A stretch of DNA of 64,000 nucleotides from Candidatus Stammera capleta (GTDB taxonomy: Bacteria > Pseudomonadota > Gammaproteobacteria > Enterobacterales > Enterobacteriaceae), in contig CP043973.1 of the NCBI GenBank assembly GCA_015134315.1, forward strand, positions 89,611 through 153,610. Reading direction: 5' to 3'. Within the stretch, counting starts at the first letter, position 1, and every line of letters starts with the position of its first letter. Shown here one piece after another: positions 1-64,000 of the stretch. The translations under genes were made by a program, and so were the position numbers. Under the pieces are notes generated by a model. That model was not told where the DNA came from. It did no database searches and saw nothing but the letters and a program-made list of their open reading frames with translations.

Positions 1-599
1 TGTAAAATTCCTGCTATTATAATTGCTATACTTAAAGATAATATTGGTACATTAAAATATTTACTTATAAAAATACTAAATAAAATTATATTAATATTAG
101 TAATTAATTGTATTGTAATTATGGGATAAATAATATTTCATAAATTTAATATTGATGCTAAAAAATATGATAATGATATTAATATAATAAATGGAATTGT
201 ATATTTGAATATTTTAGTTGTTAGTTTTAATTTATTATAATTATTTTTAAATCCTGAATAAATTATTAATATTAGTTGATTAGAAAAAAATATAAATAAT
301 ATTGTTAATATAAATAAAAAAAATAGTAATATAACAAATACTGTGCTTATTAATTGTTCTATATGTTTTTTATTTTTTTTTAGTTTATATTTACTTAATA
401 TTGGTATGAATATATAAGACAAAACACCTTCTGTAATAATTTTTTTAAATAAATTTAGTATTTTTAAAGACGTATAAAAAGAATCAGTATAAAAATTAAT
501 TCCAAATTTATTAGCTATTACTATATCTCTAATAAATCCTATAATTTTCATTATACATGTTAATAAACTAATTTTAATTATATTATATAATATATTCAT
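1..599 (-). CDS. murJ: MurJ lipid II flippase (N-terminal part, cut by window edge)
   Basis: Flips lipid II across the inner membrane for peptidoglycan synthesis. The N-terminus has the MurJ/MviN pattern: hydrophobic start, GFIRD near residue 20, TDSFYTSLKILN near 40, then the EGVLS...FIPILSKYK block. Several membrane segments follow. The frame meets TGA at 138-140, directly after ASILN; MurJ has a conserved Trp there (ASILNTW in E. coli), and the frame stays open to the window edge. The gene is therefore read through and truncated only by the window. Its presence implies that the cell still makes its own cell wall. Start chosen at the first ATG matching the family N-terminus. Confidence 0.9.
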
Positions 600-698
600 G
601 TTGATTTTTTAAAATTATTTTATTTTTAAAAAATTATTTAATTATTAAATTAATTAATTTTTATAATATTTTTATAAATATTCTATTTATATATAAAT

Positions 699-717
699 AT
701 ATATATATATATATATA
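699..717. repeat. AT dinucleotide microsatellite
   Basis: A run of alternating A and T lies in the non-coding stretch between murJ and the end of sufE. It is one of several short AT tracts confined to intergenic DNA in this window. It is self-complementary and might weakly act as a terminator, but no function is implied. Confidence 0.6.
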
Positions 718-734
718 CATTTATATTTATATAT

Positions 735-1160
735 TTATAAATTTATATTATAAATTTTATTTTTTATATAAAATTCAATTTTTTGTATTATTATTTTTTT
801 AGTTATATTTATATATTTATATAGTTTAATTTTTTTAAAAATATTTATAAAATTTTTATTTTTAATATATTTTATTTTTTTATTATTACATATAGATATT
901 ATTATAAATAATATTCCTTTTATTATTAATGTATTACTATCTGCATTAATAGTTATTTTTTTATTTTTATATTTTATTTTTATTCATATATTATTATAAC
1001 ATCCATACAATATATATTTTTTTTTTCTGATTTTTTTTTTATTAAACGGCAAATATTTACTTAAATATATTAAATAACTTATTTTTTCTTCTCAATTTGA
1101 GCATAAATTAATTTCTTTAATAATTTTTTTTATATTAAATAATTTATTTATTTTGTTCAT
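735..1160 (-). CDS. sufE: SufE sulfur acceptor for SufS
   Basis: Takes persulfide sulfur from SufS and passes it to the SufBCD scaffold in Fe-S cluster assembly. Reading TGA as Trp gives a 141-residue protein (E. coli SufE is 138). It shows the family blocks CSNWEEK near residue 20, then LP..., then YGCYNNIW around 51-59 with the acceptor Cys near 53, then INADSNTLIIKG. Both TGA codons fall on conserved SufE Trp positions (NWEEK and the Trp following the active Cys). The open frame is split under the standard code, so it is easily overlooked. It is the last gene of a sufBCDSE operon, 7 bp after sufS. Confidence 0.93.
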
Positions 1161-1167
1161 TTTTAAT

Positions 1168-2400
1168 TTATTTAATCATATGTATAATTTTTTTTAAGTA
1201 ATATATAAATGTATTTATATCTTTTTTAGAATTATATATAGCAATTGATATTCTACACATTCCAGAGGTTTTATAAAATTTTATTATAGGTATTGCACAT
1301 TGATTACCTGTTCTAATACATATTCCATATTTATTTAATAAAAATCCTATATCATAACAATGACAATTTTTAATATTAAAAGATATTATTCCTATTCTAG
1401 GACTTGAACCGTATATTTTAATCTCAGGTAATAATTTTAGTTTATTAATTGTATATTTAGTTATTTTTTGTTCATATTTAATTATATTGTTTATTTTAAT
1501 ATTATTTATATATTTAATTGCGTATTTTAAACTAATAATTGATTCTATATTATATGTTCCTGATTCAAATTTTCATGGTGGATTTATAAAATTTATACTT
1601 TTTATTATATTATTATTGATATTTATATTAGATACTATACCTCCACCATAAACTCATGGTTTTAATGTTTCTAATAAAATTTTTCTACCATACAATATTC
1701 CTATTCCGTTAAGTGAATACATTTTGTGTCCTGAAAAAACATAAAAGTCACAATTAATGTTTTTTACATCTATTTTAATATGTGATATTGATTGAGATCC
1801 ATCTATTATTGTAATTATTTTATTTTTTTTAGCTATTTTTATAATTTTTTTTATAGGATTTATGATACCTAAAACGTTAGAAATGTGTGTAATAGATAAT
1901 ATTTTTGTGTTTTTATCAATTAATTTTTTAAAATGTTTTATATTTAATTTACCATTTTTTTTAATCTTTATTATTCTTAATTCTAAATTAAGTTTTTTAG
2001 ATATATTAAATCATGGTGCTATATTTGAATGATGTTCCATAAGAGATATTAAAATATTATCTTTAGGTTTAGTGAATTTTTCTGTAAGTATATTGGATAA
2101 TAAATTTATTCCTTCAGTAGTATTTTTTATGAAAATTATTTCTTCAGCTGAATTAGAATTAATAAATTTACTTACTTGAATTCTAATTTCTTCTACATTG
2201 TTAGTATTTATATTACTTAATGTATATATTCCTCTATTTATTGATGAATATTTTTGTGTAATAAATTTATATGTTGATTTAATTACTAATTTAGGTTTTT
2301 GTAAAGTAGTAGCGTTATCTAAATATATAATTTTTTTTTTATTAATTCTTTGTTTTAATAAAGGAAAATCTTTTTTGATTTGTTTAATATTTAAGTTCAT
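1168..2400 (-). CDS. sufS: SufS cysteine desulfurase
   Basis: PLP-dependent enzyme that releases sulfur from cysteine to SufE for Fe-S clusters. The 410-residue protein starts MNLNIKQIKKDFPLLK and has the YLDNATT motif near 27, EHHSNIAPW (Trp from TGA), the PLP-lysine motif VFSGHKMY near 225 and the active-site motif RTGNQCAIP near 365 (family: RTGHHCAMP). Length matches E. coli SufS (406). The start codon overlaps the sufD stop by one base, indicating translational coupling. Strongly conserved despite the base composition. Confidence 0.96.
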
Positions 2401-3419
2401 TATATTATTTTAGAAATAATTTTATTATATAATATTTTTTTTAAATTTGTGTTTTTGATATATTTTAATATATGTTTAATGAATGATATTGATATTATTT
2501 TTATAATATTTTTAATATTTATACCTCTGTTTAATAAAAAAAATATAATGTTTTTATTTATATTTGTCATTATAGTTTTATGTTTACATTTACTACTTTT
2601 GTTAAATATTTGTATTTTAGGTTTGTTTATTAATTTAAAATTTTTATTTATATATAAATTTTTATTTATTAAATAAGATATAGAATTTTTAGATTGTTTT
2701 TTAATTTTAATTAACGAATTAATTGAAATTTTACTTTGTTTATTTATTAAACATTTATGTTTATAAAAACTTTGTGAATTTTTATATTTATGTATTATTT
2801 TATTTTTAAATATAAATTTATTTTTAAATTTTGGTATTGAAATGTTATTAATTGTTAAATTAGATTTTTTATTTAAATGATATTTAGAATATATTTTAAT
2901 TTTTTTAATATTAATATAAAAATTTGTTATGTCAAGTTTTGATTTTTTATTTAAATATATATAATTATATATTTTATATATTGATAAATAATTATTTACT
3001 AGTAAATTTATATAATATATATGTGATAATTTTTTAATTTTTATAATATTTTTATATTTTATATTATTGTTTTTAATTGATATATAATGAGTAATAAAAG
3101 AAAATTTTATATTTTTTTGTATATTTATATAAAGTATATAATTTATTTTTTTTTTTAAATTATTAATTATTATAATATATATATTTTTTTTAATGATTTG
3201 ATTTTTTAATATATTAATTTTAAAAATATTAATATTGTTTTTTTTTTTTTTTGTTATATTTAATATTTTAAATAAATTTTTATATGTATAATAAATATTT
3301 TTATTTATTATAAATATTTTTATTGATTTAAATTTATATATTTTTTTCTTAATATATTTTTTAGTTTTTTCTTTTATATTATTAATATTTAAAATATTAT
3401 TGATTGTTTTTATATACAT
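2400..3419 (-). CDS. sufD: SufD Fe-S scaffold subunit
   Basis: Partner of SufB and SufC in the Fe-S assembly complex. The protein is 339 residues (E. coli 423) and very Lys/Ile/Asn-rich, so most of it is unrecognisable. The C-terminal part has the SufB/SufD signature: KPKIQIFNKSSKCKHKT near 270-285, followed by FFLLNRGIN. The His that follows the KCK motif corresponds to the functionally important SufD histidine. The shorter length comes mainly from the N-terminal half. Position between sufC and sufS supports the call. Confidence 0.9.
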   Translation of the reverse strand: MYIKTINNILNINNIKEKTKKYIKKKIYKFKSIKIFIINKNIYYTYKNLFKILNITKKKKNNINIFKINILKNQIIKKNIYIIIINNLKKKINYILYINIQKNIKFSFITHYISIKNNNIKYKNIIKIKKLSHIYYINLLVNNYLSIYKIYNYIYLNKKSKLDITNFYINIKKIKIYSKYHLNKKSNLTINNISIPKFKNKFIFKNKIIHKYKNSQSFYKHKCLINKQSKISINSLIKIKKQSKNSISYLINKNLYINKNFKLINKPKIQIFNKSSKCKHKTIMTNINKNIIFFLLNRGINIKNIIKIISISFIKHILKYIKNTNLKKILYNKIISKII

Positions 3420-3434
3420 AATATTAAATGATGT

Positions 3435-4127
3435 TTAATTTATTTTTTTTATATTACCTTTTTTTATTATATATATATAATTAGGTTTAATATATTTAAT
3501 AAAGTCATCATTATGTGTAATTATTAAAAATGATTTATTTTTTTTTTTAAGATTTTTAATTATTAAGATAAATTTTTTAAATGTTGTTTTATCTATTCCA
3601 GAATCTATTTCATCTAAAATTATTAATTTTGGCTTAAATAATAATATTTGTAATATTTCATTCTTTTTTTTTTCTCCACCTGAAAATCCTTTATTTAAAG
3701 ATCTATTTAATAAATTTTTAGGAAAATTAATTTTTTTAATTTGTTTAAACAATTTTTTTTTAAATTCTATTAAATTTAATATTTTCTTATTTTGATATTT
3801 TCTTATATAATTAAATGTTTTATATAAAAAAAATTGAGTATTTAATCCTGAAATTTCTATATTTTCCTGAAAAGAAATAAATAATCCATTTTTTGCTCTT
3901 TCATCAATACTTAATTTTGTAATATTTTTTTTATTAAATATTATTTCTCCTTTAGAAATATTATATTTTTTATGCCCTGCTATAGTTAATGCTATGGTGC
4001 TTTTTCCTGATCCGTTATTACCTTTTAAAATATGAATTTCTCCTTTTTTAATATTTAGATTTAAATTTTTAATTATTTTTTTTTTTTTTATTTTTATTGT
4101 TAAATTTTTTATATTTAATAAATTCAT
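3435..4127 (-). CDS. sufC: SufC ATPase of Fe-S assembly
   Basis: ABC-type ATPase that drives conformational change of SufBCD. It is 230 residues (E. coli 248). Walker A is GNNGSGKST near 36-44, the ABC signature is FSGGEKKKNEI near 148, Walker B is LIILDEIDSGID near 171 and the H-loop is ITHNDD. Uninterrupted, with no TGA codon. It lies 13 bp after sufB and 15 bp before sufD in the operon. Confidence 0.97.
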   Translation of the reverse strand: MNLLNIKNLTIKIKKKKIIKNLNLNIKKGEIHILKGNNGSGKSTIALTIAGHKKYNISKGEIIFNKKNITKLSIDERAKNGLFISFQENIEISGLNTQFFLYKTFNYIRKYQNKKILNLIEFKKKLFKQIKKINFPKNLLNRSLNKGFSGGEKKKNEILQILLFKPKLIILDEIDSGIDKTTFKKFILIIKNLKKKNKSFLIITHNDDFIKYIKPNYIYIIKKGNIKKIN

Positions 4128-4140
4128 ATATTTAAATATA

Positions 4141-5514
4141 TTATAAATTAATAAATAACATTTCTCTAACTTCTATATAGAGTTCTAATGGTAGCATATT
4201 TAATATATTTTCACAAAAACAATTTGTTATCATAGATATAGCATCATTTTTATTTATTCCTCTTTGTAATAAAAAAAATATTTGTGATTTTTTTATATAA
4301 CAAGAACTTGCTTCATGTTCTATTATTGAATTATTATTTTTTAATTTTATTATAGGAAAAGTATGGTAACTACATGTATTTGATAATAATAGTGAATCGC
4401 ATTTAGTAAAATTTTTTGATTTATTAGAATTTTTATTAATTATTATTAAATTTCTATTAGTATTACTACTATAATTATTTAATATATTTTTAGAAATTAT
4501 TAATGACTTAGTTTTTTTTCCTATATGTATAATTTTATTTCCTGTATCAGATTGTTGTTTATTTTTTGTAATAGATATTGAATAATTATTGCTAATACTT
4601 TTATCACCTATTAAAATAGAACTAGGATATTTTCAATTTATTAATGATCCTTTTTCTAATTGTATTCATAATATTTCGCTTTTATAACCTAAGCATAAAG
4701 CTCTTTTTGTAACAAAATTTAACACGCCTTTATTATTTTTTTTATCAACATATCAGTTTTGTATTGTAATATATTTTATAAATGATTTTTTTTTTAATAT
4801 AATTTCTACTACTGCAGAATGTAATTGATTATTTTTTTTTATTGAAGCTGTACATCCTTCTGTATAATTTAAATATGTGTTTTTTTCTAAAATTATTAAA
4901 GTTCTTTCAAATTGACCTAGATTTGATTTGTTTATTCAAAAATATGATGATAATTCTATAGGACATTTTGTATTTTTTGGTATATATATAAAAGTGCCAT
5001 CTGAGAAAACACATGTGTTTAATATAGAAAAAAAATTATCTTTTATAGATACTGATTTAAACATATATTTTTTTATTAATAAAGGATATTTTTTAATTGC
5101 TTTATTGAAAGAACAAAATATTATTCCCAGTTTTAATAGTTTTTTTTCATAAGTAGTATTTATTGATTGGCTATTTAATATAGTATCAACTCCAATATTT
5201 TTTTTAAATATTTTTAAATTTTTTAATATATATTTTTCTTTTTTTGTATTAATATCATTATATGAATAATATTTATATTTTTGATAATTAATTTTTTTAT
5301 ATTTTCCATTAAATCATTTAGGTTCTTTAGTTTTTTTTCATATTTTATAGGCTTTTAATCTTATTTTAAGAATTCAATTAGGTTCTTTTCTTTTATAAGA
5401 TATTTTTTTAATTATTTGTTTATTAATTCCTTTTTTAAAATCTTTATATGTAATATTTTTATTATATGATTTATTTTTTGTATTTATTTTATTTTTACGT
5501 TTTTTGCTAAACAT
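4141..5514 (-). CDS. sufB: SufB Fe-S scaffold subunit
   Basis: Scaffold on which the Fe-S cluster is built. Hidden by many in-frame TGA codons; read as Trp the frame gives 457 residues (E. coli 495). Blocks in order: KEPNWILKIRLKAYKIW near 45-60 (family PDWMLEFRLKAYRYW), the CPIELSSYFWINK region, ASIKKNNQLHSA, NWYVDKKNNKGVLNFVTKR, SDTGNKIIHIGKKTKS, TKCDSLLL with the Cys matching E. coli Cys405, and EHEAS...FLLQRGI near the C-terminus. First gene of the suf operon; no sufA-like gene is visible upstream, where ldhA sits. Confidence 0.95.
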
Positions 5515-5531
5515 TTTTATTAAAATTTATT

Positions 5532-6530
5532 TTAATTTGTAATTATGTCATCACATTCTTTATTTAAAGAAATTTTTTTAATATTTTTAAGAGTAGTTTT
5601 AGATATATTTTTTAAAGATTCTACAGTTAAAAAAGCTTGATGTCCTGTTATTAATACATTATTGTATGAAATTAATAAATTAAAATTATCATCTTTAATA
5701 ATATTATTTGAATTATTTTTAAAAAATATTTTTTTTTCGTTTTCATAAACATCCATTGCTACTCCTTTAATTTTTTTATTTTTAATTGCTTTTATTAATG
5801 ATTTTGAATCAATTAATTTACCTCTACTAGTATTTATTATTAATACATTTTTTTTCATTTTTTTAATATTATTATAATTTATCATATGATGATTATTTTT
5901 ATTATAAGGACAATGTAAAGTAATAATATCTGAATATTTATATATTTTGTTTAAAGATGTGTATTTAGCTCCATATTTTTTAATTATAGAATATTTAATT
6001 ATATCAAATACTAATATTTTCATTTTAAATCCTTTTAATAATTTTATTAATTCTTGTCCTATTTTTCCAGTTCCTATAATTCCTATAGTTTTTTTATACA
6101 TATTAAATCCTATTAAATTATTTAAATCAAAATTTTTATTTTTAGAATTTTGATATGCTATGTGTATTTTTCTATTTAAATTTAATATTAAACTTAATGT
6201 ATATTCTGCTATGGATCTAGGTGAATAAGATTTTACATGTATTACTTTAATATTATTTTTATTAGTTAAATTTATATCAACATTATTATAACCTGCACAT
6301 CTTAATGCTATTATTTTGATATTATAATTTTTTAATATATTAATTATTTTTTTATCTTTTGCATTATCATTTACAAAAATACATATATAATTATATCCTT
6401 TAGATAATTTAACAGTTTTTTTATTTAGTTGTTTTTTTGTATATTTTATTTTAAAATTAAAATGTTTATTAATTTTATTAAAATATTTTATTTCATATTT
6501 TTGAGAACTATAAAATAGTATTTTATTCAT
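5532..6530 (-). CDS. ldhA: D-lactate dehydrogenase (fermentative)
   Basis: NADH-dependent reduction of pyruvate to D-lactate, regenerating NAD+ for glycolysis. It is 332 residues, near the E. coli LdhA length (329), and follows that sequence closely: CIFVNDNAKD near 50, ALRCAGYNNVD near 75, GTGKIG near 155, LHCPY near 207, NTSRGKLID near 235, VAMDVYENE near 260 and TGHQAFLT near 298. Those are the LdhA versions of the D-2-hydroxyacid dehydrogenase motifs, with the catalytic Arg (SRG), Glu and His. It lies just upstream of sufB on the same strand and could be co-transcribed. With pyk, gapA and eno in this window it supports lactate fermentation. Confidence 0.95.
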   Translation of the reverse strand: MNKILFYSSQKYEIKYFNKINKHFNFKIKYTKKQLNKKTVKLSKGYNYICIFVNDNAKDKKIINILKNYNIKIIALRCAGYNNVDINLTNKNNIKVIHVKSYSPRSIAEYTLSLILNLNRKIHIAYQNSKNKNFDLNNLIGFNMYKKTIGIIGTGKIGQELIKLLKGFKMKILVFDIIKYSIIKKYGAKYTSLNKIYKYSDIITLHCPYNKNNHHMINYNNIKKMKKNVLIINTSRGKLIDSKSLIKAIKNKKIKGVAMDVYENEKKIFFKNNSNNIIKDDNFNLLISYNNVLITGHQAFLTVESLKNISKTTLKNIKKISLNKECDDIITN

Positions 6531-6750
6531 TATTTTAACTTTTAATTTATATTATTTTTAATTTATAAATTAATTATATTATTATTAAATTTATTATTTT
6601 ATATTAATATAAGTATTTATTTATATATTATATATTATTTTAAATTTTATAATTGATTTGTTTTATATTATTATTTAAATAATTTATTTAAATTATTTTA
6701 TATTTTAAGAATTAATATTTTATTTCATTATAGTTATGTGATAATTTAAT

Positions 6751-7182
6751 ATGTTTATTATGTGTTTAGATTATGGTATAAAAAATATAGGAATAGCTAT
6801 AGGCCAATTTGTTACTAAAACAGCTACTCCTATTAATAGCTTAAAAGCTAAGCAAGGAATACCTAAAGATTGAAATTTTTTTAAAAAAATTATTAATATG
6901 TGATTAATCAAAAAAGTAGTTATTGGATACCCAAAGTCATCATATTATAATAATTTAAAAAAAAACAGATCTTTTATTAATAATATAAAAAATTTTGTTC
7001 GTCTATTAAAAAATAAATTTAAATTAGAAATTTTTTTATCTGATGAAAATTATACTTCTAGAGCGGCTCGTGATTTTATATATTATAATTATAATTTATA
7101 TAATTTATTTTATTCTAATTATGATGTACATTCTTTATCAGCTGTATATATTTTAGAAATGTGATTAAATAAAAATTATTAA
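6751..7182 (+). CDS. ruvX: RuvX/YqgF Holliday-junction resolvase-like, rRNA maturation
   Basis: RNase H-fold nuclease implicated in 16S rRNA 5' processing. Reading TGA as Trp gives 143 residues with CLDYGIKNIGIAIGQ at 5-19 (first catalytic Asp), the KAKQGIPKDW block, VVIGYPKSS, LSDENYTSRAA (second acidic motif) and the terminal DVHSLSAVYILEMW block (third Asp). Three in-frame TGA codons hide it; the Trp after GIPKD is the conserved family Trp. It converges on rluD and the two 3' ends overlap by 4 bp. Confidence 0.93.
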
Positions 7183-8138
7183 ATTTTATTTTTTAATTTA
7201 AATTTTATTTTTCTTAAATTAAATATTAAATTATAAATATCTTTAGGGATTTTACAATCTAATTTTATTAAATTATTATTAATAGGATGTTTAAATTTTA
7301 TTATAGATGAATGTAAAGCTTGTCTGTTTAATTTTTTAATTAATATTTTAATTTTTTTTGGAATTTTATATTTATTAATATTTTTATTAGTATATAGTTT
7401 TTCTCCTAAAATAGGATGATTAATATAATTCATATGTACTCTAATTTGATGTGTTCTTCCTGTTATTAATTTTATTTTTAATAGTGTACAAAAATTAAAA
7501 GTTTCTATTATTTTATAATATGTTATAGATTGTTTTCCTTTATCATTTACACACATTTTAATTCTATTATATTTATTTCTTCCTATAGGTTTATTTATAA
7601 AATTATTTTTTTTAATTATTCCATAAACTATAGTTTTATATATACGTATAATTTTTTTTTTTTTAATTTTTTTTATTAATTCCAAATAACTTTTAAAATT
7701 TTTAGCAATTATTAAAATACCTGTAGTATTTTTATCTAATCTATGAACTATTCCATATCTAGGTATATTTTTATTTGATTTATAATAATATATTAATGAA
7801 TTCATAATAGTTTTATATTTATTTCCATATCCAGGATGAACTATTATATTATTTTTTTTATTTATTATTAAAATATCTTTATCTTCATATATTTTATTTA
7901 GTTTTATTTTATATGGTTTATCTTTTTTATTATTTTTTTTTATTATTATTTTAACTAAATCATTTTCCTTAATTTTTTTACTAGGCTTAGATATTATTTT
8001 ATTATTAATATATACATTTTTATTTTTAATAAAATTTATTATTTTGTTTCTAGAATATTTTTTTAATATATATTTTAGATTAATATCTAATCTTTTATTA
8101 TTTAAAATATTTTTTATTTTAATATTAATATATTTCAT
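7179..8138 (-). CDS. rluD: 23S rRNA pseudouridine synthase RluD
   Basis: Makes the conserved pseudouridines in helix 69 of 23S rRNA. It is 319 residues (E. coli 326). An N-terminal S4-type RNA-binding region (about 1-75) is followed by the catalytic motif GIVHRLDKNTTGILI near 130 with the nucleophilic Asp, then GRTHQIRVHM near 228. The NRQALHSS block near the C-terminus fits RluD better than RluC. No internal TGA. Confidence 0.93.
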   Translation of the reverse strand: MKYINIKIKNILNNKRLDINLKYILKKYSRNKIINFIKNKNVYINNKIISKPSKKIKENDLVKIIIKKNNKKDKPYKIKLNKIYEDKDILIINKKNNIIVHPGYGNKYKTIMNSLIYYYKSNKNIPRYGIVHRLDKNTTGILIIAKNFKSYLELIKKIKKKKIIRIYKTIVYGIIKKNNFINKPIGRNKYNRIKMCVNDKGKQSITYYKIIETFNFCTLLKIKLITGRTHQIRVHMNYINHPILGEKLYTNKNINKYKIPKKIKILIKKLNRQALHSSIIKFKHPINNNLIKLDCKIPKDIYNLIFNLRKIKFKLKNKI

Positions 8139-8163
8139 TTTTATAAGTTTTATATAAATTTAA

Positions 8164-9561
8164 TTATTTTCCTATACAAAAATTTTTAAATATATTATTT
8201 ATAACATTATTAGATATAGATTTTTTTATTCCTAATATTGAGTTTAATAATTTTTGAGAATTCAATAATTGATATGAAATTATATCTAAATTAATATTTT
8301 TAATATTTTTTTTATTTATATTTTTAATCATTTTTTTTATATTTTTAATTTTTTTTTTAGTTTTTTTAATTAAATAATAATGTCTTTCATTGCAATAAAA
8401 TTTATTTTCAGTATTATTTATGTATTTTATTTTTTTTTTTATTAATTTAATTAGTATTTTTAATCCTAAATTTTTTTTTATTGATATATTTATTATATTA
8501 AAATTATTGATTTTAAATTTTTTACATTTTTCATTAGTTAAATCAATTTTATTTCTTATTAATATAAGAATTTGTTTTTTATTTATGTATTTAATAATTT
8601 TTTTATAATTATTAATTATTTTATCTTTTAGTGTTATTTTAGCATCAGAAATTAATATTATTATTTTTGAATTTTTTATTTCTTTAATAGTTTTTTTAAT
8701 TCCAATTTTTTCTATTATATTATTAGTTTTTCTTATACCTGTAGTATCTAATATTTCTATATTAATATTATTTATATTAATATAATCTTTAATAATATCT
8801 CTAGTAGTTCCAGGTATGTTGGTTACTATAGAATTTTCTTTATTTGTTAATTTATTCATTAAACTCGATTTACCAACATTTGGTTCTCCTATTATAGTTA
8901 TTTTAATTCCATCTTTATTAATATTATTAAATTTATTTATTTTATATAATTTTTTTATATTATTATATATTTTTTTAATATATTTATTTATATATTTAAA
9001 TTTTTTATAAGAAAAACTCTTTTCAGAAAAATTTATTTCTTTCATTATTATAATATTTATATGTTTTATAAATTTTATATTTTTTTTTAATATTTTTGAA
9101 AATTTTCCTTTTAATGATATTAATGATAAATTAATTTGTTCTATTGAATTAGAATTTATTATATTATTAATGGATTCTGCTTGTATTAAATCTAGTTTTT
9201 GATTTAAAAAAGCTCTTTTAGTATATTCTCCTGGTTTAGCTAATCTTATATTTTTAATATTTAAATTTAAAATTTCTTTTATTATTATTTCTATTATTTT
9301 TTGTCCTCCATGACAATGAAGCTCTAATACATCTTCTCCTGTATATGATTTAGGAGATTTATAATATATAGCTATTCCGTAATCTATTATTATTTTATTT
9401 TTATTTATAAATTTACAAAATGTTGCATATCTAATTTTAGGTATCTTTCCTATTATAATTTTTGAAATTTTAGCAGATTTATTTCCAGATATTCTTATTA
9501 TACCTATTCCTCCATTTCCTATAGGAGTTGTTTGTGCTATTATAGTATTGTGAAATTTCAT
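8164..9561 (-). CDS. mnmE: tRNA-modification GTPase MnmE
   Basis: With MnmG it installs the 5-aminomethyl part of cmnm5U/mnm5U at wobble U34 of tRNAs. It is 465 residues (E. coli 454). N-terminus has the folate-binding region (IIAQTTPIGNGGIGIIRISG). The G domain has GEPNVGKSSL near 225 (G1), TTRDI (G2), LDTTGIR (G3) and RNKID (G4). The C-terminus ends FCIGK, preserving the catalytic Cys. In this UGA-Trp organism the same wobble modification probably acts on the tRNA-Trp that reads UGA; that is inference. Confidence 0.96.
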   Translation of the reverse strand: MKFHNTIIAQTTPIGNGGIGIIRISGNKSAKISKIIIGKIPKIRYATFCKFINKNKIIIDYGIAIYYKSPKSYTGEDVLELHCHGGQKIIEIIIKEILNLNIKNIRLAKPGEYTKRAFLNQKLDLIQAESINNIINSNSIEQINLSLISLKGKFSKILKKNIKFIKHINIIIMKEINFSEKSFSYKKFKYINKYIKKIYNNIKKLYKINKFNNINKDGIKITIIGEPNVGKSSLMNKLTNKENSIVTNIPGTTRDIIKDYININNINIEILDTTGIRKTNNIIEKIGIKKTIKEIKNSKIIILISDAKITLKDKIINNYKKIIKYINKKQILILIRNKIDLTNEKCKKFKINNFNIINISIKKNLGLKILIKLIKKKIKYINNTENKFYCNERHYYLIKKTKKKIKNIKKMIKNINKKNIKNINLDIISYQLLNSQKLLNSILGIKKSISNNVINNIFKNFCIGK

Positions 9562-10128
9562 AATTTAATTATATATTTTAATATTTTATATTATATTATA
9601 TTTAAAATATAATTTTTAATATTATAAATTATTATATATATATAGTTTTAAAAAAATACATAATTATTATATATCTATATTGTAATGTTTATATAAATAT
9701 ATTTATTTTTAAAATATTTTATTAAATTATAATATATAAATATTAATAAAAATATTTATAAATATAATATTAATTATATTTATATAAATTATTTTTTATA
9801 AAATATTAAATTTTAATTATATTTAATATTAATATTTTATATAATATATATATTATTATTTATATAATTATTTTTATTTAATATTATAAATTTATTATAT
9901 TATATTTTATTTTTATATTTTTTTTAACTTAATAATACTATATTTATTAATTAATATTATTTTTTAATTTATATTTAATATATTATAATAAATAATATTT
10001 TATTTTTTTATAAATAAATATTTATAATTAATAAATTTTATTATAAACAATAATTAAAAATTATTAAAAATATATAGAAAAGTTTTTATAATATATTTAA
10101 TTATTTTAAATTTAATAAGTTATATTAG
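9562..10128 (-). other. Gene-free gap where yidC/yidD would be
   Basis: About 570 bp of nearly pure A/T with no frame I can assign. In E. coli and relatives yidC (membrane insertase) and yidD lie between mnmE and rnpA. I see no remnant long enough to call, so both appear deleted from this locus. No tRNA or clear hairpin was recognised. Confidence 0.6.
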
Positions 10129-10410
10129 TCATATTTTATTAATATATTTATTAAGTAATTTTTTGCTAATTTTGGTAATATTATTATTTACTTTAACTAT
10201 AAAATCTATTTTTTTTATTTTTAATTGATTTATTCGAAAATTTTCATATATTTTTCTTTTAAATTTATTTCTTAATGTTGATAATTTTATTTGTTTTTTA
10301 TTAATTATAACTCTTATTCTTGGGTTGTTTAATTTATTTAATTTATAATAAATTATAAATGGTTTAAATTTTTTAATATTATTTAATTTAATTTTATTAT
10401 TAATTTTCAT
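10129..10410 (-). CDS. rnpA: RNase P protein component
   Basis: Protein subunit of RNase P, needed for tRNA 5' maturation. Recognised by LNNPRIRVIINKK (family LGHPRIGLTVAKK) and LRNKFKRKIYENFR (family RNRIKRLTRESFR, the RNA-binding RNR-like motif). The ATG at 10410 gives 93 residues and lacks about ten N-terminal residues seen in relatives. The same frame continues upstream through the rpmH gene to an ATG at 10521, giving 130 residues, and the residues just before 10410 resemble the usual RnpA N-terminus. The true start may therefore be non-ATG or lie inside rpmH. Confidence 0.85.
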   Translation of the reverse strand: MKINNKIKLNNIKKFKPFIIYYKLNKLNNPRIRVIINKKQIKLSTLRNKFKRKIYENFRINQLKIKKIDFIVKVNNNITKISKKLLNKYINKI

Positions 10411-10432
10411 GTTTTTTTTAAAATTTAATTTT

Positions 10433-10567
10433 TTAACATGATAATTTTTTTCTTTTTTTTCATCTTCTATATGATAATATTTTTTTTCCATTTTTATTTG
10501 ATATTCTTTTAAAAAACCCATGTTTTCTTTTTTTTTTAATTTTTGATGGTTGAAATGTTCTTTTCAT
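10433..10567 (-). CDS. rpmH: Ribosomal protein L34
   Basis: 44-residue large-subunit protein starting [18 protein letters not shown], matching E. coli L34 (46 residues) nearly throughout. The second half keeps the SNKNGKKIL and Arg/Lys-rich blocks and includes one Trp encoded by TGA. It is upstream of rnpA on the same strand, as in almost all bacteria. The rnpA-frame open region overlaps most of it in another frame. Its promoter should lie in the 76-bp divergent gap with dnaA. Confidence 0.93.
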
Positions 10568-10643
10568 TATTTTAAAATTATTTTAATATTTATAGTTTTA
10601 ATTATTATATTAATATAATATTATAAATTATTTATTTTAAAAT

Positions 10644-12053
10644 ATGAGATTAATTTTATCAAAAAATTTATGAAAGATGTGTTTATTAAATTTAAAAAAA
10701 TATATTTCAAGTTATAATTTTAGTATCTGAATTTTGCCTTTACAAGTAATTATTAATAATAATATTATAAATATATATTCTCCTAATAAATTTATTATTA
10801 ATTATATTAAAAAAAAATATTTAAAATATATAAATAATTTTTTTTTGCAATATTGAAAAAATAAAAATTTAAAACCTTATTTTAATTTTATAATTGGAAG
10901 TAAAAATAATATTAAATATAATTTATTAAATTATAATAATATATATTATAATAAAAATGTTTTTAATATAAATAGTTTTAATAATTTAAATTTATTAAAA
11001 AATTATAATTTTGATAATTTTATTTTTAATAAATCTAATATTTTAGCTTATAAAGAATGTATTAAAATATGTAATCTTAAAAGTAAATGTAGATTTTTGT
11101 TTATTTATGGTAATTCCGGTTCTGGTAAAACTCATTTATTGAATTCTATAGGTAATAAAATTAATATTTTATATAACTATAAAAAAAAAATACTTTATAC
11201 TAATATGAAATATTTATTAAAAAAAATAAAACATTTTTTAATTAATAATTTAATTAAAAAGTTTATAATTTATATTAAATCTATTTCTATATTTTTAATT
11301 GATGATATTCAATTTTTGTGTAATAAAAATTATATTCAAATTGAATTTTTAAATTTATTAAATATATTATTATATTATAAAAAATATATAGTTTTAACAT
11401 CTAATTGTAATATTTCTAATTTTGAAAATATTAATGATAATTTAATTTTTAAATTAAATTATAGTTTTAAAATTAAAATTTATAATCCTGATATTAATTT
11501 AAAATATAATTTTTTAGTTAAAAAGTGTAAAGATATTAATTTATTTTTAGAAAAAGATATATTATTTTATATTTCTAAAAATTTTAATTTAGATTTTATA
11601 AAATTAGAATATATATTATATTTAATATATATTCAAATTATTAATTTAAATTATATTAAAAATATAAATATTAATTTTATAAAAAATATTTTATATAAAT
11701 TTGTTATTATTAATGATAATTATTTAAATATTAAAATATATGATATACAAAAAATAGTTTGTAATTATTATAATATAACTATAAATGATTTATTATCTAA
11801 ATATCGTTATAAATCTTTTGTTTTACCTAGACAAATAGCTATAGCTTTAAGCAGAAAATTAACTAATTATAGTTTATTAAAATTAGGTTTATGTTTTAAT
11901 AATTTAAGTCATTCTTATATTTTATATTCTTATAATAGAATTAAAAATTTATATTTAAATAATTCTAAAATTAAATTAGAATTTAATAATTTGATAAAAC
12001 TTATTATGAATTATAAAAATGAAATTTATTATAAAAAAAAAAAAGTTTATTAA
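10644..12053 (+). CDS. dnaA: Chromosomal replication initiator DnaA
   Basis: Initiates replication by binding DnaA boxes and opening the origin. With TGA as Trp the frame gives 469 residues (E. coli 467). Domain I is KNLWKMCL...FSIWILPLQ with both Trp from TGA. Walker A is GNSGSGKTH near 156-164, Walker B is FLIDDIQFL near 217. Domain IV keeps LPRQIAIALSRKLT, so the Arg and Gln base contacts (E. coli R399, R407, Q408) survive, but the DHTTV signature is replaced by SHSYI. The last 35 bp overlap dnaN. Confidence 0.95.
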
Positions 12054-13161
12054 ACTTTTATCAAAATTTAATAGTTTTATATCAGTAAATTCTAAAAATC
12101 CTATTTTATCTAATATATTATTATTATTAAATAAAAATTATCTTTATTTAACTATAACTAATTTAGATATAGAAATAGGATATAGTATATTTATACCTAA
12201 TATTAATATTTTTGAAACTGGAGATATTACAGTAAATATAAGAAAATTATATGATATATGTAAAACATTTAATAAAGATAGTAATTTATTATTTAAATCT
12301 TATAATAATAAAATTAAAATTACTTGCTTAAATAGTGTATTATCATTATCAGTTTTACCTTCTAAAGATTTTCCTATATTAAATAAAGATCAATTCAATT
12401 TTAAATATAAGTTTATTATATTTTCTTATTTATTTAAAGATATAGTTAATTCTATTTATTTTTCTATAGGTAATAATGATATACATTGTTATTTAAATGG
12501 GATGTTAATTGAATATATTAAAGATATTTTTTATTTTGTTACTACTGATAGTTATCGTTTATCTGTTTATAAAGTTTATAATAATAGTTCAATAATAAAT
12601 TTTAATAAAAATAATTTTTATTTTATTTTATCTAGAAAATTAGTTATTGAGTTATATAAATTATTAGATTTAATTAATAAAAACGAAAAAATTATTTTAG
12701 AAATTGATAAAAATATTATTAAAATTTGTTTTGAAAATTTTATTATTTATTCTAATTTAATAGATGGTGAATTTCCAAATTATAAACAAATTTTAAATTT
12801 AATTAATTGTAATTATAATTATGTAGATTTAAATATATTTAATTTTAAAAACGCTTTATTAAGATCTTCTATAATTAGTAGTTACTCATTTAATTATGTA
12901 ACATTAACTTTTAAAAAAAATATTTTAAAAATTTATTCTAATAATACTTTTTCAGATGAAATAAAAGATATTATAGATATTAATTATAATGGAAAAAAAT
13001 TTAAAGTTAATTTAAATGTAAAGTTTATATTAGATATTTTAAATGTTATTAAAAATTCTTTAAATATTAGATTTTATTTTAAAAGCAGTAATTCGATAAT
13101 TAAAATTGATGATATTGAAAATAAACATATAATATATATGATAATGCCAATAAAATTATAA
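12019..13161 (+). CDS. dnaN: DNA polymerase III sliding clamp (beta)
   Basis: Ring-shaped processivity factor. It is 380 residues (E. coli 366), starting MKFIIKKKKFIKLLSKF, which matches the family start MKF and fixes the start inside dnaA. Recognisable blocks are NPILSNILLLL, ETGDITVNIRKLYDI, SRKLVIEL, DGEFPNYKQIL and the C-terminal YMIMPIKL (family VMPMRL), the lid of the peptide-binding pocket. No recF is present between it and gyrB. Confidence 0.95.
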   Translation: MKFIIKKKKFIKLLSKFNSFISVNSKNPILSNILLLLNKNYLYLTITNLDIEIGYSIFIPNINIFETGDITVNIRKLYDICKTFNKDSNLLFKSYNNKIKITCLNSVLSLSVLPSKDFPILNKDQFNFKYKFIIFSYLFKDIVNSIYFSIGNNDIHCYLNGMLIEYIKDIFYFVTTDSYRLSVYKVYNNSSIINFNKNNFYFILSRKLVIELYKLLDLINKNEKIILEIDKNIIKICFENFIIYSNLIDGEFPNYKQILNLINCNYNYVDLNIFNFKNALLRSSIISSYSFNYVTLTFKKNILKIYSNNTFSDEIKDIIDINYNGKKFKVNLNVKFILDILNVIKNSLNIRFYFKSSNSIIKIDDIENKHIIYMIMPIKL

Positions 13162-13192
13162 TTAAGTATATAAATTTTTTATAGAGATAAAT

Positions 13193-15595
13193 ATGTTATT
13201 TAATAATTCTTATAATTCTTCTAGTATTAAAGTCTTAAAAGGTTTAGATGCTGTTAGAAAACGTCCAGGTATGTATATAGGTGATACAGATGATGGTACT
13301 GGTTTACATCATATGGTATTTGAAATTATAGATAATTCTATAGATGAATCATTATCTGGTTTTTGTAAAAATATTTTTGTAAAAATATATAAAGATAATT
13401 CTGTTTCTATTTTAGATGATGGTAGAGGAATACCTGTAGATATTCATAAAGATGAAAAAATTTCAGCCGCTGAACTAATTATGACAGTCTTACATGCTGG
13501 TGGAAAATTTGATAATAATTCTTATAAAATTTCTGGAGGATTACATGGTGTAGGCGTATCTGTAGTAAATGCCCTTTCTGAAAAATTAATATTAAAAGTT
13601 TATAGAAATAATAAAATTTTTTACCAGGAGTATAATTTTGGAGTACCTTTATCTAAATTATCTATAATAGATGATACTAATTATAATGGTACTTATATAA
13701 GATTTTGACCTGATAAAAATATTTTTAAAAATTGTATACAATTTAAATATTCTATTTTATTTAAAAGATTAAACGAACTTTCTTTTTTAAATAATGGTTT
13801 AAAAATAAATTTAATAGATAAGAGATCAAATAAATCGTTTATATTTAATAACAAAGGTGGGTTAAAATCATTTTTAAATCATTTAATTGATAAAAGGATT
13901 TCTATTAATAATAAGAAATTCTATTTTAGTTATAATAAAGATAATATATTTTTAGAAGTAGTTAGTAGTTGGTTAGATAATTCTAATTGTTCAATATTAT
14001 GTTTTACTAATAATATACCTCAAGTGGATGGTGGAACTCATTTAATAGGTTTTAAATCTGCTTTAACTCGTACGATTAATTTTTATATAAATAATGAATT
14101 TTTAAAAAAAAAAAATAAATTTAATGTAATAGGTAAAGATGTACAGGAAGGTTTATATGCTATAATTTCAATTAAATTTTTTGATCCTAAGTTTTCTTCG
14201 CAAACTAAAGATAAATTAATTTCTTCTGAAATTAAAAATTTTGTAGAATCTGCGGTTATAAAATATTTATATGATTTTTTGTTAGAAAATCCTTATGATG
14301 CTAAATTAATTATTAATAAAATAATTAATTCTTATAAAGTTAGAGAATCTATAAGAAAATTTAGAGAAATATCTAAAAAAAAATCTAATTTAGATTTATT
14401 AAATATATCTAATAAATTAGCTGATTGTCAGGAAAAAAATCCCTTATATTCGGAAATTTTTTTAGTTGAAGGTGATTCGGCTGGTGGTTCTGCTAAACAA
14501 GGTAGAAATAGATTAAATCAAGCTATATTACCATTAAAGGGAAAAATATTAAATGTTGAAAAAACAAGTTTAGATAAAATATTATCTTCAAATGAAATTA
14601 ATATTTTAATTTCTGTTTTAGGATGTGGTATAGATAATAATGATTTTGATATAAATAAATTAAGATATAATAAAATTATTATAATGACAGATGCTGATGT
14701 AGATGGAGCTCATATACGTACGTTATTATTAACATTTTTTTATAGATACATGAAACAGTTAATTATTAACGGTAATTTATATATAGCTAGACCCCCTTTA
14801 TATAGAATACAGAATAAAAAAAATATATTTTATTTAAATAATGAAAATGAATTATTAAAGTATAAAATTTTATTTAGTTTTAACAAAATAAATATTTATA
14901 AAAATAAATATATTTTAATGAAATCTAAAATTTTAATTAAATTAATTTTAAGTTATATAAAAATTTTTAAACATTTAAATGATTATAAATATAAATTTAA
15001 AAATTTTTTATTAAATAAATTAATGTTTTTTAGATATATTAATATTAATAATATTGATGAATGTAATGTTTGATTAAATGATTTTTTATTTTATATTAAT
15101 AAAAATGATTTAAATATAAATATTAAATGTAATCTTATAATAAAAAATAATATTTTTTATAAGTTTAAATTTAAAATTTATGATAATTTTATTAAGGAAA
15201 ATGTTGTTTTAAAAAATATATTTTTTATTAAAGATTATAATAAATTTATAAATTTAGGTAAAGAATTTTATTTTTTAAAAGATATTGGTAAAATATATAT
15301 TTTGTTTAAAAACAAAAAATATTATTTTTATGAATTATTAGATTTAATTAATTATGTTTTAAAAGTTAATAGTAAAAATGTATATATACAAAGATATAAA
15401 GGATTGGGAGAAATGAACCCTAAGCAATTATGAAATACTACTATGAATCCAAAAAATAGATATTTGTTAAAAATAAATTTATATAATACAGAAAGTTCAA
15501 ATAATTTATTTAAAATTTTAATGGGTGATAATGTAAAATTAAGAAAATCTTTTATAGAAAAATATTCTAATAAATTTAATAATAAAAATATTTAA
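13193..15595 (+). CDS. gyrB: DNA gyrase subunit B
   Basis: ATPase subunit of gyrase, which introduces negative supercoils. Continuous 800-residue frame (E. coli 804) when TGA is Trp. N-terminal GHKL ATPase: [18 protein letters not shown] near 25, [32 protein letters not shown]. The toprim domain has [15 protein letters not shown] near 424 and [14 protein letters not shown] near 500. The C-terminal [14 protein letters not shown] block (Trp from TGA) is intact. It follows dnaN by 31 bp. Confidence 0.97.
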
Positions 15596-15601
15596 TTTAA
15601 T

Positions 15602-15674
15602 CTCCTCCGACTGGATTCGAACCAGTGACATACGGATTAACAGTCCGTTGTTCTACCAACTGAACTACAGAGGA
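15602..15674 (-). tRNA. tRNA-Asn (GTT)
   Basis: Full cloverleaf on the minus strand. The acceptor TCCTCTG pairs with the 3' CGGAGGA, the anticodon loop is CTGTTAA giving GTT, and the T arm is GGTTCGAAT. Nearly identical to E. coli tRNA-Asn. Discriminator G; CCA is not encoded. It is read opposite to gyrB and the tRNA-Ser beside it. Confidence 0.95.
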
Positions 15675-15763
15675 ATATATATTAAATTATTATATATTTA
15701 ATATTTTGTTTTGTCAAAAATTTTAATTAATATTATAAAATTTTATAGTATAATATATTTTAT

Positions 15764-15850
15764 AGTGGGATGTCTGAGTGGTTTAAAGAGCATGTTTGGA
15801 ATGCATGTATACTATTTAAAGTATCAAGGGTTCGAATCCCTTTCCCACTA
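15764..15850 (+). tRNA. tRNA-Ser (GGA)
   Basis: Class II tRNA with a long variable arm. Acceptor AGTGGGA pairs with TCCCACT, the anticodon stem CATGT pairs with GCATG around the loop TTGGAAT (anticodon GGA), and GGGTTCGAATCCC forms the T arm. Resembles E. coli tRNA-Ser(GGA). CCA not encoded. Confidence 0.94.
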
Positions 15851-15896
15851 TTTAATTTACAGATTTAATTTTAGTTTTTATTTAAAGGATATTTAT

Positions 15897-16154
15897 ATGG
15901 TAATTATAAGATTATCTCGTTATGGTAGAAAAAAAAAACCTTTTTATCATATTACTGTTTCAGATAGTAGAAAATTTAGAAATTCTAAATTTATAGAAAA
16001 AATAGGATTTTATAATCCTTTTTTATCATTATGTATAAAAAATAGTATTTATATTAATTTAGAAAAGTTTAATTCGTGAATTAGTAATGGTGCTAAAATT
16101 TCTAATAGAGTTAAATATTTATTTAAAAAATATAAAAATTTATTAAGATTTTAA
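15897..16154 (+). CDS. rpsP: Ribosomal protein S16
   Basis: 85-residue small-subunit protein (E. coli 82). Start [19 protein letters not shown] matches the family MVTIRLARHGAKKRPFYQV; then [15 protein letters not shown] and, after a Trp encoded by [18 protein letters not shown]. An AAAGGA sequence about 7 bp upstream of the ATG is one of the few good ribosome-binding sites here. First gene of rpsP-trmD-rplS; rimM, normally second, has been lost. Confidence 0.95.
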
Positions 16155-16183
16155 TATTATTTTGTTAAATTTATATTTTATAT

Positions 16184-16861
16184 ATGTATATAAATATAAT
16201 TACTTTAAATCCTAATTTTTATAAATCTGTTTTAAAAAACGGTTTAATAAAAAAAGCTATTAATAATTATTTAATATATTTTAATTTTTTTAATCCTAGA
16301 CTATTTTTAGATAAAAAAGATAGAAACATAAATGATAAAATTTATGGAGGTGGAACAGGAATGTTAATAAAACCTAAACCTTTATATTTATCTATCATTA
16401 AAGCAAAAAAAGTATCTAATAATTATTGTGTTGTTTATTTATCCCCTCAAGGTTGTATAATTAATGATAATATTTTGATTAAATTATTAAGTTATAAATC
16501 TATTATTTTTATATGCGGTCGTTATAATGGTATAGATGAAAGAATTATAAAAAAATATGTAGATCTTGAGTTATCTATTGGAGATTATATAATAAGTTGT
16601 GGAGAAATTTCATCTTTAGTAATTATTGATATGTTAGTAAGAAATTTACCAGGAATTATAAATAATTTTTCTTATATTTATGATTCATTTATATTTAATA
16701 ATGGATTACTAGGTTGCTCAAATTACACTAGACCTAGAGTTTTTAATGGAATGAAAGTACCTAATGTATTATTATCAGGTAATCATAAAAAAATTAAAGA
16801 ATGAAAAATCAAGAATTCTTTTAAAAATACTATAAAAAAAAAGTCTTATTTATTAAAATAA
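16184..16861 (+). CDS. trmD: tRNA (guanine37-N1)-methyltransferase
   Basis: Methylates G37 of tRNAs reading CNN and some other codons to prevent frameshifts. 225 residues (E. coli 255). Blocks: YGGGTGMLIKPKPL near 55, YLSPQG near 85, FICGRYNGIDERI near 110 (the trefoil-knot SAM site), LSIGDYIISCGE near 130 and the GLLGCSNYTRP block near 180. One TGA-encoded Trp (KEWK) near the end. Starts 29 bp after rpsP, so rimM was excised cleanly. Confidence 0.95.
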
Positions 16862-16869
16862 ATATTTAT

Positions 16870-17211
16870 ATGAAAAATAAAATAATTAGATATATAGAAA
16901 AAAAACAAATGTTTAAAAAATTTCCTTTTTTTAGATCAGGTTATTTGTTAGAAGTCAAAATTTGAGTTATTGAAAATGAAAAAAGAAGAATTCAATCATT
17001 TGAAGGTTTAGTAATATCTAAAAGAAATAATGGTTTAAATACTTCTTTTGTATTAAGAAAAATATCTCATGGAACAGGAATAGAAAGAATTTTTCAATTA
17101 TATTCACCTATTATAAATGATATAATAGTAAAAAAAATTAAAAAATTTAAAAAATCAAAATTATATTATTTACGTTTTAATAACAAAAAGTTTTTACGTA
17201 GTGTTAATTAA
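16870..17211 (+). CDS. rplS: Ribosomal protein L19
   Basis: 113-residue large-subunit protein (E. coli 115). Motifs: FRSGYLLEVKIWVIE (Trp from TGA), RRIQSFEGLVISKRN, TLRK-like FVLRKISHGTGIERIF, YSPIINDI, then KLYYLR near the end. The TGA made it invisible to a standard-code scan over its whole length. Starts 8 bp after trmD and abuts truA. Confidence 0.94.
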
Positions 17212-17979
17212 ATGTTATATAATAAAAAATTATATAGATTATTAGTTTGTGTAGAATATAATGGTAATAATTATCATGGTTTTCAAAAACAATTTAATTG
17301 TTATAAACATATAAAAACTATACAAGGAATTATTGAAAAAGTATTAACTAAAATTTCTGGTAGTAAAGTAAAAATATTTTATTCTAGTAGAACAGATAAG
17401 GGTGTTCATAGTATAGGACAAATATTTCATTTTAATACAAATATATATAAACGAGAAGAAGAATGATTAAATATTTCAAATTATAATTTACCTAATGATA
17501 TTGTTTTTAGATGAATAAGATATATATCATGAAATTTTCATGCTAGATATAATATTATAGCTAGAAGATATATTTATATAATATTAAATTCTTATTTTTA
17601 TTCAAGTTTTTTGTATAATTTAGTTTTAACTTTTAAAAAAAAGTTAAATGTAAATTTAATGTTAAAAGCTTCTAAAATATTATTAGGAATTAATGATTTT
17701 AGTTCTTTTAGATCTTCAGGTTGTCAGTCTAATAATGTTATAAAATATATTTTTTATTTTAATATATTTAAAAAAGGTTCATTTATTATATTTGATATTA
17801 AAGCAAATTCTTTTTTATATCATATGGTTAGAAATATTATTAGTTGTCTTTTATTAGTAGGTATTAAAAAATATTCAATAAATTGATTTAATGAATTTTT
17901 TATTTCTAGAAATAGAAATTATTGTAAATTTAATTTAATTAAACCTAATGGTTTATATTTGTATAAAGTTTATTATTAA
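17212..17979 (+). CDS. truA: tRNA pseudouridine(38-40) synthase TruA
   Basis: Makes pseudouridine at tRNA positions 38-40. 255 residues (E. coli 270) with TGA as Trp. N-terminal VEYNGNNYHGFQ, catalytic SSRTDKGVHSIGQIFHF near 62 with the nucleophilic Asp, then ARYNIIARRYIYII, FSSFRSSGCQS and FLYHMVRNIISCLLLVG (family FLHHMVRNIVG). The ATG directly follows the rplS stop codon. Confidence 0.94.
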
Positions 17980-18007
17980 TTATTTTTAAATTTATTTAAA
18001 TATTATT

Positions 18008-18307
18008 ATGAATTTATTATATTTTGTTTTTTTATTTTTATTATTTGATAAATTTTTTTTTTATAGAAATGTATTATTATTAGTATTAACTTATTGATTT
18101 TTAAATAGATTTTACTATATTTTTTTTTTGTTCTTTTATAGAAATATTAATAATTTAAATAAAAATATTATTTTTTATGATATTACATTATATTTAATTA
18201 TATATTGAATTTTTTATATATTTTATGATTTATTTTGTTATATATTAAAAATAATTTTATTTATTATTATAATTATTTATTTTATAAAAATTTTATCAGA
18301 AATTTAA
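18008..18307 (+). CDS. Small multi-pass membrane protein, possibly MreD remnant
   Basis: 99 residues, not securely recognised. It is almost entirely hydrophobic (Phe, Ile, Leu, Tyr), lacks glycine, and appears to have three or four membrane segments. Two Trp codons are TGA. The stretch YRNVLLLVLTYWFLN at about 24-38 resembles the second transmembrane segment of MreD (FRPNWVLLILLYWIL in E. coli), and MreD is a short, poorly conserved membrane protein of the rod-shape machinery. Here it would be shortened (E. coli 162). It follows truA by 28 bp on the same strand. Could equally be another small membrane protein. Confidence 0.5.
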
Positions 18308-18314
18308 AAAAAAA

Positions 18315-18388
18315 TTGCGGAGGTTGGATTTGAACCAACGACCTTCGGGTTATGAGCCCGATGAGCTACCATACTGCTCTACTCCGCG
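18315..18388 (-). tRNA. Initiator tRNA-fMet (CAT)
   Basis: Minus-strand cloverleaf nearly identical to E. coli initiator tRNA. Acceptor starts CGCGGAG and ends CTCCGCA with the C1:A72 mismatch typical of initiators. The anticodon stem ends in three G-C pairs (GGG-CTCATAA-CCC). CCA not encoded. Confidence 0.95.
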
Positions 18389-18512
18389 ATAAATATATTA
18401 TAATATATTTATATAAAAGTCAAATTATTTTATTAATTTATGTTATTTTAAATATAATTAATAAATACATATATTATAATATTTATATTAAATATTTATG
18501 GAGTTTATACTG

Positions 18513-19832
<1,320 letters not shown>

Positions 19833-19835
19833 TTT

Positions 19836-19903
19836 AAATTATAATTATTTCCTTTTTTAATATTAATTTTTTAATTATAAAAAAGGAAATATAATTATAA
19901 TTT
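19836..19903. terminator. Bidirectional terminator hairpin between eno and tyrS
   Basis: A long inverted repeat sits between convergent eno and tyrS. The left arm AATTATTTCCTTTTTTAA and right arm AAAAAAGGAAATATAATT pair over some 20 bp with a two-base bulge. Short T tracts flank it. It also abuts the last codon of tyrS. Position and symmetry fit a shared terminator. Confidence 0.75.
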
Positions 19904-21147
19904 TAAATTCAATAAATTAAATAAAAGTTTTTTTTTCCTTTTGAAATTATAGTATATTTATTAAATAATTTATTATTTTTAGTTATTAAAAAATTTGTAT
20001 CAATAATTAATTTTTTATTTATATTTATTGATTTATTAAGTATTAAATTATGAGCATGTGATTTTGAATAAGAAATTTTTAATTTTATTAAAATTTTTTT
20101 AATTTCTTTATAATTCTTTTTTAGTTTTATTTTAGGTATATTAATTTTATATAATTTATCTAAAATTTTTAATGTAATTTTATTAAATTTTCTAAAATAA
20201 TATTTAGAAGCAAAAATAGATTTTTTTGTTTCTTGTTTTCCATGAACTATTTGTGTTATATGTTTAGCTAATATTTTTTTATTATCATTAATATTATTTA
20301 TTTTAAACATTTTTTTTATTTTATTTATATTGAAAAATGTTAATTGTTTAAAATATTTATATAAATTATCATCTTTAATATTTAATCAAAATTGATAAAA
20401 TTCAAATGGTGTAGTTTTATTTTTGTCTAATCATATATTATTTTTTTTAGATTTTCCAAATTTTTTTCCTTTTTTATTTGTTAGTAATGGTAATGTTATG
20501 CCATATGATTTTTTATTATATTTTTTTTTTATTAAATGTATTCCAGATGTTATATTTCCTCATTGATCAGAACCTCCTATCTGTAAATTTATATTATATT
20601 TTTTAAATAATAAATAAAAATCATAACTTTGTAATAAGTTATATGTTATTTCTTTAAAATTTATACCATATTTTGTATTTCTTTTCTTTATAGAATTTTT
20701 ATTTAATAAATATTGTATTTTAAAATATTTACCTATATTTTTTAAGAAATTAATCAATTTAGTTTTTTTAAATCATTTTTTGTTTGATAATATTTTAATT
20801 TTTTTTTTTTTATTTTTTAATATATTATTAATTTGTATTTTTATCTTTTTTTTAAAATTATTAATTTTATTATAATTAATTTGTTTTCTATGATTTTTTT
20901 TAAAACTTGGATCTCCTATATATGCAGTAGTTTCACCTAATACAATAGTTATATTATATTTATATTTTTTAAATCTTTTTAATGTTATTAATAACAGTAA
21001 ATGTCCTATATGTAGGCTATCATTAGTGGGATCAAAACCGCAATATATCTTAATATTTTTATTATTTATATAATTTAATAAATTTTTACTTGATATTTGT
21101 TCTATTAATTTTCTTTTATATAAATCCTTAATTATATTATTTTTCAT
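19903..21147 (-). CDS. tyrS: Tyrosyl-tRNA synthetase
   Basis: Charges tRNA-Tyr. 414 residues (E. coli 424) with TGA as Trp. HIGH motif LHIGHL at 45-50, QIGGSDQW near 195 (Trp from TGA), KMSKS equivalent KFGKSK, C-terminal S4-like domain. Under the standard code the frame seems to stop at 19909, but reading that TGA as Trp gives an ending NFYLIYWI then TAA, which mirrors the conserved E. coli ending NYCLICWK. This is good independent evidence for recoding. Confidence 0.95.
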
Positions 21148-21232
21148 ATTATTTATTATTATTAAAAATTAAATTGATTTAGATATTATTATATAATAAT
21201 ATATATTTATTAATATTTTATTTTAATTTAAA

Positions 21233-21304
21233 GCGTTCTTAACTCAGAGGTAGAGTGCCATTTTGACGTGATGGAAGACAGTGGTTCGATTCCACTAGAA
21301 CGCA
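21233..21304 (+). tRNA. tRNA-Val (GAC)
   Basis: Acceptor GCGTTCT pairs with AGAACGC, discriminator A. The anticodon stem CCATT/GATGG encloses TTGACGT (anticodon GAC), and the T arm is GTGGTTCGATTCCAC. Similar to E. coli valV/valW. The D arm is slightly short. CCA not encoded. Confidence 0.94.
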
Positions 21305-21356
21305 TTGATTTATAATTAATTTTATTAATTTTTATTTATAAATAAGTTGATTAAAT

Positions 21357-22775
21357 ATGAAAAAAACTAAAATAGTTTGTACGATAGGTCCTTCAAGTTG
21401 TGATATAAATATAATAGTAGAATTATTAAAGAATGGAATGGATGTTGCTAGATTGAATTTTTCTCATGGAGATTATAATAATTATAATAATTATATTATA
21501 AATTTAAGAGAAGCAAGTAAAGTTATAAATAAAAGAATTGCTATAATTTTAGATACTAAAGGGCCTGAAATACGAACTTCTAAATTATATAATTCTAAAG
21601 AAGTATTTTTAAAGGAAGGCGATATATTTAAATTTATTTGTAATACTAAAAAATTTATTGGAAATAACAGGGAAGTATCTATATCTTATGATAACTTTTT
21701 TAATGATATTAATATAGGTAATTTAATATTAATAGATGATGGTTTAATATCTATGAAAGTTATAAATAAAAAAAATAATAAAGTTATTTGTAAAATACTT
21801 AATAGTGGTTTTTTAGGTGAAAATAAAAGTATTAATTTACCAGAAGTTAATATAAATTTGCCATATTTATCTAATAAAGATAAAGATGATTTGATATTTG
21901 GATGTAAAAATAATGTTGATTTTATTGCAGCTTCTTTTATAAGAAATAGTGAAGATGTAATGCAAATAAGAAATTTTTTAGATAAAAATAATGGTAATAA
22001 TATACAAATAATATCTAAAATTGAAAATAATGAGGGATTAATAAATTTTGATAAAATTTTAAATGTATCTGATGGTATTATGGTGGCTAGAGGTGATTTA
22101 GGAGTAGAAATACCTGTTGAGGATGTTATTTTTGCTCAAAAAAAAATGATTAAAAAATGTAATGTATCTAGAAAAATTGTTATTACAGCTACTCAAATGT
22201 TAGAATCTATGATTAATAACCCTAGACCTACTAGAGCTGAAGCTGGTGATATTGCTAATGCTATTTTAGATGGAACTGATGCTGTAATGCTTTCTGGAGA
22301 AAGCGCTAAAGGTAAATATCCTATAGAATGTGTTAAAATAATGTCAATGATTTGTAGAAGAGCTGATAATTCTTTAAATAATAATAATATAATTTATAAT
22401 AATGATAAATATATACCAATTAGTGAAGCAGTTTGTAAAAGTTCTGTAGATATATCAAAAAAGTTAGAATGTAAATTAATTTTAGTTTATACTAAAAAAG
22501 GTAAATCTCCTAGATTTATTAGAAAATATTTTCCTAAATCATTAATCTTAGCTTTAACAGATAGTGAAATTATATGTAGACAATTAATTTTAATCAAAGG
22601 AGTAGTTTCTTATTTAGTTAAAAATATTAATTCTATAGATGATTTTTATATTATAGGAAAAAAGTTATTAATATCTAATAGTTATGCAAAAGTAGGAGAT
22701 ATTATAATAATGGTATCAGGATCTTTAGTTAATAATGGCGGTGTAAGTAATACTGTATCTGTACGTGTTTTATAA
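21357..22775 (+). CDS. pykF: Pyruvate kinase (type I, PykF-like)
   Basis: Phosphoenolpyruvate to pyruvate with ATP formation. 472 residues (E. coli PykF 470). N-terminus [13 protein letters not shown] and RLNFSHGDY match Pyk[11 protein letters not shown] near 66; SKIENNEG near 222; [12 protein letters not shown] near 245; TATQMLESM near 285; [23 protein letters not shown] near 315. No TGA codon interrupts it, as in other PykF proteins with few Trp. It supplies pyruvate for ldhA and, through PEP, competes with the PTS. Confidence 0.97.
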
Positions 22776-22816
22776 TAACATTTAAATTTATTTTATGTTA
22801 ATAAATAAATATCAGT

Positions 22817-25306
22817 TTAAATTTTTTCACATTGTATTACTTTTTCTAAATTTTTTAATTTAATTAAAATTATTCCTTGGGAATTTCTTTTAAATATATT
22901 TATATTTTTAGTATATATTCTTAATATATTTCCTTTATTAGTTATTATAAGTATTTGTTGTTTTTTGTTTTTATTTGTACTATATATTGTTTTTATTATA
23001 TAACTATTTTTTTTATTAATTCTAATTGATATTAAACCTTTTATAGCTCTTGATTTAATAGGAAATTCTTTTATATTAGTTTTTTTACCATATCCATTTT
23101 TAGTAATTATTATAATATACCCGTTTTTATATTTATTTTTTATTATCAATGATGATGATGCTTTATCTTTATTTGATAATTTTATTCCTTTTATTCCATA
23201 TGAATTTTTTCCTGTATTTCTAATGTTTTTTTCTAAAAATCTTACTGTTTTGCCGTTTTTAGTGAATATCATAACTTGATTTTTACCATTAGTTATATGA
23301 GTATTTATTATTTTATCTTTATTTTTTAAATTTATTATATTTGTTCCTTTTTTTCTTTTTAAATTTATTTTATTTAATTTTACTTTTTTAATTAAACCGT
23401 TTTTAGTTATTATTATTATATATTTTTTTAGTAATTCGTTTTTATTTATTGGTTTTAAATAATCAATAGTTTCGTGTTTTGATAAATTAATAAAATTAAT
23501 TATTGGTTTTCCAGTGGGATTTTTAGTGAAATTTAATATTTTAAATATTTTTAAATAAAATATTTTACCTATATTTGTAAATAATAATAAATTTCTATGA
23601 GTATTAGTAATTATCATGTTATTTACATAATCTTTATTTTTTAATTTTATTATATTTATTCCTACTCTTCCTTTATTTTTTATTTTAAATTTAGATAATT
23701 TTTGATATTTTATATATCCTAATTTGGAAATTATTATAATAATTTTTTCTTTTTTAATTAAATCATTAATTTTAATCAATTTAGTTTTTTTTTTTATTTT
23801 AGTAAGTCTTTTGTTGCCAAATTTATGTTTTATATATATAAATTCTTTTGTAATTATATTATTAATTAGTTCTTTATTATTTAATATTTTATTAAATTTT
23901 TTTATTTTTTTAATTAATATTTTATATTTTATATATATATTATTATATTCTGTTTTAGTTAATTTTATTAAACTTAATTTTAAAATATTATTAATTTGTT
24001 TAACTGAAAATTTATATTTTTTATTAATTTTTATTAAATATTTAAAATTATTAGATGTTTTTCAATTTTTTTTTATTATATTTTTTATAGCTAATTTTTT
24101 ATTTTTTGATTTTTTTATAATACTTAAAATTTTTTTTATATTATATAAGCATATTAATATTCCTTCAAATATATGTAATTTTTTTTTAGCTTTTTTTAAT
24201 TTAAATATTATTTTTTTTATGATTATATTTTTTCTATGTTTTATAAATATTTTAATTATTTTCTTTAAATTTAAAACTTTTGGTCTATTATTATATAATG
24301 CTACAATATTAATTCCATAAGATATTTTTAAATTAGTTAATTTTATTAATTTATTAATTAATATTTTTCTTTTTATGTGTTTTTTGACTTCTATTACTAT
24401 TCTCATTCCATCTTGATCTGATTCATCTCTTATATCTTTTATTTCATTTATTGTTTTATCTTTCATTAATTCTATTATTTTTTTAATTATTTTTGATTTA
24501 TTAGTTTGATATGGTAGTTCGTTAATAATAATACTTTTTTTATTATTTAATTTATTATTTTCTATTTTTATTTTTGCTATTATTTTTATATTTCCTTTTC
24601 CTGTTTTATATGCATTATATATACCATTATTATCTTCTATTATACCTCCTGTAGGAAAATCAGGACCTTTAATATATTTCATTAGTTCTTTTGTTTTTAA
24701 ATTTTTATTTTGCATAAATTTTATAAATGCGTTCATTACTTCTGATATATTATGAGGAGGTATATTAGTTGCCATACCTACAGCTATCCCTGTAGTTCCA
24801 TTAATTAATATATTAGGTATTATTGTAGGAAGTATTTCTGGTATTTTTTCTGTTGAATCATAATTAGGAAAAAAATTAATCGTTTTTTTTTCTATGTCTT
24901 TTAGAAATTCATTAGTTATTTTAGACATTCTTATTTCTGTATATCTCATGGCAGCAGCTGGATCTCCATCTATTGATCCAAAATTTCCTTGTCCATCTAT
25001 TAATGGATATCTCATAGAAAAATTTTGAGCCATTCTTACTATAGATTCATATACTGCGTTATCTCCATGTGGATGATATTTACCTATTACGTCTCCTACT
25101 ATTCTAGCTGATTTTTTATATGGTTTATTATGGGTGTTTTTTAAAATATACATAGCGTATAATATTCTTCTATGTACAGGTTTTAAACCATCTCTTATAT
25201 CTGGCAAAGCTCTTCCTACAATTACAGACATTGCATAATTAAGATATGATTTTTTTAATTCATTTTCTATATCTATTTCTTTTATTTTTTTTTTTATGTT
25301 TTTCAT
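22817..25306 (-). CDS. gyrA: DNA gyrase subunit A
   Basis: Breakage-reunion subunit of gyrase. 829 residues (E. coli 875). N-terminal [14 protein letters not shown]-like start, [21 protein letters not shown] near 70-90, catalytic Tyr in [10 protein letters not shown] near 121, [22 protein letters not shown] near 165, and QTNKSKII. The C-terminal beta-pinwheel ([18 protein letters not shown]) is present; the acidic tail is lost. One TGA Trp near residue 415. Positions matching E. coli Ser83 and Asp87 are Asn and Glu. Confidence 0.97.
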
Positions 25307-25487
25307 AGTTATTATTATTTAAATATAAAATTTAAACAAAATTATATTATTAATATTTTAATTTTAAATTTTATATTAAATTTATTTATAAAATATTATT
25401 AAGAATATAAATTATAATTAATATTTAAATATTTAATATTTAAATTAAATTTTTATTATTAATAATATTTATTTTACTAAATTTTTT

Positions 25488-25514
25488 ATACCCATATAAT
25501 TAATATATGGGTAT
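25488..25514. terminator. Hairpin downstream of the PTS operon
   Basis: Perfect 11-bp inverted repeat ATACCCATATA / TATATGGGTAT with a 5-nt loop. It lies 5 bp beyond the last gene of the man operon on the minus strand. The three consecutive C/G bases stand out in this AT-rich context. The T tract lies on the plus-strand side, so which strand it terminates is uncertain. Confidence 0.6.
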
Positions 25515-25519
25515 TGTAT

Positions 25520-25768
25520 TTATTTTTTTTTTAAAGAAAATCCTATAAATAATCCTAAAGTTAATGATAAAATTATAGTTGTTATTGGTTTATTTTTAAC
25601 ATTATTTTTTATAAAACTAAATATTTCATTTATTACTTTATTTGTATTATTTATATATTTTTTAGTTTTATCTTTTATTTTTTCATCATTTGATATATTG
25701 TTATATTTTTTTTTTATACATTCAACTGTATCTTTTATTTTTTTTTTAGTATTATTTAATATGTTCAT
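25520..25768 (-). CDS. ElaB/YqjD-like membrane-anchored ribosome-associated protein (DUF883)
   Basis: 82 residues: a charged helical N-terminal part (about 1-55) followed by one C-terminal membrane segment with a glycine pair (LGLFIGFSLKKK). That layout matches the ElaB/YqjD/YgaM family, which associate with ribosomes and tether them to the inner membrane in stationary phase. Length is near the E. coli proteins (about 100). It follows manZ by 16 bp and probably shares the operon. The family call rests on architecture and the tail motif, not on close identity. Confidence 0.65.
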   Translation of the reverse strand: MNILNNTKKKIKDTVECIKKKYNNISNDEKIKDKTKKYINNTNKVINEIFSFIKNNVKNKPITTIILSLTLGLFIGFSLKKK

Positions 25769-25784
25769 GTTTATTATTATTATA

Positions 25785-26612
25785 TTAAGTTAATATTCTA
25801 AAATAATTACATATTATTCCTAATATTAATAACATTAACATTAATGTTAAAGGATTAAATTTTTTATTTAATAATCACATACAAGTTAATGTTAATGCTA
25901 GAGGAATTATTCCAGGAGTTAAATTATCTAAAATATCTTGTAATTTAACATTTATATTTTTGTTATTTTTAATAAAATGAGTAATTATAATAGGTGTTTT
26001 AACTTTTGTTCATTTGTTCACTAATGCTCCTAATACAAATAATCCTAATATTGAAGACGCTTCTGTAATCTTTTTTAAAAAATTTTTATTTAATTCTTTA
26101 ATTATATTAATACCTTTTTTATATCCATAGTGTAATCCATAATATAAAGTAAATAATCTTATTATATTGAATGATATAAAAAAAAATATTGGACCTATAA
26201 TACTTCCATTAATAGCTAAGCTAGCACCTATTGCTGATAACATAGGTCTAATAGTTCCTCAAAATATAGGGTCTCCTATTCCTGCTAAAGGCCCCATTAA
26301 TCCTATTTTTATATTTCTTATAGAATTAGATTTTATTTTATTATATTTAGATTTTTCTTCTTCCATGGCTATTACTATTCCGAGTATTGGAGATACCATA
26401 TATGGATGTGTGTTAAAAAATTCTAAATGTCTTTTAAAAGATTTTTTTTTTTGAATATTATTATTTTTATATAATTTATTTAATATAGGTAATATAGAAT
26501 AACAAAAACCTAAAGCCTGCATTCTTTCAAAATTTCATGATCCTTGTAATAAAATACTACGTATAAATACTTTATTTATATCTGTTTTAGTAATTTTATT
26601 ATTATATTTCAT
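25785..26612 (-). CDS. manZ: Mannose-family PTS permease subunit IID
   Basis: Membrane subunit of the sugar transporter. 275 residues (E. coli ManZ 286) with TGA as Trp. Very close to ManZ: GSWNFERMQALGFC near 25 (Trp from TGA), HLEFFNTHPYM, GLMGPLAGIGDPIFWGTIRP, YYGLHYGYKKG, LGLFVLGALVNKW, and TCMWLLNKK near the C-terminus. 14 bp after manY. High conservation suggests strong selection on sugar uptake. Confidence 0.97.
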
Positions 26613-26626
26613 ATTTTATATTCTCT

Positions 26627-27433
26627 TTAATCTAATTCATCATCTTTAATATTTTTTTTATTATTTTTATTATATTTTATATTTTTATAATCATAATATT
26701 TTGGTGATAATTGTATATATAATATTGATAAAATTATTCCTATAATACCTAATGATAATAAATTAAAAGAAGTTGAACCAGATATTATAAATCCTAAATA
26801 GAAAAATGGCATTAAATATTTTTCTTTTATCATATTTATAACCATAGCATATCCTATAGTTACTATTATATTACCAGAAACATTTAATCCTTCAGTTATA
26901 AAAGCAGGTATCATGTCTAAAAGATTTTTAATAGTTTCGGTTTTCATAGAGTAACAAAATATAATTACAGGTATTGATACTCTTAAAGCTTGAATAGTTA
27001 AAGCAATTAAATGTAAATATGATAAATAGATAGTATTTTTATTATTTTCTATTATTTTATCTGCTAAATGTTGTATACTTATACATATACTTCTTACAAT
27101 AATTGTTAATATTTGACCTGCTGCTGCTATTGGTATAGCTAATGTTATTCCAGAACCAATACTTTGTTTTCCTATTATAACTAATAAAGTTGATATTATA
27201 GAAGCTAAAGCTGAATCTGGACAGATTGCAGCTCCTATATTAATTCAACCTAATGACATTATTTCTAGAGTTCCACCTATTATTATTCCAGTTTTTAAAT
27301 CACCTAATATAATACCCATTAAAGTACATGCTAATAATGGTCTATGAAATTGAAATTGGTCTAATATTGATTCTATACCTATTAAAGAACTTATTAAAAA
27401 AATTAATGTTAATTTTAATGATATTATATCCAT
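26627..27433 (-). CDS. manY: Mannose-family PTS permease subunit IIC
   Basis: Membrane channel subunit, 268 residues (E. coli 266). Matches ManY throughout: LDQFQFHRPLLACTLMGIILGD near 25, GIIIGGTLEIMSLGW (Trp from TGA), GSGITLAIPIAAAGQILTIIVR, GYAMVINMI, YLMPFFYLGF, LYIQLSPKY and the final DDELD (E. coli DNELD). 8 bp after the IIB gene and 14 bp before manZ. Confidence 0.97.
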
Positions 27434-27441
27434 TATATTTC

Positions 27442-27933
27442 CTAATTAATTTTTATATTATTTAGTATATTTATTAAATTTATTTTTTTATCATTAGGTA
27501 CTTTTCTTATTTCTAATTCTATATTTATTTTATTTAAATCATAAAATGATTTTATATCTTTTTTATTTACAGAAATAGCATCTGTAATTTGTATTTTTCC
27601 TTCTTTATATGACATACCTCCAATATTAATTGATTTTATTTTTAAACCTCTTTTAATAGTTTTTAATATATCTTTAGGATTTGTAAATAGCAATAACACT
27701 TTATCATTTTTATATTTTGGATTGTTATATACTTTGATAAATTTTTTTATGTTTACTACATGAGAGTTTATACTTGGCGGTGAAACTTGTTTAAGTAATT
27801 TAACTCTTAATGGATCTTTAAATATTTTATTATTAATGACTATTATTCTTGAAATTTTTAATTCTTTACTTCAACCAGTGCATACTTGACCATGTATTAA
27901 TCTATCATCTATTCTTGTAAGTGTAATTATCAT
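27442..27933 (-). CDS. Mannose-family PTS component IIB, separate gene
   Basis: 163 residues equal to the C-terminal half of E. coli ManX. It starts MIITLTRIDDRLIHGQV with the phospho-accepting His (E. coli His175 equivalent) near residue 14, continues CTGW (TGA), VYNNPKY, LLLFTNP, INIGGMSYKEGKIQ, AISVNKKDI and LEIRKVPND. In E. coli IIA and IIB are one polypeptide joined by an Ala/Pro-rich linker. Here the IIA frame ends in TAA and this gene begins at its own ATG 5 bp later. It accepts phosphate from IIA and passes it to the sugar. Confidence 0.93.
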
Positions 27934-27938
27934 AATAT

Positions 27939-28361
27939 TTATTTTATTGTTTTAAAGTTAGTACTATTTATGCCTTTTTTACCACTATCTAAAGCTATTT
28001 TAATTAATTTGTTTATTTTGTTGTTTTCTTTTTTACACATTATTATTTCTAATAACATTGGTATATTAGTTCCTGATATTATTTCTCCTTTTATTTTATT
28101 ATTTATATTAAGTATTTTATTTGCAGCATTAAATGGACTACCTCCTCATATATCTACAAAAAATATTAAATTTTTAATTTTATTTTTTTTTATACATTTT
28201 TCATATTTATAAATTAAATTATCTGTATTTTCTCCTGTAAGAAATTTTATTGCAAATATATTTAATTGTTTACCTATAATTAATTCAATAGTTTTTAACA
28301 TTTCTATAGCTAAACTACCATGCATGCATATTATAATTGATATATTCAATATTTTCTCCAT
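27939..28361 (-). CDS. Mannose-family PTS component IIA, separate gene
   Basis: 140 residues equal to the N-terminal half of E. coli ManX. The active-site His lies in IIICMHGSLA near residue 14; other matches are TGENTDNLI, FFVDIWGGSPFNAA (Trp from TGA), SGTNIPMLLEIIM and ALDSGKKGI. It receives phosphate from HPr. The frame stops at TAA shortly after the folded domain, without the flexible linker. First gene of the five-gene operon IIA-IIB-manY-manZ-DUF883. Confidence 0.93.
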
Positions 28362-28879
28362 TGTATTTATTAAATTTATTTAATATAAAATATATTATAA
28401 TTATAATTAATAAAATATAATAATATACTATTATTTAATATATTATATTATTAATTATTTTAAATAATATTTATAAAAAATAATTATATAAAATTTTTAA
28501 TTTAAAACTCAAGTTATTAGTATATATTAAATTTAATTTTTGATAATATTTTAAATAAAAATTAATTATATTAATATATTAATTATATTTTTATTATTTA
28601 ATTTTAAAATTTTATTTATTAAAAATTTAATTAAATTAGATAAATAATTAATACATTATTTATAAAATTTTTATAATTATTATTAATTTAAATATTTTTA
28701 TTAATTTTTATATAGTTTTAATATATTAAATATAACAAAATTTGTTTAAAATTTATATAATGATTTATATTGTTAATTATTATTTATATTTTAAATAAAA
28801 TTTAATATATTTAATTATAATATTTTAAAAGTTTTTAAAAATAATTTATTTAAATATTTATAATATAATAATTATATTA
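28362..28879. other. Gene-free gap upstream of the PTS operon
   Basis: About 520 bp of A/T-only sequence between the start of the PTS operon and the end of lysS, both on the minus strand. I find no assignable reading frame, tRNA or clear hairpin. The man operon promoter should lie at its left edge. The rest is probably decayed coding DNA. Confidence 0.6.
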
Positions 28880-30271
28880 CTATTTAATATTTGAGTTTTT
28901 TAATGTTGGAAATAGTATTATATCTTTAATAGAATTACTGTTTGTTAAAATCATTATCAGTCTATCTATTCCTATTCCTACTCCAGATGTAGGAGGTAAT
29001 CCGTATTTTAATGCTTCTATATATTCTTTATCATATTTATAATTTTTATTAATTAATTTTTGTTTTATAAATCTTTTTTTTTGTTCTTTATAGTTATTTA
29101 ATTCCGAAAATCCATTAGCTATTTCTATTCCTCCTATAAATAATTCAAATCTATCTGCTATTTTCTTATTTTTTTTATTTTGTAAAGACAAAGGTGATAT
29201 TTCAATAGGATATTGTGTAATAAAAGTAGGTTTTATTATTTTTTTTTCTGTTGTTAATTTAAATATTTTTTCTATTATTTTTCCAGTTTTTAATTTTATA
29301 TTTATATTAAGTTTTTTTGCTATTTTTTTAATTATCTTTTTATTATTTAATTGTTTAATATTATTAAAATATTTAGAATATTTATAAATTGCTTTTTTTA
29401 TTGATATAATTTTAAATTTTTTGTTTAAATATATTTTTTTATTTTTTATTATAATTTTTTTTTTTTGTTTAAAAATATTATTTATTATATATATAATAAT
29501 ATTTTTTGTTAATTTCATAATATTTTTATAATTTGAATATGCTTGATATATTTCTATCATTGAAAATTCTGGATTATGTACATTTGATATACCCTCATTT
29601 CTAAAATTTCTATTTAGTTCAAATATTTTTGTGAATCCAGCTACTATTAATTTTTTTAAATATAATTCAGGTGCTATACGTAAATACATTTTAATATTTA
29701 ATTTATTATGATAAGTTATAAAAGGTTTAGCAATAGCACCACCTGGTATATTATGCAACATTGGTGTTTCTACTTCTAAAAAGTTATTATTATTTAAATA
29801 TTTTCTTATTATATAAATTACTCTAATTCTTAATAGAAACTTCTTTCTTGTTTTTTTATTTATTATTAAATCTAAATATCTTTTTCTAAATTTTTTTTCT
29901 TTTTTTTTTAATTTATTATATTTATCAGGTAAATATTTGTATGTTTTTACTAATATTTTAATATATAAACATCTTATAGTTAATTCATTAGTTTTAGTTT
30001 TAAATAATATTCCATTTGTGTAAATTATATCTCCTATTTTAGAATTATTAATTCTATTTATATATTTTTTATTTAAATAACTTTTATTAGCTAATACTTG
30101 TATATCAGATTCTATATCTTGTATATTAAAAAATATATATTTTTTCATTTTTCTTTTTGATATAATTCTTCCTGTTATATATACTTTAATTTTTAAATTT
30201 GTTATTATATTTTTATTTTTATTTTTAAAATATTTTTTAATATCAGATATTTTATTAATTTTTTTAAACAT
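28880..30271 (-). CDS. lysS: Lysyl-tRNA synthetase (class II)
   Basis: Charges tRNA-Lys. 463 residues (E. coli 505). N-terminal OB fold, then RKRYLDLIIN near 145, FLEVETPMLH near 175 (motif 1), RIAPELYLKKL near 205, FELNRNFRNEGIS near 225 (motif 2), IEIANGFSELN near 400 and GVGIGIDRLIM near 440 (motif 3). No TGA inside. The stop is TAG, one of the few non-TAA stops, showing that RF1 must still read both. Confidence 0.97.
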   Translation of the reverse strand: MFKKINKISDIKKYFKNKNKNIITNLKIKVYITGRIISKRKMKKYIFFNIQDIESDIQVLANKSYLNKKYINRINNSKIGDIIYTNGILFKTKTNELTIRCLYIKILVKTYKYLPDKYNKLKKKEKKFRKRYLDLIINKKTRKKFLLRIRVIYIIRKYLNNNNFLEVETPMLHNIPGGAIAKPFITYHNKLNIKMYLRIAPELYLKKLIVAGFTKIFELNRNFRNEGISNVHNPEFSMIEIYQAYSNYKNIMKLTKNIIIYIINNIFKQKKKIIIKNKKIYLNKKFKIISIKKAIYKYSKYFNNIKQLNNKKIIKKIAKKLNINIKLKTGKIIEKIFKLTTEKKIIKPTFITQYPIEISPLSLQNKKNKKIADRFELFIGGIEIANGFSELNNYKEQKKRFIKQKLINKNYKYDKEYIEALKYGLPPTSGVGIGIDRLIMILTNSNSIKDIILFPTLKNSNIK

Positions 30272-30280
30272 TTTAAATAT

Positions 30281-30841
30281 TTATATTATTTTTTTGTTTA
30301 TTAAATTTTGTATTTTATTTAATTTATTATATTTAATTAATTTTTTTATATAAAATATACATTTTTTAATTGATTTTATAATCAATAATTTTTCTGTATT
30401 ATTTGGTTTTGATATTACAAATTTAATTAAATCATTATTTTTAGGTTTACCTATACCTATTCTTAATTTATAAAAATTATTATTTTTTATATATTTTAAA
30501 ATATTTTTTATACCATTATGTGTACTTTTTTTATTAATATTATTTTGTATTTTACAATTTCCAGGTAATATATTTATATCATCATAAACTATTAATATAT
30601 TTTTGTTTTTAATTTTTAATTTTTTTTTTACTTTTAATATTAATTTACCACATTTATTAATGTATGAATTTGGAGTATATAAAAATATTTTTTTTGTATA
30701 TATATTTTTAGTATAAATTTTATTTAAAACAATTTTATTTAATTTTAAAAATTTTTTTATAAATCACATACCCACGTTATGTCTTGTATTAAATAATTTT
30801 TTGTTTTTATTACCTAAACCAATAATTAATTTAATATTCAT
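30281..30841 (-). CDS. pth: Peptidyl-tRNA hydrolase
   Basis: Recycles peptidyl-tRNAs released prematurely from ribosomes. 186 residues (E. coli 194) when one TGA is read as Trp. IIGLGNKNK at 5-13, catalytic His in TRHNVGMWF near 21 (Trp from TGA), VYDDINILPG with the catalytic Asp near 95, THNGIKNI, and YKLRIGIGKPKN. Ends 9 bp before lysS begins on the same strand, so the two probably form one transcript. Confidence 0.93.
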
Positions 30842-31003
30842 ATTTAAGTTTATGACAAAATAAATTATTTTAAAAAATTATATCATATATAATATATATA
30901 TATATATTATAAATTTTTTATATTTAAAATATAAATTTTATATAATTATTTTATTTTTATATAAAATTTATATATTTGATAATTTAATAGCATATTTATC
31001 AAT

Positions 31004-32056
31004 ATGAAAAAAAATTTAAAATTAAAATTTAATAAATTAAAAAAAAGATTAATATACTTAAAAAATAAATTAAGTACTAATGATAATAATAATTTTAATT
31101 ATAAATTACATAAAGAATATTATAGTTTGTTAAAAATTTTTAATATTTTTAAAAATTATATAAAATATAATAATGAATTAAAATCATTAATATATTTAAA
31201 AAATGATAAAGAATTATATTCTTTAGTTAAAGAAGAAAAATCAAAATTAATTAAAATTATATTAGAATTAGAACATGAATTAGAACATATTTTATTATCA
31301 GATAAAAAAGATAAAAATGATAATTTAAATGTTTATTTAGAAATTTATGCCGGAACTGGTGGAAATGAAGCTTCTATATTTACATCTGATTTATTTAAAA
31401 TGTATATTAAATATTGTGAAAAAAAAAAATGAAAATTAGAATTAATAAATTTTAATAATAATAATTGTAAAGGTTATAAATATATTATATGTAAAATAAA
31501 AGGAAAAAATGTATATAAAGAATTAAAATTTGAATCTGGAGGGCATAGAGTTCAAAGAATACCTAAAACAGAATCAAAAGGTAGAATACATACTTCAACA
31601 TGTTTAGTAGCAGTTACCCCTGTTATACCTGATATTAAATTACCTATTATTAAAAGTCAAGATATTAAAATTAGTACTTTTAAATCTTCAGGTGCTGGAG
31701 GTCAACATGTTAATACAACTGATTCTGCAGTTAGAATAATACATATACCTACAGGCATAACTGTAGAATGTCAAAAAGAAAGATCTCAACACAAAAATAA
31801 ATCTAAAGCATTAAAAATATTAAAATCTCGTATTTATAATTTAGAAATAAGAAAAAGAAATAAAAAAATAAGTATTAATAAAAAAAATTTATTAGGAAGT
31901 GGATATAGAAATGATAGACATAGAACTTATAATTTTGTTCAAAACAGAGTAACAGATCATAGAATTAATTTAAATATATATTCTTTAGATAGAATTTTAG
32001 ATGGTAATTTAGATTTATTAATAAATTTATTTTTAGATTATTTTAATAAAAATTAA
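31004..32056 (+). CDS. prfA: Peptide chain release factor 1
   Basis: Terminates translation at UAA and UAG. 350 residues (E. coli 360) with one TGA as Trp. [12 protein letters not shown] near 115, GGHRVQRIP near 180, the codon-reading tripeptide region at about 187-189 is PKT (E. coli PAT), and the catalytic GGQ lies in [17 protein letters not shown] near 230; [11 protein letters not shown] and the DHRINL block follow. It is RF1 rather than RF2 (no SPF). It pairs with prmC 6 bp downstream. Confidence 0.95.
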
Positions 32057-32062
32057 TTAAAT

Positions 32063-32902
32063 ATGAAAATTAAAGATTGATTAAATAAGGTTTATTTATA
32101 TAGTAAAACAAATCATTATATATACAATGAATGTTATATTTTTTTAGAATTTTTATTAAAAAAAAATCGTATATGAATAGAAATTAATATTAATTATAAA
32201 TTAAATTTTAAAATTATTGAATATTTAAATATTTTTTTACTAAGAAGATTAAAAGGTGAACCTATAGCATATATTTTAAATTGTTATTATTTTCTAGATA
32301 TTAAATATATTATTTATCAAGATATTTTTATTCCTAGATTAGGAACAGAATATATGGTAATTTTTTCAATAAAATTAATTAAGAAAAAAAAATTAACTAA
32401 TATATTAGATTTAGGCAGTGGGTCGGGTGTTATAGCTTGTGCTATATCTAAAAATTGTATAAATGTAAATATTTTTGCTTTAGATAATAATTTTTTATCT
32501 TTAATTTTAATTAAAATTAATTGTTTAAAATTAAATATATATAATATTCATATATTAAAAAGTAATTGATTTATGAATGTTAAAAATAAATTTAATTTTT
32601 TTGATTTAATAATTTCTAATCCTCCATATATATGAAATAAAGATAATTGTATTAATAAAAATGATTTACGTTTTGAGTGTGAAAACTCTTTATTATCTAA
32701 CCATAAAGGTTGAGGGGATATTATTTATATTATTAAATCATCTTATCATTATTTAAATGATAAAGGATGATTAATTGTAGAACATTCTTTAATAAATTTA
32801 AATAAAATAATTTATTTTTTTAAAAAATATTATTATAATGTTTTTACTTATAAAGGAATACATTATAATTATAGATTTACTGTTGGTCAAAAATTATTAT
32901 AA
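32063..32902 (+). CDS. prmC: Release factor glutamine methyltransferase PrmC
   Basis: Methylates the GGQ glutamine of release factors. 279 residues (E. coli 277), visible only with TGA as Trp (several codons). GEPIAYILN near 72, IPRLGTEYM near 93 (family IPRPDTE), SAM motif ILDLGSGSGVIACA near 115, and the NPPYIW substrate-binding motif near 186. Immediately downstream of prfA as in E. coli, and convergent with argS, 4 bp apart. Confidence 0.95.
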
Positions 32903-32906
32903 CATT

Positions 32907-34610
32907 TTATATGTTATAAAGTATAGGTATTCCTAATATCGATAAACCTATTCTTAAAGTTTTTGCTATTATAGATATTAATTTTAATTTACTATTTTTT
33001 ATATTATTATCTTTTATATTTGATATATTTTCTTTTTCATAATAAATAGAAAATAATGAACTTATTTCATATAAATATAAACAAATTATATTTGGTTGAA
33101 ACTGTTTTATTGTAGTTAAAATTTTTTCTTCAAAATCTAAAATTTTTTTTGATATTTCATATTCTAATTTTGATGAAATATAAAATTTATTATTTTTAAT
33201 TGATTTAGTTGTATTAGTTTTGTTTTTTCGTAAAATAGATATTATTCTAGTATATGAATATTGTATATATGGTCCTGTATTAGAATTTAAACATATTATT
33301 TTATTTATATTAAATATGTAACTTGTTTTTCTATTTTTTGATAAATCCATATATTTTATTGCCGATATAGTAATTTTTTTTGTAATTCTATTTATTTTTT
33401 GTTTATTATATATATTTTTTTTTATTATTAACTTTTTAGATTTTTTATATATTAATTTTATTATTTTTTTAATCGTTAAATTATTTCCTTTTCTTGTTTT
33501 TATTGGTTTCCCATTGTTGTTTAAAATTAAACCAAAATAATAATTTTTAATATAAAAATTTTTAGGTATATATTTGGCTTTTTTGCATATATAAAATATT
33601 GATTTAAAATATTCTTTTTGTCTAAAATCAGTAAAGTATATCATTTTATCAATTTTAAATTTTTTGTATCTATATTTTATAGATGCTATATCTGTAGTAC
33701 TATATAAAAAAGCTTTATCTTTTTTTTGAATAATTATAGGAAATTTATTTTTTGAAAAAATTATTATTGATTTTTTGTGTTTTAAAGCTATTTTTTTTTT
33801 TATTAGGTTTTTTGTTATTTTTAGTAACATATTATTATAAAAACTTTCACCTATATTATTTTTAATTTTTAAATTAACATTTAGATAATTATATATTTTT
33901 TGATTTTCTTTAATTGTTAATTTAACTATTTTATTTCATATTTTAATAATATTTTTTTTTTTTTTTTTTAATTTTGTTACATTTTTTCTTGATAATTTTC
34001 TAAATTTTTTATTAATTTTATATTCATAATGAGCTAATTTATATATTTTTTCTATTTTTTTTAAATTATTAATTTTTTTTTCTAATTTAAATTTTTTTAT
34101 CCATGTTATAATAATTCCAAATTGTGTTCCTCAGTCACCTATATGATTTATTTTAATAACTTTATTTCCTAAAAATTTGAATATATTTGATATACAATCT
34201 CCTAATATTGTTGATCTTAAGTTTCCTATATGCATTTGTTTAGCTATATTAGGTGAAGAGTAATCTATTAATATTTTTTTTTTTTTTTTATTTGTTATAC
34301 CAAAATTTTTTTTTTTAGATATTTTATTTATTATTTTTTCTATATAATTTTTATTTATAAATATATTTATATATCCAGGATAAATTATTTTTATTTTACT
34401 GAATATTTTTTTTTTAATTAATTTTTTTCTTATAATTTTAAATAAAATATTGATTTTAATATTTTCTTTTTTAGATATTTCTATCATTCCATTTATTTGA
34501 TAATCACTAAATTTTTTATTGTTACATATTTTATAATTATATTTTTTTTTTATATTCATTATTTTTAATATTTTTTTTATTTTTTTTTTTATATATTTTT
34601 TAATATTCAT
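32907..34610 (-). CDS. argS: Arginyl-tRNA synthetase
   Basis: Charges tRNA-Arg. 567 residues (E. coli 577), split by several TGA codons. The HIGH-type motif lies in [16 protein letters not shown] near 118; HIGDWGTQFGI (Trp from TGA) near 155; [13 protein letters not shown] near 295; [22 protein letters not shown]; the anticodon-binding domain has [11 protein letters not shown] near 445. Highly Lys/Ile-rich between motifs. Confidence 0.95.
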
Positions 34611-34698
34611 TTTTAAAAACTTAAAATAATTTTATAATTTATATTATAATATAATAATTGTTTTTATTATTAAAATTTTATTTATATTTTAAAATATT

Positions 34699-36372
34699 AT
34701 GTATTTAAATTATTGTAATTATTTATCTTTGAAAGATATTGATAAAAATATTAAATTATGTGGTTGAGCGCAAAATATAAGATTATTAAAAAATATTATT
34801 TTCATTAATTTTAGAGATTGTAGTGGTAATATACAATTAATAATTTTAAATGATGATATGAAATTATGAAATTTAACTAAAAGTTTAACAAATCAATCAT
34901 GTATAAAAATTTACGGAAAAGTTAAAGCTAAAGACTCATATGATATTGAAGTTATAGTAAATAAAATGGTTATATTAAATTATTCTAAATTATTACCATT
35001 AGATATATTTATAAAAAATTCTGATAATATAAAATTTAAGTATCGTTATTTAGATTTTAGAAATAATAAAGTTTTGAAAATATTTAAAATTAGATCAAAT
35101 GTAAATAACATTATATATAATTTTTTTCATAAAAAAAATTTTATAAATATAGAAACACCATTTTTAAATAAATCTTTTCCTGAAGGATCTAAAGATTATT
35201 TAGTTCCTAGCAGAATATATCATGGAAAGAATTATTCTTTACCTCAATCACCTCAAATATTTAAACAATTATTAATGATAGGAGGAATAGGTAAATATTA
35301 TCAAATAGTTAAATGTTTTAGAGATGAAGACTTGAGATCTGATAGACAACCTGAATTTACACAATTAGACATAGAAATGTCTTTTGTTAATTTTAATTTT
35401 ATAAAAAAATTAATTAATAATTTAATTAATAAGATTTGATTTAAGATATTAAATATTAAATTAGATAAAGAAATTAAGGTTATTAAATATAATAAATGTT
35501 TATTAAAGTATTCAACTGATAAGCCTGATTTAAGAAATCCTATAAAATTTAGTAAAAAAATATATAATTTTTTATATTTTAATAAAATTTTATCTAATAA
35601 ATTTGATAATATAATTTTAGATATTTTAATAGTTAATAAAAATTTATATTTTAATTTAAATGATTTTATAATATTTTTATCTAAAAAAAATTTATATAGT
35701 ATTGTATTATTAGAAGTTTATGGATTTGAAAATAATAGATATATTTATAAATGATCTAATAATTATTGAAATTTAAATGATATTTTAATGCAAAATATGT
35801 TATTTACTTTAAAGTCCCCAATAAATTGTTTTTATTTTATATTAATAGGAAAATTATTAATAAATTCTTATTTATTAAAAATAAGAAATTTTATTTGTGA
35901 TTATTTTAAATTATTTGATAAAAATAAATTTATTTCTTTATGAATTAAAGATTTTCCTATGTTTTATTATGATAAAAATAATATTATAAATTCTTTTCAT
36001 CATCCTTTTACCAAACCAAAAATATCAGATATATATTCATTAAAATTTTGTAAAAATTATGATAAATTATTAGCAAATTCGTATGATTTAATAATAAATG
36101 GTCTTGAAATTGGTAGTGGTTCTAAAAGAATAGATAGTTATATTATACAAAAAGAAATATTTAATATTTTAAAGATTAAAGATAATATTATTAAAAAAAA
36201 TTATGGATTTTTTTTAAATTCATTAAAATATGGAACTCCTCCGCATATGGGAATTGCTTTAGGAATAGATCGTATTATTATGTTGTTAACTAATAAAGAA
36301 AATATAAGAGAAGTTATAGCTTTTCCTAAAACTACATCTGGTAAATGTTTTTTAACAGGCGCGCCAGATTAA
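34699..36372 (+). CDS. aspS: Aspartyl-tRNA synthetase
   Basis: Charges tRNA-Asp. 557 residues (E. coli 590) with TGA as Trp. OB-fold start IKLCGWAQNIR...[27 protein letters not shown] near 115; [21 protein letters not shown] near 150; [39 protein letters not shown] near 215; [26 protein letters not shown] near 515. The C-terminal tail after the LTGAP motif is lost. ruvC begins 15 bp downstream. Confidence 0.96.
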
Positions 36373-36387
36373 TTTAATAATTAAATT

Positions 36388-36873
36388 ATGAAAAGAATAA
36401 TAATAGGAGTGGATCCAGGAACTTTTTGTACTGGATATAGTGTTTTAGAAATTAATAATTTTAATAAATTAAATAATAAAATATTATATATTTCTAGTGG
36501 TTGTATAAAAAGTAATTCTAAAATTTTTTCTATAAGATTAAATAAAATTTATAATTCTATATTAGATATATTTTTATTATTTAAACCTTTTGAATTAGCA
36601 ATTGAAAAAACTTTTTTAAAAAATAATTTAAATTCTAGTTTTAAATTAAATCAAATTAATTCAGTTATATATTTAGCTGCTGTTAAAAATTTTATTCCTA
36701 TTTATGAATATAATATTAATAAGATAAAAAGTTGTGTTTTTAAAACAACTAATATAAATAAAAAATATATTAATATATTCTATAAAAAATTTTTTAATAT
36801 TAATTATGATTTAGATTATAATATAACCGATTCTATAGCAGTTGCTATGTGTCATATATATTTAAATTTTTAA
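36388..36873 (+). CDS. ruvC: Holliday junction endonuclease RuvC
   Basis: Cuts Holliday junctions after RuvAB branch migration. 161 residues (E. coli 173). The acidic catalytic residues are visible: Asp in GVDPGTFCTGY near 8, Glu in AIEKTF near 70, and the final pair in the ITDSIAVAMCH block near 150. No TGA. Retention with recA suggests recombination is still used. Confidence 0.92.
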   Translation: MKRIIIGVDPGTFCTGYSVLEINNFNKLNNKILYISSGCIKSNSKIFSIRLNKIYNSILDIFLLFKPFELAIEKTFLKNNLNSSFKLNQINSVIYLAAVKNFIPIYEYNINKIKSCVFKTTNINKKYINIFYKKFFNINYDLDYNITDSIAVAMCHIYLNF

Positions 36874-36961
36874 ATTAAAATATTTTTAAAAAATTATTTG
36901 ATTTAAATTTTATATATGATAATCTATTTATATATTATATTTTATTTATAAGGTAATATTG

Positions 36962-37174
36962 ATGTCTACAAGAGTAAAAGGTAATGTTAAATGGTTTAAT
37001 GAGTCCAAAGGTTTTGGTTTTATTACTCCAGTTAATGGTGATAAAGATGTTTTTGTTCATTTTTCAGCTATTCAAAGTAGTGGTTTTAAGACTTTAACTG
37101 AAGGTCAATCTGTTGAATTTGAAATTACTAATGGTGCTAAAGGTCCTTCAGCTACAAATGTTGTTCCTTTATAA
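36962..37174 (+). CDS. cspE: Cold-shock RNA chaperone, CspE/CspC type
   Basis: 70-residue RNA-binding OB-fold protein. RNP1 (KGFGFI) and RNP2 (DVFVHF) are intact, and the sequence is nearly the same as E. coli CspE, including [16 protein letters not shown]. Its codons are richer in G and C than its neighbours, as expected for a very highly expressed gene, and it uses TGG for its Trp. An AAGG sits about 10 bp upstream of the ATG at 36962; a TTG codon just upstream in frame is less likely to be the start. Last gene before the palindromic region. Confidence 0.96.
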
Positions 37175-37242
37175 AATTAATATATTATAGTTAATTTTAT
37201 ATAATTTAAAGTTTAATTTTATATTTTAAATTTTATTAATTA

Positions 37243-37311
37243 GTGAATTATTTAAATATAATAAATAACTTAAATTTTTTAAATTTAATTATATATATTT
37301 AAATAATTCAC
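37243..37311. repeat. 18-bp inverted repeat downstream of csp
   Basis: Arms GTGAATTATTTAAATATA (37243-37260) and TATATTTAAATAATTCAC (37294-37311) are perfect complements, separated by 33 nt that themselves fold partly. It lies about 70 bp after the csp stop. It could be the csp terminator or an accessory site of the nearby telomere-like palindrome. Confidence 0.8.
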
Positions 37312-37514
37312 ATTATATATTATTATTATTTATTTTGTTATTTTAATTATTACAATTTTTTAATTAATTTTTATAAATATTTTTATATAATAATATATAT
37401 ATTTATTTTAAATTTTTATATTTTGCTTGTTTTTATTTAAATAATTTTGATATTTTGTATATATTATTAATAGTATTAATATTTTATATAAATTTAATAT
37501 AGTAGTTTTTAAAG

Positions 37515-37580
37515 TATTATAATGTAACATAATATATAAATATATATTTATATATTTATATATTATGTTACATTATAATA
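37515..37580. other. Telomere-resolution-site-like palindrome (candidate telRL)
   Basis: Two 32-bp arms (37515-37546 and 37549-37580) are exact reverse complements around a 2-nt centre TT. The arms contain conspicuous G/C positions (AATGTAACAT and ATGTTACATT) and so are not just low-complexity AT. It ends 24 bp before the start codon of a protelomerase gene. Protelomerase targets in N15 and phiKO2 are palindromes of about 50 bp next to the enzyme gene, so this is the natural substrate candidate. Base composition of the strands switches here. Cleavage has not been shown. Confidence 0.85.
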
Positions 37581-37604
37581 TAATAAATTAATAAAATAAA
37601 TAAA

Positions 37605-39140
37605 ATGAATAAAAATATAATTAAACTAATAATAAAAATTAAAAAAAATATAAAATATATAGAAAAAAATAATATCAAACAAACATATAAAACCAACTTT
37701 TATAAAAAAATTTCACAATTATATAAAAAATATCTTAAATCACAAAATATATCAATATTTACTTATAGTAAATATATTACGTTAATAAGAAATCAATTTA
37801 TAAATATAAAACATCATAATTTAAATAAAAATTTAAATATATTAATTAAAAAATTTAAATATTATAAAAATGAATTAAATAAATTAATAAACAAACCTAT
37901 TAATAAAATATTTAAAAAAATTAAAAAAATAAATAATAAATTATCTAAAATTGATATATTAATAAATTTTTTAAATCAAATAAAATTAAAAAATAATAAT
38001 ATAGATAAAATTAATAATATTATTAATAAAATTCCTGAATGAAAAAATGAAATAAATTTTTTGATAAAACACAAATGATATAAAGCAAATAAATTTATAA
38101 TTAACAAAATACAACAGGGAAATAAATTATTAAAATATATTAAAAAATTAAAAATTAATCACGAAATTTTATTTCACTTAAAAATTGAAAAAAAAATATT
38201 AATATTAATTAAAAAAAAATCTATACAATCATTAAAAATAAAAAAAAATAATACTATAAAGATAAATTATAAACAATATATTAACAAAATATTTAATATA
38301 TTTAATAATACATATAAATTAAAATCATGAAACGATATATGTAGTATATGTTTTTCGTTATCAGCAGTATCAGGTAGAAGAATGATTGAAATTATATATA
38401 GAGGTACATTTAAAATAATTGATAAAAATAAAGTATATTTTAAAGGTCAAGCTAAAAATAGCAAAATAAAAACATATAAAATATATATTTTATTAAATAC
38501 TATTGAATTTATAAAAAATATAAAAAAATTAAGATCATGTAAAATAATTAAAAATATTTTAATTAAAATAAAAAATAAAAAAAACACATTAATATCAAAA
38601 AATGCTCAAATAAGTAATTATATATCACCCTATCTAAATAAATGAGTTAAAAATTTCTTTAATGATAAAACAAGAACATTTAAAGATAGTCGATCTATAT
38701 ATGCTCGTATAGTATTTAAAAAATGATTTAATAAAGATAAAAAATGAATTAATAAAGATGAAGATATATTTTTTAGTAAAATACTATGTCATAAACATAT
38801 AAATAGTCAAATGTATTATAAACAATTTAAATTATATAATTTTTCTGATAAATGAAAACCTAAAAAAAATATAATTAATACAATAAATATACTTAAATTA
38901 TTAGATAATAAATTAAATAAAATAATAAAAAGAAAAACATCATATAGAATACATAAAATTACTAAAAATATTTTAAAAAAAAATCCTAATACAAAAATTA
39001 CAAGTTATTTATTAAGAAAGTATGGTTTTAATACAAAATTAATACAAAGATATATAAAATATATATCAAAATATATATCAAAATATATATCAAAAAATAT
39101 AAAATATAAAAAATTAAATAATGAAATTATTATTAAATAA
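37605..39140 (+). CDS. tel: Protelomerase (hairpin telomere resolvase, TelN/TelK family)
   Basis: Cuts a palindromic DNA site and rejoins strands into covalently closed hairpins, producing linear DNA. 511 residues when seven TGA codons are read as Trp. Strong match to TelK of phage phiKO2 from end to end: QQGNKLLKYIKKLKINHEIL, AVSGRRMIEI near 254, FKGQAK near 279, NKWVKNFFNDK near 345, KDSRSIYARI near 360, KDEDIFFSKIL near 384, and MYYKQFKLYNFSDKWKP near 403. By this alignment the TelK active-site residues R275, K300, K380, R383, H416 and Y425 are R259, K284, K360, R363, H396 and nucleophile Y405. The acidic C-terminal tail of phage enzymes (about 630 residues) is absent. Sequence and codon use match the symbiont, so acquisition is old. 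Confidence 0.95.
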
Positions 39141-39161
39141 ATAATATAAATTTAATAGATA

Positions 39162-39196
39162 TAATGAATATAAATATATATTATAATTATTCATTA
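39162..39196. terminator. Hairpin between tel and gapA
   Basis: Nine-base inverted repeat TAATGAATA / TATTCATTA, with an AT-rich loop, between the convergent tel and gapA genes. It may end both transcripts. Weak by itself because it is AT-rich. Confidence 0.45.
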
Positions 39197-39225
39197 AACT
39201 ATTAAATAATATATTAATTATTTTT

Positions 39226-40233
39226 TTAATTATAATAATAAATATAACTAGCTAAATCTAATACTTTATCAGAATATCCAGTTTCATTATCATATCATGA
39301 TATTACTTTAATAAATTTATTATTTAATAACATAGTTGCTTTAGAATCAAATATAGAAGTTTTTTTTTCTCCATTAAAGTCAGTAGAAACAACATCTTCG
39401 TTAGTAAAACCTAAAATACCTCTTAAATAACTTTTACTAGCTTCCTTTATAGAAGAACATAATTGATCATATGTTGTAGAATACTTTAATTTAGCAGTTA
39501 AATCTACTACAGATACATTAGAAGCAGGAACTCTAAAAGCCATTCCAGTAATTTTGCCATTTAATTCAGGTATTATTAATCCTAATGCATTAGCCGCGCC
39601 AGTAGAAGATGGTATTATGTTTTGAAATACACTTCTTCCTCCTCTTCAATCTTTTAAGGACGGAGAATCAACTACTTTTTGAGTGGAAGTAGCAGCATGT
39701 ATTGTTGTCATAAAAGCTTCTTTAATTTTAAAATTATCATTTATAACTTTTACAATAGGAGCTAAACAATTAGTAGTACAAGAAGCATTAGATACAATAT
39801 TTTGACCATCATAACTATGATGATTAACACCCATAACAAACATAGGAGTATTATCTTTAGATGGACCTGTCATAATTACATATTTAGCACCAGCTAATAT
39901 ATGATTATAAGATAATTCTTTAGTTAAAAACATTCCAGTTGATTCTATAACAACATCAACATCATATTTATTCCACGGAATATCTTTTGGGTCTCTACAT
40001 GAAGTTACAAAAATCTCATTATCATTAATTAATAATTTATTTTGATCTTTTATAACATCTATTTTACTATTAAATTTTCCATGAACAGAATCGAATTTAA
40101 GCATATAAGCCATATAATCAACGCTTATTAAATCATTTATTAACACGATTTTAATATTTTTACGATTTTGAGCATTACGAAAAACCAATCTTCCTATTCT
40201 ACCAAAACCATTAATGCCTATTTTAATAGTCAT
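39226..40233 (-). CDS. gapA: Glyceraldehyde-3-phosphate dehydrogenase
   Basis: NAD-dependent oxidation of G3P in glycolysis. 335 residues (E. coli 331). N-terminus [13 protein letters not shown], catalytic Cys in [12 protein letters not shown] near 150, [11 protein letters not shown], then after a TGA Trp [31 protein letters not shown], and [12 protein letters not shown] (second TGA Trp). Relatively balanced codon use suggests high expression; TGG occurs once (DIPWNKYD) beside the TGA codons. Confidence 0.97.
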
Positions 40234-40841
40234 AAAATCACCAAAATAATATTTTATTATAAATTTATTATATAATGATTATTTTTAAATTTAAATAACT
40301 ATTTAAATAAATAACTAAATTATTTATATAAATTTAAAAAATATAATAATATTATATACTTAATTATTTAAAAATATAATTTAAAATATTTTAATATATA
40401 TTTTAAAATTTTTATTTATACTTAACTTATTAAAAATTTTATATTTTAATAATTTTATAAAATATATAAATATTATATTAAATTAATTCATATAATATTA
40501 TATGAATTATTTCGATTTATATAATTTTATAAAAATATAATAATTTATATTAATACATTCTATATAAATAAATAATAAAATTATAATTAATTTAATTAAA
40601 AATAAATTTAAATATGATTTAAACAAAATAAATATAAAATATTTTATATATATAATATAAAAATAAAAATAAAAATAATTTTTAATATAATTTATTTAAT
40701 CATAAAAGATTTTAAAATTTATATTAATAATTTTAAAAAATATAATTTTATATATTAATAAATAATATAAAATACTAAAAAATAAAAATTTTAAAATAAT
40801 AATTTGTATTTAATAAAAATAAATATTTATTATAAAGTTAA
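40234..40841. other. Gene-free gap upstream of gapA
   Basis: About 610 bp, A-rich on the plus strand, between the start of gapA and the end of rnhA (both minus strand). No assignable frame was found. It holds the gapA promoter region and one perfect palindrome listed separately. The composition contrasts with T-rich gaps to the left of 37.5 kb. Confidence 0.6.
40484..40509. repeat. Perfect 26-bp palindrome upstream of gapA
   Basis: Arms TAATTCATATAAT and ATTATATGAATTA meet with no loop. It lies about 250 bp upstream of the gapA start, within the gene-free gap. It could be a protein-binding operator or a chance AT palindrome. Confidence 0.65.
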
Positions 40842-41324
40842 TTAATTATCAATAGGTGGTTTTAAATCATTTAAAAATGGATTATTAGCTTGTAAAAATG
40901 CTATTTTGTCACATTTTTCATTATAAATATTTCCATTATGACTTTTAACATAAAAAATTTTTATATTACTCTTAAAATAAACAATTAAATAATTAATTTC
41001 AATTCATAAATCTAAATTTTTAATAAATCTATTTTTTGAATTTTTTCAATTATTGTTTTTTCATTTAAATAATCACTCATTTATACCTTTATATAAATAA
41101 ATACTATCTGTATATATATAAATATATAATAAATTAATATTTTTATATAAAAAAAATCTCATTGGTAATATAAAAGCCATTAATTCCATCCTATTATTAG
41201 TAGTATAATAATAACCAGCTTTAAATATAAATTCTTTATTATTAATTATAACTAATGACGCGCATCCACCAGGACCAGGATTTCTAATACAAGAACCATC
41301 TGTGTAAATAATAACATTTAACAT
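40842..41324 (-). CDS. rnhA: Ribonuclease HI
   Basis: Degrades RNA in RNA-DNA hybrids, including Okazaki primers. 160 residues (E. coli 155) with TGA Trp codons. First catalytic Asp in IYTDGSCIRNPGPGG near 8, Glu in NRMELMA near 47, Asp in IYTDSIYLYKGINEW near 75, then LDLW, VKSHNG and NEKCD near 134. Divergent from dnaQ across 39 bp, as in E. coli. Confidence 0.95.
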
Positions 41325-41363
41325 ATAAAATAATAAAAATTAATATTATATTATAACAAAAAA

Positions 41364-42059
41364 ATGAATAGACAAATAGTTTTAGATATAGAAACTACAG
41401 GTTTTAATAAAACAGATAAACATTATATAAATCATAAAATAATAGAAATAGGAGCAATAGAAATAAAACACAGAAAAATAACAAATAATATTTTTCATAC
41501 ATATTTAAATCCTGACAGAAAAATAGATAATGAGGCTTATAAAATACATAAAATAAAAAATTCATTTCTAATCAAAAAACCTAAATTTATAAATATAGTA
41601 AATAAATTTATTAATTTTATAAAAAATTCAAATTTAATAATACATAACTCAAAATTTGATATAAAATTTATAGAATATGAATTAAAATTAATAAATATAA
41701 ATCTAAAAATAAAAAATATATGTAATATAATTGACACATTATGTTTAGCAAGAAAAAAATTTCCAGGAAAAAAAAATGATTTAAGTTCTTTATGCAAAAG
41801 ATATAAAATAGATATAAGTGATAGAAAAACACATGGCGCTTTAATAGATGCAAAATTATTATCTAATGTATATTTAAATATTACTAGAAAACAAATTAAA
41901 ATTAATAATTTTTTTAAAAAAAAATTACATAATACAAAAATTAAAATAATCAATAATAAAATTACAAAATATAAAATTAATAATTTAGAACTTAAAAATC
42001 ATATAAAATATTTAAAATATATAAAAAAAAAATATAAAAAATGTATATGAAATTCTTAA
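41364..42059 (+). CDS. dnaQ: DNA polymerase III epsilon proofreading exonuclease
   Basis: 3'-5' exonuclease of the replicative polymerase. 231 residues (E. coli 243). DEDDh motifs: ExoI in QIVLDIETTGF near 8, ExoII in HNSKFDIKFIEYEL near 98, ExoIII in HGALIDAKLLSNVYL near 157. A TGA near the end is read as Trp and the frame closes at TAA three codons later. Proofreading is thus kept in spite of genome reduction. Confidence 0.95.
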
Positions 42060-42079
42060 AAAAAAATAAGGCTAAATAA

Positions 42080-43438
42080 ATGACATTATTATCAATATCA
42101 AAAATATTAAAAATAAAAAATATAAAAAAATATAAAAATAAAATAATTACTATAAATGGATGAATAAAAACATTAAGAAATTCTAAAATAGGAATATCAT
42201 TTATTGATATAAATGATGGATCAAGTATAAATAATATACAAATAATAGTTAAAAAAGATTTAAATAATTATAATAAAATTAAAAAATTAACTAGCGGTTG
42301 TGCTATTAAAATAATGGGCATAATTATAAAAAATAAAAAAACTAATAATTATGAAATAAATGTAAATTATATAAAAATATTAGGAAAAATAAATAATCCT
42401 AAAAAATACCCATTAAGTCCTAAATATCATTCATTAGAATATCTTAGAAAAATATCACATCTTAGATCAAAAACAAAATTATTTGGAGCTATTTCAAGAA
42501 TTAGAAATACATTTATATTTAATTTGCATAAGTATTTACAAAGTAAAAATTTTTTATTAATTAATACTCCAATTATAACATCATTAGATACTGAAGGACA
42601 TAGTAAAATGTTTAATATAAAATATAAAAATAATAATTTTTTTAATAAAAAATCATATTTAAGTGTATCAGGACAATTAAATTTAGAATCATATGCATGT
42701 TCTTTATCAAAAGTATATAATATAGGACCTATATTTAGAGCAGAAAATTCAAATACTAAAAAACATTTATCTGAATTTTGAATGTTAGAAACAGAAATTG
42801 CATTTTATAAATTAAATAAAATAATTAGTTTATCTAAAAATATATTATCATATTGTATAAAACAAACACTAAAACATAATAAACAAGATATATATTTTTT
42901 ACTAAATTTTAATAAATCAAATAATATTAATCATATAACAAATATTATAGAAAAAAAATTTATAGAAATTGATTATTATAAAATCATTAATATATTAAAA
43001 AAACAAAAAATATTTAAAAATGATAATATTAGATGAGGTATTAGTATATCAACAATATATGAAAAATTTTTAACAGAAAAATACTTTAAAAATGCTTTAA
43101 TAATTAAAAATTATCCTAAAAAAATAAAACCATTTTATATGAAAACTAATAAAGATAATAAAACAGTATCATGTATAGATATATTATTACCTAATATAGG
43201 AGAAATTATAGGAGGTTCAGTGAGAGAAAATGATATAAATAAATTAGATAAAAATATTAAAAAAAATAAATTAAATAAAAAACAATATAATTGATATAGA
43301 GATCTAAGAAAATATGGTAATACACCACATAGTGGATTTGGATTAGGTATAGAAAGAATTATTATGTATATAACAAAAATGCAAAATATTAGAGATGTTA
43401 TACCATTTCCTAAATATCCTAATTATTCAAATTTTTAA
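42080..43438 (+). CDS. asnS: Asparaginyl-tRNA synthetase
   Basis: Charges tRNA-Asn. 452 residues (E. coli 466) with TGA as Trp. OB fold [47 protein letters not shown] near 118, [16 protein letters not shown] near 170, [15 protein letters not shown] near 197, [22 protein letters not shown] near 220 (Trp from TGA), and GGSVREN and GFGLGIERI near the C-terminus. Upstream of the porin gene as in E. coli asnS-ompF. Confidence 0.96.
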
Positions 43439-43517
43439 TTATAATAAATATTGTTTATATGTAATTAAATTAATATAATAAATATAAATAGTTAAATTAT
43501 TAAATAAAAGGCAAAAA

Positions 43518-44675
43518 ATGAAATCAATAATAAAAAAATTTGTTTATTTAATTACAATTTTATTTTTAACACAATCCGCTTATTCAATGAGATTAAATAT
43601 AAATAAAAATTCTATAATTGATATATATAGTAATATAAAAATTTTAAACTTAATAAATATTAATAAAAAACATATTACCAAAGAAAATAATATTATGACT
43701 TTTGGTATTAAAAAAAAATTATTTCGAAAAAATATTAATATATTCTCTAAATTAGAAGGAAATTTAATAAAAAATAATATATTAAATAAAAAAAATAAAA
43801 ATATTAATTTAAATATAAACTTATCTTATATAGGAATTAAATTTAAAAAATTAGGATCCATAAGTTATGGTAAAAATTATAATATATTAAATAAAACATT
43901 AAAAGTTAGTAATATATTTCCATATAATAATAGTGAATTTATAAAAAATAATATATATAATAACTCAAATAACACTTTAACATATAAGAAAAAATTTAAA
44001 TTTAATAATAAATTTATTAAATCTATAAATATAGAAACACAATATCAAGGAAATAATAATACAAATTATTTAAATAAAAATTTAATAAATAATATAAAAA
44101 AAAGTTGAGGAATACAATATAATTATAATACAAATTATGGAATAAATATATCAACATCATATTTAAATAGAATAATTAATAACATATATAATAAAAATAA
44201 TAATAACTTAATTTTTTATAATATAAATAATGAATCTAAAATATGATCTACATCAATAAAATATAATGTAAATAATTTATATATATCTACATCATATTCT
44301 AAAGGTATAAACTTTACACCTATATTATCAATAATTAAATCATCATTTTATGACGAAAAAATTAAACAATTATTTTTAACAAAAAATAGTGAAAATATAT
44401 CTGTAATTATTAAATATAAATTTAAAAATATAAAAACAATATTAGGTTATATTCAAACTATAGCAGATAATATCGAAAAAGTAAAAATAACTAATAATAT
44501 TTATACTCCTAATTCAATTGATTTAGAAAAATATTTTAATTTAAGTTTAATATATAAGTTTAATAAATCTTTAAATACATATATAGATTATAAAATAAAT
44601 CAAATTAATAAAAATAATTTAATAAAAATAAATAATAATAATATAATAACATTAGGATTAATATATAAATTTTAA
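43518..44675 (+). CDS. Outer-membrane trimeric porin (OmpF/OmpC family)
   Basis: Forms diffusion channels for small solutes in the outer membrane. 385 residues, with an N-terminal signal peptide (KK near the start, hydrophobic core, cleavage probably after the Ala-Tyr-Ser near 23). The mature part has alternating hydrophobic and polar strand patterns, the block YIGIKFKKLGSISYGKNYN near 110 (family GLKFQDVGSFDYGRNYG) and a C-terminal strand ending in Phe, the BAM signal. TGA Trp codons occur at several strands. Position after asnS matches ompF. Exact orthology (OmpF or OmpC) cannot be told. Confidence 0.88.
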
Positions 44676-44736
44676 TATATTAAAATATAATATAAATATA
44701 ATAAAAATTTAATATTATTAATAAATAATATTTAAA

Positions 44737-44809
44737 AGCATCCGAGAGGATTTGAACCCCCGACCATTCGGTTCGTAGCCGAACGCTCTATCCACTGAGC
44801 TACGGATGC
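44737..44809 (-). tRNA. tRNA-Arg (ACG)
   Basis: Acceptor GCATCCG pairs with CGGATGC; the anticodon stem TTCGG/CCGAA encloses CTACGAA (anticodon ACG, expected to become ICG). Very like E. coli tRNA-Arg(ACG). The discriminator appears to be U rather than A. CCA not encoded. Ten bp from the adjacent tRNA-Ser on the same strand. Confidence 0.94.
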
Positions 44810-44819
44810 GTATAAAATA

Positions 44820-44907
44820 TAGTGAGAGAGGGATTTGAACCCTCGATGCTTTAAATAAACATACTCCTTTAGCAGAGGAGCGCCTTAAACCACTCAGCCA
44901 TCTCACT
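44820..44907 (-). tRNA. tRNA-Ser (GCT)
   Basis: Class II tRNA with a long variable arm. Acceptor AGTGAGA pairs with TCTCACT, and CTCCT/AGGAG enclose CTGCTAA (anticodon GCT). T arm GGGTTCAAATCCC. In E. coli serV and argV/argY genes are also adjacent, downstream of csrA. Confidence 0.94.
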
Positions 44908-44983
44908 ATAAAATAATTTTAATTATAAAATATATATTATAATAATTATTATAATATATATTTAAATAAAGTTTAAATATAAT

Positions 44984-45172
44984 TTATATATCTTTAATAA
45001 TATTTTTATTTTTAGAATTAATTTTAATATAAATTTCTTTTCTATGAACTGAAATATTTTTAGGAGCATCTATTCCTATACGAACTTGATTACCTTTAAT
45101 TCCTAAAACTACAACCGTAATATTATCTGATATTATAAGTGTTTCACCTATTTTACGAGTAAGAATGAGCAT
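44984..45172 (-). CDS. csrA: Carbon storage regulator CsrA
   Basis: RNA-binding dimer that controls translation of carbon-metabolism and lifestyle genes. 62 residues (E. coli 61). Starts [41 protein letters not shown] keeps the RNA-binding Arg residues (positions 6 and 44). The final residues are Lys/Asn-rich. Downstream of alaS as in E. coli. Its retention in so small a genome implies post-transcriptional regulation still matters. Confidence 0.96.
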
Positions 45173-45185
45173 AAAAAATCCATAT

Positions 45186-47858
45186 TTATAATTTTTTTTT
45201 TATATAATTTAAAATATAATTATAAATTAAATATTTGTTTTTAATATTATCATTAATATAAAAAACATTAATATTAAAATTTTTATTTTTAATATTTAAA
45301 TACTCTTTAAATATTATATTTTTATTTAATAAATATAATTTAATACTATAAAATAATTTTTTAAATATATTTATAATATTACATCTAATTAAATAAATAA
45401 AATAAAATTTTTTATTTATTAATGTACATATTATTAATATTGATAAATTATATTTTAAATATAAACTTTTTAATAATATAAATAAGACATTATTATCTAA
45501 AAAATCAAAATTCAAATTTTTTTTTAATAAAATATTATAATTTTTATAAACTAAAATATCTCTATTATCAAAAATATTTATAATATTTTTGATAAATACA
45601 TTTTTTATATTTTTATTTATCAAATTAATATTCTTATTTTTATTAATAAATATTTTAACATATTTATATAAATTATAAATATTTGTATTAAAAATATTAC
45701 AAATTTTATATAATACATTCTTATTATTATTTATATAAAATAATGCATTAAAAAAAGTAACAGCTTTAATTCTTTTAATACCTGAAGATATATTATAATT
45801 TTTAATAATTAAAAAAATACCAATATCTTTAGTGTTATTAATATGCGTACCACTACAATATTCTTTAGAAATATTTTTAAAAATTATTAATCTAATAATA
45901 TCTTTACCAAAAAAATCATGTTTATATTTAAATAATAACTTATTTTTTATAAATTTTTCTTTTACATTAATACCATTTCAAATATAATTATTAATTATAT
46001 TTTCAATTTTCAATAATATGTAATTATTAATAAGTTTTTTATAAGAATAATCTAAAGTAAAATAATTTTTATTAATATTAGAACCATTAAACACAATTTT
46101 ATTACCTAAAATATTTTTTAAAACTGAACACAAAATATGTAAACAAGAATGATTTCTAGATATAGAATTTCTATGTTCTATATCATAATAACATTTTATT
46201 TCATCATTAATTCTTAAAAAACCATATTTTATACAACCAAAATGAATAATATAATTACCTATTTTTCTGGTTTTATATATAATAAATTTCGAACTTTTAT
46301 CTAATTTAATCAAAAAACCTGTATCACCGGACTGACCAGAAGATTTAGGATATAAAACAGTATAATTTAAAACAATACTACATTGTAATCCCAATATAGT
46401 TTCTTTTATCAAATTATTTTTATTAAAAATAAATAAAATTTTTGATAATACATTTTTTTTTTTAAAACCAACAAACTTAGTTATTTTTAAAGTATTTAAA
46501 ATATTTAAATTAATATAATACTTATTATTAATAATATCTTTATTATAAAATTTACATATATTTTTTCTTGAATTTAATATTAAATTAAATTTATCTAAAT
46601 TAATAGATATTTTATAATATTTACATATATCAACTAATATATCTATAGGTAGTCCATGTGTATCATATAATAAAAAAATTATTTTACTACTTAAATAAAA
46701 TTTTTTTTTTTCATATAATTTATTAATATAATTATCTAATAATTTTAATGAATAATCTATTGTTTTAAAAAATTTATTTTCTTCATTTAAAACAATATTA
46801 TTTATTAAGTTTATACAATTACTATCTAAACTATTAAATTCATTTATATTATTTAATATATTATTAATAATTTTATATAAAATAATATTATTGATACTTA
46901 AGAATTTAATATGTATTAATGTTCTTCTAATTATTTTCCTTAATATATATCCTCTATGAGTATTAGAAGGATATATACCATCTATAATTAAATATATAAT
47001 TGATCTAATATGATCTGAAATAACATTAAAATGATTTATATTATTATTATTTATATTTATGCACAACGTATTTGAAATTATATATTTTATATTTAAAAAA
47101 ATATCAATATCAAAATTAGATTTAACATTTTGTAACACAGAAACAATTCTTTCAAAACCCATTCCTGTATCTATACATTTATTTGATAAAACATTTAAAT
47201 TATAATTCTTATCTAAATTAAATTCTAAAAAAACTAAATTTCATATTTCTAAAAACTTATTTTTATTTCTTATAAAAGAATAATTTTTGTTTTCTTGATT
47301 ATATAAATTATAAAATATTTCAGTACTATAACCACATAATCCTATATCACCCATTCTTCAAAAATTTGAAGAATTTATTGTTGAATCTCCAACTAAAAAA
47401 ATACTATTTTTATTTAATTTAATTGTATTTAGTCAAATATTATATGATTCAGTATCATTTTTATGAACAGTTACTATAATATTATTTTTATCTAAATTAA
47501 ACAAATTTCTTTTTATTAATAAATTTCATGCATATATAATAGCTTCCTTTTTAAAATATAATCCAAAACTAAAATTACCCATCATTTCAAAAAAAGTATT
47601 ATGCCTAAAAGTATATCCTATATTTTTAAAATCATTATGTTTACCACTAACTCTTAAACAACGTTGAATACTTGTAAAATTTTTATTTAATTTTTTTTTA
47701 ATACCTAAAAAATATTCTCTAAATTGATTCATACCAGCATTTGTAAATAATAAACTATTATCATCAGAAACTAAACTACTACTATTAATTATAGTATGAT
47801 TATTATCTTTAAAATAATTTAAGAAAATATTACGTATATCATCAGAACTAATAGTCAT
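45186..47858 (-). CDS. alaS: Alanyl-tRNA synthetase
   Basis: Charges tRNA-Ala and edits mischarged Ser/Gly. 890 residues (E. coli 876) across several TGA Trp codons. N-terminus [26 protein letters not shown] near 35, [12 protein letters not shown] near 66, [11 protein letters not shown] near 90. The editing domain has [12 protein letters not shown] near 595 (HxxxH type zinc ligands) and [16 protein letters not shown] near 670. The C-terminal part is Ile/Asn/Tyr-rich and poorly conserved. Followed by csrA after 13 bp. Confidence 0.94.
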
Positions 47859-48019
47859 ATATTAAAACCATAAAATCAAATTTAATAAATAGATATATTA
47901 AATTATAAATAAAAACGATAAAAAACAAAATAATATATTAAATAAAATTATAATATAACATTATAAATATATTAAATATATTTTAAAATAATATAAATAA
48001 TAATAAATAATAAAATAAA

Positions 48020-49000
48020 ATGCAAAAAAAAAAATCAATTATAGAAGCTATAAAACAAATAGAACAACAATTCGGTAAAGAATCAATAATGCAATTAGGA
48101 AAAAATAAACTAATTAATATAGATACTATATCCACAGGATCGTTATCATTAGATATAGCATTAGGAATAGGAGGTTTACCAATGGGAAGAATTATAGAGA
48201 TATATGGTCCAGAATCATCAGGTAAAACAACATTAACATTAAAAATTATAGCTGAAGCACAAAAAAAAAATAAAATATGTCTATTTATAGATGCAGAACA
48301 TTCATTAGATCCTATATATGCTAAAAAATTAGGAGTAAATATAAAAGAATTATTATTTTCACAACCAAATAATGGAGAACAAGCGTTAGAAATGTGTAAT
48401 TTATTAGCAAAAAAACAAAATATAGATGTAATAATTGTAGATTCAGTAGCAGCTTTAACTCCTAAAGCAGAAATAGATGGAGAAATAGGAGATTCTCATA
48501 TTGGTTTAACGGCTAGAATGATGAGTCAGGCAATGAGAAAATTAGCAAGAAATATTAATAAATCAAATATATTATTAATATTTATAAATCAAATAAGAAT
48601 GAAAATAGGAATTATATTTGGTAATCCTGAAGTAACTACAGGAGGTAACGCTCTTAAATTTTATTCTACTATAAGATTAGAAATTAGAAAAACAGGTAAT
48701 ATTAAAAAAAATAATTCAATAATAGGGAATGAAACCAAAGTAAGAGTAGTAAAAAATAAATTATCATCACCATTTAAATATGCAGAATTTCAAATAATAT
48801 ATAATAAAGGTATTAATAAATATTTAGAAATATTAAATTTAGGAGTATTAAATAATATAATAATTAAAAACGGTAATTGATATAATTATGATAAATATAA
48901 ATTAGGTCAAGGAAAATATAAATCTACTAAATTTCTTAAAAAAAATAAAAATATTTCAAAAATTATAAAAAATAAAATAAAACAAATATATTTTAAATAA
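48020..49000 (+). CDS. recA: Recombinase RecA
   Basis: Strand-exchange ATPase. 326 residues (E. coli 353). Walker A GPESSGKT near 64-71, [23 protein letters not shown] near 115, [18 protein letters not shown] near 142 (Walker B), [19 protein letters not shown] near 192, and [11 protein letters not shown]. One Trp is TGA near residue 288. The acidic C-terminal tail is replaced by a Lys-rich one. Converges on adk with a 1-bp gap. Confidence 0.96.
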
Positions 49001-49001
49001 A

Positions 49002-49640
49002 TTAAATATTTAATAAACTTAATATTTCTTTTTTAATAAAATCAATATTATTATTAGCATTTATTAATAAATATTTATTTTTAAAATTATTAATACCAAA
49101 ATAATTTTTATAAAAATTTTTTAAATTTAAAATTAATTTTTTATAAATTAAAATTCTTTTTTTAATAATATTCAAATCTAAATCATCAATTCTAGAAATT
49201 AACTTTTCACCAGTATAATCATCTAAACCCTCCACTATAGGAGGGTTATACTTAATGTTATAAACTCTACCAGAATTTAAATGTATTTTTCTATTTAATA
49301 ATCTATCTATAATAATATTGCTAGGTAAATATAATTCAATTACAAAATCTATATTTATAAAATTTAAATACTTAGCTTGTATAATATTTCTAGGATAACC
49401 ATCAAACAAATAACCATTAATATTAAAATCATTAAATATATAATTTTTAATAATTTTATTAGCTAATTTATTATTAATTAAATAACCTTTATTAATAAAT
49501 TTATTAATTGAATTATTATAAAGAAATGTCTTTCTTAAAATATTACCAAAAGATATTAATTTTAAATCAAATTCTTTAATTATATATTCAGATTGAGTTC
49601 CTTTCCCAGATCCAGGAGGTCCTAATAAAATAATATTCAT
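49002..49640 (-). CDS. adk: Adenylate kinase
   Basis: Interconverts AMP, ADP and ATP. 212 residues (E. coli 214). P-loop in IILLGPPGSGKGTQ at 3-16, LISFGNILRKT with the AMP-binding Arg, GYLFDGYPRN near 80, LID domain GRVYNIKYNPP near 123 and DDYTGEKLISRIDD near 140. No TGA. Starts 5 bp after htpG, as in the E. coli htpG-adk order. Confidence 0.97.
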   Translation of the reverse strand: MNIILLGPPGSGKGTQSEYIIKEFDLKLISFGNILRKTFLYNNSINKFINKGYLINNKLANKIIKNYIFNDFNINGYLFDGYPRNIIQAKYLNFINIDFVIELYLPSNIIIDRLLNRKIHLNSGRVYNIKYNPPIVEGLDDYTGEKLISRIDDLDLNIIKKRILIYKKLILNLKNFYKNYFGINNFKNKYLLINANNNIDFIKKEILSLLNI

Positions 49641-49645
49641 TTAAA

Positions 49646-51541
49646 TTATTTTTTATAAATAAAATTACAAAATAAATCGTTTATAATATTTATAAAATCT
49701 ACAGAATTATCTAAAGAATTGCTTTCTATTAAATAAGCTTGATAATACATAAATTTAATCCATTTCTTAAATAAATTATCATCTTTAATACTTTTAATGT
49801 ATTTTATTAAAATATGATTAATATTTATATCAAAATAATATTTAATTTTTGGCATATCTTTACCTGTAGATTTTAATAATTTAAACATTTGAGTGCTAAT
49901 ATCATTAGAATCAGTAACTAATACTACAGGAAATTTCTCTATACGATTAGTTATCCTTGCATCTTTTATATAATCACATAAAATATTTTTAATCTTTTCT
50001 ATAAATATTTTATCATCATTATTTAATACTAATATATCAGATTTACTATCATTAGATGATAATATATTATCTAAATTATTAATATTATTTCTATTTATAG
50101 AACAAAAATTAATTCCTTTAAAATCAGTTAAATAATTCATCATTCATTCATCAATTTTATCTATCATAAATAAAACTTCAATATCTTTTTTAATATATAA
50201 CTCTAAATGAGGGCTATTTTTAGATGAATTATAATTTTCAGATGTAATATAAAATATTTTATCTTGACCTATTTTCATTCTATTTATATATTCTTGTAAA
50301 GAAACAAAAATATCTTCGTTAAATTTAGATGAATTAAATCTTAATAAACAAGATAATTTAATTTTATCTATGTTATTATCAGCTAATCCTTCCTTAAGAA
50401 TTACACCAAATTGTTTTCAAAATATATTATATTTTTTATTATTTAATGATAATTCTTCTAATATTTTAAATATTCTATTAGTTAAACTAAGTCTTATTTT
50501 TTTTAAAATAATATTATCTTGTAAAATTTCTCTAGAAATATTTAATGGTAAATCATTAGTATCTATTATACCTTGAATAAAACGAAAACAATATGGCACT
50601 AAATCTTTAATATCATCCATAATAAAAACTTTATTAACATATAATTTTAAACAATTTTTATATTCATCTCTATTTCAAATATTTCATGGAGAAGTATCAG
50701 GTATATATAATAAACTAATATAATTTTGAGAACCTTCAACTTTATTATGAGACCATATTAGTGGATTGCCTAAATTATTAGTTAAATTATAATAAAAATT
50801 TTTATAATCTTTTTTATTAATATCATTTTTACTTTTTAATCAAATAGCATTATATAAATTTATTCTTTTTCATATATATTTCTTTTTATCCTTATCAAAT
50901 ATTTTATATTCAATAGGAAAATCAATATAATTAGAATATTTATTAATTATAGATAATAAATTATCTATATTTAAAAATTCCTTACAAGAATCTTTAATAT
51001 ATAATATTATATCAGTACCATAATTATCTTTATTTAATTTATTTATATAAAATTTACCATTACCATTTGAAGTTCATAAAATTGAATTATTACTATTTTT
51101 TTCAAATATAGATCTAGTATGTACTTTAACTTTATTTGAAACCATAAAAGAAGAATAAAAACCTACACCAAACTTACCTATTAAATTATTCTTTCCAATA
51201 ATTTTATCATTCATATTATTTAAAAATTCTTTAGTTCCTGATTTAGCTATAGTTCCTAAATTTTTTATTACCTCATCATAAGTCATTCCTATTCCATTAT
51301 CTCTAATAATTAATTTATTGTTTTTAACAAAAAATCTTATATTAAATTTATAATCTATTTTAATATTTTCATTATTTTTATTATTAGAAATTAAATTAAA
51401 TCTTAATTTATCTATAGCATCAGAAGCATTAGAAATTAATTCTCTTAAAAAAATCTCTTTATTTGAATATAAAGAATTAATTACTAAATTTAATAATTGA
51501 TTAATTTCTGATTTAAATATAAATTTTTTTTTTAAACCCAT
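49646..51541 (-). CDS. htpG: Hsp90-family chaperone HtpG
   Basis: ATP-dependent chaperone. 631 residues (E. coli 624), broken by several TGA codons. GHKL ATPase: NKEIFLRELISNASDAIDKLR near 28, IRDNGIGMTYDEV near 78, GTIAKSG, and IGKFGVGFYSSFMVS near 118. Middle domain LPLNISREILQ near 330. Both TGA and TGG (for example PLIWSH) encode Trp. A heat-shock chaperone alongside rpoH and hslUV in this window. Confidence 0.95.
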
Positions 51542-51629
51542 AATATTTATTACCTATATAAAATTTTAATTTAATTAATAAATAATATATAAAATATAAT
51601 ATATCTATTATATTTTATATATTTATAAA

Positions 51630-52739
51630 TTAAATATTTTTATTTCTATTATAGAATATACATTTAAAAATTAAATATTCAAAAAAAATTTTCTTATCAT
51701 AAAAATTAATTAAATTATTTCTATTTAAAAAAAATATTTTATAATAAAAATTTATATCATTTATAGTAACTAAATCACATAATTTAATTATATCATTTTT
51801 AAAATTTTCATCAATAAAATCTATATAATTATAATTATAATTAGGTATTACTTTAACTAAAAGTAATTTATATAATTTATCTAAAATATTAGATATAATA
51901 TATTCATAATTAATATTTTTAACTAAAAATATATTTAAATAAAAAAAAATTTTTTTATAATTCAATAAAAATAAATATTTTAAAAATAAAAAAACATATT
52001 TATCTTCAATTCTATTTAAAAAAAAATTAGTATCTTTTAATGTTATTTTGTTATCAAATAAAGATATTTGATCTAATAACATTAAAGCATCTCTTAAACT
52101 ACCATTAGAATATATAGAAATTAATTTTATAGCTTTAACATCATATTTAAATGATTCTTTATTAGATATGTAAATTAATCTATTAAAAATTTCATTTACA
52201 TCTAAAGGTTTAAGATTAAAAGATATGCATCTAGATAAAATAGTATCAGGAATTTTATTAAATTCAGTAGTAGCTAAAATAAATTTAACATATTTAGGAG
52301 GTTCTTCAAAAATTTTTAATAAAGCATTAAAACTATAACGAGATAACATATGAACTTCATCTATAATATATATTTTATATTTCATAGATATAGGCAAATA
52401 ATATATATTATCTAAAATATCTTTTATATCTTCTATTTTAGATTTAGAAGCAGCATCAATTTCAATAACATCAGAAGATTTACCTTTATCAATAGATAAA
52501 CAACTTAAACAATTTAAACAAGCATTTTTATCTATATTATTAATACAATTTAAACTTTTGGATAACAATTTAGATAAACTTGTTTTTCCTACTCCTTTAG
52601 GGCCATAAAATAAATATGTATTATAAATCTTATTATTTTTTAAACTATTTAAAATATTTTTAATTATTTTATTATTACCAACAAAATCTTTAAATGATTT
52701 AGGTCTTCATTTTATAGATAAAATTTTATAAACACTCAT
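51630..52739 (-). CDS. dnaX: DNA polymerase III clamp-loader subunit (gamma-length DnaX)
   Basis: ATPase that loads the sliding clamp. 369 residues, against 643 for E. coli tau and 431 for gamma. Starts YKILSIKWRPKSFKDFVG (Trp from TGA), Walker A FYGPKGVGKTSLSK near 45, zinc-binding CLNCLSC near 75, VIEIDAASKS, YIIDEVHMLSRYSFNALLK near 120, and LATTEFNKIPDTILSRC. The frame closes after the collar domain, so the tau-specific DnaB- and polymerase-binding domains are gone. Confidence 0.94.
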
Positions 52740-52837
52740 ACAAATATAATAAATTTAAAATACCATTAATATTATAAATATTATATAACTAATATTTTAA
52801 ATATAAATTTATTATAATTAAGAAATTAAAAATTAAA

Positions 52838-55348
52838 TTAATAATCATTAAAATCAAATTTTAATAAAAATTCATTTAAATCTCTTTTATTATCTGGTAA
52901 AAAAAATAATATTTTAATAATTTTATTATAAAAATTATTTAACATTTTACTAAATATTTTATAAGATTCTATTTTATATTCTTGAATTGGATCTTTTTGA
53001 GCATATGCTCTTAAATGAATATAATCTTTTAAATTACTTATATAATATAAATATTCTTTTCAATATAAATCTAATGTTCTTAAAACTATATTTTTTTCTA
53101 AATAAATAAATAATTTAACACCTAATTTACTTTTTTTATAATTATATAATTTTATTAAATCATTAATAATTAAATTTTTAAAATTATTAAAATCTTGTTG
53201 TTTAAAATAAAATATTTTTAATCTATAATGAAAATTATCATATATAATCTTTTTAATATTTTTATAACTAAATAAAAAATTTTTTTGATTAAATTTTTTA
53301 AATAATTTTTTAACTATATTTTTAATTATTTTTTCTATTTTCTTGCTCAAATTTTTAGAAAATAAAATTTTATTTCTATTTAAATAAATAATTTTTCTTT
53401 GATTATTTATAATATTATCATATTCTAATAAATTACTTCTAATCTCAAAATTTCTATTTTCAATTTTTCTTTGAGCATTTTCAATTGATTTATTAATTAA
53501 AATATGTTTAATCGGGTCGCTTTTATTTGAATTAATATTTTTAATAAAATTAATAATATTAAAAGGTATAAAAATACTTATTAAAGAATCATCTAATGAT
53601 ATATAAAATCTAGATGATCCAGGATCACCTTGTCTTCCTGATCTTCCTATTAGTTGATTATCTATTCTTCTAGATTCATGTCTCTCAGAACCAATTACAT
53701 GTAAACCACCTAATTTTTTAATCAATAAATTATCATTTATTCATTTATTTTTTAATAAATTTATATCCTTTTCATTATTTAATGAATTAATTTTATCTAA
53801 ATAATTTCCTCCTAAAACAATATCAGTTCCTCTACCAGCCATATTAGTAGATATAGTAACAGAACCAAATTTACCAGCTTTAGAAATTATTTTAGCTTCA
53901 AATTTATGATATTTAGCATTTAATATTTTATGTTCAATTCCTATACTTTTTAATTTATTAGAAATAAATTCAGATTTTTCAATTGATATTGTACCTACAA
54001 GTATAGGTTGACCTTTACTGTTTCTTTTTTTTATATCTTCTATAATTGAATTAATTTTATTATCTTCATCTAAATATACTAAATCAAATAAATCTTTTCT
54101 TATAATAGGTTTATTTGTAGGTATTAAAAAAGTATTTAATTGATAAATAGAATCAAATTCAATAGATTCATTTATAGCAGTACCAGACATTCCAGATAAT
54201 CTTTGATATAATCTAAAATAATTTTGAAAAGTTATAGAAGATAAAATTTCACTTTCGCATTTTATAGAAACATTTTCTTTAGCTTCAATAGCTTGATGTA
54301 ATCCATTTGATCATCTTCTATCATAAACCATTCTTCCAGTAAATTCATCTATTATAATAATTTTATTATTTTTAATCACATAATCAACATTTTTTTTAAA
54401 TAAATAATGAGCTTTTAATAACAAAATAACACAATTAAAAATATTAATATTATTAAAATTATAATAAAAATTTTTATTTTTAATAATATTAAACTTTAAT
54501 AATAAATATTCAATTTTATCAATACCATTTTCAGTTAATAAAATATTTTTTGATTTATAATCTATTGTAAAATCACCATTATTTAATTCATTTTCATTAT
54601 TTAAATTTAAATATGAAACTATTTTATTAATTTTAAAATATATATTATTATCTATAATTCCATTATCAGAAATTATTAACGGAGTTCTCGACTCATCTAT
54701 TAATATAGAATCTACTTCGTCTAAAAGAGCAAAATATAAATATTGCCTTTGAACTATATCTTCTTTATTTAAACATATTTTATCTCTTAAATAATCAAAA
54801 CCATATTCACTATTAGTAGAATAAGTGATGTCACATAGATAAGATTTTTTTTTATCTATTAAAGACATACAAGATAAATTTAATCCTACACTTAAACCTA
54901 AAAAATTAAATAATTTTCTATTATTTGTAAAATCTCTTTTTGCTAAATATTCATTAACAGTAACCATATGAACACCTTTACCATATAATGAATTTAAATA
55001 AGCAGGTAAAGTAGAAGTAATTGTCTTACCTTCACCTGTTTTCATATCAGCTATATTACCATCATTTAAAATTATCGCACCTAATAATTGAACATCAAAT
55101 AATTTTATATTAAAAACTCTTTTAATAGCTTCTTTAATGTTAGCAAAAATATAAGGCAAAATATCATTAATATTTTTATTTGATAATAAATAATCTTTAT
55201 ATTTAAAAGTATTATTTTTTAATTCAATATTACTTAAATTTATAAATTTTTTTTCTAAACTATTAATTTTATTTATTATATCTTTAATAAAATTAAATTT
55301 TTTATTAATCTTTCTATTATAAATATATGAAAAAAATTTAGTTAACAT
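52838..55348 (-). CDS. secA: Preprotein translocase ATPase SecA
   Basis: Motor that drives proteins through SecYEG. 836 residues (E. coli 901), broken by several TGA codons. [24 protein letters not shown] near 85-105 (Walker A), [29 protein letters not shown] near 205, [34 protein letters not shown] near 490, and [27 protein letters not shown]. The C-terminal zinc/SecB-binding tail is missing. Needed to export the porin. Confidence 0.96.
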
Positions 55349-55445
55349 ATTAACACAAAATTCTATTTTTTTTAAAACACAAAATATATTATTATATAAA
55401 AACCATTAAATAATTATAATATAATTTATAATAAAAAACACTAAA

Positions 55446-55763
55446 ATGATAAAAAAAAAACCTGAATCAATAATTAAAATATTAAATAATAAAAATTTTA
55501 TATTTAATATAAATAAAATAATTATAAAATATAATAAAATAAAACAATTAAATAAATTAATAAAAAAAAATATACCTAAATATCTAAAAAAAAAAATTAA
55601 TATTTTAAATATTACTAATAATAGTATTTTAATAGAAACATGTAATATAAATAATAAAATATATTTAAAACAAAACAAAAATAAAATAATATCTATATTA
55701 AATATTAATAATATAAAATATTTTTTTATAATAATTAATCCAAATTTAAATATTAAAATTTAA
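55446..55763 (+). CDS. DUF721/DciA-like protein
   Basis: 105 residues. Its layout resembles the DUF721 (DciA) domain: an N-terminal helix pair (LNKLIKKNIPKYLKK), then a beta strand NILNITNNSILIETCN, then a helix and a last strand YFFIIINPN. DUF721 genes commonly lie next to secA in gammaproteobacteria, and this one is divergent from secA. DciA loads DnaB helicase in bacteria lacking DnaC. Tentative; the overlapping minus-strand open frame is a hydrophobic shadow. Confidence 0.5.
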   Translation: MIKKKPESIIKILNNKNFIFNINKIIIKYNKIKQLNKLIKKNIPKYLKKKINILNITNNSILIETCNINNKIYLKQNKNKIISILNINNIKYFFIIINPNLNIKI

Positions 55764-55771
55764 CTATTATA

Positions 55772-56707
55772 TTAAATAATTTTTTCAGACAGTCTAAGTA
55801 TTGCGCTTCTTACTCTATTATTTTTTATAATATCTTTATGAGAGGGTTTAAATTTACCTAAATTTAACATTTTAATAGGATAAAATTTTTTTATTTGATT
55901 ATAAGTTAAAGGTATTCCATCTAATATAGAATTATTACTTTTGCTTTTATAATTAATAAAATTTTTAACTATCCTATCCTCTAAAGAATTAAAACTAATT
56001 ACTAATAATTTACCTCCTTTACATAAAACATTATAAGCAGCAATTAAACCTTTTTTTAAATTACTTAATTCTTTATTAATAAATATACGTATTGCTTGAA
56101 ATGTTCTAGTACATTTATTCTTATAATATTTTTTACAATATATAACTCTATTAAGTACTTTACATAAATCTAAAGTATTAATAAATTTATTTTTTTTTCT
56201 TAAAAAAACTATTTCAGAGGCTATTTTTTTGGCATATAGTTCTTCACCAAAATTTTTTATAACATTATAAATCTCAATTTTATTAGAATTATTTAATCAA
56301 TAACTGGCTGTAATACCAATATTTTGATTCATTCTCATATCTAAAGGCCCGTTTTTACTAAAAGAAAAACCACGCAATGGATTATCTAATTGATAAGATG
56401 ATATACCTAAATCAAATATTATACCATCAATTTTATTAAATAAAGATAATTTATTTATATAATACTCTAAATTAATAAAATTATCATTTATTATCATAAA
56501 ACGTTTATCATATATAATATTTTTAGATAATAATACAGAATCTGGGTCTATATCAAAAGCTATTAATTTACCCTTACTGCTTAAACTTTTTAATATATTT
56601 ATAGAATGACCACCACAACCAAATGTACAATCTATATATATACCATTTGGATTTATGTTAATAAATTTAACTATTTTATTTATAAATGCAGAATTATGTT
56701 TGAACAT
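55772..56707 (-). CDS. rsmH: 16S rRNA m4C1402 methyltransferase
   Basis: N4-methylates C1402 in the ribosomal P site. 311 residues (E. coli 313). Begins FKHNSAFINKIVKF, SAM motif YIDCTFGCGGHS near 24, FDIDPDS, FDLGISSYQLDNPLRGFSFSKNGPLDMRMN near 97-127, and RTFQAIRIFINKELSNL near 220. One TGA Trp near residue 138. It starts divergently from tpiA and ends 8 bp beyond the DUF721-like gene. Confidence 0.94.
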
Positions 56708-56749
56708 TAAATTAAAATAATATTTAATAATTATTAATAATAATATAAA

Positions 56750-56781
<32 letters not shown>

Positions 56782-56804
56782 TTAAACTAATATTTAATAT
56801 AAAA

Positions 56805-57563
56805 ATGAAAAAAAAAATAATAATCTGTAATTGAAAATTAAATGGTGATAAAAAATTTATTAAAAATTTTATAAATAAACTAAATAAATATAGTAAATTA
56901 TATAATAATTATATAATATCTATATCACCACCAATTATATACATGGATTACACAAGAAAATTAATTAAAAATAAAAATATATATCTAACATCACAAAATG
57001 TAGATATTAATATACAAGGTTCATTTACTGGAGATATATCAGCAAAAATGTTAAAAGATATATACACTAAATATATTATTATTGGACATTCAGAAAGAAA
57101 AATATATCATAAAGAAAATAATAAAATTTTATTAAAAAAAATAATAATAACTAAAAAATTAAATATGATACCAATAATATGTATAGGAGAAAATTTAAAT
57201 GAATATAAATTAAAAATTAGTAAAAAAATATGTAAAAATCAATTAAAATACTTAATAAGAAAGAAAGGGATAAATATAATAAAAAACAGCATAATAGCAT
57301 ATGAACCTATATGGTCTATTGGAACAGGTAAAAACGCTAATATTAAACACATATCTAAAATAAATAAATCTATAAAAAAATATTTAATTAATAAAGATAT
57401 AAATATAAAAAATAAATTTAAAATTATATATGGAGGTTCTATAAATAAAATAAATGCAAATAAAATTATTAACAACAAAAATATAGATGGACTATTAATA
57501 GGTAAATCATCATTAAATTTAAAAGAATTTATAAATATTATAAAAAATATAAATAATAATTAA
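56805..57563 (+). CDS. tpiA: Triosephosphate isomerase
   Basis: Interconverts DHAP and G3P. 252 residues (E. coli 255). Start KKKIIICNWKLNG (Trp from TGA) with the catalytic Lys; QNVDINIQGSFTGDISAKML near 65; catalytic His in IIIGHSERK near 92; IGENL; catalytic Glu in AYEPIWSIGTGK near 165 (here TGG for Trp); YGGSI near 207; GLLIGKSSL. The ATG at 56805 gives the family N-terminus. Confidence 0.95.
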
Positions 57564-57607
57564 TATATTATTAAATATACTAAATATAAAATAATATAAA
57601 TAATATT

Positions 57608-57643
<36 letters not shown>

Positions 57644-57695
57644 TATAATTATTTAAATTTAAAATTTATATTTAATATATTTAATTAAAATAAAT

Positions 57696-57911
57696 TTAGA
57701 AATTTAAATTAATATTTTTAAAACGTTTTCTTAAATTATCTATTCTACCCTTAGAATTAGAAATTTTTTGCTTTCCCGTATAAAAAGAATGACATTTATA
57801 ACAAACATCAATAGAAAATTTATTTTTTAAAGTAGAAACAATATTTGTTTTATTACCACAAGAGCATTTAATACATAATTTATATATTTTAGGATGTATA
57901 TTTTTTTTCAT
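57696..57911 (-). CDS. rpmE: Ribosomal protein L31 (zinc-binding type)
   Basis: 71-residue protein (E. coli 70). Starts MKKNIHPKI; four cysteines (near 15, 18 and 37, 40) form the zinc site; HSFYTGKQKI and GRIDNLRKRF are conserved. Divergent from priA as in E. coli. Confidence 0.95.
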   Translation of the reverse strand: MKKNIHPKIYKLCIKCSCGNKTNIVSTLKNKFSIDVCYKCHSFYTGKQKISNSKGRIDNLRKRFKNINLNF

Positions 57912-57958
57912 ATAATATTTTAAAATTTTTATAATTCATTATTTTAAAAAATAATATC

Positions 57959-59731
57959 ATGCTAATATTAAAAATAATAGTACCAATTAATAATATTAAA
58001 AAATTATTTTATAAAACAAAATATATTAAAAATATAGAAATAGGATCAAGAGTATTAGTACCATTAAAAAAAAGAAAAATTATAGGAATAATTACTAAAA
58101 TATATAATAAAAAAAAAATTAAAAATATAAAATTTAAAAAAATTATTAAAATAATAGATAAAAAATTTTTATTAAATAAATATATATATAAATTAATTTA
58201 TTTTACAAGTAAATATTATCATTATTCAATAAAAAAATTAATTTTTAAATTAATACCAAGAAATAAAAAATTAACTATATCAAAATTTATAAAACAACAA
58301 AAAAAAACAAAAAAAAAAAACAAAAAATCTAAAATTTTATTATTAACTAAATATAAAAAATCTATAAAAATAAAATTTATTATTAAAATAATAAAAAAAT
58401 ATATTAATAATAATCTACAAATTTTAATATTAACTCCTAATATAAAAATTTTACATAAAATATATAATATATTATATAAAATATATAATAAAATAAATAT
58501 AATACATTCTAAAATTAATAAAAAAATAATAATAAATATATGAGAACAAACAAAAAAAAATAAAATTTATATAATAATAGGAACAAGATCAGCTGTATTT
58601 ACTCCATTTAATAATTTAGGTCTTATAATAATTTTTGAAGAACATAATAAATTATATAATGAATATAAAACATGCACATATAATGCAAAAAATTTATCAA
58701 TTATAAGATCTAAAATAGAAAAAAGCAATATTATTTTAGAATCTAATAATCCCTCAATTAAAACTTTATATTATATAAAAAAAAAAATATATAAAGTTAT
58801 AAAAATTAAAAAACAAAAAAAATTTAAATTAAAAAATAAAATTAATATATTTAATAAAAAAAATAAAATAAATATAATTAATAAAATAATTAAAAATATA
58901 AAAAACAAAAAAAAAATATTAATTATTACTAATAAAATATTTAATAAATATAAAATAAAATGTAATAATTGCAAAATTAATAAAATTAAATGTAAATACT
59001 GTAACAATAAATTAAATATTTTAAATAAATATAAAAATAAATGTATTTACTGTAAAAGATTTAATATAACAAAAAAAATATGTTATAAATGTAACAATAG
59101 TTTAAAAATTAAAAAAAATAAATTTTATAAATATGTAAAAAAAAATTTTAGTAATATATTTAATAAAAATAATAATATAAAATTTAAAAAATTTATAAAA
59201 ATATCAAATAATTTAAATAACTATAATAAAAATATTAAAATAATAATAATAAATAATATAGATGAATATTTAATTTCAGAAAATTATAAATCTATAGAAA
59301 TATTTATACAAAAATATTTTATTTTTTTAGAAAAAAATTATAATATCGAAAAAAAAATAATATTTATCACAAAATATCCTAATCATTATATTTTTAAACA
59401 AATTAAACATAAAAATTATCAACAAATTATATTAGATATAATAAAAGAAAGAAAGATAATTAAATATCCTCCATATTCATATGAATGTATTATAAGATTT
59501 GAAGAAAATAAAAATTTTTTAAAACTATGAAAAAATATAAAATATATATTTAAAAAATATAAAAATATAATAATAAATAATTTTTCAAAAAATAAAAATC
59601 ATTATTTTTACAAATATAAATGAAATTTAATAATACATAGCAAATTACAAAAATATTTACATATATTTATAAAAAAAATTATAATAAATATTAAAATTTA
59701 TAATATTAAATATTTAATAGAAATTAATTAA
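57959..59731 (+). CDS. priA: Primosome protein PriA, helicase motifs eroded
   Basis: Replication-restart factor; 590 residues (E. coli 732). The PriA identity rests on the N-terminal DNA-binding region (VPLKKRKIIGII), the block IIGTRSAVFTPFNNLGLIIIFEEHNK near 208, the eight-cysteine zinc region near 340-385, and KYPPYSYECIIRFEE near 500. But the Walker A GSGKT equivalent reads KYKKSIK, DEEH is FEEH, the SATP motif is SNNP, and the QVAGRAGR motif VI cannot be found. ATPase/helicase function is probably lost, leaving a structural role. One TGA Trp splits the frame near 195. Confidence 0.85.
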
Positions 59732-59739
59732 ATTATTTA

Positions 59740-60015
59740 TTAAAAACAAATAACAATTTCTTTAGATAAACAACATATTTTAGACACTTGATTATTTAAT
59801 CCTTTAGGAAATAAATTAAATAAAAAAAAACTATCATATTTATAATTTTTCTTATTTAAATATTGTAAAAGTAATTTACTATTAGGTAATAAACCATTTT
59901 TAAAATAAAAATTTCTATAAAAATATATAATTTTTCAATGAATTTTATCTAATATTAATCCTTGTTTTTTTGCTAATTTAGAAGCTATATTTCTATTTCA
60001 ACATTTTGTACTCAT
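59740..60015 (-). CDS. tusE: TusE sulfur-relay protein (DsrC family)
   Basis: Last carrier in the Tus relay, handing sulfur to MnmA for 2-thiouridine at wobble U34. 91 residues (E. coli 109), N-terminally shortened. HWKIIYFYRNFYFKNGLLPNSK near 26 (Trp from TGA; family EHWEVVRFVRDFY), YDSFFLFNLFPKGLNNQ near 60 (family YLYRLFPKGPAKQ), and C-terminal KEIVICF with the penultimate reactive Cys (E. coli KPVKCI). Two TGA codons made it invisible under the standard code. Convergent with priA. Confidence 0.88.
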
Positions 60016-60044
60016 CTTAAATTTTAAACTATATTTAATAAAAT

Positions 60045-61391
60045 TTATAATATAAATTTACTTAAATCTTCATTAATAACTAAACTATTTAATTTAGATT
60101 CTACATATTCGCTATCTATAGTAATAATTTTATTTTTATATTCTGTAGCATTATAAGATACATCTTCCATTAACTTTTCTAATACAGTATGTAATCTCCT
60201 AGCTCCTATGTTTTCTGTGTTTTCATTGATTTTTCATGCTATATTAGCTATACATTTAATTCCATCATTAGTAAAATTTATATTCACTCCTTCAACACTT
60301 AATAAATTTTTATATTGCGAAGTTATTGAAACATTAGGTTCTGTTAATATCTTTTCAAAATCTTTAGAACTCAAAGAACTTAATTTAACTCTTATAGGAA
60401 ATCTGCCTTGTAATTCAGGTATTAAATCAGATGGACTACATAATTGAAAAGACCCAGAAGCTATAAATAATATATAATCAGTTTTTACAACTCCATATTT
60501 AGTAGAAACAGTACAACCTTCTACTAAAGGCAATAAATCTCTCTGTACACCTTCTCTAGATACTCCAGAATCTGTAATTTGACCTCTTTTACATATTTTA
60601 TCAATTTCATCTATAAAAACTATTCCTTGTTGTTCAACTAGATCAATAGCTTTTTTTTTTATATCATCTAAATTAATTAATTTAGCAGATTCTTCTTCAA
60701 TTAATAAATCAATAGCATTTATAATTTTTAATTTACGTATTTTTCTTTTTTGACCACTTAAATTTTGAAATATAGATTGTAACTGACTAGTCATTTCTTC
60801 CATACCAGGAGGAGACATTATTTCTATTCCTAACGTAGGTATAGATATATTAATTTCTATTTCTTTATCATTATAATATCCATTACGTAATTTATTTAAT
60901 AAAAAATTTTTAATAAATGTTTTAGAATGATCATTAATATTTTCATTTATAAATTCGCATTTTATAAATTTACTATCATTAATTAATATATTAATAACTC
61001 TATTTTCTGCTAATATTTTAGCTTTTTTAATATTGTTTTTAATAACTTGTGTTTTTATCATTTTAACAGCATAATCAGTTAAATCTCGTATAATAGAATC
61101 AACTTCTTTTCCAACATATCCAACTTCTGTAAACTTAGTAGCTTCCACTTTTATAAAAGGTGAATTACTCAACTTAGCTAATCTACGAGCTATTTCAGTT
61201 TTACCTACTCCAGTAGAACCAATCATTAAAATATTTTTAGGAGTAATTTCATTTCTTATATCATCATTTAATTGCATTCTTCTTCATCTATTTCTTAAAG
61301 CAATAGAAACAGCTCTTTTAGCATCATTTTGACTTATAATAAATTTGTCTAATTCATTTACTATTTCTTTAGGAGTCATTTCATTATACAT
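60045..61391 (-). CDS. hslU: HslU ATPase of the HslUV protease
   Basis: AAA+ unfoldase feeding HslV. 448 residues (E. coli 443). Starts [24 protein letters not shown]-like, then ALRNRWRRMQLN (Trp from TGA), Walker [16 protein letters not shown] near 57, [22 protein letters not shown] near 82, Walker [15 protein letters not shown] near 255, [12 protein letters not shown], and [13 protein letters not shown] near 330; ends in L (needed in the HslV pocket). 21 bp after hslV. Confidence 0.97.
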
Positions 61392-61412
61392 AAAACACCT
61401 TATCATTAAATA

Positions 61413-61949
61413 TTATTTATCTTTTTTACAATATAATTCTTCTATAGTAAATATATGATTAGTATATACACATACATCAGCAGCTATACATAACGATTTT
61501 TTTACTATATCAAAAGAATTCAAACGAGTATTTTCTATTAATGCTTTAGCTGCAGAATAAGCATAAAAACCTCCACTACCTATAGATATTAAATCATTTT
61601 CAGGTTGAATAACATCTCCATTTCCAGAAATTATTAAAGAATGATTAACATCAACAATAGCTAACAAAGCTTCTAGTCTCCTTAAAATTTTATCAGTTCT
61701 TCAATCTTTAGCTAATTCTACAGCAGATTTTATAATATGACCTTGATATATTTCTAATTTTTTTTCAAAATATTCAAATAAAGTAAAAGCATCAGCTGTA
61801 CTACCAGCAAAACCAGCTATTACTTTATTATTATATAACTTTCTTACTTTTTTAACATTCCCTTTTATAATATTATTACCTAATGTAGCCTGACCGTCTC
61901 CGCCCATAACTACATAATTATTTTTTCTCACGCTTAATATTGTAGTCAC
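61413..61949 (-). CDS. hslV: HslV peptidase of the HslUV protease
   Basis: Proteasome-like threonine peptidase. 178 residues (E. coli 176). Starts [11 protein letters not shown], exposing the catalytic Thr after Met removal; [13 protein letters not shown] near 13; [15 protein letters not shown] near 45; [21 protein letters not shown] near 105; [11 protein letters not shown] near the C-terminus. One TGA Trp splits the frame near 83. Quality control in the heat-shock set. Confidence 0.96.
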
Positions 61950-61993
61950 AATTTACCTTCAAATTAATTTAATAAAACATTAAAATTTAAAAA

Positions 61994-62854
61994 TTATTTT
62001 AATTTCATCATTAATAATCTTAATTTATTAATAGCATTTTTTTCTAATTGTCTTATTCTTTCCGCTGAAATATTATAATAATTAGCTAATTTTTTTAAAG
62101 TAATTTTTTTTTTATTTAATCACCTTAACTTAATTATATTTTTACTTCTATCGTCTAAACACATAAAAGATAGTTTTAATTTCTTTAAAATATACTTTTT
62201 TCAATTTAAATATTCAAAATTTCTTGTAAAATTTGAATATTTATCTCATATTTCAATATTATGAAAATTATTATTATTATAATTTATATCTTCTTTATTA
62301 ATATTTAAATTAATATCTTTAGAAAACATTCTAGCTTCCATTTCATAAACATCTTTTTTAGAAACAGATAACTTTTTAGAAATATTTTTTATTTCTCTAT
62401 TATCAAACCATCCTATCTTTTTTTTTATTTTTCTTAAATTAAAAAATAATTTACGTTGTGATTTAGTAGTAGCTATTTTAACTATTCGCCAATTTTTTAA
62501 AATAAATTCATATATTTCAGCTTTAATTCAATAAATAGCAAAAGAAATTAATCTAATTTTAAAAGAAGGATTAAATTTATTAACGGCTTTAATTAAACCT
62601 ATATTACCTTCTTGAATTAAATCAGCTATAGATAAACCATAACCAGAATAATTTTTTGCAATATTTACAACAAAACGTAAATTTAAAATTATTAATGTCT
62701 TAGCAAATTTAAAATCTTTTAAATAATAAAATTTACTTAATAAATTATATTCTTTATCAAAAGATAAAATAGGAAAAGAATTTACTATATATATATAAGC
62801 ATCTAAACTTCCTAAATTAAATATATTAAAATTACTAATTTCAGTAATTGACAT
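61994..62854 (-). CDS. rpoH: RNA polymerase heat-shock sigma factor 32
   Basis: Directs transcription of heat-shock genes. 286 residues (E. coli 284). Region 2: [39 protein letters not shown] near 58-97, then [14 protein letters not shown] (Trp from TGA) and [22 protein letters not shown] near 120-140, the sigma-32 hallmark. Region 4 ends with an [18 protein letters not shown] helix-turn-helix. Both TGG and TGA encode Trp. Likely targets here are htpG, hslVU and others. Confidence 0.96.
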
Positions 62855-63130
62855 ACATATTCTCTTAAATAAAATATATCATTAAATATAAATTAAAATT
62901 TATAATTATAATATATAAAATATTAAACATTAATATAATTAATAATTTAATTAAATAAATAAATAATATAATATATATATATATATAAATATATAATAAA
63001 TAATAAATAGTTATTTTTTTTTATATAAATAATTTATCATTAATATATTATAATTAATATTTGAAAAAATTACTATTTAAATAAATAATTTAATATAATT
63101 AAAATATATCTATAAATATATAATATATAC

Positions 63131-63673
63131 ATGAAAATTATATCTGGAATATATAAAGGTAAAAAAATTTATACAATTAAAAATAAAATACTTAAACCTA
63201 CTACATCAATAATTAAAAAAATATTATTTGAATGATTAAATCCATTTATAAAAAATAAAATATGTCTAGATTGTTTCGCAGGAACAGGATCGTTAAGTTT
63301 AGAATCATTATCAAGAAAAGCTAAACATGTAACTTTAATAGAAAAAAATTATAAAATAACTAAATTAATAAAAAAAAATTTTAAAAATATAAAAACAAAA
63401 TATTTTAAAATATATAAAAATAATTCAATAAAATGAATTAAAAAAAATAAAAAACAATTTGATATAATATTTATAGACCCACCTTATAATAATAATTATA
63501 TAAATAATATAATACAAATATTAAAAGAAAAAAAAATAATTAAAAAACAAATATTAGTATGTATAGAAACTTTTAAAAATAATAATAATATATTTATACC
63601 TAAAAAATGATTTTTATATAAAAAAAAAATTAAAAATTCTACTAAATTATTAATTTATATTATAAATAATTAA
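63131..63673 (+). CDS. rsmD: 16S rRNA m2G966 methyltransferase
   Basis: N2-methylates G966. 180 residues (E. coli 198) with TGA as Trp. IISGIYKGKKI at the start, LKPTTSIIKKILFEWLNP near 25-42 (family LRPTTDRVRETLFNWL), SAM motif CLDCFAGTGSLSLESLSRKA near 50, and catalytic IIFIDPPYNN near 113. Divergent from rpoH; in E. coli it lies near the same cluster (rsmD-ftsY-ftsE-ftsX-rpoH), so the fts genes between have been lost here. Confidence 0.94.
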
Positions 63674-64000
63674 TAAATAATTTATTAAAACAAAATAATT
63701 AAATTAAATAAAATTAAAAAATAAATTTGTAATTTAATAAAAAAATATTAATTATATTAATATATTTTTTTTATTAAAAAATATTTATATAAATAAATAA
63801 TATATATATAAAAAATATTAATTAATATTAAATTTTAATAAATATAATAAAAAATTTTAATTAAATTGTAAAATATTTTAAATATATATTTTTGATAAAT
63901 AAATATTTAAATATAAACAAATGTATTAAGTATTAATTAATAAACTAAATTAATATAAATTTAATACTAAAATATATAATAAATATAATTATAATATATA
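63674..64000. other. Gene-free end of the window
   Basis: About 330 bp, A-rich on the plus strand, after rsmD. No assignable reading frame, RNA gene or strong hairpin was seen before the window ends. Confidence 0.55.

Follow-up and report, generated by a model that had tools for sequence, protein, structure and literature searches.

Genome reduction is thought to strip symbionts to essentials. Why, then, should the chromosome of Candidatus Stammera capleta, a beetle gut symbiont whose genome is among the smallest known in bacteria, carry a gene that looks like the protelomerase of a linear phage-plasmid, and does this gene mean that the chromosome is itself linear? The original prediction for this locus had proposed that a phage enzyme was domesticated to maintain a linear chromosome. 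The stretch of DNA analysed here (the window) spans 64,000 nucleotides, from position 89611 to 153610 of a contig that is 258,283 bases long; the genome totals 263,895 bases, assembled in two contigs. Coordinates are those of the window unless described as contig positions.

The locus encodes a protelomerase of the TelK/TelN family

The gene, referred to here as telN (37605..39140, + strand), forms an open reading frame of 511 codons under translation table 4, and splits into fragments under table 11. The reading of UGA as Trp in Stammera is already on record (PMC8629427), and is also required by adjacent genes, e.g. aspS and gapA. Within telN, all seven Trp codons are TGA, and Trp381 of the product corresponds to Trp in 11/11 aligned phage and plasmid protelomerases.

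Domain, structural database, catalytic-residue and fold evidence were used to identify the product. Profile searches recovered the TelK_muzzle (PF20849, 7.6e-16) and TelK_stirrup (PF20818, 8.2e-11) domains, both over the Pfam cut-off, and TelK (2v6e) was the sole significant sequence match in the PDB (phmmer, E=9e-88, residues 42-502). Residues R259, K284, K360, R363, H396 and Y405 align with R275, K300, K380, R383, H416 and Y425 of the N15 and phiKO2 enzymes; this catalytic set (R-K-K-R-H-Y) is unchanged across 12 sequences, and all six residues are present in each Stammera copy wherever the position is readable. A structural model generated using AlphaFold without templates, from an input alignment that contained other protelomerases (pLDDT 84.7), had TelK as its best fold match (Foldseek TM 0.83; VIA Z 34.9 over 493 residues), followed by TelA (Z 21.5), ResT (Z 15.6) and XerA/XerH (Z 9.4), with Xer/Cre enzymes at 9.4 and below. 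This model superseded a poor initial fold made from Stammera sequences alone (pLDDT 58.9), after four other protelomerases had been added to the alignment.

An identity as a Xer, Cre or integrase-type recombinase was ruled out, with TelK coming first both by sequence and by fold; the corresponding Pfam family (PF00589, Xer/integrase) had no match in any of the 12 Stammera genomes. It is thus near certain that the 511-residue product is a TelK/TelN-family protelomerase, its cleavage and rejoining activity being inferred. The original prediction, which had claimed a phage-type protelomerase almost colinear with TelK/TelN with all six active-site positions aligned, and which had proposed a table-4 profile search and a structural comparison with TelK as checks, is borne out in each of these respects. 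A search for a closer tyrosine recombinase of another kind, whose existence would have refuted it, came up empty, and the nucleophile Tyr405 is present.

A long palindrome upstream of telN resembles phage telomere-resolution sites

The palindrome that the original prediction had placed beside the gene is real. It has 33-bp arms (37515..37580), resembles the phage telRL site, and is mismatched only at its exact centre (37547/37548); we take it to be the assembled junction of two presumed telomeres. At 66 bp, it is the longest palindrome in the 258-kb chromosome, where the runner-up has an arm of 18 bp. It ends ~25 bp upstream of the telN start codon, which lies 57 bp from the palindrome centre. 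Its 50-bp core (TGTAACATA...TATGTTACA, 37523..37572) is conserved at congener chromosome ends and was found again in eight congeners (G001, G003, G004, G006, G007, G008, G010 and G011), across which substitutions keep the symmetry of the site (e.g. TGTCACA...TGTGACA in G007). The T/T mismatch at the centre had been considered as proof of two distinct hairpins; this reading was dropped, because the bases at a hairpin tip are unpaired and because a k=55 assembly cannot decide the matter.

The arrangement as a whole recalls that of TelN of N15, TelK of phiKO2 and Tel of PY54. Like the Stammera protein, these enzymes have colinear muzzle, catalytic and stirrup domains and the same six catalytic residues, and in all of these systems a palindrome with a half-site of 25-28 bp immediately precedes the gene, with the orientation also shared. 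The Stammera half-sites are identical, in register, to those of PY54 and Pantoea at 12-16 of 25 positions, a putative likeness to phage telRL that we consider to be only moderate support, since the sites are AT-rich and many non-independent comparisons were made. The Stammera system differs from those of the phages in several respects. The N15-like enzymes carry ~115-130 further residues, chiefly at the C terminus, which are absent from the Stammera enzyme; the distance from the palindrome centre to the start codon is 140-194 bp in the phages, as compared with 57 bp; and in Stammera the palindrome is almost pure A+T and TGA codes for Trp. We infer that the palindrome is the telomere-resolution site, in the absence of biochemistry demonstrating resolution.

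Between csp and the palindrome there is also a perfect 18-bp inverted repeat, GTGAATTATTTAAATATA (37243-37260 / 37294-37311, with a 33-nt spacer), which is single-copy in the chromosome and is also found in G010. This is perhaps a terminator or a structured subtelomeric element.

telN occupies a conserved chromosomal position across the genus

The genes around telN are aspS, ruvC, csp, gapA, a gene for RNase H and an exonuclease-domain gene, with no phage genes amongst them. On one side of the palindrome, csp (36962..37174, +), which encodes a cold-shock protein and is conserved in the genus, is the gene nearest to the presumed telomere on the left (csp) side, and is preceded by ruvC (36388..36873, +), a conserved subterminal neighbour. 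On the other side, gapA (39226..40233, -) is the first gene past telN at the right, gapA-side presumed chromosome end. In phages N15, phiKO2 and PY54, by contrast, the neighbours of the protelomerase gene are parA/sopA-like (sopAB), antirepressor or repA genes, and this N15-like phage-plasmid neighbourhood is absent from the Stammera locus.

A telN match was identified in 9 of the 11 Stammera congeners, and wherever the locus is present telN is flanked by csp and gapA. In G009 only the 3' end of telN is retained, at both contig ends, where it is truncated by the assembly, and in G002 there is an assembly gap where telN is expected. A phylogenetic analysis placed the Stammera telN proteins in one clade (support 100/100), apart from the phage enzymes, and the telN tree broadly matches that of the flanking housekeeping genes, indicating that the gene has been inherited vertically within Stammera. 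In close pairs of genomes, dN/dS was 0.20-0.28 for telN and 0.12-0.19 for gapA, and telN is, by this measure of substitution, under purifying selection. The telN frame is broken at poly-A runs of 18-19 nt in G004 (L028 ~1046-1063) and G005 (L026 ~242-260), which could reflect assembly error, transcriptional slippage or decay.

Could telN instead mark a recent N15-like phage-plasmid, integrated or present as an assembly contaminant, that is without a chromosomal function? The company kept by the family elsewhere might suggest as much: outside Stammera it is rare in the order, the other genomes with matches measure 2.3-5.4 Mb, and the close homologues come from phage or plasmid records, or else from genomes of at least 2.3 Mb. 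The Stammera gene, however, is AT-rich with all of its Trp codons TGA, has solely housekeeping neighbours, shows purifying selection, and sits at one syntenic place across about ten species as a single deep clade. We regard a recent acquisition of this kind as refuted by the synteny and the clade, and give it next to no credence. Comparison across the genus supports the original proposal that a phage enzyme has been domesticated on the symbiont chromosome.

Assemblies of several relatives stop or turn back at the palindrome

In the source genome, the contig traverses the palindrome and closes as a circle with a 55-bp end overlap, and G007 also shows the csp-palindrome-telN junction. A k=55 graph, however, cannot separate left-right joins from a mixture of left-left and right-right joins across a 66-bp palindrome. 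In most relatives contigs stop at the palindrome: those of G004, G005, G006, G007, G010 and G011 begin in or just before telN, and the last sequence in the G006 and G011 contigs is a traversed palindrome core. The first 142 bp of the G008 contig form a perfect palindrome, with the site at its centre. Since 142 is k+1 for k=141 (the inverted overlap between the ends of G009 is likewise 141 nt), unitigs of this type probably stop at a self-complementary edge, which, we infer, needs turned-back reads.

G001 and G003 each have two sites, ~100 bp apart. What separates them is telN-side sequence in reverse complement (30/37 nt) and then exactly 71 nt of gapA-side sequence, also reverse-complemented, the two overlapping by 1-2 nt. 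This has the appearance of two hairpin turn-arounds glued together. In G004 there is a different palindrome at each end, each of them symmetric, the far arm at the gapA end being distinguished by a single base.

The side on which telN is found varies across the genus. It lies on the gapA side in the clade comprising G000, G006, G007, G010 and G011, and on the csp side in G001, G003, G004 and G008. Identical stretches of telN are found inverted at both ends in G005 (exactly 55 nt) and G009 (141 nt); in G005, the gapA-side copy runs to the 3' end of the gene and the csp-side copy is decayed beyond the shared part. The switching of sides is readily explained by telomere exchange, with terminal inverted repeats as the intermediate.

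Several records also contain irregularities. The 271,175-base record of G010 (CP024013.1; L066 7687-10301, L017) appears to have its csp-side palindrome end at about 262.7 kb, followed by a tail of ~8.5 kb (262,686-271,175) that is like the small circular plasmid of G011 and has an internal direct repeat; this tail is probably a misjoin, and the published length of G010 may be overstated. At the end of the G008 record (CP043985.1; L024 ~5150-6000), telN is joined within its 5' part to ~0.8 kb of DNA that is GC-richer and looks foreign, and the G006 record (CP043980.1; L020 1-39) starts with sequence resembling an Illumina adapter; both of these assembly faults are located at the presumed telomere. 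The small plasmids of G002 and G009 (L047, L048) carry tandem copies of a GC-richer unit at both ends, built around GTTTATGCGTTGTTTTGCTGGT and a sequence close to its reverse complement, and the other small contigs examined start without a unit of this type.

The presumed chromosome ends coincide with the replication terminus

The cumulative GC skew of the contig reaches its maximum at contig position 127,133, 24 bp from the palindrome centre at 127,157. The minimum lies at 243,394, beside a block of genes that, from their sequences, we take to be mnmG and the atp operon. The mnmG/atp region is the usual origin of replication in gammaproteobacteria. The presumed chromosome ends thus coincide with the replication terminus, and the origin is internal, with arms of 142 and 116 kb leading from it to the palindrome.

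The XerCD, FtsK and SbcD families went undetected in all 12 Stammera genomes. The loss of XerCD was considered as evidence for linearity and rejected: because XerCD is likewise missing from 10/10 other reduced genomes, its absence does not discriminate between topologies.

A linear chromosome with hairpin telomeres is the best explanation of the data

We consider it very probable that the Stammera chromosome is linear, with hairpin telomeres made by the domesticated phage protelomerase. We put it no higher for want of raw reads and biochemical data, and because the genome's own assembly reads through the site as a circle. Since that assembly closes through the palindrome, the case for linearity rests mainly on comparison with relatives. 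To this extent the original claim of a maintained linear chromosome is supported by the genus, but not by the very assembly for which it was made.

Under this explanation, an ancestor of Stammera would have taken the protelomerase gene from an N15-like linear phage-plasmid, and the gene would have become fixed on the main chromosome near the replication terminus. In the source species, one hairpin end would then lie beside csp and the other beside telN-gapA. Replication would start mid-chromosome, at the mnmG/atp-type origin (contig position 243,394), and reach both hairpins, with copying around them yielding palindromic telomere-telomere junctions. A protelomerase dimer would bind each ~50-bp palindrome, Tyr405 would attack both strands about its centre, and each strand would be folded back and religated, so that hairpin-ended monomers could separate. 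The cleavage geometry and refolding are drawn from work on TelK and TelA (PMC3558466); the covalent closure of the ends, the cleavage chemistry and a need for the enzyme in chromosome segregation are inferred by analogy. As for its history, the chromosome is likely to have become linear once, in the Stammera ancestor, via an N15-like phage telomere system fixed at the terminus, and to have remained so as the genus diversified, with the enzyme retained amid gene loss while repeated telomere exchange gave rise to terminal inverted repeats and shifted the enzyme gene between ends. The Stammera partnership has been called Paleocene-aged (PMC12905250).

The main rival is a circular chromosome that keeps the protelomerase and palindrome at the terminus for another role, for example replacing XerCD-dif in dimer resolution, or acting as a rarely cutting DNA-binding organiser of the terminus. 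The contigs of the source genome and G007 do read through the site, which is at the skew switch, the expected place of dif; the undetected XerCD and FtsK leave room for a replacement, and the inverted repeats at contig ends could also flank a palindrome in a circle. Nevertheless, closure of the source contig is not decisive given a k=55 graph and a 66-bp palindrome, hairpins are what the known enzymes of the TelK family make of such sites and the catalytic residues are all in place here, in several species the contigs terminate at the site or fold back there with 71-nt arms, and the ends of G004 carry different palindromes, each of which is symmetric. A circle is therefore improbable, though not excluded. 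A separate question is why, on a linear chromosome, telN has been kept. Once the chromosome had been linearised, loss of the enzyme may have been lethal, so that enzyme and site were retained neutrally. That telN survives in a ~260-kb genome after the loss of most genes fits such a ratchet, and a benefit is not a necessary assumption, since TelN-linearised E. coli is reported to be physiologically normal (PMC12624138); present data, however, cannot separate it from an adaptive origin. We lean towards the ratchet, without great conviction. It concerns why the system persists, whereas hairpin telomeres made by a domesticated enzyme concern how the chromosome is organised, and the two are compatible, so that support for one is not taken from the other.

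Discussion

Hairpin-ended chromosomes are found in Borrelia and Agrobacterium. There, as we propose for Stammera, cellular hairpin telomeres depend on a resolvase resembling tyrosine recombinases (ResT and TelA, which match the Stammera model with Z 15.6 and 21.5, respectively), but these belong to different subfamilies, whereas the Stammera enzyme belongs to the TelK subfamily of phages; TelA is without muzzle and stirrup (PMC3558466). Linear chromosomes have also been described in reduced, AT-rich, insect-associated bacteria, namely Ca. Phytoplasma mali, whose ends are proven hairpins and carry terminal inverted repeats (PMC2459194) and which is unrelated to Stammera, and Ca. Riesia pediculicola, for which a linear chromosome is reported (PMC6990135) and which represents another symbiont lineage. 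The original assertion that no such case had been described thus has to be narrowed: linear chromosomes are known in such genomes, but we found no description of a TelK-type enzyme as the natural telomere enzyme of a main chromosome in a symbiont of ~0.26 Mb. The Stammera literature that we searched makes no mention of linearity or telomeres, although the primary genome papers fell outside that search and an earlier description is not excluded. What is new is the combination of a TelK-type enzyme and a telRL-like site on the ~0.26-Mb main chromosome of a symbiont. If the chromosome is indeed linear, it would be, to our knowledge, the smallest linear main chromosome in bacteria and the first in nature to depend on a TelK-type enzyme.

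The closest parallel is engineered. The E. coli chromosome has been linearised with TelN and telRL, according to Cui et al. 2007 as cited in PMC12624138, and in the linearised strain dif/XerCD is dispensable (PMC12624138). The type of enzyme and site is the same, and the whole chromosome is linear; the E. coli case, however, is engineered in a large genome, while that of Stammera is natural, genus-wide and at ~0.26 Mb. Stammera would therefore be the natural counterpart of TelN-linearised E. coli.

These findings raise the question of how a linear chromosome is segregated without detectable XerCD, FtsK or SbcD, how telomere genes move between chromosome ends, and whether the topology and ends of published 'complete' Stammera chromosomes need revision. 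The enzyme presumably acts on an almost pure A+T site, which would be useful for making closed linear DNA. Above all, a phage enzyme has been kept across the genus at ~0.26 Mb in spite of genome reduction, which suggests that telomeres of the TelK type can serve a main chromosome over long times.
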